A stretch of 64,000 nt of DNA from Deltaproteobacteria bacterium (GTDB lineage: Bacteria; CG2-30-53-67), in NCBI GenBank assembly GCA_013151235.1, contig JAADIO010000046.1:1-64000 (forward strand). Direction: 5' to 3'. A model generated the notes under the pieces. It was not told where the DNA came from and did not search any database. It saw only the letters and a list, made by a program, of their open reading frames with translations. Shown here piece by piece: positions 1 through 64,000 of the stretch (the stretch's first letter is position 1; each line of letters begins with the position of its first letter). A program made the position numbers and the translations under genes.

Positions 1-1
1 G

Positions 2-457
2 TTGGAGCGGGTTTTTTCGGGCGCGATCATGGTGAAAGAAGGAGAGGCCCAGTACATCAAGAGCCCGTCGGATGTGGGAACAGGCAAGGCAAAGGATGAG
101 AAGGCTCCCCTGTCCGAAATCATCGAAGTCCTCAACGAGCGATTCGGAACCAGATTCACGGAGGAGGACAGACTTTTCTTTCAGCAGATCAAGGAGAAGG
201 CCTGCCGAAGCGAACAAATTGTCCGGACGGCAATGGCAAACCCACTCGACAAGTTCGAGCTGGGAATCCGCAAGCTCGTTGAAGGACTCATGATCGAACG
301 TATGGCCGACAACGACAAGATCGTAACGAGATACATGGCGGATCCTGAGTTTCAGGGTTCAGCGTTTCCGATTCTCGCGCGGGAGATCTTCGACTCCATA
401 CGTTCTGCGGAAACCGGTGCTCCAACGGCGGAGAAGGCTGATGATGTTTCTTCCTGA
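2..457 (+). CDS. hsdR: Type I restriction endonuclease R subunit (HsdR), C-terminal fragment cut by window edge
   Basis: The 151 visible residues resemble the C-terminal helical domain of EcoR124-type HsdR proteins: a LNERFGT-F-EEDRLFF segment, then a NPLDKFE stretch, then a final helix after LVEGLMIERMADN. This domain couples the motor-nuclease subunit to the HsdM/HsdS methyltransferase. The nuclease and helicase domains must lie upstream of base 1, so the apparent TTG at base 2 is not a real start. hsdM and hsdS are not in the window. A small XRE-type gene follows after 38 bases, an arrangement seen at type I loci. The assignment comes from sequence pattern only. Confidence 0.75.
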   Translation: MERVFSGAIMVKEGEAQYIKSPSDVGTGKAKDEKAPLSEIIEVLNERFGTRFTEEDRLFFQQIKEKACRSEQIVRTAMANPLDKFELGIRKLVEGLMIERMADNDKIVTRYMADPEFQGSAFPILAREIFDSIRSAETGAPTAEKADDVSS

Positions 458-495
458 AAACAAAGCTATTTCGGCTGTCCATAGAGGGACTCACT

Positions 496-726
496 GTGGC
501 AATGGATAAACATAATTTTTCCGAACTCGTAAAGGAAATCCGAAAGCATCTGGCCTTGAGTCAGGAGGATCTGGCCCGCGAGCTCGGAGTCAGCTTTGCT
601 ACCATTAACCGTTGGGAAAACAAGAGGGCCAAACCGTCGAAACTGGCGAAAGCGCAGTTTGACCGGTTTTTCGCCCGAATGGTTCAACGAGGAAAGCTGA
701 AGGGTTTCGAAGGTGGACCTAAATAG
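496..726 (+). CDS. Small XRE-type helix-turn-helix DNA-binding protein
   Basis: A 76-residue protein that is essentially one helix-turn-helix domain. Residues 10-60 carry the pattern LAL-SQEDLARELGVS-ATINRWENKRAKPS, in which SQEDLA is the first helix and TINRWE the recognition helix. An AGAGGGA ribosome site lies about 6 bases before the GTG at 496; the ATG at 502 is an alternative start. It directly follows hsdR and is probably co-transcribed, which suggests control of the restriction locus, but no target can be read from the sequence. Its basic C-terminus could add DNA contacts. Confidence 0.8.
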   Translation: MAMDKHNFSELVKEIRKHLALSQEDLARELGVSFATINRWENKRAKPSKLAKAQFDRFFARMVQRGKLKGFEGGPK

Positions 727-744
727 GAAATATTCAGACTTGAG

Positions 745-1125
745 TTACGCCATCACCGCATTTGATATGCAAACGGGAATCGAACCCGCGCCTGTCGCGG
801 CGTAGCGGAAAGCGAAGCCGGATCCATTCTCTGTTTGGGGATTACGGATTGCGCAGCAAACGGAATGCGAGCCGCAGGCGAGTCCCGAAGGGATGCCACT
901 GCGAAGCAGGGTACAAAATGTGGAGAAAAACATTTCTCGCTCAGGGATGCGGAGAACGGTCCCGTCCAAGTGTTGCCGGACGATCACCTTACGTTTTGCA
1001 TAGCTGTGTCCTCCTTTTCCGGCAGGCACATCAATTTGGAGCCCCCCTATCCAGCCATTCGTCGGCCCTGTGCTGACACACTGATCTTTTGCGTACTTGA
1101 CATATATGTATTCATGATTTACCAT
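745..1125 (-). pseudogene. Probable transposase remnant in a gene-poor stretch
   Basis: The minus strand encodes an open frame with a segment near 955-1030 reading as SYAKRKVIVRQHLDGTV. This resembles the C-terminal beta-rich end of ISNCY/IS481-like integrase-fold transposases. No DDE catalytic core is visible nearby, and the rest of the frame has unusual composition, so this would be a decayed insertion-sequence end. The whole 727-1177 interval otherwise holds only the vapBC promoter at its right end. The call is tentative. Confidence 0.3.
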
Positions 1126-1138
1126 ACATACCTATGGT
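1097..1138 (+). promoter_or_regulatory. vapBC promoter with overlapping operator palindrome
   Basis: TTGACA at 1097-1102 is followed 17 bases later by TACCAT (1120-1125). A perfect inverted repeat ACCATA-N6-TATGGT spans 1121-1138, covering the -10 region. VapB-type antitoxins bind palindromes placed like this to autorepress. The -10 match is modest, so the exact start point is uncertain. Confidence 0.6.
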
Positions 1139-1177
1139 AATCAAGATTCGTCTAATGAATGGAGGAGGATAAAAAGA

Positions 1178-1399
1178 ATGAAGGCAAAAGTTGCGGAACG
1201 AGGACAGGTGACTATTCCCAAAGTACTCCGCGATCGTCTGGGAATTCGGCCGGGTACGATGTTGGAATTTTGTGAGAAGTCCGGAAAGCTGATCGTTGTC
1301 AAGATGGAAGAGATGGACGTCGTCGATAAAGTGTATGGTTCTCTGAGTAGCGGCCGACGGTCCGATGATATACTGCGTGAGTTGCGAGGTGAATCATGA
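1178..1399 (+). CDS. vapB: VapB-type antitoxin with AbrB/MazE-like DNA-binding fold
   Basis: A 73-residue protein. Residues 1-45 match the swapped-hairpin AbrB fold: the VAERGQVTIPKVLRDRLGI block followed by RPGTMLEF and a KLIVVK strand. The C-terminal 28 residues would be the toxin-neutralising tail. A strong ribosome site (GGAGGA, near 1160-1166) precedes ATG 1178. The stop overlaps the start of the downstream PIN-domain toxin by four bases (ATGA), the usual antitoxin-first order. It is expected to repress its own promoter through the palindrome at 1121-1138. The family symbol is by type only. Confidence 0.85.
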   Translation: MKAKVAERGQVTIPKVLRDRLGIRPGTMLEFCEKSGKLIVVKMEEMDVVDKVYGSLSSGRRSDDILRELRGES

Positions 1400-1797
1400 T
1401 TACGGCCGTCGATACCAATATCCTTGTGGATGTTTTTGAGGCGGACCCGGATCATGGACCGGCATCCAGGGATGCATTGAAGCGTTGCCTGTTGGAAGGT
1501 TCCGTGGTTGCATGTGAGGTGGTATGGGCCGAGGTCGCCACCGCCTATGGAGCCTCATTGAAGAAAGTAACGAAAGTCTTTGAGAGTATCGGAATCACCT
1601 ATTCTCCGATGACCCGGGAATCGGCTTTGGAGGCTGCGAAATTCTGGTATCGTTATCGGAAGAAGGGAGGGAGACGCACTCGTATTGCAGCGGACTTCCT
1701 GATCGGAGGCCATGCTTTGATTCAGTGTGACCGACTGCTTACCCGGGATAAAGGGTTTTATTCCGGAAACTTTCAATTGTTGAAATTGTTTGCCTGA
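1396..1797 (+). CDS. vapC: VapC-type PIN-domain ribonuclease toxin
   Basis: A 133-residue PIN domain. The N-terminal VDTNILVD motif holds the first acidic residue (D6). Further acidic residues fit the metal-binding site: E46 in VVWAEV, D100 in RIAADFLIGGHA and D118 in LTRDKGFY. These together indicate a Mg-dependent ribonuclease that would cleave RNA when freed from its antitoxin. It overlaps vapB by four bases and is translationally coupled to it. The RNA target cannot be inferred. Its position beside hsdR and a transposase remnant suggests an accessory segment. Confidence 0.88.
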   Translation: MITAVDTNILVDVFEADPDHGPASRDALKRCLLEGSVVACEVVWAEVATAYGASLKKVTKVFESIGITYSPMTRESALEAAKFWYRYRKKGGRRTRIAADFLIGGHALIQCDRLLTRDKGFYSGNFQLLKLFA

Positions 1798-1829
1798 TCA
1801 TGTTGCCCAAATCCTGCCCATAAAAGGTT

Positions 1830-1935
1830 GATGGTCTCGTAAAAAGTCATTCCCCGGGTTCCGTTCATGGTTCGACAGGCTTCCGAGTATGGTGCCGAAT
1901 CGCACGAACAATGACTTACACCGCTCGCTCTGGGG
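1830..1935 (+). repeat. MITE-like dispersed repeat, diverged copy A
   Basis: It begins with GATGGTCTCGTAAAAAGTCAT, a variant of the terminal repeat. It continues with a TTCCGTTCATGGTTCGACA-type block shared with the copies at 27898 and 51636, and then a GACTTACACCG block. The right terminal repeat is not recognisable, so the end is approximate and the copy is decayed. Orientation is the same as the 27898 copy. Confidence 0.7.
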
Positions 1936-1961
1936 GATTTCACGGAAAGCCGGTGTGATTC

Positions 1962-1990
1962 TTGACAGTTTCGGAGTTCTTGGGTATATT
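1962..1990 (+). promoter_or_regulatory. Sigma-70-type promoter of the sRNA candidate
   Basis: TTGACA at 1962-1967, a 17-base spacer and TATATT at 1985-1990 make a near-consensus promoter. Predicted initiation is near 1997. No protein start with a ribosome site follows. Confidence 0.65.
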
Positions 1991-1996
1991 GATGAT

Positions 1997-2129
1997 ACAT
2001 AGTCGTTTCAGCGGGCGGAAAAGATTTCATGATGGAAAACCTGATATGAGGTTTTCGGGCTGTCGCGCTGAGACGTCCGTTCCCCGGCACCCCCGATCGC
2101 GATGCAAAACGATTGCGGGTGCCGTTTTT
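1997..2129 (+). ncRNA. Candidate small RNA of about 130 nt upstream of trpE
   Basis: The unit starts at the predicted initiation site of a near-consensus promoter. It contains a perfect 8-bp hairpin (2035-2042 with 2049-2056) and ends at a strong intrinsic terminator. Short frames inside it lack Trp codons, so it does not look like a classical trp leader peptide. trpE has its own promoter downstream of the terminator, so this is more likely a free RNA than an attenuator. No known RNA family was recognised. Confidence 0.45.
2085..2129 (+). terminator. Intrinsic terminator upstream of trpE
   Basis: A 15-bp stem pairs 2085-2099 with 2110-2124, with one mismatch and one G-U pair. It has a 10-base loop and is followed directly by TTTTT. 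Confidence 0.8.
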
Positions 2130-2188
2130 GTCTCCCCATCAATATCGCTTTCTCCTTGTTTTTGAAGCAGTTAGCGAGGCCATTCTCC

Positions 2189-2218
2189 TTGACAGAGTTC
2201 CTCCGGATGTGCTAAATT
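2189..2218 (+). promoter_or_regulatory. trpE promoter
   Basis: TTGACA at 2189-2194 and TAAATT at 2213-2218, separated by 18 bases, lie about 30 bases before the trpE ATG. The resulting leader is too short for a leader-peptide attenuator. Confidence 0.6.
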
Positions 2219-2251
2219 TACAAATTCTTTTTCTAGTGTTGAAGGAATGCC

Positions 2252-3736
2252 ATGCTTTCTCCATCCCTTGAGGAATTTGTTGAAAAATCGAGGTCCGGCA
2301 ACCTGATCCCGGTCTATAAGGAGATCCTGGCCGACATGGAAACGCCGGTCTCCGCTTTTCGCAAGATCGACGACGGGGAGTATGCCTTTCTCCTGGAGAG
2401 TGTCGAAGGGGGCGAGAAGTGGGGGCGGTACAGCTTCCTCGGAAGCACTCCCTTTTCCGTTCTGAAAGGGAAAGGGGATCAGGTGCAGGTAATCCGTCAG
2501 GGGCGGGAGAAGACCTTTACCGTTTCCGACCCGATCGCTTTCGTGCAGGAAGAGATGGCACGTTTCCATCCGGTGGCCGATCCGGCCCTGCCCCGCTTCG
2601 TCGGGGGCGCCGTCGGCTACATCGGCTACGACATGGTCCGTTTTTTTGAGCCGATCCCGGAATTTCCCAAGGAGGATGCCGGTTTTCCCGATATGCTCCT
2701 CATGATCATGACCGACCTGCTGATCTTCGATAATCTGGAGAAGAAGATCCAGATTGTCTCGAATGTTTTTCTCCGGGAGGGCGAGGACCCGGAAGCGGCC
2801 TACCGGCAGGCCGAAGAACGGATCGACGGGATGATCGCCCGGCTCAATGTTCCCTGTGAAATCGTTAACCTGAGCCTGCCCCGGCCGGGGGAACTTCCGG
2901 TTCCGGAATCGAGCTTTACCCGGGAGCGGTTCCGTGAAGTGGTCGAACGGGCCAAGGAATATATCCTGGCCGGCGATATCATTCAGGTGGTCCTCTCCCA
3001 GCGTTTCCACTCGAAACTTGAGAACGATCCCTTCGACATCTATCGGGTACTCCGGACGGTGAATCCTTCTCCCTACATGTTTTTCCTGCACCTGGGGTCG
3101 ATCCGGATCGTGGGGTCGTCGCCCGAGGTCCTCGTTCGTGTGGAAATGGGGCAGGTGGAGGTCCGTCCCATTGCCGGGACCCGGCCCCGGGGAAGAAACG
3201 ACGCCGAGGATCAGGCCCTGATCGATGAATTGCTCGCCGACCCCAAGGAACGGGCGGAACATATCATGCTCGTCGACCTCGGGCGCAATGATGTGGGGCG
3301 GGTGGCGAAGACCGGGACGGTCAGGGTCAAGGAGTTGATGGTGATCGAAAAATATTCCCATGTCATGCACATCGTCTCCGACGTGGTCGGCGAACTGGCC
3401 GAGGGGAAGAATGCCTATGATGTGCTTCGGGCCTGTTTTCCGGCGGGGACCGTCTCCGGCGCCCCCAAGATCCGCGCCATGCAGATCATCGAGGAACTCG
3501 AACCGGTCCGGCGCGGCCCCTATGCGGGGGCGGTGGGGTATATCGGGTTTTCCGGGAACATGGATACCTGTATCACTATCCGGACGATGATCATCCGGGA
3601 CGACGATCTCTATCTTCAGGCCGGCGCAGGGATAGTAGCCGATTCCGACCCGGAACGGGAGTATGTGGAGACACTGAACAAGGCCAAGGGGATGCTGAAG
3701 GCGATCGAGATTACGAGGCGGGGAATCAGGAATTAG
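2252..3736 (+). CDS. trpE: Anthranilate synthase component I
   Basis: A 494-residue chorismate-utilising enzyme that makes anthranilate from chorismate with ammonia from TrpG, the first committed step of tryptophan synthesis. The LLES motif (in YAFLLESVEGG, near residue 48) belongs to the tryptophan feedback site of this family. The C-terminal catalytic half has IIQVVLSQRF, PIAGTRPRG and ACFPAGTVSGAPK. Length is normal. GAAGGA before ATG 2252 is a good ribosome site. It opens the operon, but trpG starts only after a 146-base gap filled with an AT-rich repeat. Regulation by end-product inhibition is likely from the LLES motif. Confidence 0.97.
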   Translation: MLSPSLEEFVEKSRSGNLIPVYKEILADMETPVSAFRKIDDGEYAFLLESVEGGEKWGRYSFLGSTPFSVLKGKGDQVQVIRQGREKTFTVSDPIAFVQEEMARFHPVADPALPRFVGGAVGYIGYDMVRFFEPIPEFPKEDAGFPDMLLMIMTDLLIFDNLEKKIQIVSNVFLREGEDPEAAYRQAEERIDGMIARLNVPCEIVNLSLPRPGELPVPESSFTRERFREVVERAKEYILAGDIIQVVLSQRFHSKLENDPFDIYRVLRTVNPSPYMFFLHLGSIRIVGSSPEVLVRVEMGQVEVRPIAGTRPRGRNDAEDQALIDELLADPKERAEHIMLVDLGRNDVGRVAKTGTVRVKELMVIEKYSHVMHIVSDVVGELAEGKNAYDVLRACFPAGTVSGAPKIRAMQIIEELEPVRRGPYAGAVGYIGFSGNMDTCITIRTMIIRDDDLYLQAGAGIVADSDPEREYVETLNKAKGMLKAIEITRRGIRN

Positions 3737-3800
3737 AAAATAGAAATTGGAAACTGGGAATTGAAAAATAGAAACCGGGAACTGGAAAACGGGGATCCGG
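3730..3800. repeat. AT-rich GGAAATTGG-type simple repeat between trpE and trpG
   Basis: Imperfect tandem units of the form GAAATTGGAAACTGGGAATT run through this stretch and overlap the trpE stop. The same type recurs at 56575-56612 between nuoM and nuoN. A small GGGAC-AGG-GTCCC hairpin lies just downstream at 3821-3833. No gene is visible before trpG. Confidence 0.7.
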
Positions 3801-3882
3801 AATCAGTAAATGGTCATAGGGACAGGGTCCCGATGAGGTCGGATCGGCGTCGGCCGACCGAGGATGACCGGGGGCAGTCATT

Positions 3883-4449
3883 ATGTTGTTTATGATTGAT
3901 AACTACGATTCCTTTACGTATAACCTCGTTCAGTATCTCGGAGAGCTGGGCGAGGAACCGGTGGTCTACCGCAACGACCGGATCACCGTCGGGGAAATCG
4001 AAGCGATGAAGCCGGACCGTCTGGTGATTTCGCCCGGTCCCTGCACGCCGAAGGAAGCGGGAATCTCGGTTGAGGTGATCCGGCATTTTGCCGGGAAGCT
4101 TCCGATCCTCGGCGTCTGTCTGGGACACCAGTCGATCGGGGCCGCCTTCGGCGCCGAGATTGTCGGGGCGAAAAAACTGATGCACGGCAAGACCTCTCAG
4201 GTAAAACATGACGGGAAGGGGGTCTTCCGGGGGCTTCCAAATCCGTTTACGGCGACCCGTTATCATTCGCTGGTCATCGAGCGGGGAAGCCTTCCCGATG
4301 ATCTTCTGGTGACCGCCGAGGCGGAGGACGGGGAGATTATGGGGATCCGGCATCGAAGCCTGCCCATCGAAGGGGTCCAGTTCCATCCGGAATCGATCCT
4401 CACTGAAGTGGGCCATGATCTTTTACGGAATTTTCTGCGGATAGGTTGA
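3883..4449 (+). CDS. trpG: Anthranilate synthase component II (glutamine amidotransferase)
   Basis: A 188-residue class I glutamine amidotransferase that supplies ammonia to TrpE. The catalytic triad is visible: C79 in LGVCLGHQ, then H168 and E170 in FHPESI. Conserved SPGPCTP and MHGKTSQV loops are present. Proteins of this type often double as PabA for folate synthesis; no pabB or pabC lies in the window, though folC does. ATG 3883 is used here; ATG 3892 is an alternative. The GGGGG tract near 3869 is the only ribosome-site candidate. Confidence 0.95.
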
Positions 4450-4494
4450 GGGGACTGTGCCGGGGCGACGAATCGTTGAATTTTCGCAGGGAGT

Positions 4495-5517
4495 ATGATG
4501 ATGATTGTCAATGCGATCAAGAAGATCGTCGAGAGGGAAGACCTGGATCGGGAGGCCTGTTACGGCGCCATGGACGATATCATGGGCGGGCGGGCGACGC
4601 CGGCCCAGATTGCATCGTTTATCACGGCCCTTAGGATGAAGGGGGAGACGGTGGAAGAGATCGCCGCCTGCGCCCGGGTGATGCGGGACCGGCTGATCCG
4701 GGTCGAGGTGGACCGTGAAGGGCTGGTCGACACCTGCGGGACCGGCGGAGACGGCGCCCGGACCTTCAACATCTCCACCACGGCGGCCTTCGTTGTCGCC
4801 GGGGCCGGGATCCCCGTGGCCAAACACGGGAACCGTTCCGTTTCGAGTAAGAGCGGGAGCGCCGATCTTTTTGCCGCCCTGGGAGTGAATATCGAAGCGG
4901 GTATCGATGTGGTGAAACGGTGTATCGCCGAGGCGGGGATCGGTTTTCTCTTTGCGCCCCTTCTCCACGGTGCGATGAAGCATGCCATCGGCCCCCGGAG
5001 GGAGATCGGGATCCGGACGGTCTTCAATATCCTGGGACCCCTGACCAATCCGGCGGGAGCGAAGCGGCAGGTGGTCGGGGTCTTCTCCGGTGAGCTGACG
5101 GAACCGATCTGTGAGGTCTTAAATGAACTCGGTTGTGAGCGGGCCTATGTGGTTCACGGTCATGACGGTCTGGACGAGATTACCGCGACCGGCGGAACAC
5201 GAATTTCGGAGCTTAAAAACGGCAGGGTGTTGACCTTCGACCTCGATCCCGCCGACTACGGTTTTCCCTGCTGTCGTTCCGGGGATCTTAGGGGCGGGGA
5301 TGCAAAGCTCAATGCCGGGATCACCCTGGCGATCCTGAACGGGGAGACCGGGCCGAAGCGGGATGTTACCCTGCTCAATGCTGCGGCGGCGATACACGTC
5401 GGGGGTGTTGGGAAGGATTTCGGCGAGGCCCTCGATGCCGCCCGGGAATCGATCGATTCGGGACGGGCCCTCAAATGCCTGGAGGAGATGAAACGGATCA
5501 GCAATGAGCCGGTCTGA
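4495..5517 (+). CDS. trpD: Anthranilate phosphoribosyltransferase
   Basis: A 340-residue enzyme that joins anthranilate to PRPP. Residues 80-84 show the [10 protein letters not shown] phosphoribosyl-binding loop. [16 protein letters not shown] and the GPLTNPA block that follow are family hallmarks. It stands alone rather than fused to TrpG. AGGGAG immediately before the ATG-ATG-ATG run sets the start at 4495. It is 45 bases after trpG, in the same operon. Confidence 0.97.
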
Positions 5518-5608
5518 CTTTCCCTTCGTATATCCTGACTTATTTTTCTCCGGTATTTCCATGATCCGGCTGCACGAGGGAAGGAAAAACAAAAAGGGTT
5601 TGTAAGCC

Positions 5609-6403
5609 TTGATTCTGGATGATATAGTGGCGAAGGTTCGCGGGCGTCTTGCCGAAAGGAAGACGTTGACGCCGCTGCCGGTACTGCAGAGACAGGCGGA
5701 GGCGCAGCCGGGGTGTCTCGATTTTGCCGGGGCGATCGCGGGGAGAGAGAAGAAGACAATCCGGGTGATCGCGGAAGTGAAGAAGGCTTCTCCCTCCAAG
5801 GGAGTCATCCGGGAGAATTTCGATCCGGTTGGAATCGCCCGGGACTATGAACAGTCCGGTGCCGCGGCGGTCTCCGTCCTGACGGAAGAGGATTTTTTCC
5901 AGGGTCGTCCTGATTTTCTTTCTTCAATCCGGAAGGCCGTCTCCGTTCCGTTGCTGCGGAAGGATTTTATAATCGACCCCTACCAGGTCCGGGAGGCGCG
6001 GGCATTGGGGGCCGATGCCTTTCTCTTGATCGTGGCGCTTCTCGATAAGCAAAAACTTGAGGAGCTGATCCTGTTGGGACGAGAGATCGGTATGCAGGCG
6101 TTGGTGGAGGTCCACTCCGGGGAGGAACTGGACCGGGCGCTGGACACTTCTGCCGGGATCATCGGGATCAACAACCGGGACCTTGCGACCTTTGCCACCG
6201 ACCTGGAAACCACCTTCCGGCTGCGTGAACGGATCGGTGCGGACCGGATCGTCGTCAGCGAAAGCGGGATCCGGGAGGCTGCGGATCTTGTCCGTCTTCA
6301 GAAGGCGGGTGTCGATGCCGTGCTGGTGGGGGAAACGCTGATGCGAGCTCCGCGTCCCGGGGAACAATTGCAGGCCCTTCTTCCGAAAGGACCGGCGGCA
6401 TGA
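5609..6403 (+). CDS. trpC: Indole-3-glycerol phosphate synthase
   Basis: A 264-residue TIM-barrel enzyme that closes the indole ring from the carboxyphenylamino-deoxyribulose phosphate made by TrpF. Visible motifs are AEVKKASPSKG (catalytic Lys and phosphate side), LLRKDFII, GINNRDL and VSESGI. The frame starts at TTG 5609, the only sensible N-terminus for the family (ILDDIVAKVRGRL). There are 91 bases after trpD without a terminator. The 3' end overlaps trpF by ATGA. Confidence 0.96.
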   Translation: MILDDIVAKVRGRLAERKTLTPLPVLQRQAEAQPGCLDFAGAIAGREKKTIRVIAEVKKASPSKGVIRENFDPVGIARDYEQSGAAAVSVLTEEDFFQGRPDFLSSIRKAVSVPLLRKDFIIDPYQVREARALGADAFLLIVALLDKQKLEELILLGREIGMQALVEVHSGEELDRALDTSAGIIGINNRDLATFATDLETTFRLRERIGADRIVVSESGIREAADLVRLQKAGVDAVLVGETLMRAPRPGEQLQALLPKGPAA

Positions 6404-7047
6404 GGACCCGGATCAAGATCTGCGGGATTACGAATCTCGACGACGCTCTTTTTGCCGTGGAGGCCGGCGCCGATGCCCTGGGATTTGTCTTTCATTCCGG
6501 AAGTCCGCGGCGGATCGATGCGGAGAGCGTCCGGGCGATTGTTCGTCATCTTCCTCCCTTTGCGACGGTGGTCGGGGTTTTCGTGGACGAGAAGATCGAG
6601 ACCGTCCGGGAGATCGCAAGGTATTGTGATCTCGATCTCTGCCAGTTACATGGGGATGAATCGCCGGAGTTCTGCGAATGGTGTGAGCGACGCGTGATCA
6701 AGGCCTTCCGGATCCGGGACCGCTCGTTTCTGGAGGAGATGAAACGTTACGACGTGTCGGGGTTTCTTCTGGATGCCTGGCATCCGGACCGGTACGGGGG
6801 GACGGGAGAGGCCGCCGACCGGACCCTGGCGCAGGAAGCCGCCGGGAAGGAGAGGGTGATCCTGGCCGGGGGCTTGACGCCGGAGAACGTGGGCGAGGCG
6901 ATTGCCCGGGTCCGCCCCTACGGGGTGGATGTCAGCTCCGGCGTGGAGGTGTCACCGGGACAAAAGGATCGGGACAAGGTACGCCGTTTTATCGAAGCGG
7001 TGAATGAGATTGATGCCCGTATCTACGGGCCGGAGAATGCAGTATGA
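6400..7047 (+). CDS. trpF: Phosphoribosylanthranilate isomerase
   Basis: A 215-residue TIM-barrel isomerase acting before TrpC. The N-terminal KICGIT motif contains the catalytic Cys. [18 protein letters not shown] (catalytic Asp region nearby), [10 protein letters not shown] and GVDVSSGVE follow in family order. It is translationally coupled on both sides by four-base overlaps with trpC and trpB. Confidence 0.96.
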
Positions 7048-8260
7048 ATTTGCCTGATGAGCGGGGACACTTTGAGGAGTTCGGTGGGAAGTACGTCCCC
7101 GAGACGCTGATGCCGGCGCTGGATGAGCTGGAACAGGAATACTGGCGGGCCCTCAAAGACCCGGAATTCAAAAAAGAATTTCAGGGCTATCTGCGGGAAT
7201 ATGTCGGGCGTCCCACGCCGCTTTATCTGGCGGAACGGCTGACGGAGCGTCTGCAGGGGGCCCGGATCTATCTGAAGCGGGAGGACCTGAACCATACCGG
7301 AGCGCATAAGATCAACAATGCCATCGGCCAGGTCCTGCTGGCCCGGCGGATGGGAAAGAAACGGATCATTGCCGAGACCGGCGCCGGACAGCACGGCGTG
7401 GCCACGGCCACGGCGGCGGCCATGTTCGGCCTGGAGTGCGAAGTCTTCATGGGGCAGGAGGATATCGAGCGGCAGGCGCTCAACGTCTTCCGGATGCGGC
7501 TCTTAGGGGCCCGCGTGACGCCGGTGACCTCCGGAACCTGTACCCTGAAAGATGCATGCAATGAAGCGATCCGGGACTGGGTCACGAACGTGGAGCATAC
7601 CTATTACATTATCGGTTCCGTCGTCGGTCCCCATCCCTATCCGATGATCGTCCGGGACTTTCAATCGGTCATCGGGGAAGAGGCCCGGGAACAGATTCTG
7701 CAGAAGGAAGGTCGGCCGCCCGATCTCCTGGTCGCCTGTGTGGGCGGGGGAAGCAATGCCATCGGTCTGTTTCATGCATTTGTCGATGACCGTTTGGTAC
7801 GTATGATCGGTGTGGAAGCGGCGGGACTCGGTCTTGAGGTGGAAAACATGCCGCCTCGATCCTGGGAGGCCAACGGGGTGTTCTCCACGGGAACATGAGC
7901 TTTCTGCTCCAGGATGAAAACGGGCAGGTGACCCCGGCCCATTCCATTTCCGCCGGGCTCGACTATCCCGGTGTCGGTCCGGAACACGCCTGGCTGCACA
8001 CCACCGGCCGGGCCGAGTATGTGGCGATCACCGATGCGGAGGCGTTGGAAGGGTTTCAGCTCCTTTCCGAGACGGAAGGGATCATTCCCGCCCTGGAAAG
8101 CGCCCACGCCATCGCCTATCTGAAGAAACTGATCCCCGAGATTCCGAAGGATCGGATCGTGATTCTCAATCTCTCCGGGCGGGGAGACAAAGACGTTACG
8201 CAGGTCGCTGAGATTCTGAAGGGCGACCGGCCCGGTCGTGAAAAGGAAGGAAAATCGTGA
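7044..8260 (+). pseudogene. trpB: Tryptophan synthase beta chain, interrupted by one frameshift
   Basis: The PLP enzyme that joins indole and serine. The first frame (7044-7898) carries K89 of [10 protein letters not shown], the Schiff-base lysine, and the GGGSNAIG phosphate loop. It goes out of frame after [10 protein letters not shown] at about 7839-7843. Read one base over, the sequence continues [30 protein letters not shown] and then in frame to 8260. Restoring one G in the GGTGG tract gives a normal protein of about 405 residues. The single clean change and the intact remainder favour a sequencing or assembly error, or a very recent mutation, over an old pseudogene. Confidence 0.93.
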
Positions 8261-9060
8261 GCAGGCTTGACGAAGTTTTTGAAAAAGCCGGAAGAGAAAA
8301 CCGTGCGGCCCTGATGCCCTTTCTTACGGCCGGGGACCCGACCTTAGAGCATACCGGTCGATACATCCTGGAGATGGAGAAGAACGGCGCCGACATCGTG
8401 GAGTTGGGGATTCCCTTCTCCGATCCCCTGGCGGACGGTCCCACCATTCAGCGGTCCTCTCAACGGGCGTTGGCGGGTGGGGTGACCCTTCGGGCCATCC
8501 TTGAATTTGTCGGTGACCTGCGCCGGAAGACCTCTCTTCCGATTGTTCTGATGGGCTATTACAATCCGATCTTCCATTTCGGGGTGACCTCCTTTGTGGA
8601 GGCGGCAAAAGGTGCGGGGGCCGACGGTCTCATCGTGCCGGATCTTCCGCCGGAAGAGGCCGGGGAGTTGATCCCGGCGGCGAGAAAGGCGGATCTTGAT
8701 ACGGTCTTTCTCCTGGCGCCGACGAGTACGCCGGAACGGATCGGAAAGATTGCCGAAGTGAGCCGGGGGTTTATCTACTATGTTTCCCTGACGGGGGTGA
8801 CCGGCGCCCGGACAACCCTTTCGACCGGGATTGAAAACGCCATTGCCCGAATCCGGGAAGTGACGGCCATGCCGGTCTGTATCGGATTCGGGATTTCTTC
8901 CCCCGGGCATGTGGAACGCGTTCGTGCCTGTGCCGACGGTGTGATCGTGGGGAGCGCCGTCGTGGGGCTGATCGAGAAGGCCGGCGGGGAGACCGGGGGG
9001 GTGGCCGAGGTCGGACGGTTTATTGCAAAGCTGAAGGCCGCGACCGTAAAAGGGGGATAA
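8257..9060 (+). CDS. trpA: Tryptophan synthase alpha chain
   Basis: A 267-residue TIM-barrel lyase that releases indole from indole-glycerol phosphate and channels it to TrpB. Catalytic E49 ([11 protein letters not shown]) and D60 (PLADGP) are in place. [12 protein letters not shown] and [10 protein letters not shown] form the phosphate-binding end. It starts at GTG 8257, overlapping the trpB stop as GTGA. It ends the trp operon proper; the next gene follows after 9 bases with a strong AAGGAGG site. Confidence 0.97.
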
Positions 9061-9069
9061 GGAGGCGAT

Positions 9070-9762
9070 ATGGATTCGGTGGAGCGAGGCATGGGAATCC
9101 GGGTGGGCGAAGAGGCGGAGGGGGATCTCTTCAGTCGTTACGGGGAAGTCGTTTCCCGGGGGACGGTCCTTTTCTATGAGGGAGACCCCGGGCGGGAGAT
9201 GTATATCATCCTCTCGGGCAAGGTCCGTATTGCCAAAGAGGCTTCGGGTATGGAGAAGGTCCTGGTTGTTCTCGGCAAAGGGGAGTTCTTCGGAGAGATG
9301 GCGATTCTGAATAACAAGCCCCGCTCCGCCACTGCGACGGTGATTGAGGATTGCCGGATACTGATTATCGACCGGGAAACCTTTGAGACGATGATTCGAA
9401 GCAACGGAGAGATCGCCGTCCGGATCATCAAGAAACTGGCCGCCCGGTTGCAGGAGGCGGACAACCAGATTGAGAATCTTCTTCTCCGGGACAACATGAG
9501 CCGTCTTGTCAATCACCTCAAGCGGAAGGCCCGGGAGGCCGGGGCGCCGGCAACGGGGGAATACCGCATGCCCTTTCTTCCGGAGGACTTTGCCTCCGAA
9601 GCGGGGATCTCCGGTCATCATTTAGAGGATCTGCTGAAGAAACTGAGGTCGGCAAAAATTGTCCGGACCGGCAAAGAAGAGATTACCATTGTACAGATGG
9701 AAGTCCTGGAGCGGTTTTCAAGGTACCTGGAAATGAAGGATCAATTCTGCAATCTCACCTGA
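9070..9762 (+). CDS. Crp/Fnr-family protein with cyclic-nucleotide-binding domain
   Basis: A 230-residue protein. Residues 20-135 form a cNMP-binding beta-barrel with the phosphate-binding cassette GEFFGEMAILNNKPRSATATV, which keeps the Glu and the Arg-Ser pair typical of cAMP-binding members. A long dimerisation helix follows (residues 110-150). The C-terminal 70 residues contain a plausible winged-helix segment around EDFASEAGISGHHLEDLLKKL. There is no Cys cluster, so it is not FNR-type. It is likely co-transcribed with trpA upstream and the phosphodiesterase-like gene downstream (stop and start share one base if ATG 9762 is used). Targets are unknown. Confidence 0.85.
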   Translation: MDSVERGMGIRVGEEAEGDLFSRYGEVVSRGTVLFYEGDPGREMYIILSGKVRIAKEASGMEKVLVVLGKGEFFGEMAILNNKPRSATATVIEDCRILIIDRETFETMIRSNGEIAVRIIKKLAARLQEADNQIENLLLRDNMSRLVNHLKRKAREAGAPATGEYRMPFLPEDFASEAGISGHHLEDLLKKLRSAKIVRTGKEEITIVQMEVLERFSRYLEMKDQFCNLT

Positions 9763-9773
9763 TGGAGTCCCCC

Positions 9774-10538
9774 ATGAAAATTGAGGTGCTCGGCTGTCAT
9801 GGATCGGAGACGCCGTCGGCCAAGACCGTCGGATTCCTGGTGGAGGATCGGATCCTGCTGGAGGCGGGGACGGTTTCCTCCGTTTTGAGCCTCGACCGGC
9901 AGTTGGCGATTCACAGTGTGATTATCAGTCATCTTCATCTGGATCATATCAAGGGGCTTCCTTTTCTGGCGGACAATCTCATCGGAGAGCCGGGATCGGC
10001 CATCACGGTCTACGGGATTGATGAAGTGCTGGCGGGGCTGAAAACGCATCTCTTCAACGATACGATCTGGCCCGACTGTACACGGATCTCCAACGGGGAT
10101 GTCTCGGTTCTCCGTTTTGAATCGCTTACGAAGCGGGCGACCACCCGCATCGGAGAGGTGGAGGTGACGCCGATTCCGGTGAACCACACGATTCCCTCCA
10201 TCGGCCTGTTCCTGCGGAAAGGGGACCGCACCCTTCTTTATACGGGCGACACGGCGCCGACGGAAGAGATTTGGCGGATCGGGCGGCAAATGCCGGATCT
10301 GTCGGCCCTCCTCATCGAGGTTTCTTTCCCCGATGCCATGGAAAAGATCGCCCGGGTGAGCGGGCATATGACACCGTCCATGGCTGCGCGGGAGCTGGAA
10401 AAACTCGATCGGCCGGAGGTCCCCGTGTATGTTTTTCACATGAAGCCGAAATACGAAGCGGCCATCATTGCAGAGTTGCAGCAGCTCCTGGGGGGGGCGG
10501 TCGAGGTACTTCAGGAAGGGGCGGTGCTTCAGATCTGA
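9774..10538 (+). CDS. Class II 3',5'-cyclic-nucleotide phosphodiesterase-like metallo-beta-lactamase-fold protein
   Basis: A 254-residue protein with the signature H53-L-H55-L-D57-H58-IKG of class II cNMP phosphodiesterases (PDE1/CpdP type). Downstream it has a PVNHTIPSIGLFL strand, LLYTGDTAPTEEIW, and late FSGHMTP- and VFHMKPKY-like His motifs (RVSGHMTP, YVFHMKPKY). It would hydrolyse cyclic AMP or GMP; RNase Z-like activity is the main alternative for the fold. ATG 9774 is preferred over 9762 because GGAG lies 7 bases before it. The pairing with a cyclic-nucleotide-binding regulator directly upstream supports the signalling role. Confidence 0.75.
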   Translation: MKIEVLGCHGSETPSAKTVGFLVEDRILLEAGTVSSVLSLDRQLAIHSVIISHLHLDHIKGLPFLADNLIGEPGSAITVYGIDEVLAGLKTHLFNDTIWPDCTRISNGDVSVLRFESLTKRATTRIGEVEVTPIPVNHTIPSIGLFLRKGDRTLLYTGDTAPTEEIWRIGRQMPDLSALLIEVSFPDAMEKIARVSGHMTPSMAARELEKLDRPEVPVYVFHMKPKYEAAIIAELQQLLGGAVEVLQEGAVLQI

Positions 10539-10597
10539 CGGGTGAGTCCCGCTTACGTTTCCTCCTTTTTTCCGGCAAATCTGACGCAAGGGATACC

Positions 10598-11446
10598 ATG
10601 ACGTGGTTCAAGAAAAAGAAGCTCAAAACGAGCATCCTGGACAAGAAGGTGGTCTCCTCCGAAGGATTGTGGGAGAAATGCCAGAATTGCCGGGAGATTA
10701 TCTACAAAAAAGAGATCGAGAAGAATTTCCGCGTTTGTCCGAAATGCAACTATCATTTCCGGATCACCGCCGAAGAACGGATCCGGATCGTGGCCGACGC
10801 CGGAAGTTTTGAGGAGATGGATGCCGACCTGTCGTCGTCCGATCCCCTCCATTTCAAGGACTCGAAGAAGTACCGTGACCGGCTGAAAGAGGGAGAGAAA
10901 CGAACCGGGAAAAAAGATGCCCTCCTCTTCGGTGATGCCCGGATTGAGGGGATGCCCGTGGTCCTGACGGTTTTTGATTTTGCGTTCATGGGCGGTAGCA
11001 TGGGCTCCGTCGTGGGGGAGAAAATCGTCCGGGGGATGGAGCGTGCCCTGGACCGGGAAATGCCCTTCCTCTCCTTCTCCTCCTCCGGCGGGGCACGGAT
11101 GCAGGAGGGGATCGTCTCCCTCATGCAGATGGCGAAGACGAGCGCCGCCGCTTCACGACTGGCGCAGGCCGGGATTCCTTTTATTTCCGTTCTGACCGAT
11201 CCGACCTTCGGCGGCGTGACGGCGAGTTTCGCCATGTTGGGGGACATTATTATTGCCGAACCGCGGGCACTGATCGGGTTTGCCGGTCCCCGGGTGATCG
11301 AGCAGACCATCCGGGAGAAACTTCCCGCGGGGTTTCAGCGGGCCGAGTTTCTCCAGCAACATGGTATGGTCGATATGATTGTGGAACGGAAGGAATTGAA
11401 AAGGACCCTTGCCGGTCTGGTACGGATGCTCGCTCATGGACTTTGA
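10598..11446 (+). CDS. accD: Acetyl-CoA carboxylase, carboxyltransferase beta subunit
   Basis: A 282-residue subunit of the carboxyltransferase that makes malonyl-CoA for fatty acid synthesis. An N-terminal zinc ribbon is formed by CQNC and CPKC (residues 27-50). The crotonase-like core contains DFAFMGGSMGSVVGEK, SSSGGARMQEG and GGVTASFAMLGD. ATG 10598 with AAGGGA upstream fixes the start; the longer open frame upstream is read-through of the preceding gene's shadow. The 3' end overlaps folC by 11 bases. accA is not in the window. Confidence 0.97.
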   Translation: MTWFKKKKLKTSILDKKVVSSEGLWEKCQNCREIIYKKEIEKNFRVCPKCNYHFRITAEERIRIVADAGSFEEMDADLSSSDPLHFKDSKKYRDRLKEGEKRTGKKDALLFGDARIEGMPVVLTVFDFAFMGGSMGSVVGEKIVRGMERALDREMPFLSFSSSGGARMQEGIVSLMQMAKTSAAASRLAQAGIPFISVLTDPTFGGVTASFAMLGDIIIAEPRALIGFAGPRVIEQTIREKLPAGFQRAEFLQQHGMVDMIVERKELKRTLAGLVRMLAHGL

Positions 11447-12767
11447 GCAAGCGATGGCCGCATTGGAAGGCCTGGAACTGCATGGGATTGTCCTCGGCCT
11501 TGACCGGGTCCGGTTTCTGCTGGAGGCGTTGGGAAATCCACAGGAGACGTTTCCTTCCATCCATATCGCCGGGACCAACGGCAAAGGATCGACGGCCGTC
11601 TATCTTGATTCCGTTCTTCAACGGGCCGGTCTCCGGACCGGGCGTTATACCTCTCCCCATCTGCATCACTTCTCCGAACGGATCACGCTCTCCGGAGAGA
11701 AAGTCGCTCCCGAAGTTATTGCAGCCCGGACCGAGGAACTCCTTGAGATTGTCCGATCGGCAGGTCCCGATTTTCAACCGACCTATTTTGAAATGACGAC
11801 GGCCATGGCCTTTGCCGTCTTTGCGGAGGCCGGGATCGATATCGCCGTGGTGGAAACCGGTCTGGGAGGACGGCTCGACGCGACCAATGTGATCCGCCCC
11901 GTCGTCTCCATCATTACGAATGTCGCCATGGAACATGCCGATTATCTCGGGGACTCCCTCGAGGCGATCGCCCGGGAAAAAGGGGGGATCATCAAAGAGG
12001 GCGGCGTGACGGTTACCGGCGTTCGGAACCCGAAGGTCCGGACGATCCTTGAGAAGATCAGTGACCGTCGAAGGGGGCGTCTGATCCGGCTCGGGGAGGA
12101 GATCCGGGTGGAGGATGTCGAGGTGCACCGGGAGGACGGGTCCCGGACATTTACCTTCCGGGGCGTCGACTCTTCCCGGGAGGGGCTGATCGTCGGGATG
12201 CGGGGGGAACATCAGGTCGTGAACGCCGCCGTGGCCCTGGGCGCTCTGGAGGTTCTGATTCGGCAGGGAGTGGACATCCCCGACAATGCCGTTCGGGAGG
12301 GGCTGCGGGAGGCATGCTGGCCGGGACGGCTGGAGACGGTCTCCGGGGATCCGTGGATCATGGTGGACGGCGCCCATAATCCCCATGCCGCCCGGGTGCT
12401 TCAGCAGGTCCTTGAAAACGATCTGGAGTATCATCGCCTGATCCTCGTGATCGGGATTCTTCAGGACAAGGATGTCCCGGCGATAGTCCTGCCCCTTCTT
12501 CCCTTGGCGGACCGGCTGGTCCTGACCCGGCCGCAGTACGACCGGGGAACGGATCCGGTGGTTCAGTTGGAAAAGATCGGCCGGTCCGGTCTGGAAGTAA
12601 TGCTGGCTCCTTCGGTTCCGGAGGCCGTCGACGCGGCCCGGGCACTCTATGCACCGGGCGATCTGATCCTTGTTACCGGATCTCTCTATACCGTTGCGGA
12701 AGCCCGGGCCTTTCTCTTTTCGAATGCCTCCGCTTCCACAGGCCGGGATACCCAGGAGGAGGGTTAG
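11436..12767 (+). CDS. folC: Bifunctional folylpolyglutamate / dihydrofolate synthase
   Basis: A 443-residue Mur-ligase-like ATPase that adds glutamate to folates, and in many bacteria also to dihydropteroate. The P-loop GTNGKGST is near residue 46. SPHLHHFSERI, ETGLGGRLDATN and DGAHNPHAA are the expected later motifs. The start ATG 11436 lies inside accD. The accD-folC linkage is common in Proteobacteria and related phyla. Confidence 0.95.
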   Translation: MDFEQAMAALEGLELHGIVLGLDRVRFLLEALGNPQETFPSIHIAGTNGKGSTAVYLDSVLQRAGLRTGRYTSPHLHHFSERITLSGEKVAPEVIAARTEELLEIVRSAGPDFQPTYFEMTTAMAFAVFAEAGIDIAVVETGLGGRLDATNVIRPVVSIITNVAMEHADYLGDSLEAIAREKGGIIKEGGVTVTGVRNPKVRTILEKISDRRRGRLIRLGEEIRVEDVEVHREDGSRTFTFRGVDSSREGLIVGMRGEHQVVNAAVALGALEVLIRQGVDIPDNAVREGLREACWPGRLETVSGDPWIMVDGAHNPHAARVLQQVLENDLEYHRLILVIGILQDKDVPAIVLPLLPLADRLVLTRPQYDRGTDPVVQLEKIGRSGLEVMLAPSVPEAVDAARALYAPGDLILVTGSLYTVAEARAFLFSNASASTGRDTQEEG

Positions 12768-12774
12768 GCGGCTT

Positions 12775-15159
12775 ATGTGGAGATCTTTCCGCCCGTTTCA
12801 AGACGGTCTTGTCCGCAGAATTTTTCTTCTCTGGATTGCCTGCGTCGTTTGCCTGGTTTCAACAGACCTCCGGGCCGAATCCCGGAAGGAAGGGGAACGG
12901 GTTGCCATCGATGCCGACAGTTTCCATTTCGACCAGGAACGGAAACTTTTCGTTGCCCTCGGGAATGTGCATTTTCAAAGTGGTTCCATGAACATGACCT
13001 GCGATTATGCCGAATACTCCGATGAGACCGGGGAGTATACCGCTGTGGGAAATGTTGTTTTCAAGGATGACGAGGGGACGGTCCTCTGTGAACGTGTGGA
13101 AGGAAATGTCCTGACCCATCAGGCGAAGTTCTACCGGGCTGTTCTCGACAATGTGGTCAAGGAATATCTCCTCAAGGGGGACCGGATCGACAAGGTGGGT
13201 GAGGAGACTTATCGGGTGACAAAAGGTTCCATCTCGGAGTGCGGGAAGACGCATCCCCTCTGGGAGATCGGCGGGCGTCACATGCTGATTGAGAAGGGGG
13301 AGTACGTCCGGGTGAAACATATGACACTCCGGATCGGCGGGGTTCCTCTCTTTTATTCTCCCTATTTCCTCTATCCGCTCAAGACCACCCGGCAAAGCGG
13401 TTTTCTGCCTCCCCTCATCGGCGAGGGGGGACGAAATGGTTCCTCGGTGAAACTCGATTATTTTCAGGCCATCGACACGAACCGGGATGCGACCCTGACG
13501 TATGAGTATCTTGCCGACAACGGCAACCGGTTCGGACTCGAGTATCGCTATGCCCTTTCTCAAAAGATCCGGGGGGCCTTCTTCGGCAGATATATTCACG
13601 ACCGGAACGCCGACCGGGAGGGGAGCCGGATCGGGATGAACGAGGACCGCTGGGAGACGGGATGGACGCACTACCATAATCTTGATGACCGTCTGTACGG
13701 CGGGATTTTTATGGATGTTTTCAGCGATGGTTTCTACCCGAGTGATTTTTCCCCTTCCTCCGAGGCGCGGGTGCGGAACAACGGTCAGTCGGACCTGACG
13801 GTGGTGAGACGGTGGGACGGGGCGAACGCTACGGCCGATTTCCGTTACTACCAGGAGTTGGGGACCCGTCACAAAACCACCTCACTGCAGAGCCTGCCGG
13901 AACTCCGTTATGACATTCCCGCACGCCGGGCGGGCCGGTCCAACTGGTTTTATTCCCTTGATACGAGTTTTATAAACTTCTATCGAAAGGACGGCTATCA
14001 TACCGTTTTGAGCGATCGGATTTCATCGGATACTGAGACCCTCCAGCCGGTGACCTCCGATCAGAAGGCCAACCTGAAGATCCTGAAAAGTTCCGGTTTC
14101 GAAGATGCAACGGCTCTTCGGTATCAAGGGCTGAAGGGGGGGCGCCTGCACCTTGACCCAACCCTTTCGCTTCCCCTTGACCTGGCCTCTTTTGCCGTTT
14201 TGACCTCCTCCGTGGGGTATCAGGAGAATCTCTACAATCGGGGGGTGGCCAAGGATCATGCGGTTGATGAGGGAGTTCTCCATGCCCGGTTTGATCTTGA
14301 TTCCCGCTTTTATCATGATTTTTCCTGGGGACGTACCGGGACCCTGCGGCATATCGTCGAACCGAAGATCTCCTATCTCTATCGACCGGAGAAGGGGGCG
14401 GCCGATATCCCCGTCTATGATGAACTCGATCGGATCGACCCGGTGAATGAAATTCATTTTTCTCTTTTCAATCGACTCCTGACGAGCCGGGAACCCGATC
14501 GAAAGAATGGAAAAGTTGAAGGGGACCCACCGGCCGACCGGCGGGAGATTGCGACACTGAAACTCGATGCCCTCTATAATCGCAGGCGGAGAGCGGATCG
14601 TTTGCAGACGCTGACGGGGGAATTCAATCTCAATCTTTCCGATTTGTACTATCTGGAGATCAACTCGATCTATGACTTCCCGGAACATGAGTTTGCGAGT
14701 CTGAATCTTGACTTCAAGTTTCATCTGCGGGATCTTTTTTCGCTGCAGGTGGGGCGCCGCTTCACGCGGCGGATCCCTATTGATACGAACCGCCCCACGG
14801 GAGGGGGGAGACTTCGGACGGTCGGCGGAAACGATGTGCTGTCCGGGTTGAAGAACGACGGGATTTCTTTCTGGACGGCGCATATGAACTGGACGCCGAC
14901 GAAGGCTGTTTCCATGGGGTTGTCGGGGTATTTTAATGCACGGGAGAAGACCGGCGACGACACTTCCTTTCATCTTAGTTACGAAAAGAAGTGCTGGGGG
15001 CTCTCTCTTTCCGTCGATCGCTTTGACGATACGATCTTCAATGATCATACCGGCAAATACGAGATCAACCGTGTCAACGAGGTGTATCTTTATTTTACGA
15101 TCAAGTCCGTCCGTCTGAAATTCTATGAAAATATCGCAGGAATTGGTAAAGTCCTGTGA
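12775..15159 (+). CDS. lptD: LPS-assembly outer-membrane protein LptD
   Basis: A 794-residue protein that inserts lipopolysaccharide into the outer leaflet together with LptE. Residues 1-33 are a signal peptide (basic, then FLLWIACVVCLVSTDLRA). Residues 45-150 form the OstA/LptA-like periplasmic jellyroll with repeated GNVHF and GNVVFKDDEG units. The remainder has the aromatic, alternating pattern of a beta-barrel ending in YENIAGIGKVL. ATG 12775 gives the signal peptide at the right place. It follows folC by 7 bases and probably shares its transcript. It shows the organism has an LPS outer membrane. Confidence 0.92.
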   Translation: MWRSFRPFQDGLVRRIFLLWIACVVCLVSTDLRAESRKEGERVAIDADSFHFDQERKLFVALGNVHFQSGSMNMTCDYAEYSDETGEYTAVGNVVFKDDEGTVLCERVEGNVLTHQAKFYRAVLDNVVKEYLLKGDRIDKVGEETYRVTKGSISECGKTHPLWEIGGRHMLIEKGEYVRVKHMTLRIGGVPLFYSPYFLYPLKTTRQSGFLPPLIGEGGRNGSSVKLDYFQAIDTNRDATLTYEYLADNGNRFGLEYRYALSQKIRGAFFGRYIHDRNADREGSRIGMNEDRWETGWTHYHNLDDRLYGGIFMDVFSDGFYPSDFSPSSEARVRNNGQSDLTVVRRWDGANATADFRYYQELGTRHKTTSLQSLPELRYDIPARRAGRSNWFYSLDTSFINFYRKDGYHTVLSDRISSDTETLQPVTSDQKANLKILKSSGFEDATALRYQGLKGGRLHLDPTLSLPLDLASFAVLTSSVGYQENLYNRGVAKDHAVDEGVLHARFDLDSRFYHDFSWGRTGTLRHIVEPKISYLYRPEKGAADIPVYDELDRIDPVNEIHFSLFNRLLTSREPDRKNGKVEGDPPADRREIATLKLDALYNRRRRADRLQTLTGEFNLNLSDLYYLEINSIYDFPEHEFASLNLDFKFHLRDLFSLQVGRRFTRRIPIDTNRPTGGGRLRTVGGNDVLSGLKNDGISFWTAHMNWTPTKAVSMGLSGYFNAREKTGDDTSFHLSYEKKCWGLSLSVDRFDDTIFNDHTGKYEINRVNEVYLYFTIKSVRLKFYENIAGIGKVL

Positions 15160-15185
15160 TCCCAAAGAGTTGAGTTGGTTTTCAG

Positions 15186-15214
15186 TTGATCCGGAAGGGG
15201 AAAAAGATTATGAT
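15186..15214 (+). promoter_or_regulatory. Promoter of rfbBD
   Basis: TTGATC at 15186-15191, 17 bases, then TATGAT at 15209-15214. It lies about 60 bases before rfbB in the 116-base gap after lptD. Confidence 0.5.
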
Positions 15215-15275
15215 AAAGTTTGATATATTTTCCCGTCATCCGGGAGGTCCTCTGAAAATACCGGAAGGAGAATGA

Positions 15276-16295
15276 ATGTCCCGAATCGTGGTGACCGGCG
15301 GGGCCGGGTTCATCGGCAGCAATTTTATCCGTTACTGTCTTGAGACCCATCCCGACGATGAAGTGATCAATCTGGACCGGTTGACCTATGCCGGAAACCT
15401 GCTGAGTCTTGAGGATGTTGCGGGATCTGCGCGTTACCGCTTTGTCCGGGGCGATATCGCCGATGAGAAGATCGTCGACGAAATCTTTTCGGAGGGGGTG
15501 GACGGTGTCATTAATTTTGCGGCCGAATCCCACGTGGACCGAAGTATTGAAGACCCGACGATTTTTATCCGGAGTAATGTCCTCGGGACCCAGACCCTGC
15601 TGAACGGGATCCGGAAGTTTTCCATTCCCCGTTATCTTCAGGTCAGCACCGATGAGGTCTACGGTTCTCTCGGTCCCACGGGAAGTTTCCGGGAAGATAC
15701 TCCGCTGTCACCGAACAGTCCCTATTCCGCCGGCAAGGCCGGTGCTGATCTCCTCGTCCGGGCGCATTTCGAGACCTACGGCATGCCGGTCCTCATCACT
15801 CGCTGTTCGAATAACTACGGCCCCTACCAGTTTCCGGAGAAGTTGATCCCGCTCTTCATCATGAATGCCATGGCGGACAAGCCGCTTCCCCTTTACGGGG
15901 ACGGGTTGAATGTCCGGGACTGGATCCATGTCCTGGACCACTGCCGGGGAATTGATCAGGTCTTCCGGAAAGGGAGAGAAGGGGAAATTTATAATATCGG
16001 CGGGGGATGTGAAAAGAAGAATATTGAAATCACCCGGCTTATTCTTGAACTGCTCGGGAAACCGGAAGAGTTGATTGAATATGTGTCCGATCGTTTGGGG
16101 CACGACCGCCGCTACGCCATCGACAGCACGAAGATCCGGGAGGAATTAGGATGGGAGCCCCGATATTCCTTTGAAGAGGGGATTGCTGAAACCATTTCAT
16201 GGTATCGGGAGCATCGTTCGTGGTTGAAAGAGATTGAAAGCGGACGGTACCGGGAACTGTCGGAGAAGATCGCGGAAGGTGGACTGCACCGATGA
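15276..16295 (+). CDS. rfbB: dTDP-glucose 4,6-dehydratase
   Basis: A 339-residue short-chain dehydrogenase that converts dTDP-glucose to the 4-keto-6-deoxy sugar for rhamnose or related O-antigen sugars. GGAGFIGSNF (residues 7-16) binds NAD. The active-site Thr-Asp-Glu (STDEVYG) and YSAGK follow. The C-terminal RYAIDSTKIREELGWEP is typical. AAGGAG precedes ATG 15276. It overlaps rfbD by ATGA. rfbA and rfbC are absent from the window. Confidence 0.96.
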   Translation: MSRIVVTGGAGFIGSNFIRYCLETHPDDEVINLDRLTYAGNLLSLEDVAGSARYRFVRGDIADEKIVDEIFSEGVDGVINFAAESHVDRSIEDPTIFIRSNVLGTQTLLNGIRKFSIPRYLQVSTDEVYGSLGPTGSFREDTPLSPNSPYSAGKAGADLLVRAHFETYGMPVLITRCSNNYGPYQFPEKLIPLFIMNAMADKPLPLYGDGLNVRDWIHVLDHCRGIDQVFRKGREGEIYNIGGGCEKKNIEITRLILELLGKPEELIEYVSDRLGHDRRYAIDSTKIREELGWEPRYSFEEGIAETISWYREHRSWLKEIESGRYRELSEKIAEGGLHR

Positions 16296-17158
16296 GACGG
16301 GTCGCTCTGATCGGGGCCGGGGGAATGCTCGGACGGGACCTGCGGAACCGGCTGGAGGGAAGCTATCTTTGTCTTCCTGTCGCAGGGCGGAAAGATCTCG
16401 ACATTACCCGCCGGGAAGAAGTCCTGGAGTGGATCGGGAAGGCCCGTCCCGATCTGCTGATCAATGCAGCAGCTTATACCGATGTGGACGGTTGTGAGTC
16501 CCACCGGGAACGGGCCATGGCGGTGAACGGCGAAGCGCCGGGAAACCTGGCGGCCGGATGTGCCGAAGTCGGCGCCCGAATGATCCAGATCAGCACCGAT
16601 TTTGTCTTCGACGGGACGCGGGAGGGCGCCTGTCGGGAGGAGGATCCGACGGCTCCGCTCTCGGTGTACGGTCTCTCCAAACTTTCCGGTGAGGAACATG
16701 TGGCCCGGAACCTGGAAGATCATCTGATTGTCCGGACCTCCTGGCTGTACGGCGCCGGTGGACGAAATTTTGTGGAGGCGATTCTGGCGCAGGCGGAAAA
16801 AGGGGGTCCCCTGCGTGTGGTGCGGGACCAGGTCGGGTCCCCGACCTATGTGCCGGATCTCTCCGGCGCGCTGTTGCGGCTTCTCCCGCTGGATGTCCGG
16901 GGGATTGTGCATGTTTCCAACAGCGGAAGTTGTTCCTGGTACGATTTCGCCCGGAAAATTCTGGCGCTTGCCGGTTTCCGGGATGTCCCGATCGAACCGA
17001 TTCCGTCTGAGAGCCTGGATCGTCCGGCACGACGGCCGGCGAACTCCCTGCTCTCCTGTGAACGCTACCGGCGGATTACGGGGGAAGATCTCCGTTCCTG
17101 GGAAGATGGGCTGAAAAACTATCTGGATGAGAGAGGGGGAGGGGATGGATCAAAATAA
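16292..17158 (+). CDS. rfbD: dTDP-4-dehydrorhamnose reductase
   Basis: A 288-residue NAD(P)H-dependent reductase for the last step to dTDP-L-rhamnose. GAGGMLGRDL is the nucleotide-binding loop, NAAAYTDVD and STDFVFDG are family motifs, and YGLSK is the catalytic Tyr-Lys pair. It is coupled to rfbB. The C-terminus overlaps the start of the next gene by 14 bases. The 3-5 epimerase RfbC that normally acts before it is not seen here. Confidence 0.95.
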   Translation: MRRVALIGAGGMLGRDLRNRLEGSYLCLPVAGRKDLDITRREEVLEWIGKARPDLLINAAAYTDVDGCESHRERAMAVNGEAPGNLAAGCAEVGARMIQISTDFVFDGTREGACREEDPTAPLSVYGLSKLSGEEHVARNLEDHLIVRTSWLYGAGGRNFVEAILAQAEKGGPLRVVRDQVGSPTYVPDLSGALLRLLPLDVRGIVHVSNSGSCSWYDFARKILALAGFRDVPIEPIPSESLDRPARRPANSLLSCERYRRITGEDLRSWEDGLKNYLDERGGGDGSK

Positions 17159-17906
17159 TGAAAATGAGACTGTCATCGGGCTGCTTCCCCTGGATCTGCC
17201 GCATCTTTCACAGGGCGCCCTTCGTATGCTGGCCGCCGATCCCGGGGTGGATCCGGTTCTGCTGAAGGAGATCCTGGTCCTCGGGAAGGAGGACCCGGAT
17301 ACGGTTCGTTGCCTGATCCGGAATCCGGCTTTGCCGGACAGTGCTTTTGAAAAAGTGATGGAAGATTTGAATGAGGAACTCCGGCAGGAGGTGGCGTTTC
17401 GCGGGAAGTCGTTGGCCCTTTATGAAGAGGGGAGTCTTCCTTCCACGGAACGGGCGAAGAAACAAAGGGGCGTGAAAGGGGCGGACGGAAAAAAGAGTAT
17501 GCAGGCCCGGATCCAGCAGTTGACCATGGGGGACAAACTGGCCTACGCGCTAAAGGGGCCGAAAGAGGCCCGGACCATCCTGGTGCGGGATCCTAACCGG
17601 GAGATTGCCCTGACCGTGGTGAAAAACCCCAAGATCACCGAAGGAGAAGTGGAACTCTTTGCCGCCTCGACCAATGTCTGCGAGGATGTGCATCGCGAAA
17701 TCGGGAAGAACCGGGAATGGTGCAAGAAATATACGATTCTCCGTGCCCTGGTGTTCAATCCGAAGACCCCCGTCGGGATCTCGCTCGAAAAACTTCCTTA
17801 TATCAAAGAAAAGGACTTGCAGTTTTTATGCAAGAGCAAAAACGTTCCCAACGCGATCAGCGGCGGAGCGAAACGGCTCCTGGCCCAGAAACGAAAAAAA
17901 CATTGA
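17145..17906 (+). CDS. Conserved-looking protein of unknown function, helical repeat type
   Basis: A 253-residue soluble protein that I do not recognise. It has no signal peptide or membrane helix. Two blocks read like irregular HEAT/leucine-rich-variant repeats: LLKEILVLGKEDPDTVRCLIRNPALPD near residue 40, and ILVRDPNREIALTVVKNPKITEGEVELFA near 140, each with an RNP/KNP turn. The C-terminus is basic (LLAQKRKKH). GAGGGGGAGGGG just before ATG 17145 selects that start over 17127. It overlaps rfbD and sits 7 bases before a TPR gene, so it belongs to the cluster leading to the pilus operon. It may be a scaffold. Confidence 0.6.
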   Translation: MDQNNENETVIGLLPLDLPHLSQGALRMLAADPGVDPVLLKEILVLGKEDPDTVRCLIRNPALPDSAFEKVMEDLNEELRQEVAFRGKSLALYEEGSLPSTERAKKQRGVKGADGKKSMQARIQQLTMGDKLAYALKGPKEARTILVRDPNREIALTVVKNPKITEGEVELFAASTNVCEDVHREIGKNREWCKKYTILRALVFNPKTPVGISLEKLPYIKEKDLQFLCKSKNVPNAISGGAKRLLAQKRKKH

Positions 17907-17913
17907 GGGGGCT

Positions 17914-18822
17914 ATGATTTTCAGCGGATGGTTGTTACAAAGCCGGCTAAAAAAGGCCCTGGATCAGCTCAATTGCGGAATGTTCGAGACGGCCTCGCAG
18001 GAACTTCGTTTGCTCTTGAGGGAGTTCGCAAAAGAGGAGCGCGAAGTACGGGAGGTTTTGTTTTATCTTGCGGAATGTTTGATGGCGATGGGAGATGAGA
18101 AGCTGGAGAAGGAGGACTTTGCCGGTGCCCTTCGGGATTTTGAAGAAGCGGTTGCTCTGCAGGTGGAATTTCCCGATCTTTATTATCGGATCGGCCGGTG
18201 TTGTCTGGCGCTCGGGAGCGAGGATCGTGCGGAGAAAAATTTTCAAAAAGCCCTCTCCATGAATGAGCATTACCGAAATGCACGTCTCGCTCTGGCCGAG
18301 GTTCACATCCGGAAACAAAAATTTGATCTTGCCTTCCAGGCATACGAGCGAGTCTATGAACAGGGAATGGAACCGGATGAAGCCTCCTTTACCGAGGTCC
18401 GGCGGATGGCGGAATCCGGCAACGTTCAAAAGGCGGTCGATCTGCTCCGGGAAATATTCCGGGAAAAGCCCGATCGTGTGAAGGCCCTCTTTCAACAGGG
18501 CAAACGGCATTTTCATGAACAGGATTATGCCGGTGCGATTGCCTCTTTTCGGGAGTTGATCTCCGGGCATGCCGATTTCCCGGATGTGTATAATTTTCTG
18601 GGGGTTGCCTGTTGCGGTGCCGGTGATTTCAATGAAGGGGAAAAGGCCTTTCTTCAATCCATGGAATTGAACCCTGCCTACATGGATCCCCGGTTAAATC
18701 TTGCCTTTCTCTATGAAAAAATGAACAAAAAGGAAAAAGCCGGGGAGGTTCTTGAAGGAGTCCTGAGCGTTGATCCCGGAAATGTCATTGCAAAGGAAGG
18801 ATTAAAAAAGCTGCAAAAGTAG
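17914..18822 (+). CDS. Tetratricopeptide repeat protein
   Basis: A 302-residue protein made largely of TPR units, visible as recurring helical pairs such as [33 protein letters not shown] (near residue 70) and [34 protein letters not shown] (near 205), with [20 protein letters not shown] after it. There is no signal peptide. GAGGGG precedes ATG 17914. TPR proteins near pil genes can act in pilus assembly (PilF/Tgl type), but those are exported lipoproteins, so this one is more likely a cytoplasmic adaptor. Confidence 0.8.
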
Positions 18823-18839
18823 GGGAGAGACCGCTTTCC

Positions 18840-19502
18840 ATGGCAAAGGACTATTATAAGATCTTGGGAGTAAACCCCGGCGCCGGTCCGGAAGAGATCA
18901 AGAAGGCTTTTTTTGCCCTGGCGAAGAAATATCATCCCGACAAACACCGGGACGCGGACGATGGGGATTATGCAGTCAAGTTTGCCGAAATCAATGAGGC
19001 CTATAAGGTCCTGAAAAATGGGCGTTCGAAAACGGAATATGACCGTTCATTCCAGACGGTTGGAACCCGGCGGGAAAAAACGGCCAAGGAACGCTATAAA
19101 GCGGATGAGCTCTACAAGGCGGCGCAGAAGGCGATTAAAATTAATGATGTCAACAGCGCCATCGATCTTCTCAAGGCCGCGGTCCGGATGGAGCCGGACC
19201 GGGCGGAATTTTATTCGCTCCTTGGTCTGACCCTTTCCGAAAAACCGCGCAGGCTCCATGAAGCGCGGGAACATTGTGAAAAGGCCGTGGAGATAGAGCC
19301 CTATGATGTCCGGAACTATATCAACCTTGGGCTGGTTTACAAGAAGGCGGGGTTGAAAATTCGAGCACAGAAGCAATTTGAAAAGGTCCTTCAATGGGAA
19401 CCGGAGAATCCAACAGCGAGAAAAGAACTGGGCTTGTCCAAAGAGAGGGGGGTTTTGGAGCGGATCAAACGGAGCTTGGGCAGGCTGAAAAAGGGGCGGT
19501 GA
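18840..19502 (+). CDS. J-domain protein with C-terminal TPR repeats
   Basis: A 220-residue fusion. Residues 1-65 are a J domain with the HPD motif at 32-34 and the [13 protein letters not shown] helix, able to stimulate an Hsp70. After a basic linker, residues 100-200 hold at least two TPR units ([32 protein letters not shown], then [28 protein letters not shown]). It lacks the Gly/Phe and zinc regions of true DnaJ, which is encoded separately at 32054. It ends the three-gene cluster before pilM; a role in delivering clients to DnaK is inferred. Confidence 0.85.
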
Positions 19503-19580
19503 AGGGGGAAAGTCCATTAAAATAAATGTTAAGAATAAACCGTAACAGACCGGCAAATAAGGAATTTTCAACGTTTCTTC

Positions 19581-19609
19581 TTGACAGCTATTGAGCCCTG
19601 TGTTACTTT
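19581..19609 (+). promoter_or_regulatory. Probable promoter of the pilMNOPQ operon
   Basis: Consensus TTGACA at 19581-19586 is followed after 17 bases by TACTTT (19604-19609), a weak -10. Transcription would leave a leader of about 120 bases. The leader contains a 13-base perfect dyad GATGGTGACCATC (19658-19670), a possible protein-binding site or small hairpin. Confidence 0.45.
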
Positions 19610-19737
19610 GGAAACTATGGGGTTGCAAATAGTACCTCTTCCGGGAAAAGGGCTGTCGATGGTGACCATCCCAAAGCAACACCTTGTTCACAACGTCTCA
19701 CCTTTGAATCAAATCTTCCGGGAAAATGGAGGATAGG

Positions 19738-20802
19738 ATGTTTTTCTCAAAACCGAAACAGTTAGTCGGGCTGGATGTGGGGACCAGTGCAGTGAAGGTC
19801 TTTCAGCTCAAGGAGTCCGGCGGCGGCTATCAACTGGTCCAGTCTGATGTCTGTCCCCTTGATCCGGATGTCATTGTGGACGGCACGGTGATGGATGCCG
19901 AACGGGTGATCTCGGCGATTCAGGAAATCTTTAGTGCCAAACGGATCAAGACGAAGAACGTAGCGCTTTCCGTGTCGGGGATCTCCGTGATTGTCAAAAA
20001 GATTACTCTTCCGGAAATGACGGAGGAGGAATTAGATGAATCGATCCAGTGGGAGGCGGAGCAGTACATTCCTTTCGACATTGAAGATGTGAACATCGAC
20101 TACCAGATCCTCGGGCCTGTCGGTGAGGAGGGGGCCCACCAAATGGAAGTCCTCCTGGTGGCGGTCAAGAAAGACAAGATTAATGAATATACCTCTCTCG
20201 TGGAGGAGGCCGGGTTGACGCCGGTTGTCGTGGATGTGGATGCTTTTGCCCTGGAAAATATGTATGAGATTAATTATGAGATCGACAAGAACGAAGCCGT
20301 AGCTCTGATTGATATCGGAGCGGGCCTGATGAATATTAATGTTATCCTGAACGGGATGTCGGCTTTCACCCGGGATATTTCGATCGGAGGAAATCAATTT
20401 ACCGAGGCGATTCAGAAAGAATTCGGCGTCAGCTTTGAGGATGCGGAAAAGGTAAAAAAAGGGGTGGACGTCGAAGGGGTCACGTTTCAAGAAGTTGTAC
20501 CGATCCTTGAGTCCGTCTCAAACGATGTGGCTTCCGAAATTCTTCGTTCCTTCGACTTTTTCCGTGCGACGGCTTCCCGGAACAAGACCCGGATTTCCCG
20601 TGTGATGATCAGCGGCGGCTGTGCCAGGATGAAAGGCTTGAAGGATTTCCTTTCGAAACATCTGGGGATGGAGGTCGGGATTATGAATCCTTTTCAGAAT
20701 ATCGAGATCCTGGAAGGGAGTTTCGATTTTGACAACATTCAGGAGATCGCACCGACGGCGGCTGTCGGGATCGGACTCGCACTGCGAAGGGTGGATGACT
20801 GA
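19738..20802 (+). CDS. pilM: Type IV pilus assembly protein PilM
   Basis: A 354-residue actin-like cytoplasmic ATPase that binds the N-terminus of PilN and links the inner-membrane platform to the motors. GLDVGTSAVKVFQL at the N-terminus is the phosphate-1 loop; ALIDIGAGLMNINV and ISGGCARMKGLKDFL are the later actin-fold motifs. GGAGGA six bases before ATG 19738 selects it over the ATG at 19726. It is the first gene of a compact pilMNOPQ operon. Confidence 0.95.
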   Translation: MFFSKPKQLVGLDVGTSAVKVFQLKESGGGYQLVQSDVCPLDPDVIVDGTVMDAERVISAIQEIFSAKRIKTKNVALSVSGISVIVKKITLPEMTEEELDESIQWEAEQYIPFDIEDVNIDYQILGPVGEEGAHQMEVLLVAVKKDKINEYTSLVEEAGLTPVVVDVDAFALENMYEINYEIDKNEAVALIDIGAGLMNINVILNGMSAFTRDISIGGNQFTEAIQKEFGVSFEDAEKVKKGVDVEGVTFQEVVPILESVSNDVASEILRSFDFFRATASRNKTRISRVMISGGCARMKGLKDFLSKHLGMEVGIMNPFQNIEILEGSFDFDNIQEIAPTAAVGIGLALRRVDD

Positions 20803-21350
20803 TGATCAAGATTAATCTTCTGCCGACCAGAAAGATACGGAAACGTTTAGGGGTGAAGCAGGAACTGATCCTCTCCGGCCTGCTCCTTCTCCTGGTCCTG
20901 ATTTGTGAGACTTTGCTGTGGAATATGCAGAGTAATCATATTGAAAGATTGACCTTGCAGAAGAACCGGCAACAGCAGGAACTCAACAATCTGAAAAAAG
21001 TCGTCGCCGAGGTTGAGCAGTTCAAAAGAGACAAGAAACTCTATGAACAGAAAATCAATATTATCAAGGACCTGGAAGCCCAGCAGAGCGGTCCGGTGCA
21101 TGTACTTGATGAACTGAGTCTGGATGTTCCGGATAAACTCTGGTTTCGTTCTTTATCCATGAAGGGGAATCACCTGACCCTTTCCGGTTTGGCTTTTGCC
21201 AATATTTCGATTGTGGATTTCATCAACAATCTGAAAAAATCTCCTTATTTCCAGAATGTTCAACTCAAGGAGTCGAAAAGAACAAAGCAGAATAAGACGC
21301 GTGTCTATGCCTATACATTAACCGCGCGTATTTCGATTCCGAAGAAATAA
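20802..21350 (+). CDS. pilN: Type IV pilus inner-membrane protein PilN
   Basis: A 182-residue bitopic protein. The N-terminal MIKINLLPTRK is the conserved segment bound by PilM. A single membrane helix spans residues 23-45, followed by a coiled coil and a periplasmic ferredoxin-like domain. The start shares one base with the pilM stop. Confidence 0.93.
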   Translation: MIKINLLPTRKIRKRLGVKQELILSGLLLLLVLICETLLWNMQSNHIERLTLQKNRQQQELNNLKKVVAEVEQFKRDKKLYEQKINIIKDLEAQQSGPVHVLDELSLDVPDKLWFRSLSMKGNHLTLSGLAFANISIVDFINNLKKSPYFQNVQLKESKRTKQNKTRVYAYTLTARISIPKK

Positions 21351-21393
21351 TAAATTGTCATCGGTATCTCGATAGATCAAGGGGCGGAACATT

Positions 21394-22008
21394 ATGAGTT
21401 TTGAGGCCATTGAAGGCATACCGAAACAGCAACGGGTCATTGTGATCGTGGTTCTTTTCGTGGCTGTGATCGGGCTTTTCTTCCTTTATCCTTACCGGAA
21501 CAACCATAGGCATATTGAAAGCCTGAACAAAAAGATTGCGGAATTGGAACGCCAGATCGTCGTGAATAAAAGTCTGGCGGAGAAGAAGGATGAACTCCTG
21601 TCACGAAATGCGGAACTGCAGAAGCGACTTCATGAGGTCCAGCAGAAGTTCCCGACCTCCAGTGAAGTGACGGACCTGTTACGGCAGGTTTCCATCCTGG
21701 GACAGCAATCCGGACTCGATTTTCGGTTATGGAAACCAAGGGCCAAGGTCAAGAGCCCGTCCAATCTCTATTATGAAATCCCGGTGGAAATAGAGGTCGT
21801 GGGGGGATATCATGAGGTGGGTGTCTTTTTTGACCGGGTGAGCAAACTCCCCCGTATCGTGAATATTACGGATCTCTCCATGTCTTCCAGGGGCTCCCGG
21901 AGCGGACATGCGTCAGGGGGGATTGTGACGCGCTGTATTGCAAAGACCTTCAGCGCTATGAGTGAGAAAGAGATGCAATCGGCGGCCCGGGGACACCGTA
22001 AAAAATAA
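21394..22008 (+). CDS. pilO: Type IV pilus inner-membrane protein PilO
   Basis: A 204-residue partner of PilN with the same topology: a membrane helix at residues 13-31, a coiled coil (HIESLNKKIAELERQI onward) and a periplasmic domain containing the typical LPRIVNITDL strand. The ribosome site GGGGCGG precedes ATG 21394. The C-terminus is basic. Confidence 0.92.
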   Translation: MSFEAIEGIPKQQRVIVIVVLFVAVIGLFFLYPYRNNHRHIESLNKKIAELERQIVVNKSLAEKKDELLSRNAELQKRLHEVQQKFPTSSEVTDLLRQVSILGQQSGLDFRLWKPRAKVKSPSNLYYEIPVEIEVVGGYHEVGVFFDRVSKLPRIVNITDLSMSSRGSRSGHASGGIVTRCIAKTFSAMSEKEMQSAARGHRKK

Positions 22009-22052
22009 CATGATAATTTTTCGTTAACCCCGGGCAGGAGGCAGGATCTTTT

Positions 22053-22565
22053 ATGGATCGACATCGTAACCAGTGGAAATTTGTCGGGTTGTGTTTTGCG
22101 ATGATGTTCTTCACGGCGGCTGTGACTTCTGCCCGGTCCCCGAAACCGATGGAACACATTGAATTGGGGGCGGAAGGAAAATCGATCCAGAATGCGGATA
22201 AGACCCCGGAGGAGTATACCTATATTCCGGGTGAGCGACGGGATCCCTTTGTTTCGCTTCTGCGGAGAGGGGAACAGAAAAACAACACAGAGGATGAGCT
22301 GACACCGTTGCAGCGAGTTGAGATCTCCGATCTCCATCTGGTGGGGATCGTGGAGGACCCGGAGGGGAATAAGGCCCTGGTGCAAACTCCGGATGGCAGG
22401 GGGTACACATTACGTGTGGGTCTTCGTGTCGGGAAACATGACGGCACGGTCAAACGGATTCTGGACGACAAGGTAATTATTCAAGAGAAAAAGGCCGACA
22501 TCTTAGGACAAATTACTGTCTCCAAAGAGATTCTGGAACTTAAAAAAGAGGAGGGAAATCGATGA
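22053..22565 (+). CDS. pilP: Type IV pilus periplasmic protein PilP
   Basis: A 170-residue protein joining PilN/PilO to the PilQ secretin. After a hydrophobic leader (residues 10-28), a disordered stretch leads to YIPGERRDPFVSL and the C-terminal beta-domain (SDLHLVGIVEDPEGNKALVQTPDGRGYTLRVG). PilP is usually a lipoprotein, but there is no Cys at the expected cleavage site, so this one is either secreted or held by an uncleaved helix. It overlaps pilQ by ATGA. Confidence 0.9.
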   Translation: MDRHRNQWKFVGLCFAMMFFTAAVTSARSPKPMEHIELGAEGKSIQNADKTPEEYTYIPGERRDPFVSLLRRGEQKNNTEDELTPLQRVEISDLHLVGIVEDPEGNKALVQTPDGRGYTLRVGLRVGKHDGTVKRILDDKVIIQEKKADILGQITVSKEILELKKEEGNR

Positions 22566-24058
22566 ACTCCCTGCGTCCCAAAACATTGCTTTTGTTATCA
22601 TTCGCCATGCTGGCCCTCTTCTTTCCGGTACAGGGGTCCTCCGCCGAGGACAGCATCAATCATCTGATTCAAAATCTGAAGAGTGCTCCTGCGGATGCAA
22701 CCCGTGTCCAGCCTTCCCTGATGACAAAGCCGGTCGACGCCGGGACCATCTATAAGAACCTTGCAAGGCCTGTGGAGGCCCGAAAATATACCGGAAAGAA
22801 GATCTCGCTTGATCTGCAGGATGCCGATGTCGTCAATGTTCTCCGGTTGATTGCCGATATCGGCGGGGTCAATATTGTTTTCGGGTCGGATGTCTCCGGC
22901 AAGGTGACGGTGAACCTGAAAAACATCCCCTGGGATCAGGCCCTCGATATCGTTCTTATGACGAATGGTCTGGACAAGGTCCGGATGGGAAAGATTATCC
23001 GCATCGCCCGATCGGAGACGATTACGGAAGAGGCGAATAAGCGGCTGGCGGCCATGAAGGCGAGCGACAAGGTGGAGCCGCTGGTCACGCGGATCATCCC
23101 CGTCAACTATTCCGATATCAAGACGATCAAGGATTCGGATCTTGTCAAGAATATTCTCTCCGATCGCGGGAAGATCGATATGGATGAACGAACCAATACC
23201 CTCATTGTCTATGATATAGCGAAAAATGTCGACAAGATCGAAGCACTGGTAGAGAGACTGGACACGCGTATCCCCCAGGTCCTGATCGAGGCCAGGATCG
23301 TCGAGGTGACCAACGATTTCAGTAAGGAATTGGGGATCCAGTGGGGGTTTGCGAGGGCGCATTCCGGTACCCATACGACAACCAACCTCTTTGGAGGCAA
23401 TACCGGGAGTGATGCTTTTTATGGTCTTTCGGATCCTTCCACCGGGACGGCGGCTATCTCTGGTGGAGAGACTCTTCCGGTCGGTTTCAATGTGAACCTT
23501 CCGGCCGGAGGGGAGGGCGGTAGTTTCGGTTTCAACGTAGGCCGTTTTTTCTCCAACAGTCTCTATGTCCTAGATGCAAGGCTTTCCCTGGCGCAGAGCA
23601 AGAATGAGGCCAAGGTGATCTCATCCCCCCGGATCATGACCATCGACAACCAGAAGGCCGATGTGGTTCAGGGCGAGGATATCCCCTACTCGACGGTCTC
23701 CCAGAATGGGACGCAGATACAGTTTGTCAAAGCGAACCTTGAGTTGATCGTGACGCCGCATGTGACGGCGGAGAATACCCTTCTTCTCGATGTGGAGACG
23801 CATCGGGATTCCGCCGGTACGGTCGGTTCATCGGGGGCGCCACCGATTACCCGTAACACGGCGAGTACCACGGTCCTCCTGAACGACGGGGAGACGACGG
23901 TGATCGGCGGGATTTATATTATTGATAAAACGAAAAGTCGTGTCGGGGTCCCGTGGTTGATGGATGTTCCCTATCTCGGCAAGTTCTTCCGGCGGGACAA
24001 AGTAACGAACAGCAAGAAGGAACTCCTTGTGTTCCTAACTCCGAAGATCATCCGCTGA
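22562..24058 (+). CDS. pilQ: Type IV pilus secretin PilQ, short form
   Basis: A 498-residue outer-membrane channel for the pilus. Residues 1-29 are a signal peptide ending in SSAEDS. SLDLQDADVVNVLRLIADIGGVNIV is the STN domain, ITRIIPVNYSDIKTI with VERLDTRIPQVLIEARIVEV the N1/NolW-like domain, and the secretin core ends with VPWLMDVPYLGKFFRRD and LLVFLTPKIIR. AMIN domains that extend many PilQ proteins past 700 residues are missing. It ends the operon at a strong terminator. Confidence 0.95.
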   Translation: MNSLRPKTLLLLSFAMLALFFPVQGSSAEDSINHLIQNLKSAPADATRVQPSLMTKPVDAGTIYKNLARPVEARKYTGKKISLDLQDADVVNVLRLIADIGGVNIVFGSDVSGKVTVNLKNIPWDQALDIVLMTNGLDKVRMGKIIRIARSETITEEANKRLAAMKASDKVEPLVTRIIPVNYSDIKTIKDSDLVKNILSDRGKIDMDERTNTLIVYDIAKNVDKIEALVERLDTRIPQVLIEARIVEVTNDFSKELGIQWGFARAHSGTHTTTNLFGGNTGSDAFYGLSDPSTGTAAISGGETLPVGFNVNLPAGGEGGSFGFNVGRFFSNSLYVLDARLSLAQSKNEAKVISSPRIMTIDNQKADVVQGEDIPYSTVSQNGTQIQFVKANLELIVTPHVTAENTLLLDVETHRDSAGTVGSSGAPPITRNTASTTVLLNDGETTVIGGIYIIDKTKSRVGVPWLMDVPYLGKFFRRDKVTNSKKELLVFLTPKIIR

Positions 24059-24060
24059 TA

Positions 24061-24091
24061 AAAAAACGCCCCCAAAGGGGGCGTTTTTTTA
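24061..24091 (+). terminator. Intrinsic terminator of the pil operon
   Basis: A perfect GC stem (CGCCCCC / GGGGGCG) with an AAA loop, flanked by A and T runs, lies directly after the pilQ stop. It can work in both directions. Confidence 0.92.
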
Positions 24092-24124
24092 TGCCATAAA
24101 CCCTTTCATATCGTGAAACTTCTA

Positions 24125-24153
24125 TTTACATCTTTCCGGTTTTCGATTATTCT
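24125..24153 (+). promoter_or_regulatory. Promoter of aroCB
   Basis: TTTACA at 24125-24130, 17 bases, then TATTCT at 24148-24153. It lies about 57 bases upstream of aroC and downstream of the pil terminator. Confidence 0.5.
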
Positions 24154-24209
24154 GTGCGACGATCCCTTCCGGGGGACTTTTCTCGGTAACGAAGACAGGA
24201 GAGTTCGGG

Positions 24210-25376
24210 ATGACTCTGCATTACATAACCGCCGGTGAGTCTCATGGAAAGGGCTTAACGGCCATTCTGGAAGGGATGCCGGCGGGTCTGCCGATCCGGA
24301 CCGAAGAGATTGACCATGACCTCGCCCGACGTCAGCTGGGATACGGCCGGGGAGGGCGGATGAAAATTGAGCGGGACCGGGTGGAGATCCGGGGGGGGGT
24401 CCGTAAAGGTGAAACGCTCGGCAGCCCGGTTGCGCTCTTTATTGAGAACAAGGACTGGACGAACTGGAAAGAGGTGATGTCGGAGACGCCCGGACCGTAT
24501 GATCTTTCAAAAAGGGTGACCCGTCCCCGTCCCGGACATGCGGACCTTCCGGGAGGGATCAAGTACGGTCACCGGGATCTGCGCAATATCCTGGAACGAT
24601 CCTCTGCGCGGGAGACCGCCGCCCGGGTGGCGGTCGGCGCTGTGGCGCGGAAACTTCTGTCGGAATTCGGGATGATTGTCTTCAGTCATGTCGTATCGAT
24701 CGGAGGTGTCGAGGCGGACCGGGAAGAGAAGGTCTTTCAGAAGAAACTGCTGAACCGTATTGAGAAGTCCGATCTGAGGTGTGCGGATCCCGCTGCGGCG
24801 GAAAGGATGCGCAAGAGGATCGATGAGGCCGTTCGGGAGGGGGATTCTCTGGGAGGGATCTTTGAGGTGCGGGTCACAAACGTTCCCATCGGTCTGGGGA
24901 GTCACGTCCATTATGAACGAAAACTGAATGCCCGTCTGGCGGCTGCCGTGATGTCGATCCAGGCCGTCAAGGGAGTGGAGATCGGCATCGGTTTCGCTGC
25001 TGCCCGTCGTCCCGGGTCTGAAGTACACGATGAAATTTATTATTCCAGGGCAAAAGGTTTTTATCATCGAACGAACCGGGCCGGTGGAATTGAAGGCGGA
25101 ATGAGCAATGGTGAGGAGATCGTTCTTCGGGCGGTCATGAAACCGATCCCGACCCTGATGCGTCCCCTCCGTTCCGTCGATATAGAGAACAAACGTTCTT
25201 TCAAGGCCGGGGTAGAGCGCTCCGACGTCTGTGCCGTTCCGGCCGCGGGCGTAATTGCCGAAGCGGCGGTCTCCTTTGAGATTGCCCGGGCCATGATGGA
25301 GAAATTCGGTGGAGACTCTCTCTCCGAAATGCAACGAAATTTCAGGCATTACCTGGAAGCGGTCGGAAGATATTGA
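24210..25376 (+). CDS. aroC: Chorismate synthase
   Basis: A 388-residue FMN-dependent lyase that forms chorismate from EPSP. Signature blocks are GESHGKGL (residues 8-15), [45 protein letters not shown] and [13 protein letters not shown]. Its product feeds TrpE/TrpG at the left of the window. It overlaps the short TTG-led extension of aroB by four bases. Confidence 0.97.
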
Positions 25377-25378
25377 TC

Positions 25379-26455
25379 ATGGAAAAGATTGACGTCAACC
25401 TTGGAACGCGAAGCTATGTCATTCGAATCGGTTCGGGACTGCTCGACCGGGTGGGTGACGATCTGGAGGCCTTCAACCTCGGCTCACGCGTGGCCGTGAT
25501 TACAAACTCCGTGGTTCGTCCCCTTTATGGAAAGCAGGTTCGGAACGCCCTGGAACGTGCCGGTTTTCAGGTCCGGACGGTGGAGATCTCCGATGGAGAA
25601 ACTTATAAAACCCTGGCCACGGCGGAACGGCTCTATGACGAATTCGTTGATTTCCGGATGGACCGGACTTCCACCATCGTGGCCCTGGGCGGAGGGGTCA
25701 TCGGAGACCTGGCCGGGTTTGCCGCGGCCACATACATGCGCGGGATCCATTTTATCAATATTCCCACCACCCTGCTGGCGCAGGTGGATTCCGCAATCGG
25801 CGGAAAGACCGGCGTCGATCATCCCCGGGGAAAGAACCTGATCGGCGCCTTTTATCAACCGGAAGCGGTCTTCTGCGATCTGGATGTTTTGAAGACGCTG
25901 CCCCGGAAGGAACAGGTCGCGGGGATGGCCGAGGTGGTCAAGTATGGCGTGATCCTTGATGCCGATTTTTTCTCCTATCTGGAATCCCATGTGATGCAAA
26001 TACGGGAGCAGGACGACTCCGCCCTGTTTGAAGTCGTTCGCTCTTCCTGTGAATCCAAAGCCCATGTAGTGGAAGAAGATGAACGGGAGGCGGGATTGCG
26101 GGCCATTCTCAATTACGGTCATACCCTGGGCCATGCGATCGAGTCCCTGACCGGATATTCACGTTATATTCACGGTGAGGCGGTTTCGATGGGGATGGTT
26201 GCCGCGGCGAAAATCGCCCGGGGAATGGGGCTCTGCGATGCAAGAGTGGTGGAGCGTATTGTGAACCTTTTGCAGAAGATCGGGTTGCCCGTCGAGATTC
26301 CGGAAATCAATGCAGACGCAGTTCTTGAGATTCTTTCCCATGACAAAAAAGTCAGCGACGGCAGGGTCCGTTTTGTTCTGCCGGAACGGATCGGGAAGGT
26401 TGTTATCCGGGATGATGTGCCGCCGGATCTGATTCGGAGCGTCTTGAACGGCTGA
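25379..26455 (+). CDS. aroB: 3-dehydroquinate synthase
   Basis: A 358-residue NAD- and metal-dependent enzyme making dehydroquinate from DAHP. GGGVIGDLAGFAAATYMRG is the NAD-binding helix region, and IPTTLLAQVDSAIGGKTGVDH contains active-site residues. NYGHTLGHAIE supplies metal-binding His residues. ATG 25379 with GGAAG upstream is preferred to TTG 25373. Other shikimate genes (aroK, aroE, aroA) are not in the window. Confidence 0.96.
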   Translation: MEKIDVNLGTRSYVIRIGSGLLDRVGDDLEAFNLGSRVAVITNSVVRPLYGKQVRNALERAGFQVRTVEISDGETYKTLATAERLYDEFVDFRMDRTSTIVALGGGVIGDLAGFAAATYMRGIHFINIPTTLLAQVDSAIGGKTGVDHPRGKNLIGAFYQPEAVFCDLDVLKTLPRKEQVAGMAEVVKYGVILDADFFSYLESHVMQIREQDDSALFEVVRSSCESKAHVVEEDEREAGLRAILNYGHTLGHAIESLTGYSRYIHGEAVSMGMVAAAKIARGMGLCDARVVERIVNLLQKIGLPVEIPEINADAVLEILSHDKKVSDGRVRFVLPERIGKVVIRDDVPPDLIRSVLNG

Positions 26456-26506
26456 GGATGAAAGAGTCCAAGGGGTCGGCCGTCCTTCTGTTTATCTCCA
26501 TTTTGG

Positions 26507-27814
26507 TCATTTTCTCTTCTTTAAATAAATCCGGATCGGTACATCCGTAAATCCGAGGGATTTCCGGAAATGATTTGTCAGGAAACGACGATAGGAGAAG
26601 TGCACCGATGCGGGCATGTTCGCAAAGAGGACAAAGGTGGGGGGGGCGACCTCCGTTTGCGTTCCGTAAAAAAACTTGATTCTTCTATGCTTATGCAAAG
26701 AAGGTTCATGGCGTTTCACGGCATCCTGCAAGGTCTTGTTCACTTCCGCAGTTGAAACACGACGGTAGTAGGAGGTCTTCAACTTTTCCACAAGGGGAAA
26801 GATTGTCTGCAACTTTTCGCCGGTGAGTGCCGAAACAAAAAGGATCGGTGCATATTCCATGAACTTCAGTTGCTGCCGGATTGTGTCGGCAAAGGTCCGC
26901 TGGTTTGTGTGATGTTTTGCCTGATCCCACTTGTTGACGAGCAGAATGGATGCGACACCGGCATTGTGTGCCAGGCCTGCGATCTTGGCCTCCTGTTCCG
27001 TGATTCCCTCCACGGCGTCGATGAGGATCAGGCAAAGATCGGAATCCTGGATGCTTTTCATGACCATGAATACACTATAGAGCTCAATCCCATGGGTAAC
27101 TTTCGACCTTCTCCGAATCCCCGCCGTATCGACCAGGAGGTAGGGGTGTCCATTGAACTGGAAGGGCGTATCGATAGTATCCCGTGTCGTCCCCGGAATA
27201 TCGCTGGCGATGAGGCGGTCTTTCCCGATCAAGGCATTGATCAGCGTGGACTTTCCCGTATTGGGCCTTCCGATAACGCTGATCCTGAAAATTCCTTCTT
27301 CGAGGGCAGGGGGTTCTTCCGGAAGGGATTGGATCACCTCCGCCATCAGTTCATAGATCCCCAGATCGTGTTCCGCAGAGATCGTGTAGATTTGTTCCAT
27401 TCCGAACTCGTAGAAGAGCAGGGCGTTATTTTCCAGGCGCTCTCCCTCCACCTTGTTGATGACCGGATAGACCGGTTTGCGTTGTTTTCGCAGGAAATCA
27501 TGGATGTCTCGATCGATGGCCGTGGGACCCTCCCTCCCGTCCATAACGAAAAGGATACAATCCGCCTCTTCAATGGCCATCTGTACCTGTATCATCATCT
27601 GGTGCATGAGCGGTTCCGCCGTTCCCGGCTCAAACCCTCCCGTGTCGACCAGGAGAAAGGAGCGGTCATCAAACTCAGCGACGGCCATGTTGCGGTCCCG
27701 GGTGACGCCGGGCATGTTGTCGACGAGGGCTTTCCGTCTTCCGATCAACCGGTTAAAAAGGGTCGACTTCCCGACGTTCGGTCTTCCTACAATGGCGATG
27801 ACGGCAGTAGACAT
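26507..27814 (-). CDS. der: Ribosome biogenesis GTPase Der
   Basis: A 435-residue protein with two tandem GTPase domains needed for 50S subunit maturation. P-loops are GRPNVGKST (residues 10-18) and GRPNTGKST (second domain). Each has a DTGGFE- or DTAGIRR-type switch and an NK specificity motif (VINKVEGE, LVNKWDQ). A C-terminal KH-like domain closes the protein. The minus-strand ATG at 27814 follows GGAGAG; the 19-codon extension upstream is not needed. It stands alone, convergent with aroB. Confidence 0.96.
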   Translation of the reverse strand: MSTAVIAIVGRPNVGKSTLFNRLIGRRKALVDNMPGVTRDRNMAVAEFDDRSFLLVDTGGFEPGTAEPLMHQMMIQVQMAIEEADCILFVMDGREGPTAIDRDIHDFLRKQRKPVYPVINKVEGERLENNALLFYEFGMEQIYTISAEHDLGIYELMAEVIQSLPEEPPALEEGIFRISVIGRPNTGKSTLINALIGKDRLIASDIPGTTRDTIDTPFQFNGHPYLLVDTAGIRRRSKVTHGIELYSVFMVMKSIQDSDLCLILIDAVEGITEQEAKIAGLAHNAGVASILLVNKWDQAKHHTNQRTFADTIRQQLKFMEYAPILFVSALTGEKLQTIFPLVEKLKTSYYRRVSTAEVNKTLQDAVKRHEPSLHKHRRIKFFYGTQTEVAPPTFVLFANMPASVHFSYRRFLTNHFRKSLGFTDVPIRIYLKKRK

Positions 27815-27897
27815 CTTGGTTCTCTCCACGAAAAGTTCAGAATTCGTGAACCATAACACAAACCGTTCCATTTCGCATTATGAAGGTACACATTTTT

Positions 27898-28075
27898 GAT
27901 GAAGTCGTAAAAAGTCATTTTCCGGATTCCGTTCATGGTTCGACAAGCTTCCGAGCATGGTGAGCTTGCCGAACCACACGAACGGAATATCAATGACTTA
28001 CACCGTTCGCCCTGAGCACGCCTGTCCTGAGCTGGTCGAAGGGTCGAAGGGTCGAACGGATTTTACGAGACCATC
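27898..28075 (+). repeat. MITE-like dispersed repeat, copy B (178 bp)
   Basis: It starts GATGAAGTCGTAAAAAGTCA and ends in TTTTACGAGACCATC, imperfect terminal inverted repeats. The interior has TTCCGTTCATGGTTCGACA, a GACTTACACCGTTCGCCC block and repeated GGTCGAAGG units. No coding capacity. The same blocks appear inverted in the copy at 51636. Confidence 0.85.
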
Positions 28076-28154
28076 ATTTTTGCGTGCATACGTAAGAAAT
28101 ATTCAATATCAAGAGGTTATGGCCGTTGTTCACGAAAGGCGGAATCCTTTTCCC

Positions 28155-28184
28155 TTGACAGTAAACCGGTGGTATTGGTAGTTT
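28155..28184 (+). promoter_or_regulatory. Isolated promoter-like sequence upstream of hrcA
   Basis: TTGACA 28155-28160 and TAGTTT 28179-28184, with an 18-base spacer. It could be a second, distal hrcA promoter or drive a short untranslated RNA; no terminator follows it. Confidence 0.35.
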
Positions 28185-28279
28185 ATGGCCTGTTCCCGAC
28201 TTCGGGATGGAGACCGTTTGCAAAGGATGATCCTTCCCCGAAAGACAGGTATGGCTTTGCCGGTCTTTCCGATGAAAGA

Positions 28280-28309
28280 TTGACTTGCCGGGTCCTCCAA
28301 GTGTAGAAT
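28280..28309 (+). promoter_or_regulatory. hrcA operon promoter, sigma-70 type
   Basis: TTGACT 28280-28285 and TAGAAT 28304-28309, 18 bases apart, end about 36 bases before the hrcA ATG. It resembles neither a sigma-32 promoter nor a CIRCE-controlled one. Confidence 0.5.
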
Positions 28310-28345
28310 AAATAAAAGTTAATCCGATTATTGCAGAGTCTGATT

Positions 28346-29377
28346 ATGGCACTTAATCCGAGGACGGAGGAAGTTCTTTTTACATTGGTACGGCACTATA
28401 TTGAATCGGGCGGGCCTGTTTCATCCGGAACGGTTGTGCAACAATCCGGCCTGAACCTTAGTCCGGCAACGATCCGGAACATCCTGGCGCTGCTCAATGA
28501 GCAGGGGTACCTGATGCAGCCCCATACCTCGGCCGGGCGGGTCCCGACGGATGTGGGATACCGGGCCTACGTGGACCACCTGATGGGCTGTTCGGGCCTT
28601 TCTGCGGAGGACGCATCCAGGATTGATCATCGCTATGGTCCTTCCGGAGAAGGAAAGGTGCTGGGGATGTTGCTGCAGGAAACTTCACAGATTCTTTCCG
28701 AATTCTCGCACTCCATCGGCTTGGTCCTGGCTCCGAAAATGACAGATGTCCGATACAACCATATGAAGTTCATCCGAATGGGAGACTGTGAAATTCTTGC
28801 CGTCCTGGTTTCTCAATCGGGGATTCTGCAAAGTCGGGTGATCCGTTCCGATGCAGGGTTGTCGCAGGAGGAACTGGACGAGATGACCCAGGTCCTCAAC
28901 CGGGAACTTCGCGGCCTGACTTTGCTGGAGGCGCGCCGCAGGATTATTCGGAAGATGGAAAAGGATATGCATGTTTATCGGACGCTCCTGAAAAAGGTTT
29001 TTCTGATGTCCGAGATCAGCGAACCGGAATCATTGCAGAATCAGCTTTATCTTGAAGGAGCGCCCAGGCTTCTGGAACACCCTGAATTCGCAGAAAACAT
29101 TGAGAAAATGAAAATTGTTTTTCAGGCCTTCACAAAGAAAACGAACCTGATCAAACTGCTTGACCGGAGTATGGATGCCGAGGGTGTCCTGGTCTATATC
29201 GGTTCGGAAAACCGTCATCGGATGTTGGAGGATTGTACGGTGGTGACGGCAACTTATAAATGTAATGGCCGTCCGATGGGAACACTCGGTGTCATTGGTC
29301 CCAAACGAATGGATTATTCCAGGGTCATTCCGGTGGTGGACTATACATCGAAACTTCTCAGCCGCTTTATCCATTGA
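28346..29377 (+). CDS. hrcA: Heat-inducible transcription repressor HrcA
   Basis: A 343-residue repressor that normally binds CIRCE operators at groESL and dnaK loci and is kept active by GroEL. The N-terminal winged helix reads YIESGGPVSSGTVVQQSGLNLSPATIRN. PHTSAGRVPTDVGYRAYVD is the family signature, and the C-terminal half is the GAF-like dimerisation region. ATG 28346 fits homologue starts although its ribosome site is weak. It leads hrcA-grpE-dnaK-dnaJ. Confidence 0.95.
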   Translation: MALNPRTEEVLFTLVRHYIESGGPVSSGTVVQQSGLNLSPATIRNILALLNEQGYLMQPHTSAGRVPTDVGYRAYVDHLMGCSGLSAEDASRIDHRYGPSGEGKVLGMLLQETSQILSEFSHSIGLVLAPKMTDVRYNHMKFIRMGDCEILAVLVSQSGILQSRVIRSDAGLSQEELDEMTQVLNRELRGLTLLEARRRIIRKMEKDMHVYRTLLKKVFLMSEISEPESLQNQLYLEGAPRLLEHPEFAENIEKMKIVFQAFTKKTNLIKLLDRSMDAEGVLVYIGSENRHRMLEDCTVVTATYKCNGRPMGTLGVIGPKRMDYSRVIPVVDYTSKLLSRFIH

Positions 29378-29461
29378 CAGGATCGCAAAGGAGCATACAG
29401 TAATATCCGTTCGGACGCGTCCCTCAAAAAGCGGATGCGATTCAAGGGAGAATGCAAAAAG

Positions 29462-30082
29462 ATGTCGAAGCACAAGAGAAAGGATCAGAAAAACCGGACT
29501 CCGGGGCAGGATGTGGTCGACGAATCGAAGGTCGCATCCCCGGAAGAATCAGGAGGAGCGAAAGGGACGAAAATGCCGGAATTATCGGAAGAGAGCCCCG
29601 AACTCACTCAGGCAAGGCGGGAAGTCCGTGAAAACTATGACCGGTTCCTCCGTGTTGCCGCGGAATTTGAGAATTATAAAAAACGGGTGGAGAAAGAAAA
29701 GTCGGATCTGGTCAAGTACGCTAACGAAGGTCTGATCAAGGATCTTTTGGGGGTGATAGACAACCTGGAGCGGGCACTGGAGCAGGCGGAACAGAACGTT
29801 CAGGCGGAAAGCCTTGTGGAAGGGATCGGGATGATCCTGAAGCTGATGAAGGATACCCTCGGGAAACACGGCGTGACGGAGATTCATGCATTAGGGGAAA
29901 CGTTTAATCCGAATCTTCACGAAGCCATGATGCACGAAGCGACGGATGAACATGCCGAGAATACGGTAATTGACGAATTTCAGAAAGGTTATGTCTTGAA
30001 GGATCGTCTCTTGCGGCCGTCCCTGGTAAAGGTGTCGAAGAAAAGTCCCGATAAGGCGGACGTGGGCGCTGCGGAAGAATAG
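29462..30082 (+). CDS. grpE: Nucleotide exchange factor GrpE
   Basis: A 206-residue DnaK exchange factor. The first 55 residues are charged and disordered; a long coiled coil follows (RENYDRFLRVAAEFENYKKRVEKEK). The C-terminal beta-domain ends with FNPNLHEAMMHEATDEHAENTVIDEFQKGYVLKDRLLRPSLVKVSKK, matching the family signature. ATG 29462 follows AAGGGAGA at about 11 bases; an upstream ATG at 29435 has no ribosome site. Confidence 0.95.
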   Translation: MSKHKRKDQKNRTPGQDVVDESKVASPEESGGAKGTKMPELSEESPELTQARREVRENYDRFLRVAAEFENYKKRVEKEKSDLVKYANEGLIKDLLGVIDNLERALEQAEQNVQAESLVEGIGMILKLMKDTLGKHGVTEIHALGETFNPNLHEAMMHEATDEHAENTVIDEFQKGYVLKDRLLRPSLVKVSKKSPDKADVGAAEE

Positions 30083-30136
30083 AGATGGGCTGAAAAGCGG
30101 ATGTCCGCGCGCAACTCCTATAAGGAGAAAATCACT

Positions 30137-31999
30137 ATGGGTAAAGTCATCGGTGTGGATTTGGGGACCACGAATTCCTGTGTCGCTGTTCTGGAGGGGA
30201 GAGAACCGAAGGTGATTGAGAGCGCGGAGGGGAACCGTACCACACCTTCCATGGTTGCCTTTACGGAAAGCGGAGAACGACTGGTCGGACAGGTGGCCAA
30301 ACGGCAGGCGGTGACCAATCCGGAAAACACCGTCTTTTCGGTCAAGCGGTTTATCGGGCGGAAGCATCTTTCCATGGAGGTTCAGAAGGCGGCCGAGGAT
30401 CTTCCCTTTCAGCTCAAAGAGGCGCCCAATGGCGATGTCCAGGTCAGCATCCGGGGGAAGGAGTACAGCCCCCCCGAAATTTCCGCCATGGTTTTGCAGA
30501 AGCTGAAACAGACGGCTGAGGACTATTTCGGTGAACCGATCTCCGAAGCGGTGATTACCGTTCCGGCCTATTTTAATGACAGTCAACGTCAGGCCACCAA
30601 AGATGCCGGCCGGATTGCGGGTCTCGATGTCCTGCGGATTATTAATGAACCGACGGCGGCCTCCCTGGCCTACGGCCTGGAGAAAAAACGGGATGAATTA
30701 GTTGCCGTCTATGATCTTGGCGGGGGCACTTTTGATATCTCCATCCTGGAGATCGGGGAGGGGGTCATCGAGGTCAAGGCGACCAATGGGGATACCTATC
30801 TCGGAGGAGAGGATTTTGATCTGCGTGTGATTGATTATCTCGCTGCGGAATTCAAGAAAGATCAGGGAATTGACCTTCGACGTGACAAAATGGCGTTACA
30901 ACGCCTGAAGGAGGGAGCGGAAAAGGCCAAGATCGAACTCTCCGCAACCACAGAGACGGAAATCAATCTTCCTTTTATTACGGCCGACGCAACCGGTCCG
31001 AAACATCTGAATATCAAGCTCACCCGGGCGAAATTGGAAGACCTGGTTCGGGATTTTGTGGAGCGCACCGTTGCACCCTGCAAGCAGGCCATGGAAGATG
31101 CGGGGGTTGAGCCTGAGGAGATTGATGAGGTCATTCTGGTGGGGGGACAGATCCGGATGCCTTTGGTGCAGGTAACGGTCGAAAGAATTTTTGGGAAGAA
31201 GCCGTTGAAAGGGGTGAATCCCGATGAGGTTGTCGCCGCCGGTGCGGCGATCCAGGGCGGTGTCTTAAAGGGCGATGTGGAAGACATGCTCCTGCTGGAT
31301 GTGACTCCGCTCTCCCTGGGAATCGAAACCGTTGGTGGTGTGTTTACGAAACTGATCGGCCGGAATACGACGATTCCCACGAAAAAAAGTCAGGTCTTTT
31401 CAACGGCTTCCGACAATCAGCCTGCCGTCAGTGTCCATGTGTTGCAGGGAGAACGGGACATGGCCGAGGACAATAAATCCCTCGGCCGATTTGAACTGGT
31501 GGGGATTCCTCCGGCGCCGCGCGGGGTTCCGCAGATTGAAGTCACCTTTGATATTGATGCAAACGGGATTGTCCATGTTTCGGCGAAGGACAAGGGGACC
31601 GGCAAGGAACAATCGATCAAACTGACGGCCTCCAGCGGACTGTCGGAAGAAGAAATCCGGAAATTGATCCGGGATGCCGAAGCCCACCAGCAGGAAGATG
31701 CCCGCCGCAAAGAGTTAGCGGATACACGGCATGCCTGTGAATCTCTGATTTACAATACGGAGCGTTCTTTGAGGGAATACTATGACAAAATCGATCCGGA
31801 TGATCGTTCGTCGATTGAAGAGTCTCTGGCGAAGGCAAAAGAAGTTGTGCAGGGGGATGATGCCGTGCTGATTCGTAAGGCGACGGACGGGTTAAGTAAA
31901 AGCTCTTATAAGTTTGTCGAACAGATTTATCGGAATCCTTCCGTGTCCGAAGGACCGGACCTGCAGGACCATCCCTCGGATGAAACCGTGACCTCTTAA
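30137..31999 (+). CDS. dnaK: Chaperone Hsp70, DnaK
   Basis: A 620-residue Hsp70. The N-terminal ATPase has [30 protein letters not shown] and [13 protein letters not shown]. The [19 protein letters not shown] linker leads into the substrate-binding domain. The tail ends in [13 protein letters not shown] rather than the usual acidic EEV motif, which is mildly unusual. TAAGGAG precedes ATG 30137. It works with GrpE and the DnaJ downstream, and perhaps with the J-TPR protein at 18840. Confidence 0.97.
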
Positions 32000-32053
32000 T
32001 ATTATCTATCAAAATCCGTATACGATCTGATGTAGCGGGTAAAAGAGAAGTGA

Positions 32054-33178
32054 ATGTCTATGGCTGCAAAAAAAGATTATTATGAAGTTCTGGACGTGAA
32101 TTCGAATGCGACCGATGCGGAAATCAAGAAGGCCTATCGGCGCCTTGCATTAAAGTATCATCCCGACAAGAATCCGGACAACCGGGAGGCGGAGGAACGT
32201 TTCAAAGAACTGAGCGAGGCCTATGAGGTTCTTTCCGATCCGCAAAAACGGGCGACCTACGACCAGTTTGGTCACACCATGAATGCGGAAGGCTTCGGAG
32301 GGTTCCGCACGGAGGGGTTTGGCGGTTTTGGAGATGTTTTTGGAGACATCTTTAGTGATTTTTTCGGAGGGGCGGGGGCTTCGGCCTCCCGTACACGGCG
32401 TCCGCAGCGGGGCGCAGACCTCCGGTATACTCTGGAAATTGATTTTGAACAGGCCATGACCGGTCTGGAAACGCGTATTGAAATTCCCCGGATGGAAGTC
32501 TGCGGGGAGTGCCGGGGGACGCGGAGTGAGGGAGGGCGCCCTCCTGATCCTTGCTCCACCTGTCACGGCAGTGGGCAGGTTCGTTATCAGCAGGGGTTCT
32601 TCAGTATCAGCCGAACCTGCAGTCAATGCGGCGGAGAGGGCGTGATCATTACGCGTCCCTGCCGGAAATGCCGTGGCACAGGGCAGGTTCGTGCGACACG
32701 GGAAACGACCGTCAAAATTCCCGCGGGAGTTGAGACCGGGACCCGCCTACGACTAAGTGGGGAGGGAGAGGCGGGCATCCACAACGGCCCCCGGGGGGAC
32801 CTCTATGTCGTGATCCGTGTGCGGGATCATCCCTTCTTCACCCGGGAAGAATACGATCTCCTCTGTGAGGTTCCGATCAGTTTTGTCCAGGCGGCACTGG
32901 GGGCCGAGATTGAAGTTCCCATGCTCTCCGGGAAGGAGCGGATTGAGATTGCCCCCGGCACGCAGAGCGGGACGGTGCATGTGATGAAGGGGAAGGGATT
33001 CCCGTATCTGCATGGCCGAGGCGTGGGAGATCAGCGCATTACCATTCAGGTAGAGACACCGACACATCTGAACACGAAACAGCGTGAGCTTCTGGAAGAA
33101 TTTGCACGAATCAGCGGAGAGGATGTACACCCCATCAGCCGGAGTTTTTTGGAAAAGGTGAAGTCTCTTTTCGGGTAA
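32054..33178 (+). CDS. dnaJ: Chaperone DnaJ, type I with zinc centre
   Basis: A 374-residue co-chaperone. The J domain has HPD (KYHPDKNPD, near residue 35), followed by a Gly/Phe-rich segment (residues 80-110). Four zinc-binding repeats are intact: [23 protein letters not shown] and CRKCRGTG. The C-terminal substrate-binding domains contain [32 protein letters not shown] 32060 is an alternative start. It follows dnaK by 54 bases. Confidence 0.97.
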
Positions 33179-33307
33179 TCTCTTCTGCTGGACTCTTCTC
33201 CCGTTCCCTTGTCTTCCGGGTTACTGTTCATGATTCCAGAGCGGTCATCCCTCTCCGGGGGTGGGGTGCGGAGAGCCGGTGCGAGGTGTGAGATCGGACA
33301 TCCGTCT

Positions 33308-34069
33308 GTGCGATATTTTTTTGTAAAACCGGATGATGTGACGGCATCAGGGTTGGTGTTGCAGCAGGAGGTCGCTCACTATCTTCGTCATGTTCTGCGT
33401 AAGCGTCCGGGAGATCTCCTTCACGTTTCGGATGGTGTTGTCGCAGTCTACCGTGTCGTCATCGAGGGGTTCACAAAAGAGGAAGTCCGCTGCCGAATCA
33501 AGGAGCAATCCCCTCTTCCTGATCCGCCGTCCCCCCGAATACAGCTTCTCACGTCGTTGCCCAAGGGGAATCGAATGGACTGGCTGGTGCAGAAATCAAC
33601 CGAGGTCGGCGTTGCGGAGATCAAGCCGGTGTCCATGAAGCGTTCGGTCCGGGAAATCACTTCGAAAAAGTTGGATCACTGGATGCGCCGATGGGCAAAG
33701 ATCGCCGGAGCGGCCGCCGGTCAATCTGGTCGTGCGGAAGTTCCGGTATTGCATGCCCCGCGGCCCTTTTCGGAGGTTTTGTCTTCTCTGAAAGATGTTT
33801 CCCTGAAGTTCTTTGCGGATCCGGAAGAGGGGAGGACCTTCTATGACCGGTTCACCCGTATGCCGTTGCCCCGAAGGATCGCCATTGTTGTGGGCCCGGA
33901 AGGGGGGATGACGAATGAGGAAAAGGAACTCCTTCAGCAAAATGGTTTTGCATCCCTTACGCTCGGTCATACAATCCTCCGGGTCGAAACGGCAGGTATC
34001 CTGGCCGTCGCCCTGGCCCGATACGAGTGGCAGCGGAGAGAGCCGTCCCGGGGAAAATTGTCATTATGA
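33308..34069 (+). CDS. rsmE: 16S rRNA (uracil-1498-N3)-methyltransferase
   Basis: A SPOUT-family methyltransferase of 253 residues from GTG 33308, where the family N-terminus (here VRYFFV) begins. An N-terminal PUA-like domain precedes the knotted SAM-binding domain with VGPEGGMTNEEKELL and TLGHTILRVETAGILAVALARYEW. It methylates U1498 of 16S rRNA in the decoding region. The frame could start earlier at ATG 33230, which would add 26 residues not seen in the family. Linkage to dnaJ is common. Confidence 0.9.
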   Translation: MRYFFVKPDDVTASGLVLQQEVAHYLRHVLRKRPGDLLHVSDGVVAVYRVVIEGFTKEEVRCRIKEQSPLPDPPSPRIQLLTSLPKGNRMDWLVQKSTEVGVAEIKPVSMKRSVREITSKKLDHWMRRWAKIAGAAAGQSGRAEVPVLHAPRPFSEVLSSLKDVSLKFFADPEEGRTFYDRFTRMPLPRRIAIVVGPEGGMTNEEKELLQQNGFASLTLGHTILRVETAGILAVALARYEWQRREPSRGKLSL

Positions 34070-35244
34070 AATATTTTTCTTTCAAGGTCCTCTACATCAG
34101 TGTTTTTGCTCCGTCGATTCTCTATCTCCTGACCTTGCCTTATCTTGAGCACTTCCTTCAGCAGGCCCTGACCCGGGAGATCCGGAAGAACATGATCCGT
34201 CATGAACTTACTCTTATGGAAGGGAAAACCAGTCTTTACGAGGAAGTGAACCGCAACGTTTCCGAGACGCTGAAGAAGAGCTATGCAATCCGTGCCGGGC
34301 TGGAGGTTCGGGTACGGATCGTGGATGAAAATGATAACGTAATTTATCCTTATTATGAGTATCTCCTGTTTACGTTACATGTGCAGAAGGAAAAGGGTGT
34401 TGGTACGGCCGGTGCCCTGTTTGATGCCAAAGGTTTTGCCCGGCGCAGGGAGCCGTCCGAGGTGGAAGATTTTCTCCAGGCTTTCTCTGATTATTTCCGG
34501 GGGATGACGGTAACGGTCTCCGCGAAGATCCCCGTGACTTCCTGGATCGGGAGCGGAACGCTGCTCCTTTACATTGCCTTGACATTGTTCCTTCTCTCTC
34601 TTTATTATCGGCGTACCTCCGCCCGGGAAGAAAAGCGGCTTCGGGAAATTACCGAGAGCCTGGAAGCGGAGAAACGAACGGCATCGCAGATCGAGTCGGA
34701 ACTGCATGTCGCCCGGAATCGCTTACAGGAGATCCAGTCGCAGGAAGAGGAATGGCTGAAAGAGGTCGAACGTCTCGAAGGAGAAAAACATTCCCTGGAG
34801 GATGAACTTCTGGATACACTTGAGCAGACGGAAGAGCAGAAAGAGATCATTGGGGAACTGAAGAATCAGGTAATTAAGAAGGCAGGGAAAAAGTCCAAAG
34901 GCGTTAAAGAGGAAGAGGCGCTTTCCAGCCGGTTTTCGAAACTCTATAGAAATCTGGAGTTTGATCGGAAAGCGTTGGAAGACCTGGTGCGGCTTGGAAG
35001 CAAAGACCGGCAGTTACAGGCCGAGGAGATTTTGAAACGGCTCAATGACAAGGATCCGAGTCTGAAAGTTCGCAGAAAAATTGCCGGGATAGAGAAGTGT
35101 GACGCCTATGAACTCGGGTTTGGTTCTTCCGGACGGATCTATTATCTTGCCGCCCGGAACGGAAAATACCGTATCCTCCGTATCGGGACCAAGACCAGTC
35201 AGAGCAAGGATCTGGCCTATCTCCAGGGAATGCGGAAATCGTAA
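34066..35244 (+). CDS. Membrane-anchored coiled-coil protein with a possible RelE-like C-terminal domain
   Basis: A 392-residue protein that I cannot assign. Topology: membrane helix at residues 6-26, periplasmic domain at 30-155 (PAS/CACHE-sized, with VRVRIVDENDNVIYPYY), second membrane helix at 160-181, coiled coil at 184-275, and a compact C-terminus at 310-392. The last block, YELGFGSSGRIYYLAARNGKYRILRIGTKTSQSKDL, resembles the end of RelE/HigB-fold proteins, though key catalytic residues cannot be judged. It overlaps rsmE by ATGA. The domain order suggests a sensor with a cytoplasmic effector end. Confidence 0.55.
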   Translation: MKYFSFKVLYISVFAPSILYLLTLPYLEHFLQQALTREIRKNMIRHELTLMEGKTSLYEEVNRNVSETLKKSYAIRAGLEVRVRIVDENDNVIYPYYEYLLFTLHVQKEKGVGTAGALFDAKGFARRREPSEVEDFLQAFSDYFRGMTVTVSAKIPVTSWIGSGTLLLYIALTLFLLSLYYRRTSAREEKRLREITESLEAEKRTASQIESELHVARNRLQEIQSQEEEWLKEVERLEGEKHSLEDELLDTLEQTEEQKEIIGELKNQVIKKAGKKSKGVKEEEALSSRFSKLYRNLEFDRKALEDLVRLGSKDRQLQAEEILKRLNDKDPSLKVRRKIAGIEKCDAYELGFGSSGRIYYLAARNGKYRILRIGTKTSQSKDLAYLQGMRKS

Positions 35245-35248
35245 CCGA

Positions 35249-36633
35249 TCAGGGCCGCTCAGTCGATGATTCGGTCACCTCCCGGATGGCCGATTTGGTG
35301 ACGGCCACGGTTTCCATGATCTCGTCCGGGGTGATGCAGAGCGGCGGCATGAGGACGATCACATCTCCCAGCGGACGGATCATCAATCCCCTCTTTCGGG
35401 CGGCCAGGATCACCCGGTGTCCGATCCTCTCTCCGGGAGGATAGGGTGCCTTCGTGGCCCGGTCCCGCACCAGTTCGATTCCAACCATGAACCCTTTTCT
35501 TCGAATCTCACCCACGTGAAGACAGGTCGTTAACTTTTCCAGTTCTTCCGCCAGTAAACGGATCTTTCCCTGAAGTTTTTCCAGGATTTTTTCCGTATTG
35601 AAAATGTCAAGATTCGCCAAGGCGGCGGCACAGGCCAGCGGGTTTCCGGTATAGGTGTGTCCGTGAAAAAAGGTCTTGAATTCTTCGTAGCGGCCGAGAA
35701 AGGCATCGTAGATCTCTTGGGAGCCAGGGTGGCAGCGAGAGGAAGTACCCCGCCGGTAATCCCCTTGGCCATGCAGAGAAGGTCCGGTTCGACCTCCTCC
35801 TGTTCACAGGCGAAGAGGGTCCCGGTCCTTCCGAAGCCGGTGGCCACTTCGTCGGTGATCATCAGGATGTTGAAACGATCACAGATTTCCCGGACACGTT
35901 TCAGATAACCCGTCGGTGCCGTGATCATCCCTGCGGCGCCCTGCACCAGCGGTTCGATGATCAACGCTGCGATTTTCTCCTGCTCCCGTGAGACCTGTTC
36001 TTCAAGTTGGTCGGCGCAGGCCAGTCGACAGGAAGGAAACTCCCGTTCTAGTGGGCAGCGGTAGCAGTACGGAGAGGGAGCGAAGGAGCAGGAAAAAAGG
36101 AGAGGACGAAAAATCTCATGAAAGAGCGAGATCCCTCCGACACTGACCGAACCGAGGGTGTCTCCATGATAGGAGTTGGTGAGCGCCATGAATCGTGTTT
36201 TTCGGTTTTCCTTCCCTTCCGTATGCCGGAAATACTGGAAGGCCATCTTCAGGGCGATCTCCACGGCGGTGGAACCGCTGTCTGAATAAAAAACCTTCTT
36301 CAGGGAGCTTGGCGTGATGGCCACCAGTCGTTCCGCCAGCTCGATGGCGGGGACATTGGACAGACCGAGCAAGGTGGAGTGAGAGACCCGGTCGATCTGT
36401 GCCTTGACGGCTTCATCAATCTCTTTTTTACGGTGTCCATGCACATTGACCCAGAGGGAGGAAACCCCGTCGATATATCGGTGCCCTTCGATATCGATCA
36501 GGACGGCCCCCTCTGCGCGGTCGATAATGACCGGTTCCTCCTCGGCATATTCCTGCATCTGGGTAAACGGATGCCAGAGAAATTTCCGGTCCTTGTCTTT
36601 TAATTGTGCGAAGGTGTCTTGTTGCGGATTCAT
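35249..36633 (-). pseudogene. bioA: Adenosylmethionine-8-amino-7-oxononanoate aminotransferase, one frameshift
   Basis: A PLP enzyme of biotin synthesis. The first frame runs from 36633 with WHPFTQMQEY, DGVSSLWVNVHGH, YHGDTLGSVSVGG, ITDEVATGFGRTG and the Lys of MAKGITGG. It then loses frame at 35719-35721. Shifting one base restores EIYDAFLGRYEEFKTFFHGHTYTGNPLACAAALANLDIF and runs to 35249. Adding one C to the CCC tract on the coding strand gives about 461 residues, normal length. As with trpB, an error in a short homopolymer is the simplest cause. No other bio genes are nearby. Confidence 0.92.
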
Positions 36634-36776
36634 TCAGTTTCTCCCGGTGCGGAAAGATGCCGGTGAGGGAAAGGGCATCCGTCGATGATGATCATATTGA
36701 TGATACAAGATCTCTATGATAAAATGAAACAAGCAGAAGAGCAATAGTGAAGTGATCAACTTCCGGAGCAAAGGTG

Positions 36777-37331
36777 ATGGCAAAGACGAATCCGGTACCC
36801 GGGATGAAGAGGTTCTTTCGGAAACTAACCCTCCGCTGTTTTAATGAACTGCTGATTAAAAACCGGATTGCCGTCGACTATCTTTCGAGTCTCCTCGCCC
36901 GTTTCGCCGGGACCGACGAGCTCTACAAGATCCGGAATGTTGCGGGCAAGAAACTGGAATATCTGATCGACTTCATGATGGAAATACAGGACACCCGGGA
37001 CTTGTCGACGGAGCGGTTCAGTCCCTTCCGGGAAAGAGAGATCAAGCAGCATATCGGAGACTACACCCTTTTCATGACGGGAATCTTCCGGGATTTTGTG
37101 ACCCACCGTTCCGCCATGACGTATTTTACCAGTCAGGGGAAACTCTCCTACGCCTCCGTTTCCGATTTCGACCGGATTGCGGACCGGGAGGAGTCGGACA
37201 TCTTTAAAGATCTTTCCATGAGTTTTGAAGATTACGCCTTTGTCCTCGACTACATGAAAAAGGTTCACTTCAAGGATGCACAGGTTCTGGGTCCTTACCG
37301 GGCTGGTCTCCAACGGCTGGATGAGTGGTAG
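36777..37331 (+). CDS. Small protein of unknown function
   Basis: A 184-residue protein with no recognised domain. It is mostly helical and charged, without a signal peptide or membrane helix. The first 30 residues are basic (MKRFFRKLTLRCFNELLIKNR), and the middle has FREREIKQHIGDYTLFMTGIFRDFVTHRS. GGAG lies 8 bases before ATG 36777. It is transcribed alone between bioA (divergent) and a terminator shared with the next gene. Confidence 0.6.
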   Translation: MAKTNPVPGMKRFFRKLTLRCFNELLIKNRIAVDYLSSLLARFAGTDELYKIRNVAGKKLEYLIDFMMEIQDTRDLSTERFSPFREREIKQHIGDYTLFMTGIFRDFVTHRSAMTYFTSQGKLSYASVSDFDRIADREESDIFKDLSMSFEDYAFVLDYMKKVHFKDAQVLGPYRAGLQRLDEW

Positions 37332-37348
37332 GAAAAATCGGAAAAATT

Positions 37349-37382
37349 AAAAAGCCCCGCCTTCAAGGCGGGGCTTTTTTTT
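37349..37382. terminator. Bidirectional intrinsic terminator
   Basis: AAAAAGCCCCGCC, a short loop and GGCGGGGC followed by eight T form a strong hairpin with A and T runs on both sides. It serves the plus-strand gene ending at 37331 and the minus-strand gene ending at 37395. Confidence 0.93.
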
Positions 37383-37394
37383 GTGGAATGGGCG

Positions 37395-38483
37395 CTATTG
37401 CAGACAGGTATCCGGTACATCATCACAAGTAGCGTAGTGCTTGGTTTCGTCCTTGAAAGTGATGTTCACCCCGGGGTTCAAAGCGGTGATTGTGACTGTT
37501 GTATTGCTGCCTTGTACGGAAAACTCCCCTCCAAAAGGGCAAGTGCTGAAGGTCTCCGGCATTGCGATCGGCTTGATGGTCGTGATTTTTACCCATCCAT
37601 CCATGCAGGTGGTGCGTACCAGTCCATCCAGGGTTGTGGAACAATAATATCCGTAATGCGCATCATATTTTTTGTCAATGTGCAGCGAGAAATTGTTAAA
37701 GGCAATGCTTGCATTCTCACCGTCAATTGTGCCGGATATGCTTCCGTTCAGGAGCGCGTCCATCTGGGGAATGTCAACTTCAGAAGAACCGGCATTCACA
37801 ACGAGATTTGAAATGTCGATGGTGAAATGATCGAACTCTGCCGTCAGTGTTTCCGCTGGGTCGTCAATGGTCCCATTCATGGTGATGCTCATGGAGGAGG
37901 GCGTCCCTGCCAGAAGATCGCAGGATCTACCGGGGAAGGAGACACTCATTGTCCCGTCAATGGTTACACCCATCTCCGTGCAATTGTTGGATGTGATCTC
38001 CATCGTAACATCGCTCATCTGACTGCATTCCGTCACCGAGCCCATGGGAGGTCCAATCCATTGCATGGAAATACTTTCTTTTCCTCCTGAAGCACAAGGG
38101 CTGTTTTCCTCGGAATATGAACTCAGTGCCGATACGCTGCCTTGTTCCATTTTATTTGCAACTCGATGGATCAGGGTTTGGAGATTCCCCAACAGATCCT
38201 GCCGACGATCCGTAGAAAGTGACCCGGCTGTACTGGATGAAGTCGAGTCCCCCGCGTTGACTACCTCTCCGATCAAGGGAAGTGCAGACAGGACCTCTGC
38301 CGGTTCGGCCGAGTTATTCTGAGTTAACGTTGCATTTGCCTGCGGTGAGGTATTCTCTGTAAATGTGGTGCCACTACTTCCTCCCCCTCCACCACCTCCT
38401 CCACAACCACCCTGAATAAAAGGTAAAAAAGCGAAAACGATCAGTAAGATAAGACATGACGAAAAAAATCTTTGCTTCATCAT
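37395..38483 (-). CDS. Predicted lipoprotein with polyglycine linker, function unknown
   Basis: A 362-residue exported protein. A basic start and hydrophobic stretch (FFSSCLILLIVFAFLPFI) end at QGGC, a loose lipobox, followed by eight Gly and a Ser/Thr-rich linker. The body is rich in Thr, Ser and Asn, with repeated beta-strand patterns (GTMSVSF, GTIDDPAETLTAEFDHFTID, GSISGTIDGENASIAFNNFSL) and several paired Cys. This suggests a disulfide-stabilised beta-rich surface protein. AGGAGGG precedes the ATG. It is a single-gene unit with its own strong promoter and terminator. Confidence 0.7.
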   Translation of the reverse strand: MMKQRFFSSCLILLIVFAFLPFIQGGCGGGGGGGGSSGTTFTENTSPQANATLTQNNSAEPAEVLSALPLIGEVVNAGDSTSSSTAGSLSTDRRQDLLGNLQTLIHRVANKMEQGSVSALSSYSEENSPCASGGKESISMQWIGPPMGSVTECSQMSDVTMEITSNNCTEMGVTIDGTMSVSFPGRSCDLLAGTPSSMSITMNGTIDDPAETLTAEFDHFTIDISNLVVNAGSSEVDIPQMDALLNGSISGTIDGENASIAFNNFSLHIDKKYDAHYGYYCSTTLDGLVRTTCMDGWVKITTIKPIAMPETFSTCPFGGEFSVQGSNTTVTITALNPGVNITFKDETKHYATCDDVPDTCLQ

Positions 38484-38522
38484 TCATCCCTCCTAAATTA
38501 GCATAGAATAAATATGGGGTTG

Positions 38523-38550
38523 ATTATATCCAATAAATGCGATTTGTCAA
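38523..38550 (-). promoter_or_regulatory. Near-consensus promoter of the polyglycine lipoprotein gene
   Basis: On the minus strand, TTGACA (38545-38550) is followed after 16 bases by a perfect TATAAT (38523-38528), about 40 bases before the ATG. It is one of the strongest sigma-70-like sites in the window. Confidence 0.75.
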
Positions 38551-38670
38551 ATGTTGACATTTTGGAGTTGTATTTGTGGCATTATGAGGTGATTGCTCTT
38601 GGATCAAATTACGGAAAGCCGAATAAGAATTCTTTGAAAAATCCTTCGTACGATCCGGTTTCTTTTTTCC

Positions 38671-38714
38671 GAACCATGAACGGAATCCGGAAAACGACTT
38701 TTTACGACACCATC
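38671..38714 (-). repeat. MITE-like dispersed repeat, truncated copy C
   Basis: Only one end remains: GAACCATGAACGGAATCCGG followed by AAAACGACTTTTTACGACACCATC. This is the reverse complement of the left end of copy B. It sits upstream of the pckA promoter. Confidence 0.75.
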
Positions 38715-38739
38715 AAAAGTGGGGTTCTGACTTTTCATA

Positions 38740-38769
38740 TAGACAGGAAGAATCTGAATATGGTATAAA
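38740..38769 (+). promoter_or_regulatory. pckA promoter
   Basis: TAGACA 38740-38745, 18 bases, then TATAAA 38764-38769. The leader to the pckA ATG is about 130 bases with no clear terminator or riboswitch. Confidence 0.5.
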
Positions 38770-38907
38770 ACAAATCTTACACTAATTTATGCAGGAATGC
38801 AGCGACCTGATTCATCCTTGCCGTTCGGTACAAATCGCGGGCTTGTATCTTTCCGGGAGACTCCGAAACAACCGGAAACCAGGAACCATACACTGGAAGG
38901 AGTTGCT

Positions 38908-40521
38908 ATGCAGATTCAACAGACAATCAATAAAAAGGTTGGTCTCGACCACCACGGGATCAAGAATGTCGGGAATGTCTACTGGAACCTGACAACGGGC
39001 GCCCTCTATGAGGAGGTGGTGCGCCGACGGGAAGGAGTGATTCTTCATCGCGGGCCGATTGCCGTCAAAACGGGCCATTTTACCGGACGTGCGGCGGATG
39101 AAAAATTCATCGTCCGGGAACCCTCCAGTGAGAATCACGTCTGGTGGGGGAAGGTGAACCGCCCGATTGAAGAGGATAAGGTGGATGCACTGTTTCATCG
39201 TCTTCTGGCCTATATGCAGGGGAAGGACCTCTATGTGCAGGATTGTTTCGCCGGCGCGGACCCGAAGTACAAGGTTCCGATCCGGATCATTACGGAGACG
39301 GCCTGGCACAATCTCTTTGCCCGGAATATGTTCATCCAGATCAACGAGAAAGAAGACCTCGAAAATCATGTGCCGGAGTGTACCATTCTGAATGTTCCTC
39401 ATTTCCATGCCAACCCGGAACTGGACGGCACAAACTCCGAGGCCTTCATCATTGTCAATTTCGGAAAGAAGCTGATTCTCATCGGCGGAACCAGCTACGC
39501 CGGGGAGATCAAGAAGTCGGTCTTTACGATCCTGAATTATTTTCTTCCGAGAGAAGAGAAGGTCCTTCCGATGCACTGCTCGGCCAACGTGGGAAAGGAT
39601 GAAGATGTGGCCATCTTTTTCGGATTGTCCGGAACGGGCAAAACCACACTTTCCGCCGATCCGGAACGGCGCCTGATCGGTGATGACGAGCATGGCTGGA
39701 GCGACCGGGGGGTCTTTAATTTCGAGGGGGGCTGCTACGCCAAGGTGATCCGGCTCTCCGAGGAGGCGGAACCGCAGATCTACCGCTGTACCCGGCGGTT
39801 CGGAACGATCCTGGAGAACGTTGCCGTCGATTCGGAGACGCGGCGGGTCGACCTTGATGACGCGACCTTTACCGAGAATACCCGGGCGGCTTATCATATC
39901 TCGGCCATTAAGGATTCCGTCCTTTCCGGTGTTGGAGATCATCCGAAAAATATTCTCATGCTGACCTGTGATGCCTTCGGGGTCATGCCGCCCGTGGCAC
40001 GCCTGACACCGGAACAGGCTATGTATCATTTTCTGTCCGGTTATACCGCCAAGGTCGGCGGTACCGAGAAGGGGATGGGGAACGAACCGCAGGCAACCTT
40101 CAGTACCTGTTTCGGTGCTCCCTTCATGGCGCTTCCCCCCAGTGTCTATGCAATCATGCTGGGAGAAAAGGTCCGGAAGTACAACGTTGATTGCTGGCTG
40201 GTGAATACCGGCTGGACCGGAGGACCCTACGGGGTGGGAAAACGGATGAATATCGGCCACACCCGTGCCATTGTCCGGGCGATCATTAACGGACGGCTCA
40301 GGGAAGCGGAAACGGAGAAAGATCTTCATTTCGGGCTCCATGTTCCTCTCGCCTGTCCGGACGTCCCGCAGGAAATTCTTCATGCAAGAAATACCTGGGA
40401 AGACCCTTCCGCCTATGACAAAAAAGCCGCCGAACTGGCCGGCCTTTTTCGGAAGAACTTTGAAAAATATGCAGAGGATGTCTCGGAGGACGTTCTCCGT
40501 TCCGGACCGAAAGCGGGTTAG
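38908..40521 (+). CDS. pckA: Phosphoenolpyruvate carboxykinase (ATP)
   Basis: A 537-residue enzyme that converts oxaloacetate and ATP to PEP and CO2 for gluconeogenesis. The P-loop GLSGTGKTT is at residues 239-247, followed by the metal-binding DDEHGW. HFHANPELDGTNSEAFI and the TEKGMGNEPQATFSTCFGAPF region are family features, and the ATP-type P-loop separates it from the GTP enzyme. A perfect GGAAGGAG site precedes ATG 38908, ruling out the longer upstream frame. Confidence 0.97.
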   Translation: MQIQQTINKKVGLDHHGIKNVGNVYWNLTTGALYEEVVRRREGVILHRGPIAVKTGHFTGRAADEKFIVREPSSENHVWWGKVNRPIEEDKVDALFHRLLAYMQGKDLYVQDCFAGADPKYKVPIRIITETAWHNLFARNMFIQINEKEDLENHVPECTILNVPHFHANPELDGTNSEAFIIVNFGKKLILIGGTSYAGEIKKSVFTILNYFLPREEKVLPMHCSANVGKDEDVAIFFGLSGTGKTTLSADPERRLIGDDEHGWSDRGVFNFEGGCYAKVIRLSEEAEPQIYRCTRRFGTILENVAVDSETRRVDLDDATFTENTRAAYHISAIKDSVLSGVGDHPKNILMLTCDAFGVMPPVARLTPEQAMYHFLSGYTAKVGGTEKGMGNEPQATFSTCFGAPFMALPPSVYAIMLGEKVRKYNVDCWLVNTGWTGGPYGVGKRMNIGHTRAIVRAIINGRLREAETEKDLHFGLHVPLACPDVPQEILHARNTWEDPSAYDKKAAELAGLFRKNFEKYAEDVSEDVLRSGPKAG

Positions 40522-40643
40522 CGGCCTTCCCTGTGCCTGAAGGATTGCCCCGGTAGCTGAGCGTTATCTGCAACGAGTTATGCGGCATCGCTGGGAAATC
40601 ACCCGGCGGTACTGTGCCGCCTCTTACGGAATCGATTCCGTCC

Positions 40644-41816
40644 ATGGTGAGAACCGGCCTTGACGAGATCCGGAGTGGACTTCCCTCCTTCCTGAAAGAA
40701 GACCGTATCGGTCTCCTGGCCCACCCGGCCTCGGTGGACTCCCGACTCGTCCATGCCCGGGAGATCTGTTCGAAAATCTTTTCAAACCGGCTGACGGTCC
40801 TCTTTTCCCCCCAACACGGCATCTTCGGCGAACAACAGGACAACATGGTCGAATCCGCACACGGGATCGATCCGGACCTGGGGATCCCGGTTTACAGCCT
40901 CTATTCCGAAGTCCGGAAACCGACGCCGGAGATGTTCAGCGAAATCGATACGTTGGTGGTGGATCTCCAGGATGTGGGGACCCGGGTCTATACCTTCATC
41001 TACACACTGGCCAACTGTATGGATGCGGCACGGGAGGCCGGGATCCGGATCGTGGTCCTTGACCGGCCCAATCCGATCGGCGGAATTGCCGTGGAAGGGA
41101 ATCTTCTTCGGGAAGATCATTCCTCCTTCGTCGGACGATTCCCCATTCCCATGCGCCACGGCATGACGATCGGTGAACTGGCCGGGATGTTCAATAACGC
41201 CTTCGGGATCGGTTGCGATCTGGAGGTGATTTCCATGCGGGGATGGCGGCGGGGGATGTATTTTGCAGAGACCGGTCTTCCCTGGGTTTTGCCGTCGCCC
41301 AACCTTCCCACACCGGAGACGGCCCTGGTCTATCCCGGTCAGGTTCTTCTGGAGGGGACCAACCTCTCCGAAGGGCGGGGGACGACCCGTCCTTTTGAAC
41401 TTTTCGGGGCGCCCTACCTCGATACGAAAAGGGCGGCGGAACGTCTGGCGGCATACGATCTTCCCGGCGTCATTTTCCGGGAGCACCATTTTCTTCCCAC
41501 CTTCCAGAAGTGGGAGGGAACCCTCTGTCATGGGTTCCAACTCCATGTGACCGACCGGAAGGCCTTCCGGCCTTATCGCTCGACCCTGGCCGTTCTCCAG
41601 TCGGTTTTATCCTCCTGCCCGGGGAAATTTGAATGGCGGAAGCCCCCTTATGAATATGAGACGAAGAAGCTTCCCATTGATATCCTGACAGGCGACCCTG
41701 CCGTCCGTGAAGCCCTGGAAGGGAGGATCGATCCCGTGCGGATGGAAAGGGGATGGGAAGAGGACCTCTCAGCCTTCCGAAAAGATCGGCGGAAGTATCT
41801 CCTCTATCCGGATTGA
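40644..41816 (+). CDS. NamZ/DUF1343-family protein
   Basis: A 390-residue protein of the DUF1343 family, whose characterised member NamZ is an exo-beta-N-acetylmuramidase of peptidoglycan recycling. Visible blocks are RIGLLAHPASVD, LFSPQHGIFGEQQ, VDLQDVGTRVYTFIYTL, VLDRPNPIGG and NLPTPETALVYPGQVLLEGTNLSEGRGTTRPFE. No signal peptide is present, so a cytoplasmic location is likely. The start is uncertain: ATG 40644 matches family N-termini but lacks a ribosome site, and GTG 40614 is possible. It lies between pckA and sthA. Confidence 0.82.
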   Translation: MVRTGLDEIRSGLPSFLKEDRIGLLAHPASVDSRLVHAREICSKIFSNRLTVLFSPQHGIFGEQQDNMVESAHGIDPDLGIPVYSLYSEVRKPTPEMFSEIDTLVVDLQDVGTRVYTFIYTLANCMDAAREAGIRIVVLDRPNPIGGIAVEGNLLREDHSSFVGRFPIPMRHGMTIGELAGMFNNAFGIGCDLEVISMRGWRRGMYFAETGLPWVLPSPNLPTPETALVYPGQVLLEGTNLSEGRGTTRPFELFGAPYLDTKRAAERLAAYDLPGVIFREHHFLPTFQKWEGTLCHGFQLHVTDRKAFRPYRSTLAVLQSVLSSCPGKFEWRKPPYEYETKKLPIDILTGDPAVREALEGRIDPVRMERGWEEDLSAFRKDRRKYLLYPD

Positions 41817-41871
41817 CAACCACCCTTCTCTCTCCTTATACTGTGAACTTAATCTTCAGACCGGAGGTGCC

Positions 41872-43260
41872 ATGAAAGCATACGATGTCCTGGTGATCGG
41901 TTCGGGACCGGCGGGCCAAAAGGGTGCTATCCAGGCGGCGAAGCTGGGAAAGCGTGTTGCCGTCTTCGAAAAAGAGGCCTTTATCGGAGGAGCGGGTCTG
42001 CAGACCGGGACGATCCCGAGCAAGACCCTGCGGGAGACGGCCCTTTATTTGTCCGGTCTGAAACAGCGGTCCGTCTATGGTTTCCAGTGTATCTTGGGAA
42101 AAAACGTCCAGTTCCAGGAGCTGATGCACCGGAAGGAGACGGTTGTTCAGCGTCAGATGGAGGTCATCATCGACCAGTTTGCCCGGAACAACGTGGAGAT
42201 TATCTACGGAACAGCCGTCTTTGAGGAGCCTCATATACTCCGGGTGAAAAATCGTCAGGGGGAAACGGAACGCTTCCGGGGGGAGGTGATCCTTGTTACC
42301 GTCGGCTCCCGTCCGAACCGTCCCCCGGAAGTCCCCTTCGATGGTCATTCCGTTTATGACAGTGACGGCATCCTCAAAATCGATACCATCCCCGATTCCC
42401 TGACCATCATCGGCGGCGGTGTCATCGGTTGTGAGTATGCCTCGGTCTTTGCCTGTCTCGGAACGAGGGTAACGATCGTGGAGAAGAAGGATCGCCTTCT
42501 CGGTTTTGCCGATGAGGAGATCGTGAACTCTCTTGTCTACTGGATGCGTCATGCCGGTATCGCCATGCGTCTTGGCGAGGGGGTGGACCGGATTGATGTT
42601 GAACACCCCGGACGGGTCGTGGCGCAACTGGCCGGCGGGAAACAGGTCGTCTCGGAAAAGCTCCTCTTTACCCTGGGCCGGAACGCCAACACCAAGGGGC
42701 TCGGACTGGAGGAGGTGGGAGTGAAACTCGGCAAGCGGGGACGGATCGAGGTCGATTCGGATTACCGGACGAATATTTCCGGGATCTTTGCCGCAGGCGA
42801 CGTGATCGGCGGACCCAGCCTGGCCTCCACTTCCATGGAGCAGGGACGGCAGGCCATGTGCGCCGCCCTGATGCAGGAGTGTCCGGTCACCGGAGTGGCG
42901 AACCAACTTCCCTACGGGATCTACACGATTCCCGAGATCTCCATGTTCGGCGAGACCGAAGCCGGCCTGACGGAACAGGGTATTCCCTATGAAATCGGTC
43001 AGGCCTTTTTCAGTGAGGTCGCCCGGGGGCAGATCATCGGCGACAGTTACGGGATGCTCAAACTCCTTTTCCATCGGGAGACGCGGAAACTTTTAGGTAT
43101 CCATATCATTGGGGAACGGGCCACGGAGATCATCCATATCGGTCAGGCCGTGATGAGCAACGAGGGGACCATTGATTATTTCGTTAATACGGTTTTTAAT
43201 TATCCAACCCTCTCCGACGCCTACAAGGTGGCGGCATTGAACGGGATCAACCGGCTGTAA
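41872..43260 (+). CDS. sthA: Soluble pyridine nucleotide transhydrogenase
   Basis: A 462-residue flavoprotein of the disulfide reductase family that exchanges reducing equivalents between NADPH and NAD+. The FAD loop [10 protein letters not shown] is followed by [17 protein letters not shown], where the redox Cys pair of lipoamide dehydrogenases is replaced by Thr and Ser; this is the mark of Sth[18 protein letters not shown] binds NAD. GGAGGTG precedes ATG 41872. It could balance NADPH alongside the complex I set downstream. Confidence 0.92.
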
Positions 43261-43337
43261 AGAATGGCTTAACCCGTTCAGGCCGTTTCAACCGAAAAGC
43301 CCATGTGAATTTGAGGCGGCACATGAAAGGAAAGAAC

Positions 43338-44282
43338 ATGCCGGATAAAAAAGGAGAAACCGTAGAGCGGCAAGGTGTAACCCTCCATCTGAGCCGTCCC
43401 GTGGAAGAGTCTGTCCGCTGGATCGGCCAGAAAGAGATTTTGCAGCAGCTTCTGGCCTGCTGGCTGGTGGTTGACGAAAAGGATCTTCCCCTCTCCCCCC
43501 GGATCACCGGTTTCCCGGGGATCGGCAAAACCACCCTCGCCATGGCGGCTGCCGCCCTGCGGGAGCAGCCGTTATTCGTTTACCAGTGTACCAGCGATAC
43601 CCGGCCCGAGGATCTTCTCGTAACGCCGGTCCTTTCTGAAGCGGGGAGGATCACCTACCATGCCTCCCCCCTGGTCAGTGCCATGCTGACGGGTGGGATC
43701 TGTGTTCTCGACGAAGGCAACCGGATGAACGAGAAGAGCTGGGCCTCGCTCGCCTCTCTCCTTGATTATCGTCGAACGGTGGAATCGATCGTGGCGGGGA
43801 TTACCCTCTCCGCCGATCCGGCCTTTCGATGCTGTGTCACGATGAACGAGGACGAGTCGACATTTGAAATCCCCGACTATATCCTCTCTCGGCTCCATCC
43901 GACCCTGGCCCTCGGGTTCCCGGAGAAGGAGGAAGAGATGGCGATTCTCCGGTATCATCTTCCGTTTGCCGATCAGGAGATCCTCGCCATGACTGTTGAT
44001 TTTCTTCATCGCTCTCACGACCTGAATCTCGATTTTTCCCCTCGCGACGGGATCCAGATCGTGCGTTATGCCATTAAACGGCTGAGCCAGGATCCCGATC
44101 ACCCCCTTTCTCGGGATCGTTTCTGGCGGGAGTCCGTCGAAAAGGTTCTGGGTGAGGACGCCCTGAATATGGAAAAACTGGCGGAACGGAAAAAAGCCGC
44201 CTTTGGAGATGAACCCTCCGCCTTCGGCCTGGGGGACTTCTTCTTCGGTGAAGGGGATCCCCTGAATCCGGACAGGGATTAG
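43338..44282 (+). CDS. MoxR-type AAA+ ATPase
   Basis: A 314-residue AAA+ protein. Walker A is GFPGIGKTT (residues 58-66), Walker B is [10 protein letters not shown] (121-130), sensor 1 is the Asn of CVTMNED (170), and an arginine finger sits in SRLHP (185). The DEGNRM form and overall size fit the MoxR group, which remodels partner proteins together with a second gene. AAAGGAAAG precedes ATG 43338. It is separated by 3 bases from the 608-residue gene, with which it clearly forms a unit. No VWA-domain gene is adjacent. Confidence 0.88.
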
Positions 44283-44285
44283 AAA

Positions 44286-46112
44286 ATGTTTCGTCTCAGC
44301 CCCTCCCTGACCCTCCTGCCCGTCATTCATGAGAGTGGGGACTACGCTCTTACGGTTCGTGAGATGATTCTTGACGGCGATTACGACTGTCTGGCCGTGG
44401 CCCTTCCTCCTTCCTTCGCAGAGGGGGTCCTCCGGGGGATTGATCACTTGCCGGAGATCTCGGTCGTTGTACAAAGGGAACCGGGCGCGCAGGGTTCCAT
44501 GAACTATGTTCCCATTGACCCCTGTCAGGGGATGATCATGGGGATCCGGATTGCCATGCAGGAGCGTATTCCCTGTGAGTTTATCGACCGGGAACTCGAC
44601 CTCTACGAAGTTTATGAGGGCGCTTTTCCCGACCCCTACGCATTGAAAAGGGTTCCCCCCGGTCGATTCCTTGCAGCCCTTCTCCCGGCGATTGAACGAC
44701 CGGCACCGGAGAGCCGGCGGACGCAGCGGATTGCCGCCATGGCCTATCGGCTCCATCTTTTAGAGGAGCACTATCATCATGTTCTTTTCCTCTGCTCCGT
44801 TCTCGACTGGCCCTGGATCCGGGAAGCCTGGCGGGAGGGAAGGCCCTTCTCTCCGGATGAGCCGGTTCTCCCCGATGCCCGGCTTCATCGGGTCTCCGCG
44901 CGCACCCTCTTTTTCATGTTGGGCGAACTCCCCTATATCACCTACCTCTACGAAAAGAGCCGGAAAACCCTCACCTCCGATGCCAACCTCTCCATCGACG
45001 GCGTCAAGGAACTGCTCTTAGAGACGCGGCGGCGATGGGAGAGCCGATACGATCTGCAGGAGCACCATCTCAATCCTCAGGTCTTGAACCTCTACATGAA
45101 ATATGTCCGGAACCTGACCCTCATGGAGCGCCGTTTTACGCCCGATCTTTATACCCTTGCCGTGGCGGCGAAACAGATCGGGGGGGACAGCTTCGCCGTC
45201 TCTCTTGTGGAGACGTCCCGGGATTACCCCTATCAGTCTCAGGACGAGGAAGGATACGACGTCATCCGTTTCGGGATGGAGGAGGGGGAGATGGCCGATG
45301 GCGAAGTGGTGACCCTGAAAAACAGACTGGCCGGGGAACCGAAAACCTGGCGGACGCTTCCTCTGAAACCACAGCCGGAGGTACGAAAGCGGACGATCTG
45401 GAAACAACGCTGGAATCCCTTCGGACAGTGTTCCTGGACCCCTGAGGACAACCGGATCGAAAGCTTCAATCTCCATGTCCGGGAACAGTCGAAGGCTCTC
45501 ATCGGAGAAGATCTGGCCCGGACGGAGAAGTTCGTCACCTCCGTCAAGGACGGGATCGATATCCGGGAGACCTTGCGCCACTGGTATGCGCAGGAGATCT
45601 ATGTCAAGGAGATCCCCCCCTCCCGGGGGCACATCGAGGTGGTGGTCCTGCTTTTTGAGAAGGAGGCCGATTCCGATCGTTACGCCTGGCGGCAGACCTG
45701 GTACGCCGAGCATCATGAGGAGTCGACCCTCTGTTTCTATGCCACCCCTTACCTGGGCAACCTCATCGGTCCCGGAATCGGTCAGTCAACCTATGGCGGT
45801 TGTTTCCTCCTCTTCCCTCCCCGGCCGATCCCCAACGTCTGGGAGGATTCCCGCTTCGACTTTGCCCGGACGCTGGAAGAGCGTCTGGTCGCTGGCGCAC
45901 TTTTTCACTCCTCGCAGAAACTGATCACACTCGTCTCCCCCGGACCGCCTTCGGTTCGGATGCGCCGGATCGCCCGGCAGTACCGAAAAAAGATTCTTCA
46001 CATCCCGCTGAGCCGTTTTTCCCTCCAGACCCTCCAGCGGCTGCGGCGGTTTCATGTCTTGAACGGGAAGCATGTCCGGAGCTTTGCGTCGCAGTTTATA
46101 AGGGATTTTTGA
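44286..46112 (+). CDS. Large protein of unknown function coupled to a MoxR-type ATPase
   Basis: A 608-residue soluble protein that I cannot assign. The N-terminus (PVIHESGDYALTVREMILDGDYDCLAVALPP at residues 12-42, then IPCEFIDREL near 100) has the layout of TraB/ChaN/EreA-like proteins and DUF5682: His near the start, a VAVALP strand, and a late FID strand. The middle is helical and Arg-rich; the C-terminal 200 residues contain GHIEVVVLLFEKEADSD and a YLGNLIGPGIGQSTYGGC segment. It is likely the client or partner of the ATPase 3 bases upstream. No signal peptide or membrane helix. Confidence 0.6.
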   Translation: MFRLSPSLTLLPVIHESGDYALTVREMILDGDYDCLAVALPPSFAEGVLRGIDHLPEISVVVQREPGAQGSMNYVPIDPCQGMIMGIRIAMQERIPCEFIDRELDLYEVYEGAFPDPYALKRVPPGRFLAALLPAIERPAPESRRTQRIAAMAYRLHLLEEHYHHVLFLCSVLDWPWIREAWREGRPFSPDEPVLPDARLHRVSARTLFFMLGELPYITYLYEKSRKTLTSDANLSIDGVKELLLETRRRWESRYDLQEHHLNPQVLNLYMKYVRNLTLMERRFTPDLYTLAVAAKQIGGDSFAVSLVETSRDYPYQSQDEEGYDVIRFGMEEGEMADGEVVTLKNRLAGEPKTWRTLPLKPQPEVRKRTIWKQRWNPFGQCSWTPEDNRIESFNLHVREQSKALIGEDLARTEKFVTSVKDGIDIRETLRHWYAQEIYVKEIPPSRGHIEVVVLLFEKEADSDRYAWRQTWYAEHHEESTLCFYATPYLGNLIGPGIGQSTYGGCFLLFPPRPIPNVWEDSRFDFARTLEERLVAGALFHSSQKLITLVSPGPPSVRMRRIARQYRKKILHIPLSRFSLQTLQRLRRFHVLNGKHVRSFASQFIRDF

Positions 46113-46349
46113 GCGATACAGGATTAAGGGCGGAGGGACAAAGGCACAGACGCCAAGGGCGCGGAGAAGAACCAAAATCAAAGGCAAAAGCAATCAACCA
46201 CGGGGAACACGGGGGACACGGGGAAAGGCAAAACCGGGAAAGCAATTTACCATGAAGACATGAAGGCCATGAAGAGAGGAAGGGCAAATCCCCCTCAGTT
46301 CTCCTTCCGGAAAGAGGAGGTTGTGGTGCCCCTTATGATCAGAAAGCTC
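46113..46349. repeat. Mixed simple repeat of GGGACACGGGG and CATGAAGGCCATGAAG type
   Basis: It contains AGGCACAGACGCCAAGGGCGC, GGGGAACACGGGGGACACGGGG and ACCATGAAGACATGAAGGCCATGAAG units. The same ordered set (GGCACAGAGG, then ACCATGAAG) reappears around 51545-51640 and 51791-51825 in the nuo operon. No gene is present; it separates the 608-residue gene from the convergent LysR gene. Confidence 0.7.
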
Positions 46350-47255
46350 TCACGGCATCGGCGGTGGCGGGGATTCCTGCAGAAAGTTCAGGAAGGTCTG
46401 GGCCACGTGGGTGTGGAGCTCCTGGTCAAGCCGGATAAAGAGGAAGTTCCGGGAGAGGGGTTCATCACAGATTTCCACGGTTTTTAACGTGCCCTGCCTG
46501 ATCTTCTCCCGGATCGCCCATTTCGAGACGCAGGCGGTGCCGATCCCCTTTTCCACGGCGCTGATGATGAGGTCCGTGCTTGCCGAGGTCATCACGATGT
46601 TGAGATCCGTCGGTTTGATCTTCATTTCCCGAAGTCTGCGCTCCATCATGTGGCGGGTTCCCGATCCTTTCTCCCGCCGGATGAAGGGCTCCTTCATCAG
46701 GTCTTCCCGGGCGATACTCTTTCTCGTTGTCCAGGGGTGGTCTTTTCCCACAATAAGGACCAGTTCATCTTCGCAGAGTTTTTCCGTGAGTACGCCGGGA
46801 TAGAAGACCTGGTCTTCCACCATCCCGACTTCGATCTCTCCTTCGATCAGCGCCTTCAGGATCCCCCGGGTATTTGTGACCCGGTGATTGACATGGATCC
46901 GGGGATATTTCCTCCGAAAGGTGAAGAGGATGTCGGGGAAGACGTAACGGGCCAGGGTCGTGCTGGTCCCCACCGACAAGGTTCCCTTGACCGAGTTGGC
47001 CAGTTCGTCAACCTCTTTACGGGCGGCAGCATGGATATCGAGGATCTCCAGGGCGCGTTTTTCAAACTCCCGTCCGATCAAGGTAAGAGAAACAGCCCCC
47101 CGCTGCCGGTTGACGAGCTGGACCCCTAATTCCTCTTCGAGATTCTTGATGATCCGGCTCACGGCCGATTGGGTGATAAAGTTTTCTTCAGCGGCTCTGG
47201 AAAAATTCAACGTCTTTGCCACGCTGCAGAAGACCTTCAGACGATGATCGTCCAT
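46350..47255 (-). CDS. LysR-family transcriptional regulator
   Basis: A 301-residue LysR protein. The N-terminal winged helix (VAKTLNFSRAAEENFITQSAVSRIIKNLEEELGVQLV) binds DNA. A periplasmic-binding-like effector domain with CysB/CysL-type features follows (RIHVNHRVTNTRGILKALIEGEIEVGMVE). GGAAAG precedes the ATG at 47255. It is divergent from nuoA across a 187-base interval with a palindrome, so control of itself and perhaps of the complex I operon is likely. The inducer is unknown. Confidence 0.9.
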   Translation of the reverse strand: MDDHRLKVFCSVAKTLNFSRAAEENFITQSAVSRIIKNLEEELGVQLVNRQRGAVSLTLIGREFEKRALEILDIHAAARKEVDELANSVKGTLSVGTSTTLARYVFPDILFTFRRKYPRIHVNHRVTNTRGILKALIEGEIEVGMVEDQVFYPGVLTEKLCEDELVLIVGKDHPWTTRKSIAREDLMKEPFIRREKGSGTRHMMERRLREMKIKPTDLNIVMTSASTDLIISAVEKGIGTACVSKWAIREKIRQGTLKTVEICDEPLSRNFLFIRLDQELHTHVAQTFLNFLQESPPPPMP

Positions 47256-47442
47256 CGTATTCTTTCCGATCAAATTGAAAAAAGCCTGTCAACATACTAA
47301 AGATCAGGACTTCCGAAGTCAATCCGAATCTGTTTGCTTATGATCTTTTCGCATGGACGGGATCAGTTTTATGAATTTCCCTTCATCTTCCTAATATGCT
47401 TTTATAATAAATCAGGAAATAAAACAGTGTTTGAGGTGAACC
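47256..47442. promoter_or_regulatory. Divergent control region between the LysR gene and nuoA
   Basis: It contains a perfect 13-base dyad GACTTC-C-GAAGTC at 47308-47320, a candidate LysR site. TATAAT at 47403-47408 with a weak -35 about 17 bases upstream is a plausible nuo promoter. nuoA starts 35 bases after that -10. Confidence 0.45.
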
Positions 47443-47832
47443 GTGCTGTACGCATTTGCCGGCGTTTTGGTTTTTATTCTTTTTTCCTTACTTTTTGTGC
47501 GGGGGAGTCTGTTCCTCTCTTCTCTGTTGCGGCCGAAGAGACCTACGGAGCAAAAGGAGATGATCTATGAATGCGGCGAGGATCCCGTCGGGGGCGGCTG
47601 GGTGCAGTACAACGTCCGCTTCTACATCATTGCGGTGATTTTTATCATTTTCGACGTGGAGGTGATCTTCATCTATCCCGTCGCGATGGTTTTCCGGGAG
47701 ATGATCGGGAGAGGAACGGGGCCTTACGTCCTGGGGGAACTCATCGTCTTCGTTCTGATCCTTCTGGCGGGGCTGGTCTATGTCTGGAAGAAGGACGATC
47801 TGAGCTGGGTGAAGACGATCCGCGAAGAGTAA
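47443..47832 (+). CDS. nuoA: NADH-quinone oxidoreductase subunit A
   Basis: A 129-residue membrane subunit at the junction of the peripheral and membrane arms. It has three helices (residues 3-24, 60-82, 95-115). The conserved YECGEDPVGGGWVQYNVRFYIIAVIFIIFDVEVIFIYP block, with its quinone-tunnel Cys, is intact. GAGGTG precedes GTG 47443. First gene of the nuoABCDHIJKLMN operon. Confidence 0.95.
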   Translation: MLYAFAGVLVFILFSLLFVRGSLFLSSLLRPKRPTEQKEMIYECGEDPVGGGWVQYNVRFYIIAVIFIIFDVEVIFIYPVAMVFREMIGRGTGPYVLGELIVFVLILLAGLVYVWKKDDLSWVKTIREE

Positions 47833-47888
47833 GGATGCCGTGAAACGGCATCCTCAACGTCTGATGGAAATTGCTGCCGGAGTGTTTC

Positions 47889-48380
47889 ATGGGATTGCTG
47901 GAAAACAAACTGCCGGAAAATGTTTTTTTTACCAAAATTGATCAGTTGACGCTGCGCTGGGGATTGCGCAACTCGCTTTGGTACATGCTCTTTGCCACGG
48001 CCTGCTGTGCGATTGAACTGATGCAGACCGGCATGTCCAGGTACGACTTCGACCGGTTCGGAATGATCCCCAGGGCTACGCCCCGGCAGTCGGATTTGAT
48101 GATCGTAGCCGGGACGGTGACCTACAAGATGGCCCTGCGGATTCGCCGCCTCTACGAGCAGATGCCGGAGCCGAAGTACGTGATCTCCATGGGAAGCTGT
48201 GCCAACTGCGGCGGCGGCTTCGTCCACAGCTACAATGTTTTGAACGGGGTGGACAAGATTATTCCCGTGGATGTCTATGTGCCGGGCTGTCCGCCGCGGC
48301 CCGAGGCGCTGATCGAGGGCTGCCTGAAGTTGATGGACAAGATTGATCGGGAACCGCGGCTGGTGAGGAGTGCGAAATGA
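47889..48380 (+). CDS. nuoB: NADH-quinone oxidoreductase subunit B
   Basis: A 163-residue subunit carrying the terminal N2 4Fe-4S cluster that reduces quinone. The ligands are visible: C39 and C40 (ATACCAIE), C104 (MGSCANCGG) and C134 (VPGCPPRPE). GGAG six bases before ATG 47889 supports that start. It overlaps nuoC by ATGA. Confidence 0.97.
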
Positions 48381-48847
48381 TCCGTATCGCGGAAATCGAA
48401 AAGACGATTGAGCAGGAACAGGCCGGCGGGTTGCTTCGATGTGAGAAGGAAGGAGAGTTTCCCCTCCTGTGGGTTGAAAAGGAACAGCTCGTGGCGGTTC
48501 TTCGACTCCTTCGTGACCGTTTCGATTTCGAGTCCCTCATGTGCGAGACGGCGGCCGACAAGGGGAATCATTTTGATCTGATCTATCACCTTTTCTGTAC
48601 GGTCCGCAGGGAGACCCTGGTGATCAAGACGGAGGTTCCCCGCGGGAATCCGCAGGTGGAGACGGCGGAAGAGGTATGGAGCTCGGCCAACTGGTACGAA
48701 CGGGAGATCTTCGATCTGTTCGGTGTGGAGTTCATCGGCCACAGTGACCTGTCAAGGATCCTGCTCCCGCCGGACTGGGTCGGCCATCCCCTCCGGAAGG
48801 ACTACAGCCCGGCCGCGGAGTATCACGGCATGAAAATCGAGTTTTGA
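48377..48847 (+). CDS. nuoC: NADH-quinone oxidoreductase subunit C
   Basis: A 156-residue peripheral-arm subunit. The C-terminal signature [43 protein letters not shown] is complete. It is separate from nuoD rather than fused as in enterobacteria. Confidence 0.96.
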
Positions 48848-48881
48848 TGAAACGGTTTAAGACGAAACCCCGAGGTTGAAA

Positions 48882-50012
48882 ATGGCAACCGTACGATCCA
48901 CGTTACGGACACAGGAAATGCTCCTCAACATGGGGCCGCATCATCCGAGTACTCACGGGGTACTGAGGCTGATTCTCCGTCTCGACGGGGAGGTGGTGGA
49001 AGATGTTTTCCCGGATATCGGCTATCTCCACCGGGGGATCGAGAAAATCGGAGAGTCCCTGACCTACAGGCAGTTCATCCCCTACACCGACCGGGTGGAG
49101 TACCTCTCATCGATGAACGTCAATCACCTGTACTGCATGGCCGTGGAAAAACTGGCCGGGATCGAGGTGCCGGAACGGGCGGAATACATCCGGGTGATCA
49201 TGGCGGAGTTGAACCGGATCATCAGCCACATCATCGGCTGCGGGGCGCTTGCCATGGACCTCGGCGCCTTCACCCCATTTCTCTACGGCGTGGTGGAACG
49301 GGAAAAGGTGAACGATCTTTTCGAGATGACCTGCGGCCAGCGGCTGACCTACAATTACATGAGAATCGGCGGGGTCTCGCAGGACCTGCCCGAAGGATTT
49401 GTCGGGAAGTGCAATCTCTTTCTCGACGAGATGAAGTCCCGGTGGGACGAGATCAACCGGCTCATCACCGGAAATGAAATCTTCGTGCGGCGGCTGGCGG
49501 ACGTGGCCGTCCTGACCGTGGAGGACGCCTTCGGTTACAACATCACCGGTCCCAACCTTCGTGCTTCCGGTGTGGACTGGGACCTTCGGCGGGACATGCC
49601 CTACTCGGTCTATGACCGCTTCGGTTTTGATGTTCCCGTGGGCTACGGAGAGCGGGGAACCGTCGGGGACAGCTACGACCGTTATCTCATGCGGGTCCGG
49701 GAGATCTACGAATCCCTCCGGATCGTCCGGCAGGCACTGGACGGACTGCCGGAGGGGGAGGTGCAGGCGAGGGTCCCGAAGATCTTCAAACCGCCCGCAG
49801 GTGAGGTCTATATGAGGGCGGAGAGCCCCAGGGGGGAGATGGCCGTATATATCGAAAGTGACGGTTCGGCCAGGCCTGCACGAATCAAGTTCAAGACCCC
49901 TTCGTTTAATTCTCTGGGGGTGTTCAATAAGATCTGCCGGGGACATATGCTTTCCGACCTCGTGGCCGTGATCGGAAGTTTTGACATCGTCCTCCCGGAA
50001 GTGGACAGGTGA
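48882..50012 (+). CDS. nuoD: NADH-quinone oxidoreductase subunit D
   Basis: A 376-residue 49-kDa-type subunit that forms the quinone-binding cavity with NuoB. The N-terminal NMGPHHPSTHGVLRL with its quinone-site His is present, then DIGYLHRGIEKIGES, and ITGPNLRASGVDWDLRRDMPYSVY. The C-terminus ends with DIVLPEVDR. GAGG precedes ATG 48882. It overlaps nuoH by GTGA. Confidence 0.97.
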   Translation: MATVRSTLRTQEMLLNMGPHHPSTHGVLRLILRLDGEVVEDVFPDIGYLHRGIEKIGESLTYRQFIPYTDRVEYLSSMNVNHLYCMAVEKLAGIEVPERAEYIRVIMAELNRIISHIIGCGALAMDLGAFTPFLYGVVEREKVNDLFEMTCGQRLTYNYMRIGGVSQDLPEGFVGKCNLFLDEMKSRWDEINRLITGNEIFVRRLADVAVLTVEDAFGYNITGPNLRASGVDWDLRRDMPYSVYDRFGFDVPVGYGERGTVGDSYDRYLMRVREIYESLRIVRQALDGLPEGEVQARVPKIFKPPAGEVYMRAESPRGEMAVYIESDGSARPARIKFKTPSFNSLGVFNKICRGHMLSDLVAVIGSFDIVLPEVDR

Positions 50013-51106
50013 CGGAGATGGAATCGAGCAGCAGACTCTTCTCGGAATTTCTGCAGCGGAGCCTACACATCAGTCCGGCTCTTGCCGCCGTCTTGTCGCT
50101 GATCGTTGGTGTCGGACTTGGCGTGGCGGCGATTCCCCTGATCCCCGGTTTCGGGAGTTACCTGGAGCGGAAGGTCGCGGCCGACATCCAGCAGCGGATC
50201 GGACCGAACCGGGCGGGGTTCCTTCCCTTCGGGATCATGCAGGTCCTGGCCGACGGGATCAAGACATTGCAGAAGGAAGATCTGATCCCGGCCAAGGCGG
50301 ACCGCTTTCTCTTCCGTGCGGCGCCCTATGTCTGTATCGTCGGGGTTTTCTCCTGCTTTGCTGCGATCCCGTTTTCGGAGTACTGGTACCCGGCGGACCT
50401 GAACATAGGGGTCTATTATATCCTCTGCGTTTCGTCGCTCATGGCGGTCGGGATCGTCCTGGCGGGGTGGGCGTCGAACAACAAATGGACCCTCCTCGGC
50501 GGGATCCGTTCGGCCGGGCAGATGGTGAGCTACGAGATTCCCATCGCCGTGTCGGTGGTGACCGTGGCCATGCACTTCGGTTCCCTCGATCTTGCCGAGA
50601 TTACGGCGGCGCAGAAGAACGGATGGGCCGTCGCTTTCTGGAATACCAATCCTTTTATTACGCTCTCTTTCGTTGTTTACTGGATCGCGGCCCTGGCCGA
50701 ATGCAACCGGACCCCGTTCGATCTTCCGGAGGCAGAGTCGGAATTGGTGGCGGGCTACTTCACGGAGTACAGCGGCCTTCGCTTTTCCTTCTTTGCCATT
50801 GCCGAATATGCCGAAATGTTCGTTGTTTCGGCCATGGCCGTGATCCTCTACTTCGGCGGGTTCACTCTCCCCTTCGAGGGCTCTCTTTCCGTACTGAAGG
50901 GGTTGCCCGGAGGCGGGCTCGCGACGCTTCATTTTGCCGTCTTCCTGGTCAAGGTCTGGTTCATGATCTTTCTCATGATCTGGATCCGCTGGACCCTGCC
51001 CCGCTACCGGATCGACCAGTTGATGGATCTCTGCTGGAAGGGGCTTTTGCCCCTTGCCTTTTTAAACTTCTTAGGGTCGGCCTGTTGGATGGCCCTGATC
51101 GGTTAA
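50009..51106 (+). CDS. nuoH: NADH-quinone oxidoreductase subunit H
   Basis: A 365-residue membrane subunit with about eight helices that links quinone reduction to the proton channels. Signatures are ERKVAADIQQRIGPNRAG near residue 52 and AECNRTPFDLPEAESELVAGYFTEYSG in the acidic loop. GTG 50009 is used, coupled to nuoD. The membrane-facing helices are intact. Confidence 0.96.
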   Translation: MTEMESSSRLFSEFLQRSLHISPALAAVLSLIVGVGLGVAAIPLIPGFGSYLERKVAADIQQRIGPNRAGFLPFGIMQVLADGIKTLQKEDLIPAKADRFLFRAAPYVCIVGVFSCFAAIPFSEYWYPADLNIGVYYILCVSSLMAVGIVLAGWASNNKWTLLGGIRSAGQMVSYEIPIAVSVVTVAMHFGSLDLAEITAAQKNGWAVAFWNTNPFITLSFVVYWIAALAECNRTPFDLPEAESELVAGYFTEYSGLRFSFFAIAEYAEMFVVSAMAVILYFGGFTLPFEGSLSVLKGLPGGGLATLHFAVFLVKVWFMIFLMIWIRWTLPRYRIDQLMDLCWKGLLPLAFLNFLGSACWMALIG

Positions 51107-51109
51107 GAC

Positions 51110-51589
51110 ATGTTGAAAATGTTCAGGCAGACCGTGAAGACCCTTCGCACCTCCCTCACCGGGATGCGGATTACGGCGCGTTATTTCAAACCGGGCACGG
51201 AGGTAACCCGGGAGTATCCCGAGGTTCCGCCCTTATCCTTTGAGCGAACCCGGGGGCGGATGGATGTGGCCATGGATCGGTGTACCGCCTGCACCTTGTG
51301 TGCGAAGGCCTGTCCCGTGGAGTGCATCACCATCGAGACGGAAAAGAAGCGGGAAGGGAAGGGGAGGCGGGCGGCCCGGTTTGTCATCGATTTTTCCCGG
51401 TGCATGTTCTGCGGGCTCTGTGTGGAGGCCTGTCCTACGAAGGCGATCCGGCATACGGGCAAGTGCGATTTCTCCTCTTATCTGCGGGAAGACCTGGTGG
51501 AGGATTTCGGCATGGGATTCTACACGGAGGAGGAGAAGACAATAAAAACCAAGGCACTAAGGATCAAAGGCACAGAGGGGCAAAGTTGA
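51110..51589 (+). CDS. nuoI: NADH-quinone oxidoreductase subunit I with repeat-derived tail
   Basis: A 159-residue ferredoxin-like subunit with two 4Fe-4S clusters: C58, C61, C64, C68 (CTACTLCAKACP) and C98, C101, C104, C108 (CMFCGLCVEACP). It passes electrons to N2. The last 15 or so residues (KTIKTKALRIKGTEGQS) are encoded by the GGCACAGAGG-type dispersed repeat, which also supplies the stop codon; they are unlikely to be ancestral. Confidence 0.95.
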   Translation: MLKMFRQTVKTLRTSLTGMRITARYFKPGTEVTREYPEVPPLSFERTRGRMDVAMDRCTACTLCAKACPVECITIETEKKREGKGRRAARFVIDFSRCMFCGLCVEACPTKAIRHTGKCDFSSYLREDLVEDFGMGFYTEEEKTIKTKALRIKGTEGQS

Positions 51590-51964
51590 AAGTAAAAAGC
51601 AAAGTCTAAACCAAAAGGCATTCACCATGAAGGATGATGAAGTCGTAAAAAGTCACGAAGCCCTTCGACCCTTCGACCAGCTCAGGACAGGCGTGCTCAG
51701 GGCGAACGGTGTAAGTTATTGATATTCCGTTCGTGGTGAGCCTGTCGAACCATGAACGGAATCCGGAAAACGATTTTTTACGACTTCATCAAGGATATGA
51801 AGGGTATGAAGAAAGAAAGGGCAAATTCACCGCAGTCTCCCTGCCGGGAGAGGGGAAGTTGTTTTGCCTTGAGGATGTCACTTCCTCTCCCCTTAGGGAG
51901 AGGATGGAGGTGAGGGGGGACGTTGGCTTCCGTCTGACCGTTGACTCTTACAAACCGAGGGATC
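51541..51964. other. Repeat-filled gap inside the nuo operon
   Basis: Between nuoI and nuoJ lie 375 non-coding bases. They comprise the GGCACAGAGGGGCAAAG-type repeat (51545-51600), a TTCACCATGAAG unit, a complete MITE-like element, the second half of the CATGAAG-type repeat (51791-51825) and about 130 bases of unassigned sequence ending in the nuoJ ribosome site. No terminator was found, so read-through is possible. Confidence 0.8.
51636..51790 (-). mobile_element. MITE-like element, complete copy D (155 bp)
   Basis: It has perfect 16-bp terminal inverted repeats, GATGAAGTCGTAAAAA and its complement at the right end. The interior blocks match copy B in reverse order. It interrupts a CATGAAG-type repeat: ATGAAG precedes it and AAGGATATGAAG follows, giving a possible 3-base AAG duplication. 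It has no coding capacity and would need a transposase in trans. Confidence 0.85.
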
Positions 51965-52489
51965 ATGGAACTCAAAGAGATCATCTTCATCCTGCTGGTT
52001 GTTGTAACGATCGTGTCTGCTTGGCTTGTGGTCTCGCTGAAGCACATCATCCACGCGGCCTTTGCTCTGCTGATCACTTTCTTCGGTGTCGCCGGGCTCT
52101 TTGTCTATATCAGCGCCGATTTCCTGGCCGCGACACAGATTCTGATCTATGTGGGCGGGGTCATGATTCTCGTATTGTTTGCCATCATGCTCTCCGAGAA
52201 GGTTTATAACGTCAGCATATTCAACCGGTCGAAGATCCTGCCGGCTCTGCTCGTCTTCGGCGGGGTACAGTTTGTTCTTGTGCGGGTGATGTTGGAGTCG
52301 GCCTGGAGGATAAGGCCGGGAACGGCTTCGGTGATGCGCCCCACGACGAAGATCCTGGGGCGGCTTCTATTGAATGATTACCTGCTTCCGTTTGAGCTGG
52401 TCTCCGTTCTGCTCCTTGCCGCGCTGATCGGTTCGGTGGTGCTGATCCGAAAAGAGGTCCGGCGGGGACAACGCGGGGGGGAGGGGTGA
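51965..52489 (+). CDS. nuoJ: NADH-quinone oxidoreductase subunit J
   Basis: A 174-residue membrane subunit with five helices. The conserved helix 3 region AATQILIYVGGVMILVLFAIML is intact. GAGGG precedes ATG 51965. It is separated from nuoI by the MITE-containing gap and couples directly to nuoK. Confidence 0.94.
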   Translation: MELKEIIFILLVVVTIVSAWLVVSLKHIIHAAFALLITFFGVAGLFVYISADFLAATQILIYVGGVMILVLFAIMLSEKVYNVSIFNRSKILPALLVFGGVQFVLVRVMLESAWRIRPGTASVMRPTTKILGRLLLNDYLLPFELVSVLLLAALIGSVVLIRKEVRRGQRGGEG

Positions 52490-52794
52490 TGATCTCCCTG
52501 GAAAGCTATCTTTTTGTCGGAATGATGCTCTTTGTTTTCGGCATGTTCGGGATCATCACCCGGAAGAATGCCATCAGCGTTCTTCTCGGATTTGAACTGG
52601 TGATGAATGCCGCGGGGCTCAATTTTGCGGCCTTCTCCCATTTTACGGACAAGACCATCCATGGGCAGGTCTTTACCCTCTTTATTATCGCCCTGGCTGC
52701 GGCGGAGTCGGTGGTCATCCTGGCCCTGATCATTGCGGTCTACCAGAAGATGGATACGATTCAGATCGATGAGATTGATTCCTTAAAAGGGTAA
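52489..52794 (+). CDS. nuoK: NADH-quinone oxidoreductase subunit K
   Basis: A 101-residue three-helix subunit of the proton path. The membrane Glu residues are present in LLGFELVMNAAGLNF and AAAESVVILALIIAVY. GTG 52486 is an alternative start overlapping nuoJ. It matches MrpC-type antiporter proteins by family. Confidence 0.95.
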   Translation: MISLESYLFVGMMLFVFGMFGIITRKNAISVLLGFELVMNAAGLNFAAFSHFTDKTIHGQVFTLFIIALAAAESVVILALIIAVYQKMDTIQIDEIDSLKG

Positions 52795-52885
52795 AGGGGG
52801 CCTGTTTGCAGATACTGTGACGCACCGGGAGTGCCGCCGTATTTACGAACAGGGCCGCTCAGCCCGGCATGAAGGGAAGGCATTT

Positions 52886-54991
52886 ATGATGACATACGAT
52901 TTAGCGCATCCATCTTTTCCCGTGATTGTGCTGCTCCTTCCCCTTTCGGCCTTCGTGGTGCAGCTCTTCTTCGGCAAAAGGCTTCCCCGGGGCGGGGACT
53001 GGATTTCCACGACGGCGATCCTCGGCGGGTTCGTGCTTTCTCTCCTCACTGCGGTTGATGTCCTTTCTTACGGTGACCCGAACTTTCATTATGAGGTTTC
53101 CGTCCCCTGGATTGCCTTCGGTCATGTCACGCTGACCATGGGGATGCTCGTCGATAACCTTACGGCGATCATGCTCGTCCTCGTAACGGGGATTGCCTCG
53201 TGCGTTCACTTCTTTTCCATGTACTATATGGACGGTGATGCCGGGTATCATCGCTATTTCGGTTATCTCTCCTTCTTTTGTTTTTCCATGCTGGGGATCG
53301 TGATTTCCGATAATCTCCTGATGACCTTCATGTTCTGGGAACTGGTCGGGTTTGCCTCCTATTCCCTGATCGGATTCTGGTTTCACAGGGACTCCGCCGC
53401 GGAGGCGCAGAAGAAGGCTTTCGTGGTCAACCGTGTCGGCGATGTCGGGTTCATTGTCGGTCTGATGATCGTCTTCTCCCGGGTCGGGGACTTCCGTTTC
53501 AGCCGGGTTTTTGATGCCGTCGGCGCCGGCTCCTTCAACGGCGCAGTCCTCTTCGGGATTCCTCTTTTGACTGTTGCCGGAATCGGGATCTTTCTCGGGG
53601 CCATGGGGAAGTCGGCCCAGTTCCCCCTCCACGTCTGGCTCCCCGATGCCATGGAGGGGCCGACCACGGCGAGTTCCCTGATTCATGCCGCAACGATGGT
53701 GGCGGCAGGGGTCTTTCTTACGGCCCGGATCTTTCCGGTTCTGACGCCGGAGGCGTTGGTCTTCGTGACCTGGATCGGTGCGATCACGGCGATGATGGCG
53801 GCGACGATCGCCCTGGTCCAGCGGGATATCAAAAAGGTTCTCGCCTACTCCACGATCAGCCAGCTCGGTTATATGATGTTGGGGCTCGGCGCCGGCGGTT
53901 ACGCTGCGGGGTTGTCTCATCTCTTTACCCACGCCTTCTTCAAGTGCCTTCTCTTCCTCTGTGCCGGGAGCGTGATCCATTCCCTCCACACGCAGGACAT
54001 GTTCGAGATGGGGGGGCTCAGAAAAAAAATGCCCGTGACTTTTATCACGATGCTGTCGGGGGCGCTTGCAATCTCCGGTGTCCCCTTTTTCTCCGGCTTC
54101 GTCAGTAAAGATGCCATCCTGACCCAGGTTTATCTGAAGACGCTGGAACAGCCCGACCTGCTCCATCGCATTCCCTTCCTCCTTGGGATGGGGGCGGCGG
54201 TGCTGACGGCCTTCTACATGTTTCGTTTGATCTTTCTGACCTTCTTCGGTACACCGAGGGATCGGGGCAGATTTGATCACGCCCATGAATCGCCGCCTCT
54301 GGCGACGGTTCCTCTGGTGATCCTCGCGCTCTTTACCTTCGGGTTCTTCTGGAGCGGAAGTGTCGATCTGCCTGTGCCGGGCCATGCGGTTCGGATTCCC
54401 GTGGGGTTTGTTGAGGAAGGATGGATCTCTCATCTTCTCGTGCCGCCTGCCCTCAAAGGTCTTTCCGTCTCCACAGCGGAAGGAGATTACAGCGAAGCGA
54501 AGGAAGTCGAAGAAGGATATGCGGATCCGCACTCTGCAGCCCACCGCCGGGTGGGTCTCCTTTCCATGGCGGCGGCCGCCGCCGGGATTCTACTGGCCTG
54601 GATGATCTATCTGAAAGAATGGATCTCCGCCGGGGCGGTCCGGCGCCGGATGATTGTTGCGGCCTTGTTCCTGGAAAACCTCTGGTATTTCGATTATCTC
54701 TATGACCGGGGAATCGTCCGGGGTCTGCATCGATGGAATCGTGCCGTCTTCCGGTTTGACCGGAAGGTGATTGACGGGCTGGTAAATGCCGTTGGTTGCG
54801 GCGGAGCCTGGACGGGACGTCTTGCCGGGGCTTTCGACCGGAACGTGATCGACGGATTGGTGACCCTGACAGCGGACTCCGCTCAACGTCTGGGGCGGGA
54901 GTTCAGCCGGTTTCAGACCGGCCGGATACAGGGGTATGTTTTTTTGGGCCTGCTGGCCCTCTGTCTCTATGTGATCGTCGGGGTAATGTAA
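52886..54991 (+). CDS. nuoL: NADH-quinone oxidoreductase subunit L
   Basis: A 701-residue antiporter-like proton pump with about 16 helices and the long lateral helix near the C-terminus. Key blocks are FMFWELVGFASYSLIGFW (pump Glu), VWLPDAMEGPTTASSLIHAATMVAAGVFL, VQRDIKKVLAYSTISQLGYM and SGFVSKDAIL. GAAGGGAAGG precedes ATG 52886; an upstream in-frame ATG gives a 23-residue hydrophilic extension and is rejected. The C-terminal 100 residues hold repeated DRxVIDGLV segments. Confidence 0.95.
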   Translation: MMTYDLAHPSFPVIVLLLPLSAFVVQLFFGKRLPRGGDWISTTAILGGFVLSLLTAVDVLSYGDPNFHYEVSVPWIAFGHVTLTMGMLVDNLTAIMLVLVTGIASCVHFFSMYYMDGDAGYHRYFGYLSFFCFSMLGIVISDNLLMTFMFWELVGFASYSLIGFWFHRDSAAEAQKKAFVVNRVGDVGFIVGLMIVFSRVGDFRFSRVFDAVGAGSFNGAVLFGIPLLTVAGIGIFLGAMGKSAQFPLHVWLPDAMEGPTTASSLIHAATMVAAGVFLTARIFPVLTPEALVFVTWIGAITAMMAATIALVQRDIKKVLAYSTISQLGYMMLGLGAGGYAAGLSHLFTHAFFKCLLFLCAGSVIHSLHTQDMFEMGGLRKKMPVTFITMLSGALAISGVPFFSGFVSKDAILTQVYLKTLEQPDLLHRIPFLLGMGAAVLTAFYMFRLIFLTFFGTPRDRGRFDHAHESPPLATVPLVILALFTFGFFWSGSVDLPVPGHAVRIPVGFVEEGWISHLLVPPALKGLSVSTAEGDYSEAKEVEEGYADPHSAAHRRVGLLSMAAAAAGILLAWMIYLKEWISAGAVRRRMIVAALFLENLWYFDYLYDRGIVRGLHRWNRAVFRFDRKVIDGLVNAVGCGGAWTGRLAGAFDRNVIDGLVTLTADSAQRLGREFSRFQTGRIQGYVFLGLLALCLYVIVGVM

Positions 54992-55015
54992 TGAATCGAA
55001 GGGAGCGGACCTGAA

Positions 55016-56563
55016 ATGCTGATGAATCATATCCTGTCGTGGATGACCTTCTTTCCCCTTTCGGTCATGGTGGTGATTCTCTTTCTTCCCGGATCAAAGA
55101 AAAACCTGATCCGATGGACCGGTGTTCTCGGTTCTCTGGTTCCCTTCCTCCTTTCCTGCTGGATCTTTTTCGTCTATCAGGACAACGGCTCCCTGGCCTT
55201 CGTGGAGAGAAGCGCATGGATTCCCCTCTTTCATATCGAATACTACATGGCCATCGACGGGCTTTCCGCCTCCCTTCTGATCCTGACGGCGCTGATCTCC
55301 TTTATCGCCGTGGTGGCCTCGTGGGGGATCGAAAAGCAGTTGAAAGGGTACTTCGCCCTGATGATGCTCCTGGAGACGGGGATGATCGGGGTCTTCTGTG
55401 CCCTCGACTTTTTCCTCTTTTACATCTTCTGGGAGCTGATGCTCCTGCCGATGTATTTCCTCATCGGGATCTGGGGGGGGCCGCGGAAGGAGTATGCTGC
55501 GATCAAGTTCTTTCTCTACACCCTTGCGGGTTCGGTTCTGATGCTCCTCGCCATGCTGGCGATCTATTTTTATTCGAATATCGACGGTCACCACTCCTTC
55601 GATCTTATCGCCCTGGCGGCGCACTACAAACAGTTCGAGGCGGCTCCTCCCATATTCGGTTTCCGCTTTCCCCTGATCGTCTTTGCAGCGCTCTTCATCG
55701 GTTTTGCCATCAAGATACCCGTCTGGCCCTTCCACACCTGGCTGCCCGACGCCCATGTGGAGGCGCCCACGGCGGTCAGTGTGATCCTGGCGGGGGTTCT
55801 TCTCAAGATGGGGGGATACGGTCTGCTCAGGATCTGTTATGCCGTCTTCCCCCGGGCGGCGATCTACTTCGCCGTGCCCATCGGGATTCTCGGGGTGACC
55901 AGTATTCTCTACGGCGCCTTCTGCGCCATGGCCCAGAAAGATCTGAAAAAACTGGTGGCCTACTCCTCCGTTTCCCATATGGGGTATGTCATGTTGGGGA
56001 TTGCCGCCCTGCGGGAGACCAGTATGTTAGGCGCCGTCATGCAGATGTTCAACCACGGCACGGCCACGGCCATGATGTTCCTTCTCGTCGGGGTGATCTA
56101 TGACCGGGCACATCACAGGGACATGGAAAGGTTCGGCGGGATCGGGGCGGTGGTCCCCCGCTACATGGGGGTGATGATCCTGGCGACCTTCGCTTCGATG
56201 GGTCTGCCGGGGCTCTCCGGGTTCATCTCGGAGATCTTCGTCTTCCTGGGCTCCTTCCGGTCGGGGATTGCCTCCCATGCCGGGTCGGTCTGGAACTTTG
56301 TGAACTTTCAGTCCCTGACGATTATCGCCGCATTCGGTGTCGTGATTACGGCGGCCTATCTCCTCCGGATGCTGCAGAAGGTTTTTTTGGGTCCCCTGAA
56401 TCCGGAATATGAGAACCTGGCCGAGATCAACGGCCGGGAAATCTTTACCCTCGTGCCTCTGGGGATTGCCGTGATCGTCTTCGGCGTTTACCCTATGCCG
56501 TTGATCCGGTTGATGAACTCATCCGTGACGCATCTTGTCGGGTTCATCCTGGGGAGTCAGTAG
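55016..56563 (+). CDS. nuoM: NADH-quinone oxidoreductase subunit M
   Basis: A 515-residue antiporter-like pump. It shows FYIFWELMLLPMYFLIGIWGG (pump Glu), WPFHTWLPDAHVEAPTAVSVILAGVLLKMGGYG and AQKDLKKLVAYSSVSHMGYV, all in family order. A GGGAGCGG tract precedes ATG 55016. Confidence 0.96.
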   Translation: MLMNHILSWMTFFPLSVMVVILFLPGSKKNLIRWTGVLGSLVPFLLSCWIFFVYQDNGSLAFVERSAWIPLFHIEYYMAIDGLSASLLILTALISFIAVVASWGIEKQLKGYFALMMLLETGMIGVFCALDFFLFYIFWELMLLPMYFLIGIWGGPRKEYAAIKFFLYTLAGSVLMLLAMLAIYFYSNIDGHHSFDLIALAAHYKQFEAAPPIFGFRFPLIVFAALFIGFAIKIPVWPFHTWLPDAHVEAPTAVSVILAGVLLKMGGYGLLRICYAVFPRAAIYFAVPIGILGVTSILYGAFCAMAQKDLKKLVAYSSVSHMGYVMLGIAALRETSMLGAVMQMFNHGTATAMMFLLVGVIYDRAHHRDMERFGGIGAVVPRYMGVMILATFASMGLPGLSGFISEIFVFLGSFRSGIASHAGSVWNFVNFQSLTIIAAFGVVITAAYLLRMLQKVFLGPLNPEYENLAEINGREIFTLVPLGIAVIVFGVYPMPLIRLMNSSVTHLVGFILGSQ

Positions 56564-56574
56564 GGCAGAGATGG

Positions 56575-56612
56575 GGAATAGAAATTGGAAATTGGGAAAG
56601 ATTAAAAGCATT
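56575..56612. repeat. AT-rich GGAAATTGG-type repeat between nuoM and nuoN
   Basis: A short run, GGGGAATAGAAATTGGAAAT then TGGGAAAG, of the same type as at 3730-3800. It lies in the 75-base nuoM-nuoN gap. Confidence 0.65.
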
Positions 56613-56638
56613 CACCTGAATTAAACCAGGGTGACTCT

Positions 56639-58105
56639 ATGTCTTTACTGCAACAGAATATTCTCGATGTGCAGCGCCTCCTTCCGGAGATCCTTCTCTT
56701 CGGTGTCTTTGGGGTGATGCTGACGGCCGACCAGTTTCTGCCGAGACGGCGGAAAAAGTGGATCGTTACTTTGGGGATTGCGGGGCTGGCTGTTGTCGGT
56801 TGTCGTCTGGTCATGGAAGGAATGACGGTGGCCCGATCGGGGCCGGTTTCCCTCTTCGGAGGAATGATGGTTGTCGATCATTTCGCGATCTTTTTCCAGT
56901 GGATCTTCCTGGTCACGACCGTTGTTGCCCTGCTGATGGCTGTCCGCTCGGACGAGATTGAGAAACAGAACGAAGGGGAATACTACATTCTGACCGTGGC
57001 GGTCTGCTTCGGGATGTTCTTTCTTGCCGCCTCGACTCACCTGTTGATGATCCTCCTCTCCTTCGAGATGATCAGCATCGTCTCCTACGTGCTGGCCGGC
57101 TACCTGCGGGGGGATCCCCGGTCGAGCGAATCCGGGATCAAGTACGTGATCTACGGCGCTTTTACGACGGGGATCATGATCTACGGGATGTCTCTTCTCT
57201 ACGGCCTGACCGGGTCATTGCAGATTGAGCGGATTCACGATTTCCTGATGACCGCCCGGACAGGGGTGGTTCCCGTGACGGTGATTCTCCTGATGATCTC
57301 GGCGGGGATGCTCTACAAGATCGCCGCCGTTCCCTTTCATATGTGGTCGCCCGATGTCTATGAAGGGGCACCGACGGCGGCGACCGCTTTCTTCTCCGTC
57401 GGTCCGAAGGCGGCGGGGTTCGCCATCCTGATCCGGTTCTTCCTGGTGACCTTCGGCAAGGATTTTCAGGTTGACTGGCGGCAGATCATGGCGATCCTCT
57501 CGATGGCGACGATGACGATCGGGAATTATACGGCGCTCAGGCAGGAGAACGTGAAACGGATGCTGGCCTACTCCAGTATCAGCCATGCCGGATATCTCCT
57601 TATGGGAATGGCCGTGGCCTCGCCCGCGGGACGCAGTGCCATCCTTTTCTATCTCCTTGTTTACATGGTGATGAATTCGGGCGCCTTTATCGTGGTCCTC
57701 GCACTGGAGAACATTCTGCACGATTCGGACCTTGCGATTTACAGAGGGATCGGGACCCGGCTGCCGCTGCCGGCGGTGACGATGGTCATCTTTCTTGTCT
57801 CTCTCGCCGGTCTTCCCCCCACGGCCGGTTTTGTGGGAAAATTCTTCCTCTTCAAGGCGGTGATCGCCGAGAAGCTCTATCTTCTGGCCCTGGTGGGCAT
57901 TGTCAACAGCCTGGTTGCTCTCTATTACTATATGCGGGTGGTCAAAGCGATGTATATGGAACAGCCGGAGCAGGCGTTGCCGCAGGAGATGTCGGTAACG
58001 CCGCTCTATCGTTTTCTGCTGGTCTTGTCGGCGGTGCCGATACTTTATCTTGGGATTTTCTTCGAAACGGTTTATCATATATCGGCCCAAGTCGTGTTCG
58101 GGTAG
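56639..58105 (+). CDS. nuoN: NADH-quinone oxidoreductase subunit N
   Basis: A 488-residue third antiporter-like subunit. Blocks include LLSFEMISIVSYVLAGYLRGD, VPFHMWSPDVYEGAPTAATAFFSVGPKAAGFAIL, RQENVKRMLAYSSISHAGYLLMGMA and SLAGLPPTAGFVGKFFLF. It ends the nuo operon; no nuoE, nuoF or nuoG follows. Confidence 0.96.
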   Translation: MSLLQQNILDVQRLLPEILLFGVFGVMLTADQFLPRRRKKWIVTLGIAGLAVVGCRLVMEGMTVARSGPVSLFGGMMVVDHFAIFFQWIFLVTTVVALLMAVRSDEIEKQNEGEYYILTVAVCFGMFFLAASTHLLMILLSFEMISIVSYVLAGYLRGDPRSSESGIKYVIYGAFTTGIMIYGMSLLYGLTGSLQIERIHDFLMTARTGVVPVTVILLMISAGMLYKIAAVPFHMWSPDVYEGAPTAATAFFSVGPKAAGFAILIRFFLVTFGKDFQVDWRQIMAILSMATMTIGNYTALRQENVKRMLAYSSISHAGYLLMGMAVASPAGRSAILFYLLVYMVMNSGAFIVVLALENILHDSDLAIYRGIGTRLPLPAVTMVIFLVSLAGLPPTAGFVGKFFLFKAVIAEKLYLLALVGIVNSLVALYYYMRVVKAMYMEQPEQALPQEMSVTPLYRFLLVLSAVPILYLGIFFETVYHISAQVVFG

Positions 58106-58141
58106 GGGGACACAGGGACGGATTTATTGGAGAGCCTTGTA

Positions 58142-58759
58142 ATGCCGGGTGACAGCGGAAATTTCAGGTTTCCTTTTCGGGGAATCTCGCGGGAGAAGTT
58201 CTATACCGAGTCGGACCCGAAATTCTATGAGAAGGTAGAAGAGATTTCATCCTGCTGGCAGGAGGAGTTCGATGCCGGGAATCTGCATGCCGTGGCTGCC
58301 CTGCTGAAGGAAGGGGGGCCGGCGTTTTTGCATGTTCCCTGGATCCGGGAACAGATAAGGGTCTGGGAGGAGGAGGCGAGCGAGTCCTCGTTGAAACTTC
58401 TTCAGGAGATTGAAGCGATCGTGACCGGCAAGTCCCATGAGACCGGAAGTCAAAAGCCTTTCGGTGAAAAACAGTTGATGCTCAAGGAGTATGATACCTA
58501 TCTCCACCGTTTCATCGAGCTCTGTGAGAAACGGCGACTGATCTGCGGAGATTGCCCCAATTTTCAGCAGGACCCCTATATCGTCTCCTGCTTTGCCGAC
58601 TGTGATTTCCCGGCACGGCGTGAGAAACTTCGGGAGGTTGCCGGGGGTGTCAGGCGGATGGAGACGATCTTTCAACATCCTCCCTACCTGAAAGCCCTTC
58701 GCATGGTGGTGCTCGATGGTGAGATCTTTCGGAAACGGAAGAATCCCGGAAGGGGTTAA
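58142..58759 (+). CDS. Cys-containing protein of unknown function downstream of nuoN
   Basis: A 205-residue soluble protein that I do not recognise. A mid-C-terminal cluster, CEKRRLICGDCPNFQQ followed by VSCFADCDF (residues 130-160), holds five closely spaced Cys that could bind a metal or Fe-S cluster. GGAGAG is 7 bases before ATG 58142. It is 36 bases after nuoN, so it may be read with the operon, and it overlaps the convergent diguanylate cyclase gene by four bases. Confidence 0.6.
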   Translation: MPGDSGNFRFPFRGISREKFYTESDPKFYEKVEEISSCWQEEFDAGNLHAVAALLKEGGPAFLHVPWIREQIRVWEEEASESSLKLLQEIEAIVTGKSHETGSQKPFGEKQLMLKEYDTYLHRFIELCEKRRLICGDCPNFQQDPYIVSCFADCDFPARREKLREVAGGVRRMETIFQHPPYLKALRMVVLDGEIFRKRKNPGRG

Positions 58760-59403
58760 CAACAGCGGGCCATGACCTGCTTTCTCCCGTTCCGTTTTGC
58801 CTCGTAGAGCGCCTGGTCGGCCACTTCAAGAATCTCTCCGTTTTGCATAAAGGATTGACAGTTTGAGACGATTCCGCAACTGAAGCTCACCGCTACAGGG
58901 GAATGAGAAGGGATCGTCAGGGGCTTTTGTATCAGCCGTTGCAGGATTCTCTCCATGATCGTAAGGCCGGCCGTGATATCCGTGTCGGGCATGATGACGG
59001 CAAACTCCTCACCGCCGATCCGGCAGACCACATCCACCCGCCTCAGATTTTTCTTCAGGAATTGTGCAAACTTGCGGAGGACCTGGTCCCCGACCTGATG
59101 GCCATGGCTGTCGTTGATTTTTTTGAAATGGTCGAGGTCGACAATCGCGACGCAGAAAGGAAAACCTTGCCGGGACATGCGGGCGATCTCTTCTCCCAGG
59201 CGGTTGTCGAAGTAGCGCCGGTTGAAGATATGGGTCAGATGATCGATGACGGCCATTTTCTTGTAGGAGCGAAGTGCCCGGACCTCTCTTTCCAGTTTTG
59301 CGATCTTTTCCTCATAGTATCCGGGATCGTAGGGGATGGGATTGGTTTTACGGGCGAGGTCGGGTGAAACGATCTTCTTCTCAATGGCTATGCCTTGACT
59401 CAT
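58756..59403 (-). CDS. Diguanylate cyclase (GGDEF domain)
   Basis: A 215-residue protein that makes cyclic di-GMP from GTP. A short N-terminal stretch with a coiled coil (YYEEKIAKLEREVRALRSYK) precedes the GGDEF domain. The active-site motif is GGEEF (residues 130-134). The inhibitory I-site RxxD (R121-D124) lies exactly five residues upstream, so product inhibition is expected. DHLTHIFNRRYF opens the domain. No sensor domain or membrane helix is present. Its promoter matches the sigma-54 consensus. Confidence 0.93.
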   Translation of the reverse strand: MSQGIAIEKKIVSPDLARKTNPIPYDPGYYEEKIAKLEREVRALRSYKKMAVIDHLTHIFNRRYFDNRLGEEIARMSRQGFPFCVAIVDLDHFKKINDSHGHQVGDQVLRKFAQFLKKNLRRVDVVCRIGGEEFAVIMPDTDITAGLTIMERILQRLIQKPLTIPSHSPVAVSFSCGIVSNCQSFMQNGEILEVADQALYEAKRNGRKQVMARCC

Positions 59404-59451
59404 GGTTCACTCCTGTTTCAGGTCCGCAGTTTTGACACAAATGGTATGTAA

Positions 59452-59466
59452 GCAAAGACTGTGCCA
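59452..59466 (-). promoter_or_regulatory. Sigma-54-type promoter of the diguanylate cyclase gene
   Basis: On the minus strand, TGGCAC-N5-TTGC matches the -24/-12 consensus exactly, ending about 50 bases before the ATG at 59403. Such promoters need an AAA+ enhancer-binding activator; none is nearby. The remainder of the 59404-59660 interval has no gene. Confidence 0.75.
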
Positions 59467-59660
59467 ACCAGGTTTTTGTCTGTAACTGTATGATTTTAAT
59501 GAATTTCAGAAAAAATCATCCGGCTCCGGGGAGGACATTTCTTTGTCGGTGTCGTATCTTTTGACGGGGGGGAGCGGGGATTATCATGAAGAACCGGCGG
59601 GGGATTATGATATACTTCCTCTTTGTTTGATCGTGGTAAAACGTTCCTCAGGGAGGTTCC

Positions 59661-60806
59661 ATGCGGGTTGCAATCATTGGAGCAGGGATTGCAGGGTGCC
59701 ATGCCGCCGCTCTGCTTGCAGGGGAAGGGCATGAGGTCCTCCTTTACGATCCGATGTCGCCCTGGGAGAAACCCTGCGGTGGTGGGATCACTCCCCGAAA
59801 CTTCAGAGATTTTCCTTTCCTTAATGAGTTCCGGTCCGGCTGTTTTCCCGTCCACCGGATGCTGATGGAGGCGCCCGACGGCACAAGATGCGTCATTCCG
59901 TTTCCCGAACCGGTATGGATTGCCTCCCGGCATGCACTCGGAGAGTTCCTCCTGAAACGGGCGGAGGCGGCTGGCGCCCGGCATCTGAGGCAACAGGTCA
60001 TCAGGGTTGAGGGAAAAGGGGAAGGGTGGAGGGTTGTCACCGGGGGAGGAAAAACCGGAGCCGATTTCCTTGTCGGCGCCGACGGGGTCAACAGTATGGT
60101 CCGCTCCCGGTTGTCCGCCCGGTTGCCCCGAAAAGACGAAACGTTGGCCGTCGGCTACTGGATCGAAGGGGCGATGGAAGATGAACTTGTGATCGCCTTT
60201 CTGAAGGGGATTTCCGGTTATCTTTGGATCTTCCCGCGGAAAGAGCACCTCTCCGCCGGGATCGGGGCCCGGGTGGGAGAGGCCTCGGGCCGGGAACTGT
60301 TCGGACACCTCGACCGGTACCTTGAACGGTTTGATGCACGCCTCATGGAACGGCCCAAAAAACCTTATGGGGCCTTGATCCCGGCGCTGACCCGGGAGGG
60401 GTTGAAGGTGAACCGCATCTGCGGGGGAAACTGGGCGCTGATCGGTGATGCCTCCGGGCTTGTTGATCCGGTGACGGGCGAGGGGATCTATTACGCCTTC
60501 CGGTCCGCCGAATTTCTTGTTGAGGCCTTCCGGTGGTGTAAGGTGGAAATGTATGAAGAGATCTGCCGGAAACGGATCGTACCCGAACTTCGTCAGGCGG
60601 CGGCCTATGTGCGGACCTTTTTCGATCCCGGCGTCTCCTGCCGTCTGGTGCAACTTGCCGGAGACAAGGCGGGCGTCCGGCGACTTCTGGCAAGGCTGAT
60701 TGCCGGGGAGCAGGGGTATCGCACTTTGAAGAGGGAACTGCTGAAGGTCATTCCCTCACTTTTTTGGGATTTCCTGGGAAATATGTTTCCGGGCGAATTG
60801 AAATGA
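59661..60806 (+). CDS. Geranylgeranyl-reductase-family FAD-dependent oxidoreductase
   Basis: A 381-residue flavoprotein of the group that reduces isoprenoid chains. The N-terminal GAGIAGCHAAALLAGEGHEVLLYD loop binds FAD, KPCGGGITPRN is the family CGGG motif near residue 40, and GDASGLVDPVTGEGIYYAF is the second FAD motif. Likely substrates are quinone or lipid prenyl tails; none can be named. GGGAGG precedes ATG 59661. Its position next to complex I fits a role in quinone side-chain modification, but this is only suggestive. Confidence 0.82.
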   Translation: MRVAIIGAGIAGCHAAALLAGEGHEVLLYDPMSPWEKPCGGGITPRNFRDFPFLNEFRSGCFPVHRMLMEAPDGTRCVIPFPEPVWIASRHALGEFLLKRAEAAGARHLRQQVIRVEGKGEGWRVVTGGGKTGADFLVGADGVNSMVRSRLSARLPRKDETLAVGYWIEGAMEDELVIAFLKGISGYLWIFPRKEHLSAGIGARVGEASGRELFGHLDRYLERFDARLMERPKKPYGALIPALTREGLKVNRICGGNWALIGDASGLVDPVTGEGIYYAFRSAEFLVEAFRWCKVEMYEEICRKRIVPELRQAAAYVRTFFDPGVSCRLVQLAGDKAGVRRLLARLIAGEQGYRTLKRELLKVIPSLFWDFLGNMFPGELK

Positions 60807-60814
60807 TTCGGTTT

Positions 60815-60842
60815 ACATGATATACATGTGGATAGATCTATC
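60815..60842. promoter_or_regulatory. Two adjacent palindromes upstream of the CNNM/HlyC pair
   Basis: ACATGATATACATGT (60815-60829, arms of five) is followed one base later by the perfect 12-base palindrome GATAGATCTATC (60831-60842). They end 28 bases before the TTG start at 60870 and may be operators. Confidence 0.4.
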
Positions 60843-60869
60843 AATATGTTTAATTGTTGTGCTTGAGGT

Positions 60870-62147
60870 TTGACCCGTTTGGACATTCCCTTATATTCAT
60901 ACATCCTGTTCACCCTCGGTTTTCTTCTGTTTTCCGCCTTTATCTCCGGTTCGAAGAAGGCCTTCTTTTTTCTGGATCGTGAGGAGATCCTCTCTCTTCC
61001 TTCCGGGAAGGGGCGGGAGGCGCTCCTCTTTCTAAGTGGGAAACCGAGACGTACCCTGCTGACGCTTCTGATCCTGCACCTCGTTTTCCAGGCTTTGTTG
61101 GTGCTCTTTACGCTGACGGCCATTCAACAGGCGCCGGCCCGGTTGGCGGCGCTTTTCTGCCTCCTGATTCTCTATCTTGCCGTCGGAAGGATTCTTCCGC
61201 GTGCCCTGGTGCAGGGGCGGGAACTGCTCTATCTCCGGAATGCGGCCGTCTATTTGAAATTTCTTTTTCGTCTTGTTGCCCCTTTTCGGGCCATTGTTGA
61301 GAAGATCTCCTTTTTTCTGCTCCGGGGAAGCGGCGGGGAATTGCCGATGTTTCAGGATCGGGACTTCATCCACCGGGTGATGCCGGTGCCGGAGGAGGGT
61401 CCGGGACTGTATGAACGGGAGATGGTTCAGAACGTCATGGAGTTCCAGGAAACACTGGTCAAGGAAGTGATGACGCCCCGGCCCGACATGTTTTGTGTCG
61501 AACTGGAGGAGGATGTGCAGAGCGTTATGGAGAAAATCCGCACCTCCCGTTATTCCCGTATCCCCGTGTATGAGAAGGATCTCGATCATATCGTGGGGAT
61601 CCTCTATGCCAAGGATCTGCTCTCCCTCCTGATCGAAGAGAACGGTATGGAACGGCATTGTATCGGGGAACTACAGCATCCGGCATTGCATATTCCGGAA
61701 ACCAAACGAGTCAGTGAACTCCTCCGTGATTTCAAGAAGCAGAATGTTCATATTGCCATGGTGGTGGATGAGTTCGGCGGGGTGGAAGGTCTGGTCTGTC
61801 TTGAGGATCTCCTGGAAGAGATCGTGGGAGAACTCCAGGACGAGGCGGATGAGGAAGAGCGGCCGGTAAAAAAGATTTCCGACCGGGTCTGCCGTGTTTC
61901 CGCGATGTTGCCGCTGGAGGATTTCAACACCCTCTTCCAGGTTTCCATTGAAAGTGAGGACTACGAGACGGTCGGGGGGTTTGTGGTGGATCAATTGGGG
62001 CATTTTCCCAAATGGGGGGAGCGGATTCGTTATGAAGGGCTGGAGATCGTGGTTTACCGGGTCCGGAAGGTCCGGGTCCTGGAACTGATGGTCACCCGGC
62101 TCGATGACGTTCCGGCAGAGGGTGAAGCTCCTGCCGGAGAGATGTAA
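60870..62147 (+). CDS. CNNM/HlyC-family membrane protein with CBS domains, first of two
   Basis: A 425-residue protein. The N-terminal 150 residues are a CNNM (DUF21) membrane domain. Residues 195-315 form two CBS domains (VKEVMTPRPDMFCVELEEDVQSVMEKI, YSRIPVYEKDLDHIVGILYAKDLL, GVEGLVCLEDLLEEIVGEL). Residues 335-415 are the CorC/HlyC domain (LGHFPKWGERIRYEGLEIVVYRV). The family is linked to Mg2+/Co2+ efflux. It starts at TTG 60870, just after GAGG. It is 5 bases before a paralogue. Confidence 0.88.
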   Translation: MTRLDIPLYSYILFTLGFLLFSAFISGSKKAFFFLDREEILSLPSGKGREALLFLSGKPRRTLLTLLILHLVFQALLVLFTLTAIQQAPARLAALFCLLILYLAVGRILPRALVQGRELLYLRNAAVYLKFLFRLVAPFRAIVEKISFFLLRGSGGELPMFQDRDFIHRVMPVPEEGPGLYEREMVQNVMEFQETLVKEVMTPRPDMFCVELEEDVQSVMEKIRTSRYSRIPVYEKDLDHIVGILYAKDLLSLLIEENGMERHCIGELQHPALHIPETKRVSELLRDFKKQNVHIAMVVDEFGGVEGLVCLEDLLEEIVGELQDEADEEERPVKKISDRVCRVSAMLPLEDFNTLFQVSIESEDYETVGGFVVDQLGHFPKWGERIRYEGLEIVVYRVRKVRVLELMVTRLDDVPAEGEAPAGEM

Positions 62148-62152
62148 AACGC

Positions 62153-63409
62153 ATGTGGCTGAATCTTTTCTATCTGATTGCCGGACTGGCCGGATTCGTC
62201 GGGGAGGCCTTTTTCGCCGTTGCCGAGAATGCCCTGGTGGCTTCCGATAAACTGCTTCTTCTCGATCAGAAGGAGAAAGGGCCGGGGATCCTGCCGCTGT
62301 TGCAGATGCTTTCCCATCCACAGCGGATCTCCCAGACCCTGCTCGTCGGATCGGTCTTCTCCGTGGGGGTTGGTACAACCTTTTCTTTTCTGCTCCTTTT
62401 CCGTCTCAGCGGCGGTACGCCCGGTTTGCTTCTTCTTCCGGTTTTTGCCTTTCTCCTGATCCTGATCATCGTTTTTGCGGAAGTCCTTCCCCGTGCGATT
62501 TTTTCGGATTGTCCCGAGGAAACGGCCCTTCGTATCGCCCGGCCCCTTGCGGTCTGCATGTCGTCTCTGCGTGTTGTGATCGACCCGGCCCTACGCTTTT
62601 TCGAGACCGTACGCACGATTTCCGGGTTGAAAGGGAAAGAGGAAACCCCCTTTGTTGAAGACGAGGACCTGGAGTGGATCCGCCGGTTTGTCCGGGGGAG
62701 TGAAACCCTGCGCAGAGAGGAGGTCCGGATCATCCGGAAAATCATCGATTTCAGCGAGATCCGTGTCCGCGATGTTTGTGTCCCCCTCGAACAGGTGATC
62801 GCGGTCGAGGAGAGGGAGAATATTTCCCGGGCCATTCGGAAAATTCGGGAAAGCGGATTCACGCGCCTTCCCGTCTATCGGAAGGAAGAACATGAAATTG
62901 TGGGCATACTTCATGCCCTCGATCTCTTCAGCCAGCGGGGACTCGATACTCCGGTGGACGCGTGCTGCCGTCAACCCTTCTTTGTTTCGGAGGAGACCTT
63001 GATTCGTGATCTCTTCCGGGACCTCCAGCGATTGGGGATCGTCATGGCCGTGGTCCGGAATCATACAGGCAGGGCGGTCGGCATTGTCACCATGGAAGAT
63101 CTGCTGGAGGAGATCTTTGGAGAGATTGAGGATGAATTTGACCTGAAGGATCAGTTTTTCCGGAAGATCGGCCGCGGGGAGTATCTTGTGGATACCCGGG
63201 TTGACCTTGATGCTTTGCAGGAGGCTCTTCAGTTGCCGATTCCCCGAAACGGCTATCGGACCTTGAACGGGTATATCCTTCACTATCTTCGGCGGGTCCC
63301 CCAGGAGGGGGAACGGTTCACCATCGGGGACCTGATGTTTAAGGTCGAGCTGGCCGATCAACGGAGAATTTATAAACTCTTTGTACGAAAACTGGAATTT
63401 CCCCGATAG
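62153..63409 (+). CDS. CNNM/HlyC-family membrane protein with CBS domains, second of two
   Basis: A 418-residue paralogue of the previous gene with the same order: DUF21 membrane domain, CBS pair (VRDVCVPLEQVIAVEERENISRAIRKI, FTRLPVYRKEEHEIVGILHALDLF, RAVGIVTMEDLLEEIFGEIEDEFD) and CorC/HlyC domain (RVPQEGERFTIGDLMFKVE). The membrane domain is diverged. The two may form a heteromeric ion transporter; the ion cannot be told from sequence alone. Confidence 0.87.
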   Translation: MWLNLFYLIAGLAGFVGEAFFAVAENALVASDKLLLLDQKEKGPGILPLLQMLSHPQRISQTLLVGSVFSVGVGTTFSFLLLFRLSGGTPGLLLLPVFAFLLILIIVFAEVLPRAIFSDCPEETALRIARPLAVCMSSLRVVIDPALRFFETVRTISGLKGKEETPFVEDEDLEWIRRFVRGSETLRREEVRIIRKIIDFSEIRVRDVCVPLEQVIAVEERENISRAIRKIRESGFTRLPVYRKEEHEIVGILHALDLFSQRGLDTPVDACCRQPFFVSEETLIRDLFRDLQRLGIVMAVVRNHTGRAVGIVTMEDLLEEIFGEIEDEFDLKDQFFRKIGRGEYLVDTRVDLDALQEALQLPIPRNGYRTLNGYILHYLRRVPQEGERFTIGDLMFKVELADQRRIYKLFVRKLEFPR

Positions 63410-63430
63410 GTCCGATATCCGGAATTGTTC

Positions 63431-63466
63431 TTGACAGTAAATATTCGGGAATGTTAATATCCCGAA
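63431..63466 (+). promoter_or_regulatory. Promoter of the ATP synthase leader genes with overlapping dyad
   Basis: TTGACA 63431-63436 and TAATAT 63455-63460, with an 18-base spacer. An inverted repeat TTCGGGA-N9-TCCCGAA (63444-63450 and 63460-63466) straddles the -10 region, in an operator-like position. Confidence 0.6.
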
Positions 63467-63489
63467 GTTTGTATGAAGCCGATCATCCC

Positions 63490-63711
63490 ATGAAAAAAGA
63501 AGACAAGGCCTTCTACAGGAAGCTCTATTCGGTCAGTACGGCCGGCATCTACATGGTTGTCGCGACGATGATCGGCTATTTTATAGGGAACAAACTGGAC
63601 CGGTGGTTTGACACTTATCCCTGGCTGACCCTGTTCTTTCTCTTTTGCGGAATTGCGGCCGGGTTCAAGAACCTGATCGAAATCGCCATCAAGGAAAATA
63701 AAGAGGAATAG
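63490..63711 (+). CDS. atpZ: AtpZ/AtpI-type small membrane protein
   Basis: A 73-residue protein with two membrane helices (AGIYMVVATMIGYFIGNKLD and WLTLFFLFCGIAAGFKNLI). The FIGNKLDRWFDTYPWLTLFFL pattern is typical of AtpZ, encoded at the head of F-type ATP synthase operons and suggested to assist Mg2+ or Ca2+ supply or rotor assembly. ATG 63490 is used; a ribosome site is weak. Confidence 0.82.
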   Translation: MKKEDKAFYRKLYSVSTAGIYMVVATMIGYFIGNKLDRWFDTYPWLTLFFLFCGIAAGFKNLIEIAIKENKEE

Positions 63712-63717
63712 TCCGAT

Positions 63718-64000
63718 ATGAGCGGTGAAAAGGGGCAGCATCTGACGATCAAAGGGGTTACCTGGCCGGGATTGCTCTTTCTTCTCCTTCTCCTCGGGGC
63801 GTCCGTTCCCCTCTTCGGTCGGGGCCTTGCCCTCGGCATGGGGGTCGGAATGGCCGTGGGACTGCTGAATTTCAAGGCGATTGAGTTGATCGTCAAACGG
63901 GTGATGGGACCGGACGGCGGGAGCAGGCTCCTCTACGGAATCTTCGGAATGGTGAAGTTCCTGGTCCTGGGGGGCATATTTTTTCTGCTGATTTATTATA
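63718..64000 (+). CDS. atpI: ATP synthase subunit I (AtpI), truncated by window end
   Basis: Translation from ATG 63718 gives 94 residues before the window ends: a short polar start, then membrane helices in WPGLLFLLLLLGASVPLFGRGLALG, MGVGMAVGLLNFKAIELIV and GMVKFLVLGGIFFLLIYY. The size, spacing and helix pattern match ATP synthase I chain proteins that help assemble the c ring. It is seven bases after atpZ; atpB and atpE should follow outside the window. Confidence 0.75.
   Translation, partial: MSGEKGQHLTIKGVTWPGLLFLLLLLGASVPLFGRGLALGMGVGMAVGLLNFKAIELIVKRVMGPDGGSRLLYGIFGMVKFLVLGGIFFLLIYY

Follow-up and report, generated by a model that had tools for sequence, protein, structure and literature searches.

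A MoxR-type AAA+ ATPase co-inherited with a TraB-like partner protein that lacks a recognisable VWA domain: a candidate two-component machine

This analysis indicated that a MoxR-type AAA+ ATPase and the protein encoded just downstream of it, in a 64,000-nucleotide stretch of DNA from a Deltaproteobacteria bacterium (contig JAADIO010000046.1; hereafter, the window), are inherited together and very probably work as one machine. The reading that we favour, with a probability of about 0.58, is that the pair constitutes a self-contained two-component remodelling machine of the MoxR type, in which the second protein acts as a dedicated adaptor or effector of TraB-like type. The usual view of MoxR ATPases associates them with VWA adaptors; the present pair, which is widespread and strictly co-inherited, has none. 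No named family accommodates its second protein (hereafter, the partner), whose conservation nevertheless extends over several phyla.

Both open reading frames were confirmed on the same strand (Table 1). The frame of the ATPase begins with a GTG at 43305, and the ATG at 43338 is preceded by a purine-rich sequence, AAAGGAAAG. As the ATPase gene ends at 44282 and that of the partner begins with an ATG at 44286, the three-base gap given in a preliminary description of this locus is borne out, as is the chromosomal housekeeping context described there, the flanks being occupied by pckA, a Si-specific transhydrogenase, a LysR regulator and nuoA, B and D. No Rfam family was found in the window. Between pckA and the transhydrogenase gene lies a 400-residue protein (40614-41816) with no NCBIfam match at E 1e-10, which we take to resemble DUF1343 proteins.

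Table 1. Positions, within the window, of the two genes and of the motifs and regions discussed in the text.
Feature	Position	Strand	Basis
MoxR-type AAA+ ATPase	43338..44282	+	314 aa from ATG 43338; AAA_5 E 1e-18
Walker A	43509..43535	+	G/P/G/G/K/T invariant, 35 homologues
Walker B, GGICVLDE	43692..43715	+	D136, E137 invariant
Sensor 1 Asn N181, followed by conserved post-sensor-1 loop	43845..43847	+	invariant
Putative arginine finger R196	43890..43892	+	invariant
Partner protein, 608 aa	44286..46112	+	family of >100 homologues; co-occurrence with ATPase
TraB/DUF5682-homologous region, residues 5-299	44298..45182	+	hhalign to DUF5682 E 7.9e-13
H15, equivalent of first His of TIKI/TraB signature	44328..44330	+	H in 124/130 homologues with a residue there
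D174, at second His (GxxH) position of TraB/DUF5682	44805..44807	+	substituted in the window's clade
C-terminal domain, residues 371-608	45396..46109	+	no known family; predicted alpha/beta fold (AF2 models)
E458, end of predicted strand	45657..45659	+	acidic (Asp/Glu) in each of the 136 members of the family
E475-E479, invariant acidic pair	45708..45722	+	conservation
Near-invariant C-terminal tail RRFHVLNGKHVRSFASQFIRDF, candidate docking element	46044..46109	+	H590, L592, R598 invariant, A601 nearly

The partner gave no match up to E = 1 in Pfam, NCBIfam or PADLOC, no sequence relative in the PDB and no useful PHROG. Its homologues, at about 80 loci, are full-length, mostly stop-free and 43-74% identical, and for this reason it is considered a real gene. 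These relatives came from a whole-genome search and from a scan of 85,462 species genomes, which relied on two short conserved peptides and thus under-samples the family; the scan yielded 107 relatives, mostly from Nitrospinota and Planctomycetota, of which 80 were kept. A search of 335 genomes placed the family in the window's own family, in Nitrospinota and in scattered distant bacteria, and the pair also occurs in Chlamydiota. Ribonuclease T2 was matched by 15 of 57 family members (best E 0.0044), the window protein itself giving no such match, and no clear match to an unrelated, well-studied family emerged. One Nitrospinaceae metagenome-assembled genome (OFTM7) carries two different copies of the partner (L014 and L022), through duplication or a binning mixture. 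In another genome (G298; L148, 7039-10542) the homologue lies within a 1167-residue open frame with about 500 extra N-terminal residues, which could reflect either a fusion or just the openness of a GC-rich frame.

Association of the two genes was retained well beyond their adjacency. The ATPase lies upstream of the partner at 64 of the 80 loci, that is, 64 of the 74 that could be evaluated, so that this gene order is not due to chance; of the 16 loci with no adjacent ATPase, six are cut by a contig end and ten are planctomycetes. Nine of these ten were searched, and an orthologue of the ATPase was found elsewhere in the genome in eight of them (E < 1e-137). Profile searches of 244 Planctomycetota genomes detected the partner in 44 and the ATPase in 45: both were present in 44 genomes, the ATPase only in one, the partner only in none, and neither in 199 (Fisher p 7e-48, on the incorrect assumption that the genomes are independent). 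That discordant genomes are nearly absent is unaffected by this non-independence, and a sharp score gap separates the ATPase from its paralogues, no ATPase match falling between 1e-110 and the limit of 1e-40. The two genes are adjacent in 14 of the 44 pair genomes, near each other in four and unlinked in 26, where they lie 0.2-4.6 Mb apart on the same contig (15 genomes) or on different contigs (11 genomes). Such co-inheritance in the absence of linkage strongly supports a shared function. The ATPase was also present in all 11 distantly related partner-carrying genomes checked, in some of them adjacent to the partner, while a missing ATPase is uninformative in one further genome (G001), where the partner is cut by the contig start. 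Homologues of the partner are not, as a rule, found without the ATPase, though the genes are often unlinked. The only one of the 244 planctomycete genomes with the ATPase and no detected partner (G180:C1:213938-214870) has this gene on a 6.1 Mb contig, which makes assembly breakage unlikely.

The pair is as a rule present in one copy per genome and slowly evolving. Its neighbours differ between lineages and, local synteny within Nitrospinota apart, include no conserved third gene; no copy was found in phage records. The sole mobile-looking context seen was plasmid pS13 of Neochlamydia sp. S13 (L260, 7093-9806), where the pair, annotated as an AAA family ATPase and a hypothetical protein, has a recombinase and a group II intron in its vicinity.

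The ATPase matched both AAA_5 and AAA_3 in Pfam, and Walker A (G69-T76), Walker B (D136-E137), N181, R196 and R247 (P0002 numbering) were invariant in an alignment of 35 homologues, in line with the earlier assignment to MoxR-type ATPases with intact Walker A, Walker B, sensor 1 and arginine finger. The ESTFEIPD loop following sensor 1 was strongly conserved. Assembly into an AAA+ hexamer is to be expected of such a protein. The best named matches were GvpN (far below its cut-off), NorQ, CbbQ and midasin, and a profile search of the PDB gave midasin, CbbQ and NorQ; no match to Pfam CbbQ_C was reported. NorQ is the nearest characterised protein by sequence (29.5%), although in a tree of 45 sequences it sits on a long branch and is not firmly placeable. 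In the same tree, the ATPases of the pair were separate from 16 YehL ATPases of DUF5682 operons, which formed a group of their own and were 24-28% identical to them in local matches; the pair's ATPase is thus, on this sequence comparison, a MoxR lineage distinct from YehL. These ATPases remain about 50-68% identical even where identity between partners drops to about 28%.

Sequence comparison relates the N-terminal half of the partner to DUF5682 and the TraB superfamily. Alignment of a profile of 135 relatives with one of 31 DUF5682 proteins (hhalign) covered partner residues 5-299 at E 7.9e-13, against 0.19 for a reversed profile and 0.13-0.87 for 20 column shuffles, giving statistical support to homology with the N-terminal half of DUF5682 (YehM in E. 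coli). Residues 5-186 also aligned with TraB (E 7.2e-6; reversed 0.27), and DUF5682 itself with TraB (E 2.2e-8). The region comprises an alpha/beta core (about 1-190) and a helical region (about 190-310). For the AlphaFold2 model of the partner (mean pLDDT 83.7, pTM 0.76), the best viral structural match in Foldseek was a Marseillevirus TraB family protein (prob 1.00, E 4.7e-3). The Pfam model of DUF5682 (PF18934) did not match the window protein, and matched 3 of 57 relatives with a best E of 0.08; erythromycin esterase (PF05139) was not significant (E 0.027, with four EreA sequences only). The preliminary description had seen a TraB/ChaN/EreA- and DUF5682-like layout in the first 110 residues: the TraB/DUF5682 part holds and reaches about residue 300, whereas similarity to EreA was undetected with those four sequences.

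Two histidines, of which the second lies within GxxH, are common to TraB and DUF5682, and DUF5682 has an invariant Glu in addition. H15, E39, G171 and H174 are kept together in 16 deep-branching members of the partner family, and this joint retention provides independent support for the proposed homology. About 90 sequences, including that of the window, have H15, Pro or Ala at position 39, Ser at 171 and Asp at 174; with H15, A39, S171 and D174, the window protein lacks the TraB-type two-His/Glu signature. Such a concerted loss suggests disuse of the ancestral putative active site in the window's clade. In this respect the partner resembles PMT, another member of the TIKI/TraB superfamily without the motif, for which no endopeptidase activity was seen in the reported assay (PMC6254334). 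The partner differs from the TIKI/TraB/PrgY superfamily (PF01963 and relatives), to which residues 5-186 are homologous, in having lost the signature in most members while deep ones keep His/Glu/GxxH, in carrying a large unrelated C-terminal half, and in being tied to a MoxR ATPase.

This C-terminal half is the better conserved, with 38 positions conserved at 97% or more in residues 371-608 vs 16 in residues 1-310. E387, D388, D422, E475 and E479 are near-invariant, together with an acidic residue at 458. The tail, of consensus RRFHVLNGKxVRSYAxxFI, is near-invariant, and its last 13 residues (596-608) had pLDDT below 50 when modelled alone; a tail that is conserved yet of low confidence in isolation is what one would expect of a docking element. 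No match was obtained between the C-terminal half and DUF5682 (E 0.25-0.26, equal to controls), nor with YehP, YehQ or NorD. A cryptic VWA domain was considered here, a motif before residue 460 being like the segment that precedes the VWA of CoxE, YehP and NorD, and profile alignment pointing to the same place; the best E of the VWA profile (0.007) was rejected, as 2 of 300 shuffles scored higher and a reversed profile reached 24.4 bits against 25.1, and no MIDAS motif (DxSxS) occurs at the VWA-matching place. The absence of a recognisable VWA domain agrees with what had been claimed for the partner.

The full-length partner gave nothing usable against the PDB in Foldseek. A separate model of the C-terminal domain (pLDDT 70) matched many chains of RNase H fold, among them RNase HII, PIWI domains of SPARTA Argonautes and chains from ribosomes, the last presumably of the S11 type, judging by chain letter. 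Likeness to this fold recurred in several Foldseek listings, but none of the matches was significant (best E 0.027, prob 0.28) and the catalytic residues were unmatched, so that the predicted fold may be said to resemble RNase H loosely, and the likeness to Argonaute PIWI and other RNase H-like proteins is one of modelled fold only.

In the machine that we propose, the 608-residue partner would fill the role held by a VWA protein (NorD, ViaA, YehP) in other MoxR systems. Its C-terminal half and tail would probably dock on the ring, or else carry a ring-controlled activity, and ATP hydrolysis would exert a pull on the partner or shift its position, and so act by way of the partner on a client. 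Physical interaction and hexamer are here presumed, and the direction of force is proposed by analogy with NorQD. Cryo-EM of NorQD showed that the MoxR ring engages its partner through the pore and the partner's C-terminus: a finger of the VWA domain enters the pore, the post-sensor-1 loop is contacted by the C-terminus of NorD, and a linker is put under strain when ATP is hydrolysed (PMC13036017). By this analogy, the conserved tail of the partner and the ESTFEIPD loop of the ATPase would be natural candidates for a similar contact. NorQ-NorD and CbbQ-CbbO, which include the nearest characterised ATPases, have the same two-gene layout of ATPase and partner; they differ from the window pair in that the latter has no client operon alongside and its partner is not homologous to NorD. 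A precedent lies in DUF5682, its homology with the partner being combined with a YehL-type MoxR ATPase at 15 of the 16 DUF5682 loci read. The pair links the unstudied DUF5682/YehM to the TraB superfamily and shows that no fewer than two separate lineages of MoxR have come to be paired with TraB-like proteins. With only two proteins, it is also a minimal system for asking what such ATPases do to their partners.

Several points nevertheless weigh against an adaptor. How NorQD makes contact was worked out with a VWA protein, and the C-terminal domain of the partner is not demonstrably a VWA; frequent unlinking is unusual for obligate subunits of a complex with fixed stoichiometry; and co-occurrence fits equally well with the main rival reading, in which the client would be the partner itself. 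It would then be an enzyme, catalytic in its C-terminal domain, and the MoxR ATPase would activate it or supply it with metal. NorQ/NorD acts likewise on nitric oxide reductase. A client would easily tolerate chromosomal separation, and both the near-invariant acidic residues of the best-conserved half and the lack of any other gene conserved beside the pair would suit it. We consider this rival unlikely, though to be taken seriously, because known MoxR clients are usually served via a VWA adaptor, none of which is encoded nearby, and because DUF5682, to which the partner is related, is encoded together with a MoxR ATPase and a VWA protein and is not an obvious client itself.

A bolder version, in which the partner would be an ATP-controlled enzyme operated by the MoxR ATPase and composed of a TraB-like domain with a lost signature and a catalytic domain of RNase H-like fold with an invariant acidic cluster (D/E458, E475, E479), appears doubtful to us. 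If true, the substrate of this MoxR machine would be nucleic acid or a metal-dependent hydrolase, and we know of no precedent for this among characterised MoxR systems.

The loose RNase H likeness and the copy on the Neochlamydia plasmid could also point to a module of biological conflict (anti-phage or stress immunity) with its effector in the C-terminal domain, and MoxR-centred systems of that kind have been described in multicellular bacteria (PMC7159879), in a paper from which TraB terms are absent. This seems improbable for a slowly evolving pair that is usually single-copy, sits among housekeeping neighbours, has no copy in phage records and matches no PADLOC model for anti-phage systems, the flanks of the window pair containing no recognised defence gene.

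The last reading, that the unit is a reduced or defective form of a multi-gene system, had been put forward in the preliminary description and does not hold up. The system in question would be of the YehL-YehM-YehP-YehQ type (MoxR-DUF5682-VWA-SWIM): the DUF5682 loci read have, besides the ATPase, a YehP-type VWA gene (15 of 16, at one of them fused to the DUF5682 gene) and in a few cases YehQ, and yehLMPQ of E. coli has the same MoxR/DUF5682/VWA layout. As in the window pair, a MoxR ATPase adjoins a protein with a TraB/DUF5682-type N-terminal half; the window's clade differs in having lost the TraB-type signature. No VWA gene was recognised next to the window pair or as a recurrent neighbour of its homologues, nor does the pair include a SWIM gene, and the one strong VWA_CoxE gene of the genome adjoins its own MoxR gene on another contig. 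Reduction is very improbable, and already disfavoured, since N-terminal homology is set against a two-gene form that stays intact across many phyla, an ATPase group apart from YehL, an unrelated C-terminal half, and the coexistence of pair and DUF5682 in 9 of the 44 planctomycete pair genomes, from which it follows that neither replaces the other. A literature search returned no mention of 'DUF5682', and yehL/M/P in genome reports only. Among planctomycetes, a 1200-residue frame (L245; G191:C1, ORF 4321-7923) gave matches to DUF5682 (YehM) as well as to YehP, a VWA protein, and constitutes a natural fusion of the two, and several other planctomycete DUF5682 matches lie in frames of about 1200 aa.
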